46,612 nt of DNA, from the NCBI GenBank assembly GCA_022749995.1, contig JAKIWO010000005.1, positions 1-46,612 on the forward strand, written 5' to 3'. This DNA is from Thermoplasmata archaeon (GTDB lineage: Archaea > Thermoplasmatota > Thermoplasmata > Lutacidiplasmatales > UBA184). Under the pieces are notes generated by a model. That model saw nothing but the letters and a program-made list of their open reading frames with translations. It did no database searches and had not been told where the DNA came from. Each line of letters starts with the position of its first letter. Position 1 is the stretch's first letter. Position numbers and translations under genes: made by a program. Below, piece after piece: positions 1-46,612 of this stretch.

Positions 1-1357
1 CCCATGGGAAGGGAGTCTGCGCAAGGGCGTGGTTACCGAAGCCGAGGTCGATGCTGACGGGAGTGGAGTAACTCTGCGCGGAGGAGTTGTCGAACTCGAC
101 GGTGCCATCGTGGGTGGGGGAGACGGTCAGGGACACCACGCCCGCCCCGAACTCCCAGAAGTCCTCGCCCGTAAGGTATCCGCCGAACAGCAGTATCCGA
201 AACTGCGAAGGATCGTAGGCCATCGTCACGTCCGTCCTCCCAGATGGGGCAACTGATGGAGTGAGACGCGACCAGACCCCACCGAGAAAGCCCCAGGTCT
301 CGTTCATTCCCCCGCCCCCGCCAAGACCCATTGCCCCCCCGAATAGGACTAGACCCCCGAGGGCCGGGTCATAATCGAACCCACCCCCATTAATCGCTGG
401 CGGTCTGATCGAACTGCTGATGTTGGTCCAATTCTTGTTAGAGTACTCCCACGTTTGGTTGCTACTCGGCCAGCCGCCGAATAGGATGGCGGCGTGGTCG
501 GGAATATCGTCAGCCAGTTGAGCCTGAGCCTCGGCTGGGGGGGCCGCACCGGAGGTCACGTTCGTCCAGGTGCCTCCAGAATAAATCCACGTGTCGTTTA
601 GATAGTTGTGGCCAGCGTCCACGCCGCCGAACAGGACGATACAGCCATCTGCGGACTCATAGCTGATGGCGGCGCCGTAGCGGGGGGAGGGCGCGGTCGG
701 TGGATGCAACAGGGTCCACGTGCCGTTGGAGTAGCTCCACGTTTGATTGGACAAGGATGTGAGGGAAGCTTCCCCCCCGAAGAACAGGACGTATCCATCG
801 GCCGCATCGTAGGCCATGCTCGAATACTCTTGCATCGGCGGGGCTGTTGAGGTGTTTATCTGGTGCCAGGACCCGTTGTAGGCCCAAGTGTCAGGCCCTT
901 CAGCGCTGAACTCAAGCAGGTAGCGGTCCTTGGCATCGTACACGAAATTGATGGCCTGTTCACCCTCTTCCGGAGGCAAGCTGGTCGGCGACAGCTTGTA
1001 CCAATTCCCTGTCTCCCCGTTCCAGCTTGACATCCTGGGGAAGTCGGGGGCTGCGCCACAATGCGAATCGTGGTTACCGACTCGAGGGCACCCAGGGGTG
1101 GCACCGACCGCTGGCTCGCTCTCAGTCGGCGGGCTACTTCGGGAATCGACCGGATCAATTGTTGGAGCCGCACCGGGGTCTAGATGGGGCGCGAGGTTCA
1201 CATACGTTTGGCCCTGCGGGGATAACCTTGGTAACTGGTGCCCCGATAGTGTCGGAGTGAACGTCAGCAGACTTAGGGCGAGGAGACTGCAAGTCAGCTC
1301 TGCCAAGTGCCGATGTCGAATAGAGTGCCAGCCGGATCCCGAAATCCATGGTGTCAT
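1..1357 (-). CDS. Secreted kelch/galactose-oxidase-like beta-propeller protein, 3' end beyond window
   Basis: Frame from ATG at 1357 (MTPWISGSGWHSIRHRHLAELTCSLLALSLLT...) stays open to position 1 and contains repeated kelch motifs (SPRYGAAISYESADGCIVLFGG, NDTWIYSGGTWTNVT, ILFGGWPSSNQTWEYSN). Absent from the ORF track because it runs off the window. Confidence 0.8.
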   Translation of the reverse strand, partial: MTPWISGSGWHSIRHRHLAELTCSLLALSLLTFTPTLSGHQLPRLSPQGQTYVNLAPHLDPGAAPTIDPVDSRSSPPTESEPAVGATPGCPRVGNHDSHCGAAPDFPRMSSWNGETGNWYKLSPTSLPPEEGEQAINFVYDAKDRYLLEFSAEGPDTWAYNGSWHQINTSTAPPMQEYSSMAYDAADGYVLFFGGEASLTSLSNQTWSYSNGTWTLLHPPTAPSPRYGAAISYESADGCIVLFGGVDAGHNYLNDTWIYSGGTWTNVTSGAAPPAEAQAQLADDIPDHAAILFGGWPSSNQTWEYSNKNWTNISSSIRPPAINGGGFDYDPALGGLVLFGGAMGLGGGGGMNETWGFLGGVWSRLTPSVAPSGRTDVTMAYDPSQFRILLFGGYLTGEDFWEFGAGVVSLTVSPTHDGTVEFDNSSAQSYSTPVSIDLGFGNHALAQTPFPW

Positions 1358-1577
1358 CGAACAGCTAGCCCTCCTAGATTGTGCTACTCACGCAAGATTG
1401 AGTGTGCAGACTACCGTCGACCTCCGCGACCCTTCCAGCCGGCCAATGGTTTTGCCGAAGCTTATAGTGCGCTACAAGTAGGCTTTCGAGAGATCTTGAA
1501 CTCTCCATATTCCCAATACCGTGCGGGGATCTCAAATCGGGACGTGGCTGACGAATACTCCAGCTTGTCGCACTTTG

Positions 1578-4500
1578 CTAAGTCCAAGAACTCACCGCGA
1601 ACCAGCCCGACGCAGCGACGAACTGGAAGGTGTCGCTTTCGCCTGTGGTGCCGAGTAGACCCCCCCCCAGAATGAGGACCTCCCCGTCCGGGTCCAACAC
1701 ACTGCTGTAGGCAATCGCCGCGTCGCCTCGCGGTGGCACTACACCCGTTCCGTTTCCGGTGTCGCGATGGAACATGGTACCACTCCCGAGCCAGGTATCG
1801 CTGCAAGGGTACGTAACACTGGTAGAGCTGCATCCGAATCCTCCAAACAAAACGGTCTCACTATCGTAGCCATCCCATGCGGCCGCTAGGTCCCATCGGG
1901 CTGGGGTGATCCCAGAACTCCCAAGGCTCGTCCAGCTTCCACCGGAGTAGCTCCACTCGTCCGCCAGGGCGCTTCCGCTTGTTCCGTTCCAGCCTTCGAG
2001 GAGGAGGACTTCACTCAAAGTCGGCTGATACACCATGCCGGCACCGGCACGCCCTGCTGGACCGTGGGTGCCGGTGCTTACCTGCGTCCATGCGGTCCCG
2101 CTGAATCGCCAAGTGTCGGCCCGAGTCTGTAGGCAGCCGCCGAATGGCTGCGGTACGTCCGCACATCCTCCGAACAACAGGAGATATCCGTCATGGGCGT
2201 CGAAGACCATCATCGCGTCGGCCCGCGGGGGCGGATGGGTCGAGAAGTTGACGAGTGCCCAGACCCCGGCCGGGTATGATTGGTTGGAGAGTAGCTCCCA
2301 GGTGTCTGCCATGATACCGATCCCTCCAGCCGGCGGATGCTGGAACAAACCTCCAAACACGACGACGGCCCCCAGGGTCGGATCATACGCAACGGCCGAG
2401 TCGAACTCAGGGAAACAGAGTGGGGCCGGGCAGGGGGCGTGGCCGTACGGGGGCTTCACGATGAATGGTGCGGCAATCCAGGAGCCGTTGAAGTATTCCC
2501 AGGTCGTCGCGCCGACCGGAATGCAGAAGAGGATGCAGCCACCCACGAGCACCACCCGGTTGAGTGCCGCGTCATAAGTCATGCGTGAGCCCATGCCGGC
2601 GATGGGCCGAATTTGGGAGGGAACTGGATTCGTGATAGGGTTGGCGTAGCTGTAGGTGTACCACGTGCCGCCGGTGAAGGCCGAGACGTTGCTCACTGCC
2701 GTGCGGGGTGCCACGTCGCCCCCGACGAGCAACACATAGCCAGTTCCGTTATCGTACGTCAGGGCGGTCGCCACTACCGACTGGGGGCACGTCGGGCTGC
2801 AACCAGGAGCAGCCACCGAACTCCACGTATTGGAGCTGAACTCCCAGGTCGTGTGCACATACGGGGGAGGCTGGCTCCCAAAGCTCGGGAACATGACGAC
2901 GTAGTGGTCAACAGGATCGAACACCATGGGCCCCGCACCTTGCACGCCGGGAGAGCCGACCGGGTTCAGCTTCGTCCAGGTGTCGTTGTTATTGAACTTC
3001 CAAGTGTCAGTCGGCCCCCCACCGTAGAGCAGCAGAAATGCCGGGGAGGCTTGGGCGTCGTAGGCCATGCTGGCATTGACGCGAGGTTCGGGGGAGGATC
3101 TGAGAGAACCGAAAAGACTCCATGTCAGTGCAGTACTGTTCCATGCCCAGGTATCATTGAGAGTACCCGAGGAGCCAGCTCCGCCGAACAGTATCACGCC
3201 CGGGGCTTTGACGGAGGTATTGCTCGCCATCGCCGCTCCATAACGGGCGGAGGGGCATGACACGCTGCACGAGGCTTGATTCCAGCCCCGCACTACCACG
3301 CTAAAGTACCAAGTATCGGACAGCGGTTGACCGTTTGAGCCGATTCCCCCAAACAGCACTACAAATGCGCCGTCAAACGCCGCCGAAGCGTCGAACCGAG
3401 CTGGCGGACAGGCTCCCAAATTGCAAGCTCTGACCTTCGACGGGGCGAGGGCGGAATTGCTTAGCAGAGTCCATGCGGGCGTAGCCGCGGGCAATCCTAC
3501 GTCGCATGCTCCGCTGCCGTAGGCTGCACACTTTCCGAATGTCCAAGTCTCGTTGCTGGGACAGGTGATACCGCAGCCGCCGAACAACACGACCTCGCTG
3601 TCCGTCTGGTCGTAGGCCATCGCGGCCCCGAATCGCGCGGAAGGTACGGCCGGGTGCCAAAGTGTGTAGCCATCACTTGCAGACCCATTGACGTAGGTCA
3701 CTTCGGTGTCGTCCAACGACGACCCCGAAGGGCTGGTACCTCCGAACAGGATTTCGTTTAAGCAATCGTCAGAAGCCGTCACCGTCGCATCGAATCTTGG
3801 GGGAACCGAGATGGCGGTGGGGATCGAGGCGCTGGGGCCCCAATTAACGCCGGTGGAAGGACTCATCGCCCAGCCATCTCCATCGGCTCCGAGGCTTCCG
3901 GTGGACAGTCCCGCCGTGCCGCCGAACAGGCAGGCATTTCCGGTTGCATCTCCGAATAGCGCGCTATAGAACCGGGGGGACGGCGCGTTTCCCCCACAGC
4001 CGCTCTGTGATGGGCCCCCGCAGGTGCCACGTTGCGCCCAAGCTGCGCTCGGAGTGAACTTCCAGGTGTCGCCGTAGGCGTCGCCTGTAGGGCAACCCAA
4101 CGTCCCGTTGCCGCACCCACCAAACAGCAGACCGACCTGCGCGTGTCCCGACCCGCCGATATCGGCCAGAGTCGCTCCCCACCGGTCGTTGGGGGACTTC
4201 AACGTTGGGCATGGAGATTCGATGGTGTACGGGCCGCCACAGGCATGTCCGGAGATGCTCACCTGACTCCAGGCGCCCCCGGTAAACTCCCACGTGTCTC
4301 CCAGCGAGCAGTTCCCGGGCGTATCCCCGGTGACCCCGCAGCCGCCGAACAGTAGGACGGGCCCGGGCCCGCCGCCGCTTTCATCGAGACTGCTCATAGC
4401 CAGCGCATAGCGAGGCGACGGGGATTCGGTACTCGGGCAGCTGCTCTCCCCCGGATCCCCGCACTTGACTCCGTTGATGAGAATGCGCGACCATCCCCAG

Positions 4501-5231
4501 ACCCCGCCCACCGCGGAGAACTTCCAAGTGTCACCCAGAATGCCACCGGCCGGGCAGCCAGGCAAGCTCTCGACCCAGCCGGGGTTAGGGAATTCACAGC
4601 CCCCGAACATGACCAGGTAGCCGTCGGTCGCATCGTACGCGATTCCCATGTCGTGCCGCGCCAGGGGGCATCCGGGCTCCCCAGGACACCCTGACGGAGT
4701 GATATTGGTCCAGGCCGGAGCCAAACTCGAGGAGGAACTAGTCGAGATCGACCAAGTATCACCGAACACGACACCCCGCTGCGCGAAGGGCGTGCCGTTC
4801 GTTGGCTGGTTCGGGTCTGCGCTACTCGCTCCCCCGAACAGGATGGCGTCGTTCCCCGCACCATAGCTACCGTCGAGGTCCCAGCGGCTACCGTATCGAG
4901 CCGAGGGAGAGGAGAGGTAGGTGAACGGTGGGCTCGCGGCCGGGGTTGGATCGGCCGGGACGGCGCTCGAGCAGTTCAGGGACCCCCCGCTACTGTTCTG
5001 ACAGCTCATGGAGCTTCCACCGGCCGGCCCCTGACCGCTCGCGAGGGAACTCTCGGCTTCCTGGAGCAGCTCGGCTCCCGGGTTTGGGTTCCCTGCCGGC
5101 ACTTCAGACGGTTGGGCCGGATGGGCAGCCCCGAGCTGGAGCGGCGAGGAGAGCAGCATTGACAGAGTGCCCACCATGAGCGCGAGAATCGCTAAGCCGC
5201 GTCTCGTGGCTTTGGGTCGAGATCGAATCAT
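1578..5231 (-). CDS. Large secreted kelch-repeat protein (1217 aa)
   Basis: N-terminal signal-like hydrophobic segment (RRGLAILALMVGTLSMLLSSPLQLGAA) and many kelch repeats (xxxLFGGxGxxx...DTWxFxxxxW). Confidence 0.9.
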   Translation of the reverse strand: MIRSRPKATRRGLAILALMVGTLSMLLSSPLQLGAAHPAQPSEVPAGNPNPGAELLQEAESSLASGQGPAGGSSMSCQNSSGGSLNCSSAVPADPTPAASPPFTYLSSPSARYGSRWDLDGSYGAGNDAILFGGASSADPNQPTNGTPFAQRGVVFGDTWSISTSSSSSLAPAWTNITPSGCPGEPGCPLARHDMGIAYDATDGYLVMFGGCEFPNPGWVESLPGCPAGGILGDTWKFSAVGGVWGWSRILINGVKCGDPGESSCPSTESPSPRYALAMSSLDESGGGPGPVLLFGGCGVTGDTPGNCSLGDTWEFTGGAWSQVSISGHACGGPYTIESPCPTLKSPNDRWGATLADIGGSGHAQVGLLFGGCGNGTLGCPTGDAYGDTWKFTPSAAWAQRGTCGGPSQSGCGGNAPSPRFYSALFGDATGNACLFGGTAGLSTGSLGADGDGWAMSPSTGVNWGPSASIPTAISVPPRFDATVTASDDCLNEILFGGTSPSGSSLDDTEVTYVNGSASDGYTLWHPAVPSARFGAAMAYDQTDSEVVLFGGCGITCPSNETWTFGKCAAYGSGACDVGLPAATPAWTLLSNSALAPSKVRACNLGACPPARFDASAAFDGAFVVLFGGIGSNGQPLSDTWYFSVVVRGWNQASCSVSCPSARYGAAMASNTSVKAPGVILFGGAGSSGTLNDTWAWNSTALTWSLFGSLRSSPEPRVNASMAYDAQASPAFLLLYGGGPTDTWKFNNNDTWTKLNPVGSPGVQGAGPMVFDPVDHYVVMFPSFGSQPPPYVHTTWEFSSNTWSSVAAPGCSPTCPQSVVATALTYDNGTGYVLLVGGDVAPRTAVSNVSAFTGGTWYTYSYANPITNPVPSQIRPIAGMGSRMTYDAALNRVVLVGGCILFCIPVGATTWEYFNGSWIAAPFIVKPPYGHAPCPAPLCFPEFDSAVAYDPTLGAVVVFGGLFQHPPAGGIGIMADTWELLSNQSYPAGVWALVNFSTHPPPRADAMMVFDAHDGYLLLFGGCADVPQPFGGCLQTRADTWRFSGTAWTQVSTGTHGPAGRAGAGMVYQPTLSEVLLLEGWNGTSGSALADEWSYSGGSWTSLGSSGITPARWDLAAAWDGYDSETVLFGGFGCSSTSVTYPCSDTWLGSGTMFHRDTGNGTGVVPPRGDAAIAYSSVLDPDGEVLILGGGLLGTTGESDTFQFVAASGWFAVSSWT

Positions 5232-5500
5232 CTTCTGTGCCAGCGAGCGCTTTCGCTACTGTGCGGCGAGGCACGTCAAGGCGAGCAGACTGATACGGCT
5301 ATCGGAGAACTCTGTGGTGATCCCAGGGCTGTGCGACTACGTGCTCCTTGCGGTGGCTCAGTTATGGCGAGAGTGCGGTCCAGAAAGGTGACAGCTTACG
5401 GTCCTTGAGATACGTCGCCTTCTCCTTCGCCGAGGCCGCCTTCCTCCTGACCATGGACTCCGATAGGTTGCAAATGGTATAGACCCAGTCGTTATGGGAG

Positions 5501-5575
5501 TGCTCCCGGCGGGATTTGAACCCGCGTTACGGGGTCGAAGGCCCCGAATCCTTGGCCGGACTAGACTACGGGAGC
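5501..5575 (-). tRNA. tRNA-Glu (anticodon TTC)
   Basis: Minus-strand cloverleaf GCTCCCG-TA-GTCTAGTCCGGCCAAGGAT-T-CGGGG-CCTTCGA-CCCCG-TAAC-GCGGG-TTCAAAT-CCCGC-CGGGAGC-A; all stems pair; discriminator A as in archaeal tRNA-Glu. Confidence 0.88.
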
Positions 5576-5627
5576 AGCGGTCCCGCTCCGGGCTTCGGGC
5601 GCTAAAGGATTTCGGCGGGGGTCCGGA

Positions 5628-6932
5628 CTAGCCGACCCGCTCCCATCGCTCGAGCTTCTGGACCTTGCCCAGGGTCGAGCCGCGCCGTATCTCCTCTCGG
5701 ACGCGGTTCTCGTGCTCGAGTACGTCGAGCGCCCGGTTCGCAATCTCCTGGGCGCGTTCTCGCGGGACGACCACGAGGCCGCTCGCGTCGCCGACCATCC
5801 AATCCCCGGGGCGGACCCGCTGGCCGCCGACTGTGACCTCGACGCCGATCTCGCCGTGGCCCTTGGGCTCGCCGGCGTTCGGGGAGACGTGGCGGCTAAA
5901 GACGGGGAACCCGAGCTCCAGGATCGCGTCCAAGTCCCGCACCGCACCGTCGATCACCACGCCGCTCACCTTCCGGCCGTGGGCCGACCAGCTGGCGAGC
6001 TCCCCCCAGATGGCCGTGGTTTGCCCGCCCGCGTCGATGACTATCACCTCGCCGGGGCCGGCCCGGTCGATCGCCTCGACCGGCTTCGCCCAGTCCCCGT
6101 CGCGCGTGACGACGGTGACCGCCGGACCGACAAGCTTGGTGTCGGGGCGCGGCAGGTGCGCCTGCAGCCCGTGCAGCGCACCCTTGCGCTGCATCGCATC
6201 GGAGAGGTTGGGAGTGGAGACCTTGAGGAACGCCGAGCGGACCTCCTCGCTGCCGACCCGACGGAACTGCTCGGAGGCGACGGCGGTCCGGCTCTCCATC
6301 GCCTGGCGTAGACGGGCGGTGGCGCCCCGGATATCTTCGGACTTGGTGATCGCGCCTCCGACGATCAGGATCTGCGCACCCACGCGGGTCGCTTCGGCCA
6401 CGCTCTCGCTGGTGAGTCCGCCGGCCACGGCCACCGGCACCGGACAGACCTTGGCGAGCCGTTCGAGCTCGGCGAACGGCGTGCGGCCGGTCATCTGCAT
6501 GTCGATCCCGATGTGCAGGCAGACCGCCGCCACGCCGAGCTCGGCCACCTTGCGCGCGCGAGCCGACGGGTCCGGCACTCCGAGCAGGTCGACCACCACC
6601 TCCGCGCCGTACTTCTCCCCGCCCCGCACGGCATCGGCGATCGTCTCGTCGTCGGCGGCCCCGAGCACCGTGACCATGTCGGCGCCGGATTTCGCCGCGA
6701 TCTCCACCTCGAACGCTCCCGTGTCCATCACCTTCATGTCGGCGACGACGCGGTGCCCGGGGAACGCCTTCTTCAGTTCGCGGACCGCGTCGAGCCCCTC
6801 GCTCTTGATGAGCGGCGTGCCCGCCTCGACCCAGTCCGCCCCGCCGTCGACCGCCTCCCGGGCCGCGGCCAGCGCCCGGCTCAGGTTCTCGAAGTCGAGC
6901 GCGACCTGCAGCACCGGCCGCTCGAGCTGCAC
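5628..6932 (-). CDS. Bifunctional 3-hexulose-6-phosphate synthase / RraA-like (HPS-RraA fusion)
   Basis: N-terminal HPS/OMPDC-like barrel (VLQVALDFENLSRAL..GADWVEAGTPLIKSEG..VVADMKVMDTG) followed by RraA-like domain (TPNLSDAMQRKG...GEVIVIDAGGQ..AIWGELAS..VSGVVIDGAVRD). GTG start at 6932 chosen over the longer ORF to 7307. Confidence 0.88.
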   Translation of the reverse strand: MQLERPVLQVALDFENLSRALAAAREAVDGGADWVEAGTPLIKSEGLDAVRELKKAFPGHRVVADMKVMDTGAFEVEIAAKSGADMVTVLGAADDETIADAVRGGEKYGAEVVVDLLGVPDPSARARKVAELGVAAVCLHIGIDMQMTGRTPFAELERLAKVCPVPVAVAGGLTSESVAEATRVGAQILIVGGAITKSEDIRGATARLRQAMESRTAVASEQFRRVGSEEVRSAFLKVSTPNLSDAMQRKGALHGLQAHLPRPDTKLVGPAVTVVTRDGDWAKPVEAIDRAGPGEVIVIDAGGQTTAIWGELASWSAHGRKVSGVVIDGAVRDLDAILELGFPVFSRHVSPNAGEPKGHGEIGVEVTVGGQRVRPGDWMVGDASGLVVVPRERAQEIANRALDVLEHENRVREEIRRGSTLGKVQKLERWERVG

Positions 6933-7013
6933 ATCCGCGCCAGCGTGGGAGCCCTCTTTACCTGCGCCGGCGGCGACGGCCGCCGTTATCCAAGGGGTGG
7001 ACGTGCGCCGTCG

Positions 7014-7820
7014 GTGGTCTCGCCCGGCTGGGTCCGCGTCATCGAAGGGGACGCCCGCACCCTCCCCGGGGTGGGGCCGGAGTCGGTCCAACTCGTCGTG
7101 ACCTCGCCACCGTACCCGATGATCCCCCAGTGGGACCCGCTCTTCGTCGAGCTGGGCGCGGGCGGTGACTTCGCCGCGATGCATGCGGAGCTCGAGCGGG
7201 CCTGGCGGGCCTGCTTCCGGGCGCTGTGCGAGGGGGGGATCCTGGCCGTGAACATCGGCGACGCGCTGCGCACCGGTCCCGAGGGGTTCCGGCTCTGGCC
7301 GAACCACGCCGAGGTGCTGCTGCGGGCGGAGGCGGCCGGGTTCCGCCCGCTCCCGTACCTGCTGTGGAAGAAGCCGATGAACCGGCCGAACGCCTACCTC
7401 GGTTCGGGTTTCCTCCCGCCCAACGCCTACGTCACGCTCGATTGCGAGTTCATCCTCCTATTCCGCAAAGGCGGGCCGCGCCGGTTTCCCCCCAAGGATC
7501 CCCGCCGCCGCTCCTCGGGGTACTCCCGGTCGGAGCGGGACCGCTGGTTCTCGCAGCTCTGGGGCGACCTGCGCGCCGCGCGGCAGGCGACCCCGGAAGG
7601 TGGCCGCAGCGCCGCGTTTCCGCCGGAGCTGCCTCGCCGGCTCGTGCGGATGTTCTCACTCGAGGGGGAGACGGTACTCGACCCGTTCGCCGGCACCGGT
7701 ACGACCCTCTGGGCCGCGGCCGAGCTCGGCCGCAATGCGATCGGTATCGAGCGGGACTCGGCGCTCGCCGCCCGCCTCAGGCGGCGGGCGGAGCGGGGGG
7801 AGCCGGCACCGGCGGATTGA
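7014..7820 (+). CDS. DNA methyltransferase, N4-cytosine/N6-adenine type
   Basis: Catalytic motif TSPPYP and SAM-binding motif DPFAGTGTT in beta-class order; GTG start at 7014 inside ORF 6513..7820. Confidence 0.87.
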   Translation: MVSPGWVRVIEGDARTLPGVGPESVQLVVTSPPYPMIPQWDPLFVELGAGGDFAAMHAELERAWRACFRALCEGGILAVNIGDALRTGPEGFRLWPNHAEVLLRAEAAGFRPLPYLLWKKPMNRPNAYLGSGFLPPNAYVTLDCEFILLFRKGGPRRFPPKDPRRRSSGYSRSERDRWFSQLWGDLRAARQATPEGGRSAAFPPELPRRLVRMFSLEGETVLDPFAGTGTTLWAAAELGRNAIGIERDSALAARLRRRAERGEPAPAD

Positions 7821-8322
7821 GCCGGTGCTCCTGCTCCTCCTGCACGGCCGCGCGAAGGTAGGCCAGGGCGCGGTCCGGCAGCCGGTCGAGGTGCAGCAGC
7901 AGGTAGTGAAGGTACACCCGCTCGGGACGATGGGAGGGCCCGGGAGGACGCACCTCTACCCGCGGTCCGTACTCCTCGAGCGCCCGCAGGGTGGCGTTGT
8001 GGTGCTCGTGCGCCGGCCCGTGGAGCTGTCGACCAATTTCGCCGACCAGCGGCGGGTAGACCCGACCGACCGGGTCGTACTCCGGGTCGGGGGACACGGC
8101 TGCGGCGGCCGCATGTTGGGCCTTCAGGTGGACGTACGGGTGGGTGGGGCGGCTCGGGTCCTGGAACGCCTCGAGCGGCTGGCCCGAGACCTCCTCGACG
8201 ATCGTCCGGAGCGACCAGGACTCTCGGCGGGCGGGGGCTGGTGGCGCCTCATCCTCCGGCGGAGTCCCCATCATCCGGTCGCCCCGCCGACGGCGGAGAT
8301 AAACCTGCGTTTCGACCTGCAA
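7777..8322 (-). CDS. Uncharacterized protein, distal gene of T4SS-like operon
   Basis: 181-aa ORF overlapping the upstream ATPase ORF in the operon direction; no recognised domain. Start uncertain (M at 8322, or MMGTPPEDE). Confidence 0.55.
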   Translation of the reverse strand: MQVETQVYLRRRRGDRMMGTPPEDEAPPAPARRESWSLRTIVEEVSGQPLEAFQDPSRPTHPYVHLKAQHAAAAAVSPDPEYDPVGRVYPPLVGEIGRQLHGPAHEHHNATLRALEEYGPRVEVRPPGPSHRPERVYLHYLLLHLDRLPDRALAYLRAAVQEEQEHRLNPPVPAPPAPPAA

Positions 8323-9967
8323 CGGCCTCCCCGGGCGGGCCGCGCAGCTGCGTGGTGAGGAACTCGTACTCGGGCGTGGAAGCGACCAACGCGATGGGCA
8401 GGTGTGCGGAGCCGAACCGGAGCAGCCCCTCGGAGTAGCCGGCCTCCCGCGGCAACCGGGCCCGGCCGAGCCAGTCGGCCTCGGCAGAGGAGAGGCCGTA
8501 GAACCGGCGTGCCTCCGACGATACCGGCGAGAGTCGAAGGAGTACGCTCACCCGGAGGTTCCGCAGCACCGAGCGGCCGGCCTCGGACCGCAGGAAGTCG
8601 TCCGGGCTCTGCGAGAGGAGCACCAGCCCGGCCGTGTCGTGGCGCACGCGGCGCACGAGGCCGTCCAAGAAGCGGGCCGTGGCCGGATGGCCGACGAGAA
8701 GGTGCGCCTCGTCCACGAGGAGCAGCTTGGGGCCGGCGCGGTGCGAGAGACGCTCGGCGATCGCCTCGAGGGCGTAGGCGAGGTGGAAGGCCCGATGACC
8801 CGGCGCGACGCCCGTCAGGTCCACCACGAGCGGGTCACCTGCGAGCTCCACCGTCGTCGGGCCGTCCAAGTACTGCAGTGATCCGGACCGGAACGTCTCG
8901 AGCAATCCGGGCAGGCGGGGAGCCTGGGCCGATTCGGCCGCTACTTCTCCCAGCAGATCGCGGAAGGTGGGCACGCCGCTGCGCTCGTACAACCGGTGGA
9001 GTGCGCGGTCGAGGAGGGCCGACTCTTCGTCCCGTAGGCTGGGGAACAGCGCCCCCAGCAGGGCGCCGATCCGCGCTGCCTTCTCCGACCGGTTTCCGCC
9101 AGCGCTCGCCGGGTCGAGCGGGTTGAGCCGACCGGCGCCGCCCGGACCCAGGTGCAGTACCTCGCCGCCGAGCGCTCGTGCCCAGTCGCCGAACTCCCCG
9201 AGCGGATCGAGCACGGCCACGGACAGGCCGGGGTTCATCCACCGTTCCCGCATCGCGAGCAGGCTCGCCGCGAAGCTCTTGCCGGCCCCGGTGGTGCCGA
9301 AGATCCCCCAGGAGTGACTTCCGTGCTTCCAACGGTTGAGCAGGACCGGCGCAGCATCCTCGAGCGCGAGCCCCAGGAGGACGCCCCCCGGCTCCAGTAC
9401 CGACTCGTCGACGAACGGCAGGAAGGCGGCCGCGGAGTCGCTCGGCAGCAGATGCCAGTATCCGGGCGGGCGGCGTCCCCCTCCGCCGGGGGAGCGGGGG
9501 GCGAGGGCGAGCGCGCTCTCGTAGCGCGGCGAGCGGGTACGGAAGCCGACCGCCTCGAGCCCCCGTTCGAGCGCGAGCCGGCGGCGTTCCGCCTCGGCGG
9601 TGCTCCGGCCATGGGCCGTGAAGCAGATCCCCACCCGGAAGAGCCGCTGCTCGCGGGCGGCGACCGACCGGCCGAGTTCGCGGGCGCTCTCGGCCTCGCG
9701 CTCGAGCTCGGCACGGCGCCCCTCGGGGGGCGGGAGGGAACCGCCGAGCTCCGCCTCGGCCCGGCTGGCCACTTCCTCCAACCGGCGCAGGGAGGGTGCG
9801 GGCGGCTCCGGCTGGAGCTCGAGCCGAAGGCCCCGTTCGCCGCTTCCCCCGAGGAGCCGGCCCAGGAAACCGAAGGCGACTCGGGGCGGCAGTCGGCTCA
9901 CGAGCAGCGGGGCCGTCGTGCCCGCGGGAGTGCGGATGGCGCCCGGGGATTCGGCCGCCTCACTCAT
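8249..9967 (-). CDS. VirB4/HerA-like T4SS ATPase
   Basis: Walker A GTTGAGKS, Walker B KLLLVDEAHLLV, sequence HDTAGLVLLSQSPDDFL typical of VirB4/TraE C-domain; ATG at 9967 overlaps the upstream gene stop. Confidence 0.85.
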   Translation of the reverse strand: MSEAAESPGAIRTPAGTTAPLLVSRLPPRVAFGFLGRLLGGSGERGLRLELQPEPPAPSLRRLEEVASRAEAELGGSLPPPEGRRAELEREAESARELGRSVAAREQRLFRVGICFTAHGRSTAEAERRRLALERGLEAVGFRTRSPRYESALALAPRSPGGGGRRPPGYWHLLPSDSAAAFLPFVDESVLEPGGVLLGLALEDAAPVLLNRWKHGSHSWGIFGTTGAGKSFAASLLAMRERWMNPGLSVAVLDPLGEFGDWARALGGEVLHLGPGGAGRLNPLDPASAGGNRSEKAARIGALLGALFPSLRDEESALLDRALHRLYERSGVPTFRDLLGEVAAESAQAPRLPGLLETFRSGSLQYLDGPTTVELAGDPLVVDLTGVAPGHRAFHLAYALEAIAERLSHRAGPKLLLVDEAHLLVGHPATARFLDGLVRRVRHDTAGLVLLSQSPDDFLRSEAGRSVLRNLRVSVLLRLSPVSSEARRFYGLSSAEADWLGRARLPREAGYSEGLLRFGSAHLPIALVASTPEYEFLTTQLRGPPGEAVAGRNAGLSPPSAGRPDDGDSAGG

Positions 9968-10317
9968 GATCGCCTCGCCGCCCGGCCGGCAGGTCCGGGC
10001 CGACCGAGCAGCGCTGCCAGCGCCGCGGGCACCACGAGGAGTACCGAGTGCTCCGGGCCGCGGTAGAGAACGTACAGCGCCGCCGCGGCACCGGCGCAGC
10101 CGAGGAGCCCTAGCAGCGGTGCGCTTGCCCGCCGGGACCCGGCGAACTCCATCCAACGGATCGCGAGCGAGGCGAAGACGAGCAGGACGAACGTCGCCGT
10201 GACGGCGCCGAAGGAGGGCCACCGCAGCGCGATGAGGGCGGACACGAGTGCCCCGGCGCTCGCCAACCCGAGCGGGTCGGGAAGCTCCTCCCCCGACCCA
10301 TCGCCGCCGGCGCTCAT
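9964..10317 (-). CDS. Small multi-TM membrane protein of T4SS-like operon
   Basis: 117 aa with several hydrophobic helices; 4-bp overlaps with both neighbours. Confidence 0.7.
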   Translation of the reverse strand: MSAGGDGSGEELPDPLGLASAGALVSALIALRWPSFGAVTATFVLLVFASLAIRWMEFAGSRRASAPLLGLLGCAGAAAALYVLYRGPEHSVLLVVPAALAALLGRPGPAGRAARRS

Positions 10318-11069
10318 CGAGGTTGTCCCCGGAGTGCACGCGCCGTCTCGGCGAGCTCTCCTCCGCGCAGACGTCGCGGAGAGAGTTCGAGGCGGGCGAG
10401 CTGCTCCTCCACCGCCGCCACCTGGCGGGCGAGTCGGGCCCGTCCGGCCGGTGACGGGCGTAGCTCCTCGAGGAGCAGCCGCACTCGGGTGCGCCGTCTC
10501 CGGCGCAGCAGGAGGAGGAGGAGCTCGCGGTAGGCTCGTGCGGCGGCTTGGAGGTCGGCGGAGTCACCGCTCCCACGTCCGGTCGGTGGGAGGAACGGTG
10601 CGCTACGGACCGGGACGCTGCCGACCTCGAGCCACAGGGGGCCGCCGAGGGAGTCGAGGAAACTCCGGTAGGCGGAGAACCGGCTCGATTGCTCGGGAGC
10701 CGGAAGATACGCGAGCGGCGCACCGGCCACTTCGAGGCCCGCGACGAGGCCTCCCGCTACGGGAAGGGCCGCCCCGGCCGCAGGGGCCGAGGAGCTTCCG
10801 CCCGCGGCGGTCGATCGCCAGCGCCAACGGAGGTAGTCGCTGCACCGCTCGTCGAGCGCCTTGCCGTCGGGCCGGTAGGTGGCGAGGAGGAATCCGCCCC
10901 CGACGAACGGGAGCCATACCACCGGGGAGCTGAGGGCGGCGGCGACCGCACCGAGTACGAGCGCCAGGAGGAACTTGAGCGCGTCCGTGACCGTCTCGAA
11001 CGGCCCAAACCGTGCGCGTCGCAGCATCGGCTCGGGCAGCCGGACCTCCACCGGGAGTGCGGCGCTCAC
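10314..11069 (-). CDS. PrgI-like T4SS membrane protein
   Basis: MSAALPVEVRLPEPM..RARFGPFETVTDALKFLLALVLGAVAAALSSPVVWLPFVGGGFLLATYRPDGKALDERCSDYLRWRWRS matches the PrgI-family layout (two TM, then 'G+.LDE....LR+R'). GTG start overlapping the previous stop. Confidence 0.68.
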   Translation of the reverse strand: MSAALPVEVRLPEPMLRRARFGPFETVTDALKFLLALVLGAVAAALSSPVVWLPFVGGGFLLATYRPDGKALDERCSDYLRWRWRSTAAGGSSSAPAAGAALPVAGGLVAGLEVAGAPLAYLPAPEQSSRFSAYRSFLDSLGGPLWLEVGSVPVRSAPFLPPTGRGSGDSADLQAAARAYRELLLLLLRRRRRTRVRLLLEELRPSPAGRARLARQVAAVEEQLARLELSPRRLRGGELAETARALRGQPR

Positions 11070-12184
11070 CGTCCCGCCCCACGCATCGGCGGGATCCGCG
11101 GGGAGGGGGCGGACCGCGGCTTCGCGGGGGCGAAGTGCGCGAGCAGGCGGGATCCGCCACTGCCGAGCAGCGAGCCGGCTAGGACCGGCAGGGCGAGCGC
11201 CGGACCGGCGGCACTGGCCCCGCGCACGGCCCCCGCCACCGGCGCCGCCCAGCTTCCTCCGCGGGCGACCGAGCCGAGCGGCCGGAGCACGCTCTCGAGG
11301 CCGCTGCCGGCGCTCGCCAATCCCCGCTGGATCCCTCCCGCCAGCACGCCGCCGGCACCGGGCATCCCGGCGGCGGTGAGCGACTGGCCAGCCAGCGATA
11401 GGAACGCGGGGGAGGCCAGCGCCGCGATCAGGTAGCCGAGCAGCAGCACGATCGAGCCGGAGCCGACGGCGAGCTCGAGCGGCACGACGAGGACGCACGG
11501 CAGGAAGGCGAGCTCGGCGAACCAGAGCCAGCCCCGCCGGGCGAGCGGGGCGAGTGCCGGCACGGGCCACAGGAGCGTGAAGACGGGCAGGAGCACGAGC
11601 AGCACGCCGAGCAGCGCGTTCCGGACGGCGATCGCCGCCACGAGCAGCAGGACGACGGAGAGGAGCACGAAGGCGAAGACGAACGCGAGGATGCCGTTGT
11701 CCCAGGAAAACGAGAGGAGACCGAAGCCCCCGAGGTTGGACCAGCGCTGCCAAGCGCCCCCGTCAAATCCGGCGACCACCGGATAGGTCGCCGAGGCGAG
11801 CCCAAAGAGCGCGCTCGCGACCGGCAGGGTGAAGTTGGCGAGCAGCGCCCCCACGACCAGGCGCGGGAACAGCCCTTGGAGCCGAGGGGCGATCGACGGA
11901 ATCGTGGCCCGCACCAGGTAGAGCAGCCCGACCGCGAGCACGACGAGGACCAGCGCCGGGTCGACCAGGGAGACCACCAGGTACTGGGAGAACGCCGCCG
12001 CGACCGCTAGGAACCCGCCGGCGCCGGAGGGGTCCGGAGGGAGCGACGGGAACAGCGCGGCCGCCTGCATCGACGGCACGAACAGGTTGTCGTACGTCGG
12101 TCCGATGACCGCCGCGAGCGCGGCGGTCAGGATGGCGAACAGCGCAAAGAGGATCGCCTGGATCGGGATCGAGGTCGGGTCCAT
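11066..12184 (-). CDS. VirB6/TrbL-like polytopic membrane protein
   Basis: 372 aa, multiple TM helices, Gly/Ala-rich C-terminal tail typical of TrbL; located between pilin-like and PrgI-like genes. Confidence 0.7.
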   Translation of the reverse strand: MDPTSIPIQAILFALFAILTAALAAVIGPTYDNLFVPSMQAAALFPSLPPDPSGAGGFLAVAAAFSQYLVVSLVDPALVLVVLAVGLLYLVRATIPSIAPRLQGLFPRLVVGALLANFTLPVASALFGLASATYPVVAGFDGGAWQRWSNLGGFGLLSFSWDNGILAFVFAFVLLSVVLLLVAAIAVRNALLGVLLVLLPVFTLLWPVPALAPLARRGWLWFAELAFLPCVLVVPLELAVGSGSIVLLLGYLIAALASPAFLSLAGQSLTAAGMPGAGGVLAGGIQRGLASAGSGLESVLRPLGSVARGGSWAAPVAGAVRGASAAGPALALPVLAGSLLGSGGSRLLAHFAPAKPRSAPSPRIPPMRGAGR

Positions 12185-12202
12185 CGCTGCCTTCGCCGCG
12201 TC

Positions 12203-12580
12203 CTAGACGCCGGTGACGACCCACTGCGCGAGTCCCCAGACCAGTCCGGTGACGGCGGCGGTGAACACGAGCGTACCGATCAGGGCGTCGCGTGCGCGCT
12301 CGCGAGCCTGCACCTTCTTCGAGACATCGTGGGAGAACCAGCTCAGCGCCACCCGAGCCCAGACGAGCGCGAGCAGGCCGCCGCCGGCGGCGGCCACCAG
12401 CGCGACGAGCCGTCCGATGGCGGCCGTGAAGTTCCCCTCGACCGAGGTCGCCCGAAGGTGCGCGACCGGTGCGGCCTCGGCCGGCGCCAGCGGAGCCACC
12501 GGCATCGGGGGTAGGAGGAGGAGCAGCCCCAGCAGAGCCAGTCCCACGCTCCTCAGGAGGCGCGCGGGTCCGGGCCTCAC
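12203..12580 (-). CDS. VirB2/TrbC-like pilin-type membrane protein
   Basis: Signal-like N-terminus (LLRSVGLALLGLLLLLPPMPVAPLAPAEA) followed by two TM helices separated by a short basic loop (SHDVSKKVQARERARDALIG); GTG start overlaps the upstream stop. Confidence 0.65.
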   Translation of the reverse strand: MRPGPARLLRSVGLALLGLLLLLPPMPVAPLAPAEAAPVAHLRATSVEGNFTAAIGRLVALVAAAGGGLLALVWARVALSWFSHDVSKKVQARERARDALIGTLVFTAAVTGLVWGLAQWVVTGV

Positions 12581-14841
12581 GGCTCCGCCTCCCCGCGCTC
12601 CGGGCGCGGCCGGGCACCAATCTCCCCGCGCTCGCGCCAGTGGTAGGTCGTGGGTTCCTCCGGCTCGGTGACACTCTCGATACGACCGAGCGCGATCCAG
12701 CGGCGGAGCGCCTGTCGGGTCGTCTCGGGATCGATCCCCTCCTCCTCGGCGAGGAGGAGCAGCGTGTCCTCGTCCAGACCCTCCGCGTCGCGCACCAGGC
12801 GTCGCAAGGTCGGCAGCGCACCCCGCGGTTCCGGGACCGTCGGCTTCGCGCGGCTCGGGAGCCGGGAACGGAACAGCCAGAGCGTACCGAGGACGAGACC
12901 GGCCGGAAGCAGCACCCAAGCGAGGCCGGTGCCGCCAGCGGAAGCGGCGGGGGTTGCGTTGGCGTCTCCGGCCCGCGGAGGTCCGGACCCCACTCCGCCC
13001 CCGGGAGCGATGGTCAGCGTGAGGCTGCTCTCGTTGCGGAATCCGAGGGCATCGGTGACGTCGAACTGGACGAGGAGGAAGCCGGAGGGAGCCGGGGGCG
13101 CCGTCCAGTCACCGGGACCCGGCAGCGAGGCGTTTCCGGCGGTCCCTGTACCGTCGGAGAGCCGCAGCGAGTACCGGTAGGGGAGCACCCCGCCCGCGAT
13201 CGTGAAGCTCAGGGTGAGTGGAGTGCCGGAGGTGGGCGAGGTCGACGCCAGGATGGCCGAGGCCTCGAGCGGCGCGAGCACCCGAAGCGTCAGGTTGGAG
13301 CTCACCGAGTCCCCGGCGCCGTCGACGAGGGTCACGACGAACAGCGCGGCTCCGGCCGAGGCGAGCGTTCCATTCCACGCGAACACTCCTCCCGAGGAGA
13401 GGCTGCCGGACCGGGCCGCTGCGGTGGAGATCCGCGCGGTGGTCCCGATCGACCAGTTGAGCGGAGGGGTGCCCCCTCCGGTGAGACCGACGACCTCGAC
13501 CGAGCCCCCGACCTCGCTGACGCTCGGAGTCAGGTTCGCGAGGAGGAACGGCGCGCTGTGCACGCGCGCCAGCGGCAGCGTCTCGCTCACGCCCACCCCG
13601 AGGGCATCGGTGACCGTCAACGACAGCCACAGCGGTGCGGCGATCGACGGGACCACCGCTTCGGTCCAGTTGCCGGGCCCGGCGGAGGTGAACGTGAACG
13701 TCGAGCCGGAGGGGACGGAACTTCCGGTCACTGCGAAAGGCCCCACCCCGCCGGCAAGCGCGAGGTGGAACGGCAGCGGGCGGTCCACATCGCCTCCCGC
13801 GGCGCCCACCACGCCCAGCGTTACCTGAACCGCCGCTGCGACAGGGAACTCTCGGTCGACCACGACCAGCCCTCCCAGGCGGTCGCTGACCTCGAGCTGG
13901 AGCCCGAGCTCCCTCGCGGTCGGGGCAGGGACCGTCCAACTCGGTCCGGTCCCCGCATCGCCGGCGCTGTCGTTCCAGAGATACGTGTACGGCGGGAATC
14001 CCCCTTCGACGAGCGCGCCCACCGCGAAGGGGGCCCCGAGCTCGGGACCGGCCGATTGCGGGACCAGCTCGGCCGCGAGCGCGCTCGCTACCAGTACGGC
14101 CGAGTTCACCTGGGCGGTGACCCGCTCCCCCAGCGGGTCGCTGACACTGACGCTGGGCAGGTACGTCCCGAGCCCGTACCGGTGCACCACACTGAACCCT
14201 CCCGCACGGGGCAGCGTGAGCGGGGTGCGGTTACCGTCACCGAAATCGAACCCGAGCTGGTAGGGTGGCTCACCGCCGGAGAGGTTGCCGGAGCAGCGGA
14301 CGGCGGCTCCGGGGACGGCGGGGGTGTTCCCCGCCGACCAGTCGGAGAGGAACAAGGCCGGGATCGTGGCGATGCTCGCCTGCGCTTCGGTGCCGAAGGA
14401 GACGTTGTTGGCAGGGCAGACGACGGAGCCTTCGACCGTGGCGCTCAGCTCGACGGTGCCGCTCACGCCGGGGAACGCCGAGAAGACCACCGAGGCGCCG
14501 GTGGGGGAGAGGAGCGTCCCGATCGGCTGGGCGAGCACGGACAGCTCCCACACGACCACGGGCGTCTCGACGGCGCACCCGGGGACCGAGGAGCCGACCC
14601 ACAGTGCGAACGAGCCGTTCTGCCCGGCGGCGAGCGTGGCCGCCGCCGGCACGATCTCGACGGAGGCGAACCCGAGGGCGGGCACCCGGTCGCCCTCGCC
14701 GGCGACGGGAGCGAGGCGTTCGCTCGGGTGGAAGCCGCCGCCTCCGAACAGCAGGAGCGGCAGGAGGAGAGATCCCAGCAGTCCCACCCATAGCAGCGGC
14801 AAGGGCGAGCGCATCGCCCGTCGGCCCGGCATCGAAACCAC
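12577..14841 (-). CDS. Surface protein with PKD/Ig-like repeats, single TM and cytosolic winged-helix-like domain
   Basis: Signal peptide (SPLPLLWVGLLGSLLLPLLLFGG), repeated beta-sandwich motifs (GGEPPYQLGFDFGDGN, GGFPPYTYLWNDSAG, GGVLPYRYSLRLSDG), TM (GLAWVLLPAGLVLGTLWLF), C-terminal helical HTH-like segment (DEDTLLLLAEEEGIDPETTRQALRRWIALGRIESV). Alternative start 14814. Confidence 0.85.
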   Translation of the reverse strand: MVSMPGRRAMRSPLPLLWVGLLGSLLLPLLLFGGGGFHPSERLAPVAGEGDRVPALGFASVEIVPAAATLAAGQNGSFALWVGSSVPGCAVETPVVVWELSVLAQPIGTLLSPTGASVVFSAFPGVSGTVELSATVEGSVVCPANNVSFGTEAQASIATIPALFLSDWSAGNTPAVPGAAVRCSGNLSGGEPPYQLGFDFGDGNRTPLTLPRAGGFSVVHRYGLGTYLPSVSVSDPLGERVTAQVNSAVLVASALAAELVPQSAGPELGAPFAVGALVEGGFPPYTYLWNDSAGDAGTGPSWTVPAPTARELGLQLEVSDRLGGLVVVDREFPVAAAVQVTLGVVGAAGGDVDRPLPFHLALAGGVGPFAVTGSSVPSGSTFTFTSAGPGNWTEAVVPSIAAPLWLSLTVTDALGVGVSETLPLARVHSAPFLLANLTPSVSEVGGSVEVVGLTGGGTPPLNWSIGTTARISTAAARSGSLSSGGVFAWNGTLASAGAALFVVTLVDGAGDSVSSNLTLRVLAPLEASAILASTSPTSGTPLTLSFTIAGGVLPYRYSLRLSDGTGTAGNASLPGPGDWTAPPAPSGFLLVQFDVTDALGFRNESSLTLTIAPGGGVGSGPPRAGDANATPAASAGGTGLAWVLLPAGLVLGTLWLFRSRLPSRAKPTVPEPRGALPTLRRLVRDAEGLDEDTLLLLAEEEGIDPETTRQALRRWIALGRIESVTEPEEPTTYHWRERGEIGARPRPERGEAEP

Positions 14842-14908
14842 CCGAGCAGGGACCGGTCCGCCCGGTACTTGCCGCGGGCGCGTGCGGCGGGAGTTGAACG
14901 GTGGGGCG

Positions 14909-15574
14909 TTACGACTGGACGGCGATCGCCGCGTGGTCGCGCGAGTACGGAGCGAGGTCGACGGCCGGGCGGGGGGACAGTCCGGCCCGCGCCAGCTCCG
15001 ATCGCGCCTCCTGGATCAGCTCCCGGGGCGATCGTCGCTGGGTGACGCTACGGACCTTGAGCATGAGCAGCCCGCGTCCGCCGGGCGCCAGCGCGGCCGC
15101 CGCATTCTCGGCGAAGATCCGGGTCTGATCCCGCTGGGCGATGTCCTGGTAGAGCCACTCCACCGGTGCGAGTTCGGCGCGGTATCGCTCCGGCATCTGG
15201 GCGTCGGCGAGGAGCGGCAGCAGATTCTCGCGCTCCCGGGACAAGGCGAGCAGCTGACCGAAGGCGCTCGGACTCTTCTCCACGAGGAACAGTTGCGCCG
15301 CCGGGAGGAGGTCGGAGAGGTGGCTCGCCGTCGTGCCGTGGGCGGCCCCGAGGTACAGCAGTCGCCGGACGCCCGAGAGGTCGAAGCTCGCCGACGGATG
15401 GAGCAGGTAGGCGGCCAGCTTGCTCCGCCAGGGGTCCCACGTGCGCAGCTCCTCCGTCCCCTCCGGACGCAGCGTTTCGCCGTACACGGCCCGCCCCGGT
15501 CGGAGGTTCACGGTGAACAGCTCCGTGCCGGAACGGAGGATGCCGGGCCACCGCGTGCGCTCGATCCCGCTCAT
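14909..15574 (-). CDS. flpA: Fibrillarin-like rRNA/tRNA 2'-O-methyltransferase
   Basis: VYGETLRPEGTEELRTWDPWRSKLAAYLL.., LLYLGAAHGTTASHLSDLLP, EWLYQDIAQRDQTRIF, LMLKVRS: hallmark fibrillarin motifs. Confidence 0.9.
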   Translation of the reverse strand: MSGIERTRWPGILRSGTELFTVNLRPGRAVYGETLRPEGTEELRTWDPWRSKLAAYLLHPSASFDLSGVRRLLYLGAAHGTTASHLSDLLPAAQLFLVEKSPSAFGQLLALSRERENLLPLLADAQMPERYRAELAPVEWLYQDIAQRDQTRIFAENAAAALAPGGRGLLMLKVRSVTQRRSPRELIQEARSELARAGLSPRPAVDLAPYSRDHAAIAVQS

Positions 15575-16035
15575 TCCGCGAGCAGCAGCATCTCGACCTC
15601 GACGGGGAAGTCGAGCGGAAGCGAGGGGACACCCACGGAGACGCGGGCGGGTCGTCCGGCCTCGCCGAAGATGGCGAGCAGGCACTCGGTCGCCCCGTTC
15701 CCCACCTCGTGCTGCCGATTGAACCCGGGAGAGGACGCCACGTAGACCACCACGCGCACGACCCGGCGGATCTGGTCGATGGAGCCGAGGAGTTGGGCGG
15801 CCGCCGCGAGCCCCTGTAGGACCGCGAGGCGCGCCCCCTCCTGCGCCTGGGCTATGCTCACGTTGGCGTCGACGTGACCGGGGTAGATCGTGACCCCCCC
15901 GCGCATCGGCCCTTGCCCGGAGATGTACACCTGCGGTCCGGCACGGACGGCCGGAGCGTACGACCCCTTCGGCTGCGGCGCGGGCGGGAGCTCGAACCCC
16001 AGTCGCCGCAGCGCCGCGCTGGGGCTCTCTGCCAC
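15571..16035 (-). CDS. RidA/YjgF family protein
   Basis: GSYAPAVRAGPQVYISGQGP ... GHVDANVSIAQAQEGARLAVLQGL; GTG start at 16035; 4-bp overlap with fibrillarin gene. Confidence 0.85.
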   Translation of the reverse strand: MAESPSAALRRLGFELPPAPQPKGSYAPAVRAGPQVYISGQGPMRGGVTIYPGHVDANVSIAQAQEGARLAVLQGLAAAAQLLGSIDQIRRVVRVVVYVASSPGFNRQHEVGNGATECLLAIFGEAGRPARVSVGVPSLPLDFPVEVEMLLLAE

Positions 16036-16126
16036 GAGCGGTCGGACGGTTGGTGGCGGATACCGATGTCGGTCCTCCCGTAGATGGGTACTCCCCTCTT
16101 TATTCCGTGGCCGGTCTCGCCTGCCG

Positions 16127-16651
16127 ATGGTCACGCTGTTCCGCCGGTTCCGTCGGTCCAAGGGGCCGGAACCGGAGCAGGTGCTGGAGCCGGAACCCGG
16201 GGCTGAGCCCGACGTGGAGCCCGAGGCCGAGCTCGAGGGGGAGCCCGGGTCTGAGCCACTACCCGAGTCCGTGGACGAAACGGCCAGCGTGGAGCCGCCG
16301 CCCGGGGAAGAGCCCCCGCCGGTGGAGGAACCGGCTTTGGCCGCCGAGCAACCGGAGACCCCCGCGCCGGGTCCCGCACTCGAGTCGGAGCGCGCGGCCC
16401 CAGTCTCGCCGGCCGGTCCGGCTCCCTCTCCCAAGCCCCCGGCCGATGCCGTCCCACCCGCACCCCGCGCGCCGCCGTCGTCCGTCGCCCGGACGAGTTC
16501 GCGTCCCCCTCCGCTGCCCACCGAGGACGAATCAGCCGAGCTCCCGACCAGCCCGCGCGGGCTCGCCTCCCCACCGGCGACCTGCTTCCTGTGCGGTTCG
16601 CGACTGGAGGCGGGGCGGTGTCCCAAGTGCCGCATGACGTGGGTGGAATGA
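16127..16651 (+). CDS. Pro/Glu-rich low-complexity protein with C-terminal zinc ribbon
   Basis: Acidic/proline repeats, then CFLCGSRLEAGRCPKC. Confidence 0.7.
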   Translation: MVTLFRRFRRSKGPEPEQVLEPEPGAEPDVEPEAELEGEPGSEPLPESVDETASVEPPPGEEPPPVEEPALAAEQPETPAPGPALESERAAPVSPAGPAPSPKPPADAVPPAPRAPPSSVARTSSRPPPLPTEDESAELPTSPRGLASPPATCFLCGSRLEAGRCPKCRMTWVE

Positions 16652-16712
16652 GTTCCTCTCCGCGAACGCCCGTAGCGACTCGCGCCGATCCCTCGCCTCG
16701 CGAGGCGCTCGT

Positions 16713-18365
16713 ATGAGCCCGCCCGATTCCGATGCCTCCGCCCGCTTCGACCTTCTCGAACGGAAGGTCGTCGACTCCCTCTTCGAGTTGAACCCGTCGC
16801 TCGCCGTCGGGCTCGGGGTGCACGAGTACGATGGCCGGCTGCCCCCGATCGAGCGCGATGCGACCGACGCGTGGCTGCGGCGTTCGGACCAACTGCTCGC
16901 GGAGCTGCGGCATGGCGATCCTGACCGGCTCGGGGCCGGGCGCCAGATCGACCGACGGTTGCTCGAACTCGCGCTCGAAGGCTGTCAGTTCGACCTCCGC
17001 GAATCGGCCGAGTACGACCGGAACCCGATGGGTTACTTCGGAGCCCTCTCGCTCACGGCGTACACGGTCCGGCCGTACGCCCCACTCGCCGCCCGGGGCG
17101 AAGCGATGCTCCGGGTGCTCCAGGCGGTCCCCGCCTGGCTGCGCACCGCCGAGCGTCGGCTGCGGCCGGAGCTGCCGCTGCCGTTCGTACAGATCGCCTT
17201 GTCCATGGGGCAGGGGCTCCCCCAGCATTTCGCCGACTGCGAGCAACGGCTCGGGCCGGAACTCGAGGAGCTCGCCGGCCGCTTCCGGAAGGCGCGGGAG
17301 CCCGCTGCGGACGCGGTGCGGGCGTTCCATCGCGCCCTGGAGGAACGGTTCCTTCCGCGCGCCAGCCCGGAGTTCGCGCTGGGGGAGGCGCACTATCGCC
17401 GACTGCTCTGGGTGCGTGAGGGCATCTCCCTCTCGCCGGAGGAGCTGCGGGCGCGCGGCGAGGCGGACCTGCGACGGAACCAGGAACGACTCGAGGCGAT
17501 CGTCCGCTCCGCGCCGCCGGCCCGCACGGTCACGGCCTACATGGAGAGGATCGGCGACGACCACGGCTCCGCCGAGGAGCTCCTGCCCGAGACCCGACGA
17601 TGCGTGGCCGAGACGGAGCGGTGGATCCGGGAGAGCGGCCTCATCTCCCTGCCCTCGAGCGTCCTGTGCCGGGTGGAGGAGACCCCGGCGTTCGCTCGGG
17701 CACTCTCGACCGCCAGCATGAACCCGCCGGGACCGTTCGAGGCCCAGGGGAGCGACGGCGTCTACTACGTGACGACGGTCGACCCGGCCTGGACGGCCCA
17801 GCAGCAGGAACAGTGGCTGCGCACACTCTGCCGGCCGATCCTGCGCAACGTGACCGTCCACGAGGTGTACCCGGGCCATTACCTGCAATTCCTCCATCTG
17901 CGCCAAAGCTCCGCCTCGCTCGCCCGGCGCTGCTGCCTGTCCGCCTCCTTCACCGAGGGGTGGGCGCACTACTGCGAACAGCTCGCGATCGAGGAGGGCT
18001 TCGGTGCGCCCGGCACGCCCGCGGAGGCGGTCCAGCTGCAGGACGCGCTCCTGCGCGACTGCCGCCTGATCGTCTCCGTCGGACTCCACTGCCAGGGAAT
18101 GAGCCTCGCGCAAGGAGCCGAATTCTTCCGTCGCGAAGCGCACCTCGAGCCGCTCAACGCCGAGCGCGAGACGATGCGGGGCACGTTCAACCCGGAGTAC
18201 TACTGCTACACGCTCGGCAAGCTCGAGATCCTCCGACTGCGAGGACAGCGCGCCGACTCCGGTCCCGGATCGCTTCGCCGATTCCACGACCGACTGCTCT
18301 CCTTCGGCTGTCCACCGGTCGGCCTGCTCGAGGGGCTGCTCGCCTCCGAACCATCCGCCCCCTAG
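16713..18365 (+). CDS. DUF885 family protein (putative metallopeptidase-like)
   Basis: HEVYPGHYLQFLHLRQ and GWAHYCEQLAIEEGF motifs typical of DUF885. Confidence 0.88.
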   Translation: MSPPDSDASARFDLLERKVVDSLFELNPSLAVGLGVHEYDGRLPPIERDATDAWLRRSDQLLAELRHGDPDRLGAGRQIDRRLLELALEGCQFDLRESAEYDRNPMGYFGALSLTAYTVRPYAPLAARGEAMLRVLQAVPAWLRTAERRLRPELPLPFVQIALSMGQGLPQHFADCEQRLGPELEELAGRFRKAREPAADAVRAFHRALEERFLPRASPEFALGEAHYRRLLWVREGISLSPEELRARGEADLRRNQERLEAIVRSAPPARTVTAYMERIGDDHGSAEELLPETRRCVAETERWIRESGLISLPSSVLCRVEETPAFARALSTASMNPPGPFEAQGSDGVYYVTTVDPAWTAQQQEQWLRTLCRPILRNVTVHEVYPGHYLQFLHLRQSSASLARRCCLSASFTEGWAHYCEQLAIEEGFGAPGTPAEAVQLQDALLRDCRLIVSVGLHCQGMSLAQGAEFFRREAHLEPLNAERETMRGTFNPEYYCYTLGKLEILRLRGQRADSGPGSLRRFHDRLLSFGCPPVGLLEGLLASEPSAP

Positions 18366-18424
18366 CCGGGCCCGTTCCACAACGACTTTGACCCGTCCGC
18401 TCGCATGGCGAGCCAGGTCCACCG

Positions 18425-19747
18425 ATGAGTTTCTCCGCGCCCTCCGCGGAGCTAGCGCCGAGCGGTCCACCCCCGCCCGCTGGGCTCCCTCCGTCGCACC
18501 CTTCCCCGTCCTTGGGCGGATCCGGCCCGCCCCGCACCCACCGATGGATTGCCGTGGCGCTGGCGCTCCTCGTGGTGGTGGGGGGTCTCACGTTCGCGGG
18601 GCTGTACCTCGGAGGGGTCGGACCGTTCAGCCGCTCCTCGGGAACGACGAGCGTGTACGACTTCAGCCGGGCGAAAGCGCTGGCGAACTCGACGGCCAGC
18701 TCCTATGCCGGCGGGTACTCCTCCCTCGCGCTCGCGTTCGGTCTCAATCTCCGCACCCTCCTCACCGTTCCCGTCGGCGCCTTCTTTGGCGGTTCGACCT
18801 GCGGAGTCCAGGTGCTGGCGCCGGGCGCGTTCCAGGTCGGCGGCTCCCCCCAGAGCGCCGGCAGCGGCGCCGCACCGTTCTGGGCGTTCCTGTACGAGAA
18901 CCGTTCCGGCGGGCTCCTCCTGGTCACCGTGGCGCAGGACCATGCCCAGGATGCCGCGGTGCTCCCCCCGGGCTCCGGCTGCGCCCTCTCCGGAGCGGCC
19001 TACGCGAGCGTGCCCTCGTCGACCGTAGATTCCACGGTGGCCGCGCAGGCCGCGAACAACGAGGGCGGGACCGGTTTCCTGAGCGCCCACCCCAACGCGA
19101 CCGGCGTGTACCTGCTCGAGGGAGGCAATGCCGTCGCGGGGGCGGCGTTCGGCGCGCAGTGGCTCGTCGAGTACACCTTGTGCAACCCAGCGGCGGGGCG
19201 CCCGAGCACCGAGCCGCAGTTTACCGCCGTCGTGAACGCGTTGAGCGGGGCGGTGCTCGCGGCCTCGACCTCGGCCATCACCTGCAATGTCAATGCCTCC
19301 GGAGGAGCCCCGAACCCGGTCGGGTCGGTGCTGGTCGTGGGCCCGCCCGAGATCGTGAGCAACAACAGTGGCTGCGCAGCCCACAACGTCAGCGACTGGT
19401 GCTACCGGATCCCGGTGGAGGCGTCGGCCTCGAGGCTGACGGCCAACTCCCTGCGGTTCCAGCTCGCGAACGCGGGCGGCCAGCCGGTCGCCTTTGCGAA
19501 CGCGAGCGGACCGATGCTGCTCGCAGTGGAGACGCTCCTCGGGGAGTACATCGCGAGCTACTCCTTCGCCACCGCGTCGTGGACCACGGGCGGCAACGCG
19601 AGCGTCCAGGTCCAGGATGCGCTCGTGCTGGACCTCGGGTGCGGCCTCTCCGGCCCCTCGGTGTGCAACCCTACTCCGACCGGTCTCGTGCTCGTAGTAG
19701 AGGGCGCCGGCGCGTACTCGGGCCAGGTCGAGGTCGCCCTGACCTAG
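18425..19747 (+). CDS. Membrane-anchored secreted protein, unknown function
   Basis: Pro-rich N-terminus, one TM (WIAVALALLVVVGGLTFAGLYLGG), long Ser/Ala/Asn-rich ectodomain. Confidence 0.75.
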   Translation: MSFSAPSAELAPSGPPPPAGLPPSHPSPSLGGSGPPRTHRWIAVALALLVVVGGLTFAGLYLGGVGPFSRSSGTTSVYDFSRAKALANSTASSYAGGYSSLALAFGLNLRTLLTVPVGAFFGGSTCGVQVLAPGAFQVGGSPQSAGSGAAPFWAFLYENRSGGLLLVTVAQDHAQDAAVLPPGSGCALSGAAYASVPSSTVDSTVAAQAANNEGGTGFLSAHPNATGVYLLEGGNAVAGAAFGAQWLVEYTLCNPAAGRPSTEPQFTAVVNALSGAVLAASTSAITCNVNASGGAPNPVGSVLVVGPPEIVSNNSGCAAHNVSDWCYRIPVEASASRLTANSLRFQLANAGGQPVAFANASGPMLLAVETLLGEYIASYSFATASWTTGGNASVQVQDALVLDLGCGLSGPSVCNPTPTGLVLVVEGAGAYSGQVEVALT

Positions 19748-19924
19748 TCCAGGCTCGGTGGCCCCGTCCCTGCCGCGCGGGTGAGGGCCCGCCGTAGCTC
19801 CGCGACCCGCTTCCGAGCCTCCTTCCGGCGATCGGCCCGCCCGCTACCGACCGGGTGACCGGGCCCAGCACGGTGCGCCTCAAGTCCGTCAGGGTTTTCT
19901 TACGCCGACACTCGGCAGCGGTCC

Positions 19925-20842
19925 ATGGCCGCGCTGGAGGCCCGCGCCCTCACCAAGCTCTACCACGGCCGCCGAGGCACGGTCCGGGCGCTGGACCAGG
20001 TGGACCTCGACATCCCCAAGGGGGAGCTGTTCGCATTCCTCGGCCGCAACGGCGCCGGCAAGACCACGTTCATCAAGGTCGCTGCGACGCTGCTCCTACC
20101 CACGAGCGGGGAGGTGCGGCTGTTCGGGGAAGACGTGGTGGCCCATCCCGAGGCGGTCCGACCGCTGATCGCGCTCGTGCCGCAGGAGGGCCGCCCGTTC
20201 TTCCACATGACGCCGCGCGAGCACGTGTACGAGTACCTGAGGGTCCGCGGCGCGAGCGCCGAGTCGGCCGGCGCGCGCACGAGCGAGGTGATCACGGCGA
20301 TGGGGCTCACGCCGTTTGAGAACGAGCCGTCGTACCGGCTCTCCGGCGGTGTCCAGCAGCGGACGCTGGTGGCGATGATCCTCGCGACCGAGGCGCCGTT
20401 CCTGTTCCTGGACGAGCCGACCCTCGGGATGGACCCGTTCGGTCGCCGGCAGGTCTGGGAGGTCATCCGGCGCGCGGTCCGCAAGGGCTCCACGGTGCTG
20501 CTGACGACGCACTACCTGGACGAGGCCGAGCAGCTGGCGCAGGAGCTCGCGGTGATCGACTCGGGGAAGGTGCTCTACCGCGGCGCGCCCGAGGCGCTCA
20601 AGTCGACCGTCAAGCGCGAGGTCCGGCTGCAGTTCTCCGGAGGGTTCACCGCAAAGGAGCTCGCGGAGTACGGCCAGGTCATCCAGGACCGGAACCGGCT
20701 CGTGCTGCTCACGATGCGTTCGCGGGTGCGGGAACTCACCGACCGGGCGCTCGAGCGCGGGGGCGAGGTCACCGTGGGACCGGTCACGCTCGAGGAGGCG
20801 TTCCTGGAGCTGGTCGGCCGCGGGATCGAGGAGGAGCAATGA
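19925..20842 (+). CDS. ABC transporter ATP-binding protein (DrrA type)
   Basis: Walker A GRNGAGKTT, signature LSGGVQQR, Walker B FLFLDEPTLGMDP. Confidence 0.95.
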   Translation: MAALEARALTKLYHGRRGTVRALDQVDLDIPKGELFAFLGRNGAGKTTFIKVAATLLLPTSGEVRLFGEDVVAHPEAVRPLIALVPQEGRPFFHMTPREHVYEYLRVRGASAESAGARTSEVITAMGLTPFENEPSYRLSGGVQQRTLVAMILATEAPFLFLDEPTLGMDPFGRRQVWEVIRRAVRKGSTVLLTTHYLDEAEQLAQELAVIDSGKVLYRGAPEALKSTVKREVRLQFSGGFTAKELAEYGQVIQDRNRLVLLTMRSRVRELTDRALERGGEVTVGPVTLEEAFLELVGRGIEEEQ

Positions 20843-21603
20843 GCGTCCGTCAGCAGGCGTACGCGGCGCTGCGGATCTGCTACTTCAACGGCATCATGCC
20901 GCTGTGGCGGTCTCCGCTGCTCATCGGGGCGGTCTTCCTCACACCGTTCAGTTTTCTGTTCTTCCTCTACGTCATCGCCCCGCGGGCGCTCTTCCCGTTC
21001 GGCGTCGTCGGCGGCGTACTGTTCACCGCGCTCTTCACGGGGAACGGCATGCTCAACGACGCGGCCTACCTTCGACTCGAGCGGCAGCTCCAGCAGGTGT
21101 TCGTGGCGAGTCCGGTCCGTCCGCTCGCCTTCCTGATCGGAATGGCGCTCAGCGAGCTCGCGTTCGCGCTGCCGGCGATGGTGCTCTTCCTCGGGATCCT
21201 GCTGTGGGTGCATCCGTTCTCGGCGCTCGGCTTGGCGGCGCTCGTCGGCGTGGTCCTGCTGACCTGGCTCATGGCGTGCACGCTGGGCTTCTTTGTCTCC
21301 ACGCTGTTCCAGCAGCTGCGCGAGATCTGGCCGATCGGCACGCTGATCTTTTCCAGCCTGTCGGTGCTGCCCCCGGTGTTCTACCCGGCGACGGCGATCC
21401 CCGCGCCGTACCAGTGGGTCGCTTTCCTCGCGCCATCGACCTTCGCCGCGCAGCTCGCCGACCGGGTGGTCGGGCTCGGCGGGGGGATCACGACGAGCGT
21501 CCCGGCGTTCAACGGCCCGCTGTTCGACCTGCTCGGCTTGGCCGCGCTCACGCTGCTCCTCGCCTCGGCCGCGACGTACTTCTCGCGGTGGCGGGAGAGC
21601 TAG
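20839..21603 (+). CDS. ABC-2 type permease
   Basis: Six hydrophobic segments; 4-bp overlap with ATPase gene. Confidence 0.92.
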   Translation: MSVRQQAYAALRICYFNGIMPLWRSPLLIGAVFLTPFSFLFFLYVIAPRALFPFGVVGGVLFTALFTGNGMLNDAAYLRLERQLQQVFVASPVRPLAFLIGMALSELAFALPAMVLFLGILLWVHPFSALGLAALVGVVLLTWLMACTLGFFVSTLFQQLREIWPIGTLIFSSLSVLPPVFYPATAIPAPYQWVAFLAPSTFAAQLADRVVGLGGGITTSVPAFNGPLFDLLGLAALTLLLASAATYFSRWRES

Positions 21604-21617
21604 CGCGAGCGCCGCCT

Positions 21618-22889
21618 TCACCGACCCGGAACGATCTCGCGGGCGCCTCGGGGCCAGCCTTCCCCTCCGGCGGGGGTGGGAGTCCGACGGGTGAGCCCCC
21701 ACAACACGGCGGTGATCGCTCCGAGGGCCACCCCGAAGACCAGTCCGGCCGTGCGCAGGCCGGCGAGCTCGGCGAGCTCCGCCACCCCGATGGTCGGGAC
21801 GGCGAGCGCCAGATAGCCGGCGACGTAGAAAGCCGAGAGGATCTCTCCGCGGCTTCGCTCGGGTGCGATACGGTCGATCAGCGTGACCGAGCCCATGAAC
21901 GCGCAGCCGACGCCGACCCCGAGCACGGCCGCACTCCCGGCCAGCAGCGGGAAGGAGCCGGCCCCGAGCGCGAGCACGAACAGCCCCAGCCCCCCGAGCA
22001 GCAGCGGGAGGCCGAGCAGCAGTGCGTCCCGGTCCCGCACTTGGCCGAGCACGAGCTGCACGAGGGCGGCGCACCCGAAGAGGGTCGCCACGCTCGCCCC
22101 CACGACAGCGGTGTTGGAGAGGCCGAGGCCGGAGCGCAGCAGCGACGGAGCCAAGGCGGCGAACAGTCCGTAGAGCGAGTAACAGGCGGCGAGGCCCCCG
22201 ACGGAGACCCAGAACGCCGAGCCGATCTCGTGGGGTACCCGCATCCGCTGGACCGCGGGGCTCACCGAGCGGTTCCAGGCCGGGACCGTCTCGGGGGTCC
22301 GCGAGATGAGCAGAAAACCGATGCCGCTCAGCGCGAACAGCAGGAGGAAGACGAGCTCGGTCGGCCAGGGCGCGTACTCTACCAAGAGCCCGCTCAGCAG
22401 CACGCCCACGCTGACGCCCCCGAAGTTCGCGGCCACGGCGACCCGGGCGACGTGGTGCTGATCGTGCCGGGGTTCCAGGCTCGCCAGGCACGCGGTCGAG
22501 GTGCTCGTCGTCGCTCCGACGGCGAGACCGGAGAGGACCCGGGCGAGAGCGAGACCGAACACCCCCCCCGCGAACAGGAACGCGAGCGCACTCGCGGCGG
22601 CGAGCGCCATGCCGATGTGCAGCACCGGCTTGCGCCCCAGGAGGTCGGACTGGGGGGCCAGGAGGAAGAGCGTCGTCACCACGCCCAGCGTGTAGGCGGC
22701 GAAGATCAGCGCGAGCGTCCCGGATCCGAAATGGAACCGCCCCTCGTACACCGGGTAGAGCGGGGTGGGGATGCCGGCGGCGAACGCGGTGACCGCGAGG
22801 ACGAGGGCCACTTGGCGGAACGGCCACCGACTCGGTCGGGGTCGACCGACCTCGGTGGTCGTCTCCGTCCCCGACGCGGCCGGCGTCAT
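21618..22889 (-). CDS. MFS transporter
   Basis: About 12 TM helices; DLLGRKPVLHIGM between TM2 and TM3. Confidence 0.9.
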   Translation of the reverse strand: MTPAASGTETTTEVGRPRPSRWPFRQVALVLAVTAFAAGIPTPLYPVYEGRFHFGSGTLALIFAAYTLGVVTTLFLLAPQSDLLGRKPVLHIGMALAAASALAFLFAGGVFGLALARVLSGLAVGATTSTSTACLASLEPRHDQHHVARVAVAANFGGVSVGVLLSGLLVEYAPWPTELVFLLLFALSGIGFLLISRTPETVPAWNRSVSPAVQRMRVPHEIGSAFWVSVGGLAACYSLYGLFAALAPSLLRSGLGLSNTAVVGASVATLFGCAALVQLVLGQVRDRDALLLGLPLLLGGLGLFVLALGAGSFPLLAGSAAVLGVGVGCAFMGSVTLIDRIAPERSRGEILSAFYVAGYLALAVPTIGVAELAELAGLRTAGLVFGVALGAITAVLWGLTRRTPTPAGGEGWPRGAREIVPGR

Positions 22890-22956
22890 CGCGAACGGAC
22901 GGGAGTCGCCGGCCGGGCCCGTTGCGGTCCGCGTCGCCCTTCGGACCCCTGGGACG

Positions 22957-23760
22957 TCAGGGCACCACCGTCGAGCGGAAGTCCGCCGGCAAGGGGGGCC
23001 ATTTGAGCTGGAGGCCGTCCAGCGCCTCGACGAGGATCCGCGAGACGCTCAGGTTGCGGAACCACTTGCGGTTGGCCGGGATCACGTACCACGGGGCGTA
23101 GGGGGTGCTGGTCTTCTCCAACATCTCCTCGAAGGCGCGTTGGTACGCCGGCCAGCGCTTGCGTTCCGGTAGGTCCGCACTCGAGAACTTCCAGTACTTC
23201 GTCCGGTCGCGCAGCCGCGCCTCGAGCCGCTTCCGTTGCTCGTCGAAGCTGATGTGCAGGAAGAACTTGAGGATCAGCGTCCCCTCCTCGGTGAGCGAGC
23301 GCTCGAAGTCGTTGATCTGCCGGTAGTGGCGCAGCCAGGTCGACCGGGGCGCGAGCTTCTCGACCCGGACGACGAGGACCTCCTCGTAGTGGCTCCGATT
23401 GAAGATCGTGATCTCCCCCTTCTCCGGGGTTTGGCGGTGGACCCGCCAGAGGAAATCGTGGGCGGACTCCTCCGGGGTCGGACGGCCGAATCGGGCCACA
23501 CGCACCCCTTGGGGATTGACCCCCTCGAAGACGTGACGGATCGTCCCGTCCTTGCCCCCGGCATCGATCGCCTGCAGTACGATCAGCACGCTCCGGCGGT
23601 GGTCGGCGTAGAGCAGCTCCTGCAGCCGTTCGAGGCGGGTGGTCAACTCGCGAGTGGCGGCGAGCGCCTTCTTCTTCTTGCCGTCAAAACCGTCGGTCGA
23701 ATCGGGGTCGTGGGCCGAGAGGCGCACCTGTTCCCCGGGTCGCACTCGATAGGACTGCAT
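22957..23760 (-). CDS. PPK2 family polyphosphate kinase
   Basis: VLIVLQAIDAGGKDGTIRHVFEGVNPQGVRV, NRSHYEEVLVVRV, KFFLHISFDEQRKRLEARL. Confidence 0.95.
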   Translation of the reverse strand: MQSYRVRPGEQVRLSAHDPDSTDGFDGKKKKALAATRELTTRLERLQELLYADHRRSVLIVLQAIDAGGKDGTIRHVFEGVNPQGVRVARFGRPTPEESAHDFLWRVHRQTPEKGEITIFNRSHYEEVLVVRVEKLAPRSTWLRHYRQINDFERSLTEEGTLILKFFLHISFDEQRKRLEARLRDRTKYWKFSSADLPERKRWPAYQRAFEEMLEKTSTPYAPWYVIPANRKWFRNLSVSRILVEALDGLQLKWPPLPADFRSTVVP

Positions 23761-23881
23761 CGTTCGCCGAGGGCGTCGAGGCGAGCCGGTCCCGGTTCTT
23801 CTCAGTTTCCCTGCGCGGGGGAGGCGGTCGGAGTCGACGACGGCTCCGTCGAACTCGCTCGCCCACCTCGCGGCGGACGCG

Positions 23882-24310
23882 CTAGCGTTCGAGCGCGGCG
23901 CGAACGTGGGCACCGGGAAGGATGCCCTCGACGACGCGGGTCACGCGACCCTCCGCATCGAGGAAAAAGGTGACGCGCCGCGCCAGGCCCCAGAGTCCCA
24001 GCACGCCGTACGACCGGGCGATCGACCGGTCCCGGTCGGCGATGAGCGGGTACGGTATCCCGCACTTCTGCGCGAAGTTCCGCTGGGACTCCACGTTGTC
24101 CACGCTAACCCCGACGACCGCCACCCCCTTCGCTCGGAGCTCGGGGTAGTGCTCGGTGAATCCACGGGCCTCCGCGGTGCAGCCGGCGGTGTTCGCTTTG
24201 GGATAGAAGTAGAGCACGAGCGGCCGTCCGTGCGTCGAGGAGAGCGCGAACGGCGCGCCCTCGGCGGTCACCCCGGTGAACTCGGGAGCCCGGTCTCCAA
24301 CGGCGATCAT
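23882..24310 (-). CDS. Peroxiredoxin (AhpC/TSA, BCP-like)
   Basis: VLYFYPKANTAGCTAEARGFTEHYPEL, GVSVDNVESQRNFAQKCGIPYPLIAD. Confidence 0.92.
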   Translation of the reverse strand: MIAVGDRAPEFTGVTAEGAPFALSSTHGRPLVLYFYPKANTAGCTAEARGFTEHYPELRAKGVAVVGVSVDNVESQRNFAQKCGIPYPLIADRDRSIARSYGVLGLWGLARRVTFFLDAEGRVTRVVEGILPGAHVRAALER

Positions 24311-24341
24311 CGACGGGCCGGGGGGATAGGAGGGCTGCCCC

Positions 24342-24734
24342 CTAGACGAACACGCGGACGGCGCCGCCGGTGGATTCCACCGCGAGCGGTGTGAGGGGGC
24401 GACATTCCGTCCGTGCGAACACGGGCGCCATTTTCGCCATCGCTTCGAGGAATTCGGGGGGCAGCTTGTCCATCCCCGGCAGCCCGAGGATGGGCTGAGC
24501 TCGAACCTCGCCCGTCCGCGCGTCGAAGACGGCGTTGTGCTGCGGGCACTTGATCACTCCGCTCTTGAAGGTGCCGAGGTCCAGCGGCGCGTTCATGTGG
24601 CCGCATCGGTTGATGTACGCCCGGAGCTCGCCGGAGAGGTTCAGCACCAGGACGTCTTCGCCTCCGGCCCGTCCGTGCGCCATCTCGCCGGGTTTCAAGT
24701 GCTTGGCCTCCACGACCTCCTGCCATGCCTGCAT
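24342..24734 (-). CDS. Rieske 2Fe-2S domain protein
   Basis: CGHMNAPLDLG...CPQHNAVFDARTGEV ligand pattern. Confidence 0.9.
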   Translation of the reverse strand: MQAWQEVVEAKHLKPGEMAHGRAGGEDVLVLNLSGELRAYINRCGHMNAPLDLGTFKSGVIKCPQHNAVFDARTGEVRAQPILGLPGMDKLPPEFLEAMAKMAPVFARTECRPLTPLAVESTGGAVRVFV

Positions 24735-24829
24735 CGGGATCCCCAGTAGGCAGAATAGAGACCATACTTAAGCTTTGAATAGTAAAGTACAGGAAGCTTT
24801 TAGAACTCCCTTCTCGTGCAACGGACGGG

Positions 24830-25156
24830 ATGGCACCGCCCACTCAACCTCCCGAGCATTCGCACTGCGACTTTGAGGGCACCTTCCGCCTCTTGGGCGA
24901 GAAGTACGTGCTGCATATCCTCCTGGCCCTGGTGCAGCGCAGCCCTCGGCGCTTCAGCGACCTCCAGGAGAGCCTTCGTGCGAACACCGCCACGTTGACC
25001 GACCGGCTGCGGAGGATGCAGTCCCTCGGCTTGGTGGCCCGCGAGGTCATCCGGGTGGTCCCACGGCGGGTGGAATACCGACTCACCCCGATGGGTCGGG
25101 ACCTCGTGAAGATCTTCACCCCGATGATGCGGTGGCGCGAGAAGTACTCGAAGTAG
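24830..25156 (+). CDS. HxlR family transcriptional regulator
   Basis: CDFEGTFRLLGEKYVLHILLALVQRSPRRFSDLQESLR..TLTDRLRRMQSLGLVAREV..VEYRLTPMGRDL. Confidence 0.93.
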   Translation: MAPPTQPPEHSHCDFEGTFRLLGEKYVLHILLALVQRSPRRFSDLQESLRANTATLTDRLRRMQSLGLVAREVIRVVPRRVEYRLTPMGRDLVKIFTPMMRWREKYSK

Positions 25157-26795
25157 CCCCGGGCCTGCGCCCCTTCCGCTCCCCTGTCCCGGATTGAACT
25201 CGCAGGGCCGTGGGAACGGCCGGTGACCGTGGCTCGGGAACGGGTCCTGGGCTTCGTTCGCGGCCGCGGAGCTGCGGGAGGTGGGTGAATTTGGGGTGAC
25301 GCCGGGGCCCGAGCACTTCCTCGCCGAACAGGACGGCCACGCCTCCGATCAGGGTGACGATGGCGGCGATCCAGAAGGCATACTGGAACGCCTCGAGCCG
25401 GGGTAGGTTCGTGCCCGCGAGAGGGCCGCTCGGTATGATGATGCCGGTCACGTACGCGGCGAGGAGCGAGCCGACGATGGGCGCACCGAGACTTCCGCCC
25501 AAGTTCCGGAACACGTTGTTCATCGCCGTCGCCTGGCCCATGTCCTTCGGGTCGACGGTGAGGACGAGCATGTTGATGATCGAGGCGTTGAGCAGCGCGA
25601 TCCCGGCGCCGGTCACCGTCTCGTAGAGCAGGCTCTGCTCGAGCGTCTGGGCCGAGGCGAGCAGGACAAAGCCGAGGCTCGTCACCAGCGCGCCTCCAAG
25701 AGCGAGCGGCTTGACCCCCACCCGCGATACGGCGATGCTGGCCACGATGGCGACGCCCATCATCGAAAGCGCGAGCGGGACGATGTCGATCCCGGCCTGC
25801 AGGATGTTCTGCGAGAAGCCGCCGGAGACCGCGGGGAACTCGAACCGGTAGATGAGGGCGAAGAGCGCCATGTACATTCCGAGGCCGGCGACCGTGAGCA
25901 CGGCATTGGTCACGGCCACGTTTCGCTCCCGGAGCAGGCGGGGATCCACGATCGGCTCCCGTCCCTGGCGGGTCCAGCGCACCTCCCAGACCACGAACGG
26001 CGCGATGAGGAGCAGGCCCACGCCAGCGAACCCGAGGGTCAGCGGCGAGTTCCAGCCCCAGGATTGGCCTTGGGAGAGGGCCCCCACGACGCCGGCGAGC
26101 GCTCCCCCGAGCAGCGCGGCGCCCACGTAGTCCACGCGGGTGTTAGGCCGGCGGTAGGAGGACTCGCGGATCAGGAACAGCACCGCGACCGTGAGGAGCA
26201 GGACGAACGGGATCGCGGAGTGGTAGGTCACCCGCCAACCGTAGTTCTGCGAGACGAACGAGCCGATCGGCAGGCTGATGGCGAAGCCAATCCCGAACAT
26301 CGCGCTCAGGATCCCCTGCGCGCGCGGAACGAGCTCCCGCGGGAACTCCTCGCGGACCAGCGACATGCCGAGCGGCAGGATGGTGAGGCCCACCCCCTGG
26401 ACGGTCCGGGCGGCCACCATGAACTCGAAGTTCGGCGAGAATCCGGTGACCGAGACTGCGCCGGCGTAGGCGAGCATGACGCCCATCAGGACCTTGCGCT
26501 TGCCGTAGATGTCGCCGAGCTTGCCGACGACGGGGCTCATCGCCACGCCGGAGATCGCGTAGGCCGAGATGACCAGGCTCACCTGCGCGGTGTCGACGTG
26601 GAAGTCGCTCTGGATCGTCGGTAGCGAGGGGGTCAGCATCCCCTCGACGTACAGGACAATCATCACGATCCCCGCGAGCACCAGCATGACCCGGTTGGCG
26701 TAGGCGCGGTCGAAGCTCTCGAGGGTCTTGGCCACCGGCGAGCTCCCCCACGGCGTCGCGGCGGCGGAAGCCCCGCGGTGCGGTTCGCCCTCCAA
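25116..26795 (-). CDS. MFS transporter, DHA2-like
   Basis: 14-TM profile; GKLGDIYGKRKVLMGVMLAYAGAV; GIGFAISLPIGSFVSQNYGWR. Confidence 0.9.
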   Translation of the reverse strand: MEGEPHRGASAAATPWGSSPVAKTLESFDRAYANRVMLVLAGIVMIVLYVEGMLTPSLPTIQSDFHVDTAQVSLVISAYAISGVAMSPVVGKLGDIYGKRKVLMGVMLAYAGAVSVTGFSPNFEFMVAARTVQGVGLTILPLGMSLVREEFPRELVPRAQGILSAMFGIGFAISLPIGSFVSQNYGWRVTYHSAIPFVLLLTVAVLFLIRESSYRRPNTRVDYVGAALLGGALAGVVGALSQGQSWGWNSPLTLGFAGVGLLLIAPFVVWEVRWTRQGREPIVDPRLLRERNVAVTNAVLTVAGLGMYMALFALIYRFEFPAVSGGFSQNILQAGIDIVPLALSMMGVAIVASIAVSRVGVKPLALGGALVTSLGFVLLASAQTLEQSLLYETVTGAGIALLNASIINMLVLTVDPKDMGQATAMNNVFRNLGGSLGAPIVGSLLAAYVTGIIIPSGPLAGTNLPRLEAFQYAFWIAAIVTLIGGVAVLFGEEVLGPRRHPKFTHLPQLRGRERSPGPVPEPRSPAVPTALRVQSGTGERKGRRPGATSSTSRATASSG

Positions 26796-26816
26796 CGTCC
26801 CGACCTCGCGCGTGCC

Positions 26817-27722
26817 CTAGCTGAACTCTTCGCGCTCGAACGAGACGAGCCCGAGAACGGACGTGATGACGAAGTACGCGAGCATGATCCCCACGCCCTC
26901 GGGGATCGTGGCGTTGGTGACGGTCTGGGTGAACCCGCCGCCGGGTCCGGGCATCGTGCAGGTGTGGGTGCCGGGACTACTCGCGCAGGAGGTGTTGAAG
27001 ATGCCGCCGATGATCGAGTCGGCGTAGGTGAGGATGTACCACGGGGTGGTGTGCACCAGGCCCGAGATCAGGTCCTGGATCAGCATGAAACCGAACAGGA
27101 ACAGCACCGCGACGACGAGGGTCGCGTAGGTGCTGGTCTTGAACAGCGAACTGAACAGGAAGGTCGCACCGAGGAGCGCCAGCAGGTACACGATCGCTAG
27201 GACGAACGAGGCCAGGAACGTGGCGGTGAACGCCCCGGCGCCGAAGTAGTAGGCGCCGTTGCCGAGGAGCAGCACCGCGAAGAAGACGACCGCGGTGAAC
27301 GCCGCCACGAACGCGGCCAGGTACTTGCCGACGTAGACCGTCGCGCGCCGGATCGGTTGGCCCATCAGGAAGTAGCCGGTCTTGTTCTGGAACTCGCCGG
27401 CGATGGCGTCCCCGCCGAAGATGACGCCGGCGAACACGATGACGACCGTGACACCACCGCCCCAGAAGATCGCGTAGAAGGCGCCCGAGCTCTCGAGGAA
27501 CGCCGCGGGCCGGAAGTAGCCGACCACCGCCGTCAGGATGGCCCCGATGATCGCGACGAGCGCCATCATCAGGATGAAGCGACGGGAGAACACGTAGTCG
27601 CGGAGCTGGTACTGCGCGAGCGTGAGCGCCTGCTTCCAGCTCGGCAACGTCGCGCGTTCGCGGCCGGTCCGAGACGGGGCGCGAGGGATCGCGGCGCCGT
27701 CCGATGGGGTCGTCCTCCTCAA
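26817..27722 (-). CDS. ABC-2 type permease
   Basis: Hydrophobic protein with IFGGDAIAGEFQNKTGYFLMGQPIRRATVYVGKYLAA; overlaps ATPase gene by 4 bp. Confidence 0.9.
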   Translation of the reverse strand: MRRTTPSDGAAIPRAPSRTGRERATLPSWKQALTLAQYQLRDYVFSRRFILMMALVAIIGAILTAVVGYFRPAAFLESSGAFYAIFWGGGVTVVIVFAGVIFGGDAIAGEFQNKTGYFLMGQPIRRATVYVGKYLAAFVAAFTAVVFFAVLLLGNGAYYFGAGAFTATFLASFVLAIVYLLALLGATFLFSSLFKTSTYATLVVAVLFLFGFMLIQDLISGLVHTTPWYILTYADSIIGGIFNTSCASSPGTHTCTMPGPGGGFTQTVTNATIPEGVGIMLAYFVITSVLGLVSFEREEFS

Positions 27723-28666
27723 TCCCCCTTTTCGATCTGGCTGAGGTAGATCTCCTCGAGGACGCTCTTGGACTCCTGGAAGCTGACGAGCTCGAGCTCC
27801 TCGCCGGAGAGCTGACGCAGGAGTCGCCCCTGGGCCGGTAGACCGCCTTTGAACGAGAGCCGGAAGCGGCGCGGGTCCAGCTGCTCGTACTTGACGAGGT
27901 CAGGGTTCCCGTCGAGCTTCCCTCGAAGCGTCTCCTCACTGACGGGATGCGCGAAGCTCGCGTCCATTGACGACTGGCCGCTCGAGAACCTCGCGGTGAC
28001 GTTGTCGAGGGTATCGTAGAACAGGAGCTTCCCGTGGTTGATCAGGGCGACCTCGTCGCAGACATCGGTCACCTCGGCGAGGATGTGGCTGCTCATGAAA
28101 ATCAGCCGGTCGTGCTTCTTGAGGTCGCGCACGATGCTACGGACCTCGGCCATCCCGCGCGGGTCGAGGCCGGTCGCCGGCTCGTCGAGGATGACGATCT
28201 CGGGATCCGGTACCAGGGCGGCAGCGATGTTGAGCCGCTGCTTCATTCCCTTGGAGTACTTCCCCACCTTCTGGTCTGCCCAATCCGCCATCTTGACCTC
28301 CTCGAGGATGGCGGGGATCCGGGCGTTCTGCTCCTCCCGCGACATGTTGCGCAGCTCGGCGACCATTCGCAGGGCCTGCGTCGCGGTGAGCGAGGGATAG
28401 ATCTCGGGAGACTCGATGAGGACCCCCGCCGACTCCATCGCGCGCTTGCGCTCGCGCTGGACGGAAATCCCATTGAGGAAGCACTCCCCCTCCGTCGGGA
28501 AGATCATGTCGGTGAGCATCTTCAACGTCGTCGTCTTTCCGGCGCCGTTCGGACCCAGGAAACCGACGCACTTTCCGCCCTCCAGCTTGAGGTCGAGCTT
28601 GTCCAGCGCGGTGAAGCTCCCGAAACGTTTCGTGAGCCCGTGCACTTCAATGGACGGAAGGGTCAT
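27719..28666 (-). CDS. ABC transporter ATP-binding protein
   Basis: GPNGAGKTTTLKML, YSKGMKQRLNIAAALV, IVILDEPATGLDP. Confidence 0.95.
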   Translation of the reverse strand: MTLPSIEVHGLTKRFGSFTALDKLDLKLEGGKCVGFLGPNGAGKTTTLKMLTDMIFPTEGECFLNGISVQRERKRAMESAGVLIESPEIYPSLTATQALRMVAELRNMSREEQNARIPAILEEVKMADWADQKVGKYSKGMKQRLNIAAALVPDPEIVILDEPATGLDPRGMAEVRSIVRDLKKHDRLIFMSSHILAEVTDVCDEVALINHGKLLFYDTLDNVTARFSSGQSSMDASFAHPVSEETLRGKLDGNPDLVKYEQLDPRRFRLSFKGGLPAQGRLLRQLSGEELELVSFQESKSVLEEIYLSQIEKGD

Positions 28667-28700
28667 CTGCGGCTAACCTGATATTCAGCAGGACCGAATC

Positions 28701-28708
28701 ATATATTT
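28701..28708 (-). promoter_or_regulatory. Candidate TATA box for ABC ATPase gene
   Basis: AAATATAT on minus strand (atatattt on plus), about 35 nt upstream of the ATG at 28666, in an otherwise GC-rich context. Confidence 0.5.
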
Positions 28709-28740
28709 GGCGTACTCGCTCGGAAGGGGTGGGTCGTGAC

Positions 28741-29181
28741 TCACCGTGGCTTGGGCCGGGCTCTCGCCGCCCGGGAGGAGCCGCGTAGGAGCGCCGAGGT
28801 CGCGCTCTGGAGCACCTCGGTCGAGGTCCGCAGGGACGGAGCGGGGGCTTCGTCCAGCGCCCGACCGAGCGTCTCGAAGAAGGAGGCCCGAATCGCTTCG
28901 ATGACGCGGGATCCCTTGGGAGTGAGCTCGAGGCGTGACTCCCGACGGTCCTCGGTCGATCGTGTTCGCCGGACCCAGCCCGAGGATTCTAGCGAATCCA
29001 CGATCGGGGTCACCGTCTGGGGTCGAACGCCGAGGAGCCCGGCCAGCTGGCTCATGTTCGCCTCCCCGTCCTTCGATAGCCACCGCAGGACGAAGTACTG
29101 TACCGGGGTGATTCCTCGACTTCGGAACGTCTCCCGCTGCTCCTGCTGGAAGGAGTACATCAGCCCCTCTAGGGCAGTCAC
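28741..29181 (-). CDS. MarR family transcriptional regulator
   Basis: RGITPVQYFVLRWLSKDGEANMSQLAGLLGVRPQTVTPIVDSLESSGWVRRTRSTEDRRESRLELTPKG; start GTG 29181 or ATG 29160. Confidence 0.9.
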   Translation of the reverse strand: MTALEGLMYSFQQEQRETFRSRGITPVQYFVLRWLSKDGEANMSQLAGLLGVRPQTVTPIVDSLESSGWVRRTRSTEDRRESRLELTPKGSRVIEAIRASFFETLGRALDEAPAPSLRTSTEVLQSATSALLRGSSRAARARPKPR

Positions 29182-29528
29182 AAACTTACGGCTCGGGCCG
29201 GAGATTCGACGGGGCGACAGTGAACTTCGCTCCCCCTGACCTTCAGTGAGCACGGGGCCGATAAGACAACGCTGGTACCGTGGTGCGGGGAGAGACGCGT
29301 CACCTCCAGATCTGAACCCCGGCGAGAGAGGCGATGCGGGGGAGCGGACTGGGCCGCCGGAGCGAAGACCATGGAGGAAGAGGGCTCGAGGGCCGGCAGG
29401 GTCGCTCCGTTCTGGGCCGGGAGGGAGGTCCCCCCGTCGACGGGGCGGGCCGGGAGCCCTCGCGGATCGGCCCGGCCAACGCGCGCGGAATAAGCTCATC
29501 CCTGCGGCAACGCTCCGAAGCACAGCGC

Positions 29529-33242
<3,714 letters not shown>

Positions 33243-33348
33243 ATGTCGCGCACCCGCGGGGAGATGGGCCGGAGCTCCACGGGCCTGGCGTGTTCGTTCG
33301 ACGGCATTTTTCGGAACGGTTAACTACCGTCCGATTCTGGACGCCCGC

Positions 33349-33702
33349 ATGCCCCAGTATGCGATGGTATTCCCCGTCCTCCCCGGCAAGCGAGAGGCGT
33401 TGAGACATTTGCTCCGAGAGCTGGCCGGCCCCAGGTACGCGGAGTACGACGCGGCGTCCCGGAAGTTCGGATTCGAGAAGGACACGTGGTTTCTGCAGAC
33501 CACACCGCAAGGGGTGCTGATCATCTACTACGGGGAGGGGGCGGACATCCCCAAGGCGTGGCGGGACTGGGCGCTGTGTCGGGAACCGTTCGACCTCTGG
33601 TTCAAGGAGCAGCTCAAGGACATTACGGGGATCGATTACAACCAACCGTCGGACGCGCCCTGGCCGGAACAGATTCACAAGTATCGGTTCGACGACCGCT
33701 AG
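33349..33702 (+). CDS. Small conserved-looking protein, possibly dimeric alpha/beta-barrel type
   Basis: 117-aa ORF from ATG (MPQYAMVFPVLPGKREALRHLL...). Confidence 0.65.
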   Translation: MPQYAMVFPVLPGKREALRHLLRELAGPRYAEYDAASRKFGFEKDTWFLQTTPQGVLIIYYGEGADIPKAWRDWALCREPFDLWFKEQLKDITGIDYNQPSDAPWPEQIHKYRFDDR

Positions 33703-33848
33703 CGTGAGAGCGCACGCTTCGTCCTACTTCCTGACGTGAGCAGGGGCCCCGCGCCCCCGCCAGGCCAGCTGGCTGCGGACCGGGGCAGCGCAGGTGGAGT
33801 TCTCCGGCGCACGACCCGCTCCCGCGTGGGAGCAACGCCCGGGGCGCG

Positions 33849-34490
33849 CTACCCGTACGAGACGCCGACGTTTCGCAGGAGCCGCAAGTACTCCGATCGC
33901 TTGACCCAGGTGACCTCCAGGTACTCGCGGAGATAGCGGTCGGGAACCTTCAGCCGACGGGCCTCCGCGACCGAGAAGGCGTACGCCTCGACCTCGGTAG
34001 GACGATCGACGTACGGGACCTTGGTACCCAACCACAGCTCCCGACCTTGGTGCCGTTGGAGGATGTGCAGGAATTCGTGGATCACATCGAGGTAGAGATC
34101 CATGGCGGCGCTGTTCACCAGATGGGCGCGCGCGACCACGATCTCGTCGGCGCGGCTCTCCACCATCCGAAAGCCCGCCGCTCGGACCTCCGGAGGGGTC
34201 CTGCGCGGGGCCACGTACATCCAGCCGGGTCCTTCGGTGATGTGAGCATACGTTCGCTCGGCGATCCGGAGCGTGGCCGCGTCATCACCCGGATACTTGG
34301 AGAACGGAACCGTGTCCTCCAGCCCTCGGAACACGTCCAGCAGGGGGAACCGACCCGGGAGCGTCGTTCGCTGGGGCCGGAAACCAGCGGGGACGGGATA
34401 CTTCTCCCTCCCGCGTCGAGGGAGTACGAACTGTGCGACGGGCCGAGCTCGCCTTACCTGCGGACGGCTCCCCTTACTCTGCTTCTTCAC
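33849..34490 (-). CDS. Putative zinc metallopeptidase (HExxH)
   Basis: DVIHEFLHILQRHQGRELW and downstream EVEAYAFSVAEA; GTG start at 34490. Confidence 0.65.
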   Translation of the reverse strand: MKKQSKGSRPQVRRARPVAQFVLPRRGREKYPVPAGFRPQRTTLPGRFPLLDVFRGLEDTVPFSKYPGDDAATLRIAERTYAHITEGPGWMYVAPRRTPPEVRAAGFRMVESRADEIVVARAHLVNSAAMDLYLDVIHEFLHILQRHQGRELWLGTKVPYVDRPTEVEAYAFSVAEARRLKVPDRYLREYLEVTWVKRSEYLRLLRNVGVSYG

Positions 34491-34989
34491 GAGACGTGCT
34501 CGAGTAGCTGCCGTACGCGCCGGCCACGAGAGTGGATCGAGTGTTCCGCGGTCGGCTCGATGGAGACCCTGTACCCGGCGGATCCGCCAGCGCTGGATCC
34601 TGAGAACGGCATCGCCCGGACCGGACGAAACTGTACCACGATCCCTGCGGAACTCCGGCCCTCCGCCGCCCGCGCCGCTGCTCCACTCCGGTGACCACAC
34701 CGGTTCGGAGGTGTCCTGCCTCTTCAAGGAATCGCCGGCGCCTCGGGCGCGTTCTCCCTCGGTAACTCGGTGTTCCGCTGCCGGCGCTGGAGCCCATCCC
34801 GTCGTCGTCGATGTCTCGTGTGCAAAGCTTGCTGCGCGACGTACGACGGAATTCCTGTCGGCGGTCAATCGGCCGGTCGTGATGACTCTCTCCCGTGATC
34901 GAATCAGGCCCGCGGGTAATCTGCTTCTTCATTAGCCGCGACGCGTCGCATCCGCGGGGGAGCCACACCCCCTCGGGAGCTGGGTCCGC

Positions 34990-35700
34990 GTGAACGAGTC
35001 GAGCGAAATGAAGATCGTCGTGACGAAGCACGGCCCGTACCGTGTCACCGGTAGCGTCCCGCTGGCCGTTCAGGTCATCACTCCGAATCGCGCCGGCGAA
35101 TCCTGGGAGTGGACCCAGGGCCGGTCGATCCCCGCCGGCGCCGAGTACTCGCTGTGTCGGTGCGGTCAATCCCAGAACAAGCCGTTCTGCGACAACTCCC
35201 ACCTGACGGGAGGATTCGAGGGCGACGAGACCGCCTCCCGTCGTCCCCTCGAGCGACAGTCGGTCCACTACGACGGTCCCACCTTGGTGCTGAGCGATGC
35301 CGAGCGATACTGCGCGTTCGCCCGATTCTGTGATCCCGGCGGAATGATTTGGAGATTGATCGAGCAGACCGACCAGCCGAGGGCACGCGACCTGGTCATC
35401 CGGGAGGCGAACCACTGTCCGGCCGGTCGTCTGGTCCTCCGGGACAAGGCTGCCAACCAGCCGGTGGAGACTCCGCTTCCTCCCTCCATAGGACTCGTCG
35501 AAGACCCGGTGCAGGAATGCAGCGGCCCGTTGTGGGTGCGCGGTGGTGTACGGATCGAATCCGAAGACGGGAAGGCGTACGAGAAGCGCAATCGGGTGAC
35601 CCTCTGCCGGTGCGGAGCTTCGGACAACATGCCCTTCTGCAACGGGAGCCACGCCTCGATCAAGTTCCGGGATGGATTGATTCCCGAGACGGCTCCCTAG
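34990..35700 (+). CDS. CDGSH iron-sulfur domain protein with two motifs
   Basis: CRCGQSQNKPFCDNSH and CRCGASDNMPFCNGSH. Confidence 0.93.
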   Translation: MNESSEMKIVVTKHGPYRVTGSVPLAVQVITPNRAGESWEWTQGRSIPAGAEYSLCRCGQSQNKPFCDNSHLTGGFEGDETASRRPLERQSVHYDGPTLVLSDAERYCAFARFCDPGGMIWRLIEQTDQPRARDLVIREANHCPAGRLVLRDKAANQPVETPLPPSIGLVEDPVQECSGPLWVRGGVRIESEDGKAYEKRNRVTLCRCGASDNMPFCNGSHASIKFRDGLIPETAP

Positions 35701-35828
35701 TACCGCGCACGGCGTGGGAGGGTGGTCGGTAGGCGCGACGGCTGCCCCGTCCTGATCCTTGCACTGGCGGAACGGCAGCCTAGCGGATCACCTGCGGCGT
35801 TCCGGGCGGCTCCTCGCCGCGGCCGCCC

Positions 35829-37898
35829 TCAGGCGTATTCGTGGTTCGCTTCGGGTCCCATCAGCCCGAATGCCTCGAACCGGAACGACTGCTTGATCAC
35901 GCTCGCGATCGGGAAGAACGGGATCCAGACGAGCATGTCCCATCGTTCCATCTTCGCCAGGAAGTACGCGAGCGGAATCGCCCGGATCGCCAGGGCGAGC
36001 AGCAGCAGGAACGCGACGTCGATGAGCGCGTGCACGCCCAGCAGCAACAACAACAGCACGAGGAAGACGTAGACGAGGCTGCGAACGCCCGACCGCGCGA
36101 AAGTCAGAAACCACAGCAGCACGCCGAGTCCGCCGAACTCGGGCGCCGGGCTGACAAGGGAGGGGTAGTGCTGGCCGTTGGCCATGAGCATCCCCCGCGC
36201 CCATCGGACCCGCTGCCGGCGCAAGGCGTCGTAGTTCTCCGGGACGTCCTCGTACGCGCGCGCGCCGAACTCCATCCGGACCCGGTAGCCCAGGCGCTGG
36301 AGGCGCATCGACAGCTCGGTGTCCTCGCCGTTCCATGGAACCCATCCGCCGAGGGCGACCAAGTCCTTGCGGCGGAACGCCGAGAAGAGTCCGTCGATCA
36401 CCTCGCCGGCGCGGGCCCCCATCACCGCCGGTCGCTGGAAGTAGTGTCCCCAGGCGATCTCGAGGGCCCGCAGCTTCCGGGTCCAGCCCGTCCGCTGGCG
36501 GGGGTGGATCGCGCCCTGCACGCCGCCCACCTCGGGGTCCGCGAAGTGCGGGATGATGGCGGAAAAGCCCAACCGCTCGGAGACGAACGTGTCCGCGTCC
36601 AGCCGGATGACGATCTCGCCCGTGGCGAGCGCGAGCGCACCGTTCAGACCATTCGACTTGCCCGCGTGAGGCAGCTCCACCACCATTCCCCGCGCGTACT
36701 GCAGCGCTCCGATCGCCCTGCGCGCGCGCTCCGAGGTCCGGTCGGTGGAGCCGTCGTTCCCGACGATGATCTCGACGGAACCCGGATACTTCCCGGCAGC
36801 CACGTCGGCGTGCCGGATCGCCTCGGCGATCCAGCGCTCCTCGTTGAACGCCGGCATGAGGATCGAGACCGCCGGATGATACTCCTCCACCGAAGGAACG
36901 GGCCGGCGCCGGAGTTGGCGGAAGTACAGGGGTCGGTTGAGCGCGATGAACGTCTCCAGCGTGACCAGCGGCAGCAGCAGTAGGAGAGTGAACGGCAGCA
37001 GGATCGACACGTCTCCGAGGGCGCGGCCGATGAGGTAGATGGAGGTCCCGGCGAGGCCCATCGCGAGGACCCCCGTCCCGAAGAACTGCGCGAGCGCGGT
37101 TCCGTCCCGACGGAACCTCGCCTTCACCCGCAGCGGGGTCGGCAGGCTCAGGGTACAGAGGATGAGGCCCGAGAGGAACAGGCCTCCCGTCATCGTCCGG
37201 ACCACGATGGCGAGGCCGCGCACGCTCTGGCCCGGGACGGTGAAGAACACGGCATCGAGCACCACCTCGACGCCCACGTACAGCAGGATCAGCCCGAGCG
37301 CCAGCCCGCGGCGGTGGGACGGCAGCGGAACCCGTCGGTAGACGAGCCCGCCGGCAATCGCGAGGGCCGCCATCGCTGCGAGGTACATCGGGAAGATGTA
37401 GTCGGGAACCAGCTGGGAGACCGAGTTGACCGCGTAGACGCCCGGCCACGGCGACGGCCAGAAGAGGGCGGTCCCGGCATAGCCGACCAGATGGTCGTAC
37501 GGGAGGAACAGCTTGGAGAAGAACGCGAGCTGTAGGGCCGAGAGAAGGACAAACGAAAGGCCGAGCACGGCGACGAACCGCCGTGCCCGGGGCAAGGGCG
37601 CATTCGGCGAAACGCCGGCGCCGCGCAGGAAGACGGTGCGTGTCCCCTCCGCGGAAGAAACGGTCACGGGGGCGATAGTCCGGGGATCCTTGCGTGCGGG
37701 GCCCGGCGACTCCGTTCCGGGAGCGGCGGGCTCTGGCACCACCTGGATCCGAATCGTGCCGATGATCGGCCGGGAGGGTCGGCGATGGAGCCAGTCCACG
37801 GTCACAAATAGTCCAGCGCCGAGCGCGATCCCGACGAGCACACCCCCTAGCGGGATTCCCGACGACCGCAGCAGGGACTCGATCGGATCGAGCAGCAT
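35829..37898 (-). CDS. Membrane glycosyltransferase family 2 (processive, BcsA/HAS-like)
   Basis: VSILMPAFNEERWIAEAI, IVGNDGSTDRT, IRLDADTFVS, QRVRWARGML plus flanking TM helices. Confidence 0.92.
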   Translation of the reverse strand: MLLDPIESLLRSSGIPLGGVLVGIALGAGLFVTVDWLHRRPSRPIIGTIRIQVVPEPAAPGTESPGPARKDPRTIAPVTVSSAEGTRTVFLRGAGVSPNAPLPRARRFVAVLGLSFVLLSALQLAFFSKLFLPYDHLVGYAGTALFWPSPWPGVYAVNSVSQLVPDYIFPMYLAAMAALAIAGGLVYRRVPLPSHRRGLALGLILLYVGVEVVLDAVFFTVPGQSVRGLAIVVRTMTGGLFLSGLILCTLSLPTPLRVKARFRRDGTALAQFFGTGVLAMGLAGTSIYLIGRALGDVSILLPFTLLLLLPLVTLETFIALNRPLYFRQLRRRPVPSVEEYHPAVSILMPAFNEERWIAEAIRHADVAAGKYPGSVEIIVGNDGSTDRTSERARRAIGALQYARGMVVELPHAGKSNGLNGALALATGEIVIRLDADTFVSERLGFSAIIPHFADPEVGGVQGAIHPRQRTGWTRKLRALEIAWGHYFQRPAVMGARAGEVIDGLFSAFRRKDLVALGGWVPWNGEDTELSMRLQRLGYRVRMEFGARAYEDVPENYDALRRQRVRWARGMLMANGQHYPSLVSPAPEFGGLGVLLWFLTFARSGVRSLVYVFLVLLLLLLGVHALIDVAFLLLLALAIRAIPLAYFLAKMERWDMLVWIPFFPIASVIKQSFRFEAFGLMGPEANHEYA

Positions 37899-37967
37899 GA
37901 CCGCCAGTTCACCGGCCCCTGGGAGTGCCCGCGCGACGTGCGCGGCGGCCCCCGGCCATCGGGGGCG

Positions 37968-40900
37968 TCAACCGTCCCGGCGCCGCACCGACCGGAGCGC
38001 GAGGAATCCCACGACGATGGATACCCCCATCCAGACCGAGGTCCACATCGCACCCGAGGTGAGGGCAGCGACCAGCGCCGCCGAGGGCCGGTCCGAGATA
38101 GGGTCGAACTGGATCATCATCGCGGCGGAGGGACCCGCCACCGTCAGCCGACCGTGCGACGGCGCGGCGAAGTAGCCGGCCGGGGCGTGCACGTCGAATG
38201 TGTAGGTGCCGTTCGGCGCAAGGAACGACGGCCCGCCCGTCGACGCGATCTGCGTCAGGTTCCCGAACCGCACCGACCAGGGGCCGAGCGCGCCGGGCCC
38301 GGTCGCGTTGAACGACGCCCGGTACTCGAGGAGGGCGAAGTAGAGCGTGACGGCCACCGGGAATCCGCCGACCCGGAACTCGCCGGTCCGGGGGGTGGCG
38401 GAGAAGTTGGCGGGCAGCTCGATCGCGTAGCCGTACGTTCCGTTCGGCAGGGACGTCGAGACCCAGGCCGACGTGGCAGCCATCGGTTGGCCGTCCAACG
38501 CCACGCTCCAATTCATTCCCTCGCGGGTGCCGTTCGCCAGCCAGAGGACACGATAGGTGGTCCGCGCGAACGGGACGGGCACGGTGAGCTGCCCTCCGCC
38601 GACGTGGAACGTCTTCATCGGAACGTCCGGGTGGTAGCCGTCCACGTAGCCCACCTGGTAGGCGTAGCTTCCGTTGCTGAGGTCAAACACCGGGGAGGGC
38701 CCCACACTGGTCTCGGTGGTGTTCCGGATCGTGATCGATACGCTCGTGGCCGCCGGGAGGCCGGAGATCTGGAAGGTGACGGCGTAGGTCGGCGGGGGAG
38801 GAGTGATGAGGTCGAAGCGGACCCGCACGACACTCGAACCGCTGCTCACCGTGAAGCCCCCGTTCTGGGGAATGCTTCGATAGCCCGGGATGTCGCTCAA
38901 CGCGAAGCCGTACGTGCCGGCCGGCTCGTAGACGCTGAGATTGCCCCGGCTCGAGTTGGTCGTGAACTCGCGGACGGTCACGGACCACGGGATGCCCGCC
39001 GGCAAGCCGGACTCCACGAACTCGACCCGCTGTCCGACGACGAACCGCGCCTTCTCCACAATGCGACCGGTGGGCGTGACGGTGATGTACCGATGGGCCC
39101 CACTCGAGTTCCCCGGCCCCCAGCCGCTCCATCCGACGAAGGCGTATCCCAGCGCCGGAGTGGCGGAGAGGTTCAGCGATCGATTGGAATTCCACCAGCC
39201 CACCGCCGGTTGGATCGTCCCGCCGTTGCTGGGGGAAGGAGTCAGCCCCACCCGCCACTGGTCGAGGAACTCGATGGTCAGGTTGGTGTAGGGTCCGCTG
39301 ACCCGGGCCGGCGGCTCCGGCTGGGGTCCGAGCTGTTCGGAAGGGTTCAGCTCCTTGCCGCCCATCGGAAGTGGGATCCCGACCGACGACACCGGGTACT
39401 GCCCTTCGGGCAGGAGGAGGGAGATGTTCCCCGCCGTGGTCGCGTAAAAGTTCGGGCCGATGCCCGCATACCAGGGGGTTCCGGAGGGCACGCCACTATC
39501 GAGCACTCGGACGTACGTCGCTCCCGACGGGTACGCTTCGAACAGGACTAGGCTTTGCGGTGGGAGCGTGTAGTTCCCGGGAAGTCCACCGGAGAACTCC
39601 TGGGGGAGCGGGTTCGTCGTGAACGGCTCGACCCAGGTGGTCCCGTTGATCGCGGAGGTGTGGATCGACCCGTTCCAGCTCCACGCTTGGACGGGCGAGC
39701 TCCCAGAAGACCCCGCGAACTGGGGGGAGAAGGAGATCGCGTGGGTGATGTTGTCGTTCACGACCAGGAGGTCCTGACGGCCGTGATCCTGCGGAGCGAG
39801 GGTGTCGATCCCGTAGAGGGTGTGGTCCAATCCCGCGAGGGTGACGGGGAACGCCTCGGTGCCCAGGTGATTGAGCATGCCCGTGTACAGCGCGTAGTCG
39901 ACGCGAGCGTGCCCGGTCGGATCGAACCAGGAGTTCGTGGTCGCGAGCTCCGTGGCGAACAGGTCGATGTTGGTGAGATTGAGGTCCATCGCTTGGGTGA
40001 GCTGCGAGGCCAGGCTGAGCGGCCCCGAGAACCCGATGGCATACTGCCCGTACGCCGACCAGGAGAGCGCGGAACCGAGCTCGCTGATGAACACGGAGAC
40101 GTTGCAACTAGCGCAGGAGGACACTACCGCCTGCCGCGCGGCGACGAGGCGAGTGGGGATGCTGGCGTCGCCCTGGATGGTCCCGTAGAAGTCCAACAGG
40201 CTTCCGTCGCCGGTGCCGAGCCAGCCAGCCGGGTACTCGTGGAACGCCACGGCCTGAATCTTCGGTCCGGTCACCTTGAGGACACCGGAGATCCACTGCT
40301 CGAAGGTGTACAACCCGCAGGTGCACCCCGACGCCGGGAGCCCGAGGATGGGGGTAGCGTTGTCCACCGCGCGGATCGCCTTCACGTAGTCGAGCACCTC
40401 GTGGCCGAACGACGTCGGGTCCGGACCCGCGGTGTACGTCGTGGGCCAGTCGGCCCACGGGACTTGCCAGTGCTGCCAGAGTTCCGGCTCGTTGCCGATC
40501 ATCCAGTACGCCGGGACGAAACTCAGGTTGACCTCGGTGTAGTTCACGATCTTCTCGGCGTATCCCGGGTCGTCGATCTCCGCTGGGACCTGGACGATCG
40601 CCGTACAGTGGGTCGCCTTGCACATCTGCACGAACTGGGGCTCGTTCGTGAGCGCGTGGATCGGGGCCCCGCTGTAGGTGTCGTAATGGGTCTGGGTGAG
40701 CGGATCGTAATCTTCCCCGGCCATCGCACCGGGCCAGACGAGCACCCGCGCGGGAGTAGCGTTCACGGCGTCGGTCTCGCCCCGGAACATGCGGACCTCG
40801 TTGTTCACCGTCGTACCCCAGAACTGGCTCGAGAGGTTGACCGAGGAGCTGTTGACCGATAGGCTGGTACCGATCGAGGTGGAGAACGCCGGGGCGATCA

Positions 40901-41057
40901 AGGGCACGGCATGGGCCAGCGGGCGGGCCATTCCGCTGACGGAGCCGGAGCGGGGGGTGTTCTGCGCAGAGATCGCACCGGAGGACAGGACCACGGTGAG
41001 CACGACCCCCACCAGGAGCCAGGGTGTCCTGGAGCGCGCTCGAGAAGAGACCGGCAT
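37968..41057 (-). CDS. Secreted glycosidase-like protein with thermopsin-type beta repeats and C-terminal TM
   Basis: Signal peptide; GH-A-like acid/base context MIGNEPELW and candidate nucleophile context VFISELG; repeats such as VEFVESGLPAGIPWSVTVREF and VTFQISGLPAATSVSITIRN; C-terminal TM followed by basic residues. Confidence 0.78.
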   Translation of the reverse strand: MPVSSRARSRTPWLLVGVVLTVVLSSGAISAQNTPRSGSVSGMARPLAHAVPLIAPAFSTSIGTSLSVNSSSVNLSSQFWGTTVNNEVRMFRGETDAVNATPARVLVWPGAMAGEDYDPLTQTHYDTYSGAPIHALTNEPQFVQMCKATHCTAIVQVPAEIDDPGYAEKIVNYTEVNLSFVPAYWMIGNEPELWQHWQVPWADWPTTYTAGPDPTSFGHEVLDYVKAIRAVDNATPILGLPASGCTCGLYTFEQWISGVLKVTGPKIQAVAFHEYPAGWLGTGDGSLLDFYGTIQGDASIPTRLVAARQAVVSSCASCNVSVFISELGSALSWSAYGQYAIGFSGPLSLASQLTQAMDLNLTNIDLFATELATTNSWFDPTGHARVDYALYTGMLNHLGTEAFPVTLAGLDHTLYGIDTLAPQDHGRQDLLVVNDNITHAISFSPQFAGSSGSSPVQAWSWNGSIHTSAINGTTWVEPFTTNPLPQEFSGGLPGNYTLPPQSLVLFEAYPSGATYVRVLDSGVPSGTPWYAGIGPNFYATTAGNISLLLPEGQYPVSSVGIPLPMGGKELNPSEQLGPQPEPPARVSGPYTNLTIEFLDQWRVGLTPSPSNGGTIQPAVGWWNSNRSLNLSATPALGYAFVGWSGWGPGNSSGAHRYITVTPTGRIVEKARFVVGQRVEFVESGLPAGIPWSVTVREFTTNSSRGNLSVYEPAGTYGFALSDIPGYRSIPQNGGFTVSSGSSVVRVRFDLITPPPPTYAVTFQISGLPAATSVSITIRNTTETSVGPSPVFDLSNGSYAYQVGYVDGYHPDVPMKTFHVGGGQLTVPVPFARTTYRVLWLANGTREGMNWSVALDGQPMAATSAWVSTSLPNGTYGYAIELPANFSATPRTGEFRVGGFPVAVTLYFALLEYRASFNATGPGALGPWSVRFGNLTQIASTGGPSFLAPNGTYTFDVHAPAGYFAAPSHGRLTVAGPSAAMMIQFDPISDRPSAALVAALTSGAMWTSVWMGVSIVVGFLALRSVRRRDG

Positions 41058-41312
41058 CAGTTTCGTCCGCTACGTCAACGGGCGGGGGGAGCTTCCGGCC
41101 CGCGTCCGGCGAGGGCGTATCGCAGCATCTCGCGGGCTCACGAAGCTGCCGCTATTCAACCTTGGCTGGGAGAGCGAGACCCCACAGCGATTTACGACGG
41201 AAGACGAGGACGAAGCGATTCGTGCGATGCTTCCCGTACAGCCTGAAGGGTCCCGAGGACGCTCGAACGAGGGGGGCGCTCGGCAGCGGAGCAAGGGCGG
41301 GTCCGTCCCTTC

Positions 41313-41810
41313 ATGACGATCCGGCGGAGCGATGCCACCTCCGGGGCTCGTGCTTCCGGACGAGATACTCCGAGGTCCGGTCGACCCCGGTCGACGCTCG
41401 CCCAGCTGCGACAGGTGATAGCGGCGATACCACGAGGGAAAGTGATCACTTACGGCCAAGCCGCAACGGCGGGGGGATTCCCGGGTGCGGCGCGCCTCAC
41501 GGTCTGGGCGCTGCGGGGGGGGAAGGGGCTGCCCTGGCATCGCGTGGTGGGCGCAGGAGGCCGAATCGCCCTGCAGGGCGAGGACGGGGAAGAGCAACGA
41601 CTCCGTCTCACGCTAGAAGGCGTCAGGTTCCGGGGGGCTCGAGTCCAGATGGACGTCTACAACTGGACTCCCAAGTCACACGCGGGTCGGGGCGTCCGAG
41701 GAATCCTTCGGCCATCAGGTTCCCGAGGGAGTACGCGCGTGAGCCGAAGCTCGGGTCGCAACTCCGGCGCGCCCGCTAATCGGGGGCGGCGGTCAGAACC
41801 GCAACGTTGA
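41313..41810 (+). CDS. Alkyltransferase-like (ATL) protein
   Basis: MGMT-type fold signature VIAAIPRGKVITYGQAA..LPWHRVVGAGGRIAL with Trp replacing the catalytic Cys of PCHRV. Confidence 0.88.
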   Translation: MTIRRSDATSGARASGRDTPRSGRPRSTLAQLRQVIAAIPRGKVITYGQAATAGGFPGAARLTVWALRGGKGLPWHRVVGAGGRIALQGEDGEEQRLRLTLEGVRFRGARVQMDVYNWTPKSHAGRGVRGILRPSGSRGSTRVSRSSGRNSGAPANRGRRSEPQR

Positions 41811-41937
41811 CGCTGTCGTGGCGGGCCGCCCCTGCTCTCTCGTGGGGCGACCGCACGGAAACGTCTAGATGCTCAGCCTTCGCACTTCGGGAAGTGGGTC
41901 CCTCGTCGGCGCGGGGTGGGGGACGGAGCCGGGGTGC

Positions 41938-42225
41938 TTACGGCACTTCTCCGTGCGCCTTGCACCAGCGCTCGTACTTCAGAGTCGCCGCGTCGAGCGC
42001 TTTGTTGTAGGCCGCTTCGAACTTCTCGGCCTTGGCTTGCGCACCCTCGCGGGTTGCCTGTCTCCAACTCCGAATTATGGGGTCCACCGCTCGATCGATC
42101 TCCGCCAGCGCCTCTTCCTTCGCGGTCGGCACGACCTTGGGACGTTCGTCCGTCACTGTCTCGCTCTTCTTTTTTGCACCTTTCGGATGTTTCGTCTCCA
42201 TAGATTTCCCTCCGCGCTCACTCAT
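41938..42225 (-). CDS. Small charged helical protein, unknown
   Basis: 95-aa ORF from ATG 42225 (MSERGGKSMETKHPKG...). Confidence 0.5.
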   Translation of the reverse strand: MSERGGKSMETKHPKGAKKKSETVTDERPKVVPTAKEEALAEIDRAVDPIIRSWRQATREGAQAKAEKFEAAYNKALDAATLKYERWCKAHGEVP

Positions 42226-42559
42226 GGATGTCGCCCTTTTCGGTCCTTGCGATCGTGCCCATCCCACCGTGACGTCCGTTTCCCGCCTGGGATCCTGAGA
42301 TCGGGAGCCGCTGCCCCGAGGGTTCACCCGATCGCCGCGACCGAGCACGGTCGCCGTTCCCAGATGAGGTTTCGGGCCTTCTGACTAACCTCATTTGCCC
42401 CGGTGGTCGAGACTCTTCGGGCCTTAGCCTGCGCGCACCCGGACAACTACCTCTGTGGGCGTTCAAAGCGAGCCAATCTCGAACGCTGGCGGCTCTGGCC
42501 GCTCGGACGGGCTCGCAGGCACTTGCTGGGAGGCCAGAGGGGACGCGGCACGCGGGAAA

Positions 42560-42820
42560 GTGACCTCCTTGGAAGCCGGGTTGATTCGGAAGGCGGTGCT
42601 GCTCGACCTGACCCATCTGACCGAGTCCGCCGAGCAGGCCTCGGCCGGTCTCAAGAAGGAGACTCCGTACGTCCGGTGGGTTCGGTTGAGCCGCCTGCGC
42701 AATCGAGGGTTGATCCACGCTTACGCCGCAGCCGACCTCGAGGACATTGGGGCCTGTGTTCGACGAGAGGTACCCAAGCTTCGTAGGCAACTCGATCGTC
42801 TTAGCTACCCGGATGAGTAG
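42560..42820 (+). CDS. HepT/DUF86-like protein, short or truncated
   Basis: RLSRLRNRGLIHAYAAADLEDIGACVRREVPKLRRQLDRL matches the HepT C-terminal region with RX4-6HxY; GTG start assumed. Confidence 0.6.
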   Translation: MTSLEAGLIRKAVLLDLTHLTESAEQASAGLKKETPYVRWVRLSRLRNRGLIHAYAAADLEDIGACVRREVPKLRRQLDRLSYPDE

Positions 42821-42992
42821 CATGGTGAGGGCAGCGACTGCACGGGATTCGGGGGGGAGACTCTCGAAGAGTCCTTCCCCCATCTTCCTACGAATGGCCC
42901 AATGGAGCGGGGCAATCCAACGTCGCGAGGAGTCCCGCCGAACGTTCCCTCTCGCGTGCCTTGGAGTAGCAACGACCGTACGACCGCGTTCG

Positions 42993-43472
42993 CTACGGCC
43001 CGTCGAGGGCCTTCTCAAGCTTGTCCAACGAGCTGTTCCATCCCCAGCGGACCTGGGCGTGGATCGCCGGTGCTGTCCGCCGTAGGTCCTCGAGTCGTTC
43101 ATGGACGACGGTCACCTTGGTCTTCCCTCCGGAAACGGGGCGCAAGGTGACCTTCACGAGCGAGTCATGGTACTCCCCCTTCTCCGGCTCGGTCCCGACG
43201 AACGCCCAGCGGTAGACGAGCTCCCGGTGGGGCAAGATCCTCACAAACTCTCCCTCGAAACCACCGTAGCTCACCCCCTTCAACGAGTGAGAGATCAGGA
43301 TCCGTCCCCCCACCCTGGGGTCGACGGAGACTCGATCGATGGCGAACTCCCCCGGGGTCATCCACTGTTGGATCAGGTCGGGATCGAGGAACGCGCGGAA
43401 TACACGTTCGGGGGGAGCGCGTATCGTTCGTTCGATCCGTACTGCATCCGCTCCGGCGTCGGACTCGGTCAT
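42993..43472 (-). CDS. SRPBCC/AHSA1 domain protein
   Basis: IERTIRAPPERVFRAFLDPDLIQQWMTPGEF..DPRVGGRILIS. Confidence 0.92.
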   Translation of the reverse strand: MTESDAGADAVRIERTIRAPPERVFRAFLDPDLIQQWMTPGEFAIDRVSVDPRVGGRILISHSLKGVSYGGFEGEFVRILPHRELVYRWAFVGTEPEKGEYHDSLVKVTLRPVSGGKTKVTVVHERLEDLRRTAPAIHAQVRWGWNSSLDKLEKALDGP

Positions 43473-43804
43473 GCTTTCCCTCTCTTCCTTCGTGGAGTAT
43501 CAGTACCAAGTATCTCGTCCATCCGGGCTAGGCTCCTCCGCCAGAATCGCTCGTAGAAGCCCAACCATTCCGAGGCCTCGCGGAACGGCTCCCCTCGGAT
43601 CGAGTACAGGTGCTTCCGGCCGTCCCTCCGTAGGGCCACCATGCGTGAGTCCTTGAGCAGCCGCAGTTGCTTCGAAACGGCCGGCTGGGACATCCGGGTC
43701 CGCTCGACCAGGTCGTTGACCGACCGCTCCCCGTTCCGAAGCGCCTCGAGGAGGTGTCTCCGAGTCGGGTCGGAGAGGAGCTGGAAGACGTCGGGCATCC
43801 GCAT
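43469..43804 (-). CDS. ArsR family transcriptional regulator
   Basis: DVFQLLSDPTRRHLLEALRNGERSVNDLVERTRMSQPAVSKQLRLLKDSRMVALRRDGRKHLYSI; start at 43804 or 43798; overlaps SRPBCC gene. Confidence 0.92.
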   Translation of the reverse strand: MRMPDVFQLLSDPTRRHLLEALRNGERSVNDLVERTRMSQPAVSKQLRLLKDSRMVALRRDGRKHLYSIRGEPFREASEWLGFYERFWRRSLARMDEILGTDTPRRKRGKA

Positions 43805-43805
43805 A

Positions 43806-43841
43806 ACATGCCTTGGAAGATATATATTCATGCGGGCATGT
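43806..43841. promoter_or_regulatory. Bidirectional promoter with inverted repeat (candidate ArsR operator)
   Basis: Perfect inverted repeat ACATGCC (43806-43812) / GGCATGT (43835-43841) flanking the TATA-like core tatatatt (43821-43828). Confidence 0.6.
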
Positions 43842-43842
43842 G

Positions 43843-44310
43843 ATGAACACGCGGGTTCAGATGTCGTCGAGCAAGAACCTCGCGGTCGATCGACAGTTCT
43901 TCATACGCGCCTCCCCCTCGACGGTCTTCGACGCCATCTCCACGCCTCGGGGGCTGGCCTCCTGGATGGTCGTGCGCGCGGAACTGCCCGCCCAGACCGG
44001 TGCGAAGTACGAGTTCGAGTTCGACGGGGGCTGGCGGCACGAGGGTACGGTCCAGCGCTTCCGAGCGGGACGGTCGATCACCTTGACCTGGGCGTGGGAG
44101 GGCGTTCCGGTGAAGGGGACGGTCCTCACCCTCTCCGTGCGCCCGAAGAAGGGAGGCGCGCTGTTCCGGTTTGTCCACAGCGGGTTCCCTCGTGAGAAGA
44201 AGTGGATGGACCTCTACGGGGTCACGGAATGGGGATGGACCTACTACGGAATGAACCTCAAGTCGGTCCTGGAGGCCCATCATGACCTGCGGTCCCGGTG
44301 GGACGGGTAG
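43843..44310 (+). CDS. SRPBCC/AHSA1 domain protein
   Basis: VDRQFFIRASPSTVFDAISTPRGLASWM...WGWTYYGMNLKSVLE. Confidence 0.88.
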   Translation: MNTRVQMSSSKNLAVDRQFFIRASPSTVFDAISTPRGLASWMVVRAELPAQTGAKYEFEFDGGWRHEGTVQRFRAGRSITLTWAWEGVPVKGTVLTLSVRPKKGGALFRFVHSGFPREKKWMDLYGVTEWGWTYYGMNLKSVLEAHHDLRSRWDG

Positions 44311-44359
44311 GGGTCGAGCGAGGCTTTACGAGTTCTAGCGAGGAACGGAGGAAACGAAC

Positions 44360-44971
44360 ATGCGAAAGATCACCGCCAATCTGTACATGACCCTCGACGG
44401 ACGCGGGGAGTTCCCCACGTACCCGGGCTCGAACATCCCCTCGGGTACTCCGGACGAACCGGACGAGTTCTTCCGGAAGATGTGGACCGACCGGTTCTCG
44501 GACGTCACGACGGTCGTCATGGGCCGACGCTCGTTCACCGGCCACCGTCGCGTCCACTCCCTCAAGGGACGGAAGCCGACCGACCCTAAATTCATGTTCG
44601 ATTACTCTCGCTTCCTCGACAAGGCGGAGAAGGTCTGCCTCTCGCATCGATTGAAGAAGCTCGACTGGGAGAACTCGCGGGTCCTGAAAGGCGACCTCGC
44701 GAAGATCATGACGAAGCTCAAGCGCGAGAAGGGCGGGAACATCATCATCGAAGGCGGACCCCGGCTCATCCACGAGGTCCTCCGTCTCAATCTCGCCGAC
44801 GACTACTGGTTCCTCGTCATGCCCGTCGTCTTCGGTCGGGGGCCCCGTTACTGGACCCCGATGAAGACGCAAACCAACCTGAAGCTTCTCTCCGCGAGCC
44901 ACATGCCGTACGGTGAGTTGGTCCTCCACTACGAGGCCGTTCGCGAGAAGACCGTATCCAAGAGCAAGTAG
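44360..44971 (+). CDS. RibD C-terminal / dihydrofolate reductase-like protein
   Basis: MRKITANLYMTLDG, VVMGRRSF, GGNIIIEGGPRLIHEVLRLNLADDYWFLVMPVVFGRGPRYW. Confidence 0.9.
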   Translation: MRKITANLYMTLDGRGEFPTYPGSNIPSGTPDEPDEFFRKMWTDRFSDVTTVVMGRRSFTGHRRVHSLKGRKPTDPKFMFDYSRFLDKAEKVCLSHRLKKLDWENSRVLKGDLAKIMTKLKREKGGNIIIEGGPRLIHEVLRLNLADDYWFLVMPVVFGRGPRYWTPMKTQTNLKLLSASHMPYGELVLHYEAVREKTVSKSK

Positions 44972-45330
44972 CCACTCGCGGAACTCCACCCCTCCTGGGG
45001 CGGAATCCGAGACGGAGGGCCGGCGAGACTGGGATCGAGGCGCCGATAGAAGCCCGGCCGCCCTCCCACTCCGAAGAGAATGATGAGGCCAGCATCAACG
45101 ACGTGGGGTAGTCGGTACGGATTCCTGTGGAAGTGTACCACCCAGGCCCCTGCCGCTACGGTGCGTTGGAGTTTCTCGACTCTGAACCCCGCCACAGGGA
45201 CGAACGGCCGCTGACGCAGGGCTCCGAGGATATGCCAGCACTCATCACCGATCGCGGGGGGGGAGGGCTAAGAAGTCGTCCTCAAACCGGCGGTCGCTGA
45301 CGACCTGCAGGACCAGTACCGGCTACCGCG
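44929..45330 (-). pseudogene. Decayed or frameshifted RelE/ParE-like toxin
   Basis: Two adjacent frames join across a C8 tract to give VLVLQVVSDRRFEDDFLALPPAIGDECWHILGALRQRPFVPVAGFRVEKL..GAWVVHFHRNPYRLPHVVDAGLIILFGVGGRPGFYRRLD; no standard start codon seen. Confidence 0.45.
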
Positions 45331-45567
45331 TTTGCGCGATTGCGGGTCTGCTGCTCGGAGCAACTCGATCGGGCGCAGCTTGACCCGCCCGGCGTGCCAA
45401 TCCTCGATTCGCCGATCCATCTCGTCAAACCAAGGGTCGCGTGCCTCCAACTCCTCGAGGATCGCCCGGATCAGACCGTCGTAGCTGTGTCCCCCTGTCG
45501 TGAGTTGAGCGAGCTCCGCCCGGGTCGAGGCACGGAGCGGAATCGTGGTGAGGGGGTCGGCCGCCAT
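45268..45567 (-). CDS. Antitoxin-like small protein
   Basis: MAADPLTTIPLRASTRAELAQLTTGGHSYDGLIRAILEELEARDPWFDEMDRRIEDW resembles archaeal VapB/RelB-type antitoxins; adjacent to the toxin-like frame. Confidence 0.5.
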   Translation of the reverse strand: MAADPLTTIPLRASTRAELAQLTTGGHSYDGLIRAILEELEARDPWFDEMDRRIEDWHAGRVKLRPIELLRAADPQSRKRGSRYWSCRSSATAGLRTTS

Positions 45568-45661
45568 GCCGATAACTACCATCCTTGCCTCTGTCGTACT
45601 GACTTCTATGGTGTCGGGGGGGTGAACCGCAGGAAAGCTCAAATCCCTGACGAAGCGCCCG

Positions 45662-46147
45662 TCACGGGCTCCAAGGGGCGATCTCAAGGCGACCCGTGCG
45701 CCGTGATCGCTCGAGATCAAGTTCGACGTAAACCTGGCCGCGAGCAATGAACCGTGCCTCATTGGCATAGGCCCCCGCCCGACGAAGTCCCCGTTCAATC
45801 CTTCGGGCCGTTCCCTCTGACTCACGCAACCGCTTTCGAATCTCGGCCAACTCTCGTCCTGCCAAGCGAGCATAGAGTCGGCTGGATCGATGCCACACTA
45901 TCTCTGGAGCAGAGCCCGCCCCATTGCGCCGGTTCGTCCCCTCCTGACGCCCCATCTTCCATTGCTGTCGGATCACGCGCGTGGCGTTCCTTCGGAGTCC
46001 CTCCAGAGTACGCGACCGGGCAAGGGCGACACCGAAGTCCCCGTCCACTTCAGCCCAGAGTCTGTAACGACGCGCGCGCGAGGATCGACGCACGGTGACG
46101 TGAACCACCAAAGACGACTCTCGAATGGCGACTACTCCCTTCATCAC
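45662..46147 (-). CDS. Basic uncharacterized protein downstream of PIN toxin
   Basis: 161-aa ORF, 4-bp overlap with the PIN-domain gene. Confidence 0.5.
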   Translation of the reverse strand: MMKGVVAIRESSLVVHVTVRRSSRARRYRLWAEVDGDFGVALARSRTLEGLRRNATRVIRQQWKMGRQEGTNRRNGAGSAPEIVWHRSSRLYARLAGRELAEIRKRLRESEGTARRIERGLRRAGAYANEARFIARGQVYVELDLERSRRTGRLEIAPWSP

Positions 46148-46512
46148 CGGACGTATCGTACGAATGGCAAGGCCTCGAATTCCTCAGCCCCGGTGAGGAA
46201 CTCGTACCCGTTCTCCCGCGCGTAGACGTATCCTGTAGCGTCAGCGTACGAGAATCGTCGCCCGGTGGCTCCCTTCTTGAGTAGTCGGAACTCGGCTACG
46301 CGCGCGATGAGCTCAACCGGCAAGTCGACCGAGTGTGGGCCCAAGAGCTTCAGGGAAGAATCGGCGAGCGCCGTCTCCTCGGACTGCGCGAGGATGTAGT
46401 AGACCTCGAGGAGGTTGGCTCGCATCGTGATGACAGGCTCGCGAACGAACGGTCGATAGGAGGGATTGCCTCGGGCCATCTCGATGATGGCGTAGGTGTC
46501 GAGGAAGAACAT
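46144..46512 (-). CDS. PIN-domain toxin, VapC-like
   Basis: MFFLDTYAIIEMARGN..NLLEVYYILAQ..RRFSYADATGYVYARENGYEFLTGAEEFEAL with conserved acidic positions. Confidence 0.85.
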   Translation of the reverse strand: MFFLDTYAIIEMARGNPSYRPFVREPVITMRANLLEVYYILAQSEETALADSSLKLLGPHSVDLPVELIARVAEFRLLKKGATGRRFSYADATGYVYARENGYEFLTGAEEFEALPFVRYVR

Positions 46513-46612
46513 CAGTCGCGTTCGGTGCGTGCTCGGTGAATGAGCTCACCGGTGGCCTCGCGCGTTCGAAACTTTCCCCACACCGAGCTCCAGTCGACCT
46601 TCTCCGGAATCA
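46512..46612 (-). CDS. VapB-like antitoxin, partial (5' end beyond window)
   Basis: Open frame ...IPEKVDWSSVWGKFRTREATGELIHRARTERD* with TGATG overlap to the PIN gene. Confidence 0.6.
   Translation of the reverse strand, partial: IPEKVDWSSVWGKFRTREATGELIHRARTERD

What the first reader, a model, noticed from the sequence alone, without database searches (positions are those of the whole stretch)
8249..12580. Chromosomal archaeal T4SS-like apparatus: VirB2-, VirB6-, PrgI- and VirB4-like genes in one overlapping operon
Five consecutive minus-strand genes encode a signal-peptide plus 2-TM pilin-like protein, a TrbL/VirB6-like polytopic protein, a PrgI-like protein, a small membrane protein and a VirB4/HerA ATPase; most junctions are 4-bp overlaps. 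This is the minimal membrane/pilus/motor set of a type IV secretion or DNA-transfer machine. No relaxase, VirD4 coupling protein, integrase or replication gene is visible, and the operon follows housekeeping genes (RidA, fibrillarin). That argues for a domesticated system such as DNA import (Ced/Ted-like in Crenarchaeota) or protein/pilus export. Its composition in this lineage may be undescribed.
Basis: partly seen in the sequence, partly recalled or inferred. Interest (0 to 1): 0.88.

Follow-up and report, generated by a model that had tools for sequence, protein, structure and literature searches.

The report
Chromosomal DNA-transfer-type secretion operon, Thermoplasmata
A set of adjacent genes that resembles the motor, channel and pilus of a bacterial DNA-transfer machine is a fixed part of the chromosome in several major groups of acid-loving and soil archaea, including cultured Thermoplasma and Ferroplasma, and is a strong but untested candidate for how these organisms exchange DNA.

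Summary
The five minus-strand genes at 8249-12580 exist and are under purifying selection. Four of the five junctions from the Ig/PKD gene to virB4 are 4-bp overlaps. The operon also includes the upstream gene, an Ig/PKD surface protein with one membrane helix and a winged-helix-like tail. The 'PrgI-like' gene is PrgI (VirB3) fused to the split-off N-terminal part of VirB4.

VirB4 is present in 25/25 genomes of the family (soil Thermoplasmata, probably Lutacidiplasmatales), at a conserved chromosomal site. No relaxase was found in any of them, and no coupling protein or integrase lies beside the operon.

Profile searches show the same VirB2-VirB6-PrgI-VirB4 cassette in other families of the class: single-copy pilin in 71/77 genomes and 19/19 genera of the Thermoplasma/Ferroplasma family, and present in a third family. 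In Aciduliprofundum it appears to lie on an integrated element.

Best reading: a conjugation-type secretion system domesticated in Thermoplasmata, probably for DNA exchange, as in Ced/Ted. It has a VirB3 homologue, which the Ced literature calls absent from archaea. NurA, proposed to supply ssDNA to Ced/Ted, was not found in this family. Cargo and direction are untested. Published mentions found are annotation-level only.

The parts
12577..14841 (-). Surface protein: Ig/PKD-like ectodomain, one C-terminal TM helix, cytoplasmic winged-helix-like domain (about 745-754 aa, start codon uncertain). First gene of the operon.
   Evidence: 4-bp overlap with virB2. SprB 3.3e-6 and PamR-like PKD 2.5e-8 hits. 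Co-conserved in front of virB2 in family genomes that could be checked, mostly 500-1825 aa. A. boonei has the same layout with Ig domains at 2.3e-29. Winged helix is read from the aligned C-termini, not from a profile hit.
12203..12580 (-). VirB2/CedA1/TedC-like pilin: signal peptide plus two TM helices with a basic loop (FSHDVSKKVQARERARDALIG)
   Evidence: Alignments A2 and A13. Homologues pass the Pfam T4SS_pilin PF18895 cut-off in A. boonei (34.9 bits), L184 (33.7) and L181 (27.0). AF2 helical hairpin, pLDDT 72. dN/dS about 0.15.
11066..12184 (-). VirB6/TrbL-like polytopic membrane protein (372 aa, about 6-7 TM)
   Evidence: hhalign 98% (E 1.9e-13) to the VirB6-like gene of the paralogous PrgI-VirB4 cassette. 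Homologues in A. boonei, f19 and f31 loci between virB2 and prgI/virB4. No Pfam hit. AF2 model poor.
10314..11069 (-). PrgI (VirB3)-TrsD fusion: 2-TM PrgI domain (about 1-95) plus VirB4 N-terminal subdomain (about 105-247)
   Evidence: hhalign to Patescibacteria PrgI 99.4%, to TrsD-like protein 99.7%, to the N-terminal 303 residues of fused PrgI-VirB4 99.9%. A. boonei counterpart matches VirB4 profile NF045975 at positions 126-273.
9964..10317 (-). Small 3-4 TM protein, fast evolving
   Evidence: Positional counterparts in family genomes and in A. boonei. Sequence poorly conserved, dN/dS about 0.5.
8249..9967 (-). VirB4 ATPase (572 aa, soluble, lacking its N-terminal subdomain)
   Evidence: NF045971 CD1110 VirB4 8.6e-38, VirB4_CagE 7.2e-16. 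PDB 4ag5 VirB4 1.3e-19. Invariant Walker A (G224, G227, G229, K230) and Walker B (D419, E420).
7777..8274 (-). Conserved soluble protein of unknown function overlapping virB4 by 26 bp
   Evidence: Homologues behind virB4 in many family genomes. No confident Pfam or NCBIfam family.

Best explanation
This is a domesticated, chromosomal type IV secretion system of the MPF-FATA (monoderm) kind, inherited in the Thermoplasmata, that most likely moves DNA between neighbouring cells of the same population. SHOWN by sequence: VirB2-type pilin, PrgI/VirB3 plus VirB4 N-terminal protein, VirB4 ATPase and an Ig/PKD surface protein in one operon; fixed chromosomal position; purifying selection; no relaxase found. 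SHOWN LESS FIRMLY: the VirB6 assignment. INFERRED: the Ig/PKD protein and pilus hold cells together; signal-peptidase-processed pilins are extracted and polymerised on the VirB6/PrgI platform by the VirB4 ATPase into a thin pilus; single-stranded chromosomal DNA passes through VirB6 into, or out of, the cell and is recombined, as proposed for Ced/Ted. The ssDNA source is unknown, since neither relaxase nor NurA was found in this family. Confidence in 'domesticated T4SS' alone is about 0.9; in DNA exchange as its function about 0.55.
For: VirB4 profiles. Pilin homologues over the Pfam cut-off. PrgI/TrsD by profile-profile comparison. VirB4 in 25/25 family genomes, and the operon syntenic wherever the contig allows. 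Pilin single-copy in 71/77 genomes and 19/19 genera of the Thermoplasma/Ferroplasma family, with VirB6 and VirB4 adjacent in nearly all sampled loci. Different but locally fixed contexts in three families. VirB4 tree: family monophyletic 100/100 and most genera recovered. Purifying selection like fibrillarin. No relaxase in 26 genomes; no coupling protein or integrase beside the operon. The same minimal VirB2/VirB6/VirB4 set is the Ced DNA-import system and its Ted relative (PMC9905601). Ferroplasma populations recombine at high rates (PMC2704941).
Against: No substrate evidence of any kind. NurA, the proposed ssDNA source for Ced/Ted, was not detected in any of the 25 family genomes, and HerA has no NurA-like neighbour in the three genomes read. 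In Aciduliprofundum the same cassette lies near an integrase, with a coupling protein about 40 kb away, so at least one relative looks like a mobile element. Structure search gave no match.
Confidence: 0.55

Rival explanations
1. A domesticated T4SS used for protein secretion or as an adhesion/cell-contact pilus (host, prey or biofilm attachment), not for DNA.
For: The operon leads with a large Ig/PKD surface protein, up to 1825 aa in relatives. A. boonei carries five VirB2-like proteins, several with large ectodomains, which suggests decorated surface fibres. No relaxase or coupling protein. Patescibacterial T4SS with similar gene order are thought co-opted for other functions (PMC12102498).
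Against: No effector-like gene is linked in a conserved way. The same minimal set imports DNA in Ced. Ced-type systems also lack a relaxase.
Confidence: 0.25
2. A DNA-uptake machine for free environmental DNA (natural transformation), like the ComB T4SS of Helicobacter.
For: Chromosomal T4SS without relaxase or coupling protein; soil and biofilm habitats.
Against: Competence genes were not searched for here, and nothing separates this from cell-to-cell import by sequence.
Confidence: 0.1
3. An integrated or decaying conjugative element rather than a cellular system.
For: A. boonei has the operon within 7 kb of a phage-type integrase and about 40 kb from a VirD4-type protein; Guglielmini et al. 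reported an ICE in A. boonei (PMC3158045). Five family genomes carry additional PrgI-VirB4 fusion cassettes with TraG-like ATPases.
Against: In the window's family VirB4 is in 25/25 genomes with conserved neighbours; purifying selection; no integrase near. In f19 the pilin is single-copy in 19/19 genera.
Confidence: 0.07

Closest known systems
Ced (Sulfolobales) and Ted (Thermoproteales) DNA-import systems
   Same: Chromosomal, relaxase-less set of VirB2-like pilin, VirB6-like channel and VirB4-type ATPase; Lutacidiplasmatales pilins have a signal peptide like TedC, while Thermoplasma pilins lack an obvious one, as described for CedA1.
   Different: VirB4 of the window scores with the CD1110/FATA VirB4 models far better than with CedB or CedD. 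A PrgI/VirB3 homologue is present, stated absent in archaea by PMC11868833. Ig/PKD surface protein in the operon. No NurA found in this family. Different phylum.
Patescibacteria T4SS (MPF-FATA-derived, mostly relaxase-less)
   Same: VirB2 genes, PrgI, TrsD-like protein and VirB4 in the same order; no relaxase in most; VirB4 homologous at 1e-36 to 1e-43.
   Different: PrgI and TrsD are separate proteins there and fused here; VirB2 arrays rather than a single pilin; bacteria.
Conjugative MPF-FATA systems of Firmicutes/Mollicutes (CD1110, Mbov_0397 families)
   Same: Best curated VirB4 models; PrgI and TrsD domains.
   Different: No relaxase or coupling protein here; VirB4 split into two genes; not on a mobile element.
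A. boonei putative ICE T4SS
   Same: Same operon order: Ig protein, VirB2-like genes, VirB6, PrgI-TrsD, small TM, VirB4. VirB4 groups with the window's family (100/99).
   Different: Five VirB2-like genes, integrase nearby, coupling protein elsewhere, patchy in its family.

Membership tests
Type IV secretion system (MPF-FATA type) | VirB4 ATPase of the FATA/CD1110 group | tested here: met
   NF045971 8.6e-38 for P0001 and 6.7e-62 for A. boonei. The curated full-length cut-off (325 bits) is not reached; the protein is shorter than the model because its N-terminal part is a separate gene.
Type IV secretion system (MPF-FATA type) | PrgI/VirB3 homologue | tested here: met
   hhalign 99.4% to Patescibacteria PrgI.
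Type IV secretion system (MPF-FATA type) | VirB6 polytopic channel protein | tested here: inconclusive
   98% to the paralogous VirB6-like protein and fixed position, but no Pfam hit and a poor AF2 model.
Type IV secretion system (MPF-FATA type) | VirB2-type pilin (extra to the monoderm MPF-FATA prototype, typical of T4SS pili) | tested here: met
   Orthologues over the PF18895 cut-off; the window protein itself only E 1.4, linked by alignments A2 and A13.
Conjugative element (ICE or plasmid) | Relaxase | tested here: not met
   PF03432 absent in 26 genomes. Other MOB families not searched.
Conjugative element (ICE or plasmid) | VirD4/TraG coupling protein | tested here: not met
   PF02534 and PF12696 absent in the window's genome (87% complete) and in all six genus members. 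13 other family members have PF12696 matches elsewhere.
Conjugative element (ICE or plasmid) | Integrase beside the system | tested here: not met
   Only one integrase-family gene in the genome, on another contig.
Ced/Ted DNA-import system | CedB/TedB-clade ATPase | tested here: not met
   The window's VirB4 matches CedD only weakly (1.1e-6), far below CD1110; CedB matches in relatives are also weak. Ted proteins were not compared directly.
Ced/Ted DNA-import system | Chromosomal VirB2/VirB6/VirB4 set without relaxase | tested here: met
Ced/Ted DNA-import system | Imports chromosomal DNA; Ced induced by DNA damage | not testable with these tools
   Needs genetics or transcriptomics.

The most novel reading that the evidence does not exclude
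A further lineage of domesticated archaeal DNA-exchange machines, fixed in several families of the Thermoplasmata (Thermoplasma/Ferroplasma family, Lutacidiplasmatales and a third family), which uses a PrgI subunit and, in part of the class, a split VirB4, works without NurA or relaxase, and underlies the extensive recombination seen in natural Ferroplasma populations.
Probability: 0.42. Interest if true: 0.85.

Novelty: new variant of a known kind. Interest (0 to 1): 0.72.

Why it matters
DNA exchange by domesticated T4SS in archaea is described in the papers read here only for Crenarchaea (Ced, Ted). If this operon does the same, it extends the phenomenon to another phylum and gives a candidate machine for the high recombination seen in Ferroplasma, whose genomes were reported to lack pili genes (PMC3750248). 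The pilin orthologues in cultured Thermoplasma, Ferroplasma and Cuniculiplasma are single-copy, so one knockout could test it. The split VirB4 (PrgI-TrsD plus VirB4) parallels the proposed CedB/CedD division of the VirB4 N-terminus. The failure to detect NurA challenges the proposed HerA-NurA source of the transferred ssDNA, at least in this family.

Tried and rejected
Single-sequence scan of genome contigs with VirB4 found nothing; the alignment scan worked. HMM searches of PDB with the pilin, VirB6 and PrgI alignments gave no relevant hit. Foldseek of the AF2 pilin and VirB6 models against PDB gave nothing significant; the VirB6 model is too poor to use. Profile-profile comparison of the pilin with Patescibacteria pilins was weak (prob 6%, E 0.006), and a direct HMM test did not separate it from shuffled sequences, so the pilin claim rests on Thermoplasmata orthologues that pass the PF18895 cut-off. 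Protein comparison failed on two alignments; I ran hhalign in the Python box instead. Att-site repeats at tRNA-Arg in A. boonei: none of 16 bp or more found. A HerA assignment for the ATPase was rejected: HerA is a separate gene elsewhere in the genome. An ATPase-like hit near virB4 in G004 is an ABC transporter.
Full report
WHAT IS THERE. The window's minus strand carries ridA, fibrillarin, an Ig/PKD membrane-protein gene (12577-14841), then virB2-like (12203-12580), virB6-like (11066-12184), prgI-like (10314-11069), a small TM gene (9964-10317), virB4 (8249-9967) and a conserved unknown (7777-8274). Junctions from the Ig/PKD gene to virB4 are 4-bp overlaps except virB2/virB6 (18-bp gap). A DNA methylase (N6_N4_Mtase, 7014-7820, + strand) converges on the end of the operon.

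IDENTITY OF THE PARTS. VirB4: NF045971 (CD1110 VirB4) 8.6e-38 and PDB 4ag5 VirB4 1.3e-19; Walker motifs are invariant in 21 sequences. Pilin: signal peptide, two helices and a strongly conserved basic loop. The window protein alone scores only E 1.4 against T4SS_pilin, but orthologues pass the curated cut-off in A. boonei (34.9 bits), an Aciduliprofundum relative (33.7) and family f31 (27.0). The AF2 model is a helical hairpin with pLDDT 72 and no significant PDB match. PrgI: profile-profile comparison gives 99.4% to Patescibacteria PrgI over the TM part, 99.7% to the TrsD-like protein over the soluble part and 99.9% to the N-terminus of fused PrgI-VirB4 proteins. In A. boonei the same gene hits VirB4 profile NF045975 at positions 126-273 while its VirB4 starts at 275, so VirB4 is split into two genes. 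VirB6: the weakest assignment, resting on 98% hhalign to a paralogous VirB6-like protein, topology and fixed position; no Pfam family, and the AF2 model is poor. The Ig/PKD protein has an ectodomain, one TM helix and a winged-helix-like tail, shared in layout with A. boonei.

DISTRIBUTION AND INHERITANCE. VirB4 is in 25 of 25 genomes of the same family and in none of the three sampled order-mates from two other families. The order Ig/PKD-B2-B6-PrgI-small-B4 is kept wherever the contig allows; genera g1, g5 and g6 keep ridA/fibrillarin upstream, while g2, g3, g4 and g7 lack these neighbours and have an Ig/PKD protein of about 1740-1825 aa. By my count from the class-wide PrgI search, 77 of 95 family genomes match; several of the rest have the pilin, which suggests assembly gaps. 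Record titles identify the relatives as Thermoplasmata MAGs; soil origin and Lutacidiplasmatales are my inference from isolate names of the kind used in PMC9287336, which does not mention secretion or conjugation. dN/dS is about 0.2 for VirB4 and VirB6 and 0.15 for VirB2, like fibrillarin.

WIDER IN THE CLASS. The pilin profile found single homologues across family f19: 71 of 77 genomes, 34 of 35 high-quality genomes, 19 of 19 genera. Among 17 loci fetched from f15, f19 and f31, VirB4 is always present. VirB6 is labelled next to it in 16; in Cuniculiplasma the gene between pilin and VirB4 is a membrane protein below threshold. The pilin ORF is labelled in 16; in the other (L191) the genome search places it just outside my ORF size limit. 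PrgI is a separate gene in some f19 members; in Thermoplasma and Ferroplasma VirB4 is longer and may carry it fused, which I did not test by profile. Flanks are locally conserved: f19 has conserved blocks of small metabolic genes, f31 a gene that reads as topoisomerase VI subunit B (names from reading the sequences, not from profiles). f8 and f22 members sampled have no pilin. In Aciduliprofundum the cassette is patchy and lies near an integrase (PF00589 5.5e-8), with a T4CP about 40 kb away.

PHYLOGENY. The family's VirB4s are monophyletic (100/100) and group with Aciduliprofundum/DHVE2 (100/99). In the wider tree f1, f15 and f31 group with 90/86 support, while f19 is a separate long-branched clade, so a single origin for the whole class is not proven. 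PrgI-fused VirB4 paralogues in five family genomes (G012, G013, G017, G022, G023) fall with bacterial sequences and, where the contig is long enough, sit beside TraG-like ATPases: a second, conjugation-like system distinct from the window's operon.

MISSING PARTS. No relaxase PF03432 in 26 genomes. PF02534 is absent in 23 of 25 family genomes, and PF12696 is absent in all six genus members, though 13 other family members have matches elsewhere. NurA PF09376 is absent in all 25, while a HerA-like ATPase is present elsewhere in 12 of the 13 family genomes searched (all but G003, with weaker matches only). In the three genomes read its neighbours are not NurA-like, whereas A. boonei has a NurA-like gene beside HerA. 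The only integrase in the window's genome is on another contig. The genome is 87% complete, so absences lean on the relatives.

KNOWN OR NEW. Ced and Ted are chromosomal VirB2/VirB6/VirB4 systems in Crenarchaea, Ced a demonstrated DNA importer (PMC9905601). A 2025 study states that VirB3 and VirB8 homologues are absent in archaea and that CedB and CedD together cover a VirB4 N-terminus (PMC11868833); thaumarchaeal ICEs, however, were reported with VirB3 (PMC6563490). Patescibacteria T4SS share VirB2, PrgI, TrsD and VirB4 (PMC12102498). For Thermoplasmata I found only annotation-level mentions of VirB4 (Cuniculiplasma, PMC5155288; E-plasma, PMC10354927) and the A. boonei ICE (PMC3158045). The library holds open-access papers only, so prior art could be missed. 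Ferroplasma populations recombine heavily (PMC2704941) although pili genes were reported missing (PMC3750248).

VERDICT. A real, conserved, domesticated T4SS, about 0.9. DNA exchange as its function, about 0.55, by analogy with Ced/Ted and by gene content; nothing here shows the cargo or the direction.

Noticed in passing
window 7014-7820 (+); L055:6018-8576: A DNA methylase (N6_N4_Mtase) converges on the end of the operon in the window and in genera g1, g5 and g6; A. boonei also has a methylase-domain gene convergent with virB4 (27% identity over 92% of the window protein). Possibly coincidence, possibly marking of self DNA.
   Followed up: partly
L058-L065 (G012, G013, G017, G022, G023): A second T4SS-like cassette with PrgI-VirB4 fusion, VirB6 and a 1000-1150 aa TraG/TraD-like ATPase, grouping with bacterial VirB4s; looks like conjugative elements in the same lineage.
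   Followed up: partly
L055, L152-L154 (A. boonei region about 966-1029 kb): T4SS operon near an integrase, a tRNA-Arg and CRISPR-Cas-like genes, with a VirD4-type protein about 40 kb away; five VirB2-like proteins, several with large ectodomains.
   Followed up: partly
L181, L182, L183, L191 (family f31): The T4SS operon is followed by a second HerA/VirB4-like ATPase of about 680 aa and lies divergent from a gene that reads as topoisomerase VI subunit B in all four genomes.
   Followed up: no
L184:9262-19106: A DHVE2-group relative has a 2293-aa Ig/PKD protein in front of its VirB2 gene, and a 589-aa protein with a VirB2-like C-terminus.
   Followed up: no
window 1578-5231 and 29334-33242: A large secreted Kelch-like repeat protein, and a 1237-1302-aa protein that reads like a serine/threonine kinase with a long C-terminal part.
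   Followed up: no
L192 (G000:C48), L194, L195: HerA homologues in the window's family have no NurA-like neighbour, unlike A. boonei (L193), although herA and nurA are usually neighbours in thermophilic archaea.
   Followed up: partly

Follow-up and report, generated by a model that had tools for sequence, protein, structure and literature searches.

The first gene of a T4SS-like operon in soil archaea of the Lutacidiplasmatales lineage encodes a membrane protein that, judged from its sequence and setting, is most likely a new accessory part of a machine whose type is already known. This protein, which we term the leader, combines an extracellular array of Ig-like domains with a single transmembrane (TM) helix and an acidic winged-helix tail. 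We propose, with a probability of about one half, that it is an adhesive stalk whose winged helix binds protein and so docks it on the machine.

Organization of the leader gene and its operon

The leader was examined within a 46,612 nt stretch of Thermoplasmata DNA (the window), where it lies with its promoter region as follows.

12577..14841, minus strand: leader gene, encoding an N-terminal hydrophobic segment, about six Ig/PKD-like domains, one TM and a cytosolic winged helix
13003..14667, minus strand: ectodomain, residues 59-613, about six beta-sandwich domains (AlphaFold, with Foldseek matches to multi-Ig proteins)
12868..12933, minus strand: transmembrane helix, residues ~637-658 (hydropathy, and a helix in the AlphaFold model)
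12631..12825, minus strand: cytosolic acidic winged-helix domain, residues 673-737 (AlphaFold, Foldseek, profile matches and charge)
14842..14908, minus strand: leader promoter region, with a CGTTCA half-site (14900-14895), a TATA-like AAGTACC (14870-14864) and the Shine-Dalgarno-like GGGTGGT (14843-14837)

The coordinates 12577-14841 given in the original prediction are correct and correspond to a GTG open reading frame running from 14841 to 12577 on the minus strand. Because the GTG at 14841 sits within the GGGTGGT Shine-Dalgarno-like stretch, which is also present before the leader in relatives, translation more probably begins at the ATG at 14832, giving a predicted product of 751 aa. At the other end of the gene, the TGA stop (12577-12579) overlaps the GTG start of a pilin-like gene at 12580 within the sequence GTGA, an overlap already noted in the original prediction. 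The genes that follow on the same strand are, in order:

12203..12580, minus strand: VirB2-type pilin-like protein, with a signal peptide and two TM segments flanking a basic loop
11066..12184, minus strand: VirB6/CedA-like polytopic membrane protein (weak profile match and position)
10314..11069, minus strand: PrgI/VirB3-like protein (weak profile match and position)
9964..10317, minus strand: small polytopic membrane protein, found in part of the family; similar-sized proteins fill the slot elsewhere
8249..9967, minus strand: VirB4-like ATPase (profile match to PDB 4ag5, VirB4, 1.8e-44)
7777..8274, minus strand: D1, a conserved cytosolic protein after VirB4 (conservation across loci)

The predicted identities of these products differ in firmness. 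That of VirB4 is solid, with further NCBIfam matches to conju_CD1110 (8.6e-38) and VirB4_CagE (7e-16). The pilin assignment is good at the family level, as T4SS_pilin (PF18895) matches 23 of 34 homologues with a best value of 1.3e-9 (0.025 for the window copy alone). By profile, the VirB6-like and PrgI-like assignments are weak (TrbL/VirB6, PF04610, in 2 of 31 homologues, best 5.8e-4; PF12666 in 6 of 30, best 0.0094), and both genes stand in the order expected. A PDB profile search with the pilin and VirB6 alignments returned nothing usable. On these assignments, the leader heads a T4SS-like operon of the kind originally described.

Upstream of the leader lie genes for fibrillarin and a RidA-like protein, which mark the genome as archaeal, and the conservation of these neighbours suggests a fixed chromosomal locus. 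Among nine genomes of the family no match was obtained to PF03432, the one relaxase family searched, and PF02534 was present only in G008, away from the operon; the combination of relaxase and T4CP with T4SS by which conjugative elements are recognized was not found.

Several variations in operon content were also recorded. One locus (L117:3825-8684, genome G051) carries five tandem pilin-like genes, of which four encode precursors of 300-400 aa in which the two-TM pilin domain is preceded by a large N-terminal region. Genera g3 and g4 (L099 and L100; contigs of G012, G013, G017 and G023) possess a second, diverged VirB4 with 30-32% identity, and at L099 a PrgI-like match lies in the same frame as this second VirB4. 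In the window, an open reading frame adjoining the operon on the plus strand (6513-7820) carries a TSPPY-type DNA methyltransferase motif, recognized by eye.

Ectodomain and membrane topology

The original layout of ectodomain, one TM and winged-helix C-terminus is borne out by the models, and its signal peptide is seen as a hydrophobic segment at residues 14-32 (hydropathy), which may be either a signal peptide or an uncleaved anchor, the two being alike by sequence. Hydropathy analysis likewise agrees with the predicted topology: a single TM at ~637-658 is followed by an arginine-containing basic stretch, which places the C-terminus inside. The TM directly precedes the tail in every homologue read, the only exceptions being a truncated reading frame and two tail-only forms.

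An AlphaFold model of the full leader, built from an alignment of 15 sequences, places about six beta-domains between residues 59 and 612. Only one domain in the window protein carries a classic PKD motif (FDFGDGN, at residue ~199), and its Pfam matches are to SprB/Big_9 only, below threshold. The Foldseek matches of the ectodomain are mostly strings of Ig-like domains, and PKD, Ig_3, Big_7 and Big_13 are found by Pfam in longer homologues and in the counterparts from DHVE2 described below; the ectodomain is thus an array of Ig-like domains behind a signal-sequence-like segment. Its length ranges from none to ~2,200 aa, and the Ig families differ between the window's lineage and DHVE2, a pattern that fits an exchangeable adhesive stalk.

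The tail is a conserved winged helix

The HTH-like C-terminus that had been predicted does fold as a winged helix. In the model of the full protein this domain occupies residues 675-735. When the tail was modelled alone from 28 sequences its core reached a pLDDT of ~90, with helices at 13-23, 29-38 and 43-55 and strands at 59-64 and 67-73, which constitutes an H-H-H-beta-wing fold. Its top PDB matches by Foldseek are winged helices (Fur, Hop2, MarR and Z-alpha), with a best E of 0.0068, a probability of 1.0 and TM-scores of up to 0.62. The more specific proposal of a MarR-type domain is unsupported, as the fold is that of a generic winged helix and the nearest sequence neighbours are MCM C-termini.

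These neighbours from outside the family belong to the MCM C-terminal winged helix (PF21100), with values between 3e-7 and 5e-6 per genome across the four genomes read, one match being confirmed by Pfam; DUF5817_CT (PF22798) matches 22 of 29 tails, with a best value of 6.5e-5. The MCM domain comes from a soluble AAA+ helicase that acts in replication. We claim no homology between the two beyond a likeness of fold; the similarity is weak and may reflect fold alone. No second strong match to the tail was found in the window's own genome.

Conservation within the leader is highest in the winged helix, whose mean pairwise identity is 38% versus 25-29% for each domain of the ectodomain. Three genomes (G032, G009 and G249) encode, between fibrillarin and the pilin gene, a small tail protein that lacks both TM and ectodomain. 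As all three belong to one genus, these tail-only forms may represent one or two events; nevertheless, they provide the strongest hint that the tail has a role of its own on the cytosolic side.

Such observations bear on the idea that the leader is a plain surface adhesin or coat protein whose cytosolic domain is a mere anchor, with its place in the operon reflecting co-expression without physical contact. A variable and dispensable ectodomain would suit this explanation, as would the apparently unlinked 626-aa protein of genome G013 (L242, contig C97), which has a PKD ectodomain, a TM and apparent tandem winged helices and is encoded on a short contig without T4SS genes. We consider it improbable, as conservation is concentrated in the tail rather than the ectodomain, and the tail outlives both ectodomain and TM, which would not be expected of an anchor.

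Charge of the tail and possible DNA binding

All 29 tails are acidic, with a net charge of -2 to -10 per 65 residues (median -6). Among eleven HTH_24-type winged-helix domains from the same genome, the median charge is about +3 and the range -4 to +6 (Mann-Whitney p 2e-6, which is overstated because the tails are related to one another). The recognition helix is not conserved, and its charge varies from +3 to -6; it is acidic in several genera and mildly positive in some members, those of the window's genus included. Neither a basic DNA-binding surface nor a conserved recognition helix was found in the tail, and DNA binding, to which an acidic domain is no strict bar, is disfavoured on these features.

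Such features matter most for the possibility that the leader is a membrane-bound one-component regulator, in which the Ig ectodomain would respond to contact or to the state of the surface, with the winged helix binding DNA to control the operon. An ectodomain, one TM and a cytosolic winged helix are found together in ToxR/CadC-type regulators and in archaeal membrane proteins with a C-terminal winged helix. The leader tail is a true winged helix and shows the canonical HTH pattern, and the mildly positive recognition helices agree with such a role. In addition, the leader is the first gene of the operon and is often served by a promoter of its own, with a conserved element upstream, and the tail-only soluble forms could be ordinary regulators, since a freestanding winged-helix protein beside the operon suits this explanation equally. 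Unlike the ToxR/CadC type, however, the leader has its winged helix at the C-terminus, acidic and without signs of a DNA-binding surface, and is encoded inside a T4SS-like operon. The acidity of all 29 domains, which sets them apart from most winged-helix regulators of the same genome, the unconserved recognition helix and the behaviour of the promoter element described below make a regulator doubtful.

A different use of the fold would be for the winged helix to bind transferred DNA or cargo proteins at the cytosolic mouth of the machine, in place of a VirD4 coupling protein and a relaxase, neither of which the operon encodes. The HTH fold and the PF03432 and PF02534 results given above would be in keeping with this role. 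Against it, the tail is acidic, HerA/FtsK/TrwB-like ATPases encoded elsewhere in these genomes may include a coupling protein, and three genomes without the tail keep the operon; we regard such a role as having a low probability.

A promoter element shared with ATPase genes

In most genomes with short ectodomains, the gap between fibrillarin and the leader contains CGTTCANCGTTCR or a near match, followed by an AAATACC-like box and then the Shine-Dalgarno sequence. Exact matches to this element number 0-4 per family genome, several of which lie within open reading frames and may be due to chance, and the backward pattern has none in the family. With 0-2 mismatches, the element also lies 36-78 nt upstream of a second HerA/FtsK-type ATPase gene (ATPase 2) in 14 of 28 genomes scored; these sites are all in genera g1, g5 and g6, and the backward control matched that level once. 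Tandem sites are present in the leader promoters of L061-L078 and upstream of ATPase 2 in L291-L305, and in the window genome the leader and the second ATPase gene each have a half-site. The distribution raises the possibility that the element marks a transfer-machine regulon.

Sites also occur 400-780 nt before a third, HerA-like ATPase frame of ~900 aa (L287, L289 and L290). In G001 this third frame matches the VirD4/TrwB coupling-protein family PF10412 (TrwB_AAD_bind) above the cut-off.

The element does not follow the leader strictly. It is kept before the pilin gene in G014, from which the leader is absent, and it stands upstream of ATPase 2 in G030, where neither leader nor VirB4 was found. 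Both cases argue against the leader as a regulator of the operon, and the survival of the element in G014 led us to reject the leader as its sole reader.

Distribution and loss of the leader

Among 399 Thermoplasmata genomes, a VirB4 of this kind is present in 83 of the 95 that belong to the window's family, and in other families as well. The tail was called at E 1e-12 or better, and one partial match at the end of a G013 contig was also counted. On this basis it is present in 74 of 83 VirB4-positive and 2 of 12 VirB4-negative genomes of the family (Fisher p ~5e-7, in a test that ignores phylogeny). Both VirB4-negative carriers (L243 and L244) have VirB6-like genes on the same short contigs. 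Of 73 pairs of tail and VirB4, 57 lie on one contig, separated by 2.7-3.6 kb, and in each of the 29 family loci showing both genes the tail gene is located directly upstream of the pilin gene. The leader is therefore conserved together with the T4SS-like genes, as the original prediction proposed.

Nine VirB4-positive genomes lack the tail. In G004 and G385 the contigs end inside the operon, and in four more VirB4 is, judged by its coordinates, near a contig end. In the remaining three (G014, G369 and G232) fibrillarin is found directly before the pilin gene, such that the leader is gone and the operon kept, which indicates that the leader is not essential. The VirB4 of G232 (L249) is split over two frames, possibly a sign of decay of the machine.

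Five genomes of the DHVE2 family encode a protein with a TM and a winged-helix-like tail directly upstream of pilin-like genes. These proteins are 743 to 2,293 aa in length and have an Ig ectodomain where complete. From gene order, we take the DHVE2 protein to be the positional counterpart of the window's leader. The tail HMM did not detect the DHVE2 leader (E 0.12), and a profile-profile alignment of the two groups of tails is co-linear over 55 columns and weak (P 0.005, probability 7%). Homology of these tails is not claimed, there being no detectable sequence relation. Three further Thermoplasmata families (f27, f11 and f19) have the operon without such a leader among the loci listed. Nor was such a leader found in ten loci from Archaeoglobales, Patescibacteria and Actinobacteria, where one Archaeoglobales locus begins at VirB4.

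Discussion

The window's operon resembles the Ced and Ted DNA-import systems of Sulfolobales and Thermoproteales, which, in the portions of the reports available, are likewise archaeal and chromosomal and include a VirB2-type pilin, a VirB4-like ATPase and a VirB6-like channel (PMC9905601, PMC11868833). The weakly matched VirB6-like protein of the window is a candidate counterpart of that channel. The TedC pilin is there given a signal peptide, as is found in the window's pilin. Those portions describe no PrgI gene and no protein with an Ig stalk, TM and winged helix (PMC9905601, PMC11868833). The window VirB4 is nearest to monoderm conjugative VirB4s (conju_CD1110), and matches CedD at only 1e-6. 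The Sulfolobales Ced system works alongside separate Ups pili.

In monoderm T4SS classes, contact between donor and recipient depends on surface adhesins, PrgB among them (PMC12102498). PrgB-type adhesins of Gram-positive T4SS (MPF-FATA) are, like the leader, large surface proteins encoded with a monoderm-type T4SS, and are thought to give contact (PMC12102498). Unlike PrgB, the leader is anchored by a C-terminal TM and has a cytosolic winged helix. The literature searches returned no description of the leader component.

We favour a model in which the leader is an accessory protein dedicated to a chromosomal machine of T4SS descent (Ced/Ted-like) that may move DNA. The Ig-repeat stalk would project from the cell, probably touching neighbouring cells, the pilus or the cell coat, and the single TM would cross the membrane between stalk and tail. 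The acidic winged helix would bind protein, docking at the machine's cytosolic face on VirB4, PrgI or the VirB6-like protein. Docking of this kind would tie the stalk to the machine and might tune the ATPase upon contact. Two functions had been offered originally: a machine anchor that binds an ATPase or other partner on the inside fits the data better, and a contact-sensing transcription regulator fits them worse, because the tails are acidic, the recognition helix is unconserved and the promoter element outlives the leader.

A stronger version of the docked stalk would have it signal contact through the TM to a winged helix that controls the VirB4 motor, with the machine and the extra ATPase genes under a common CGTTCANCGTTCR element in their promoters. 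We think full contact gating unlikely. A sensor-motor link of this kind was found neither in the available portions of the Ced and Ted reports nor in descriptions of monoderm T4SS.

If the docked-stalk model is true, a stalk connected to the machine across the membrane would offer a direct candidate for the means by which archaeal T4SS-derived machines find or recognize partner cells. The DHVE2 counterpart could make the role of the stalk testable, and natural variants are already at hand in the genomes with the tail only or without the leader.
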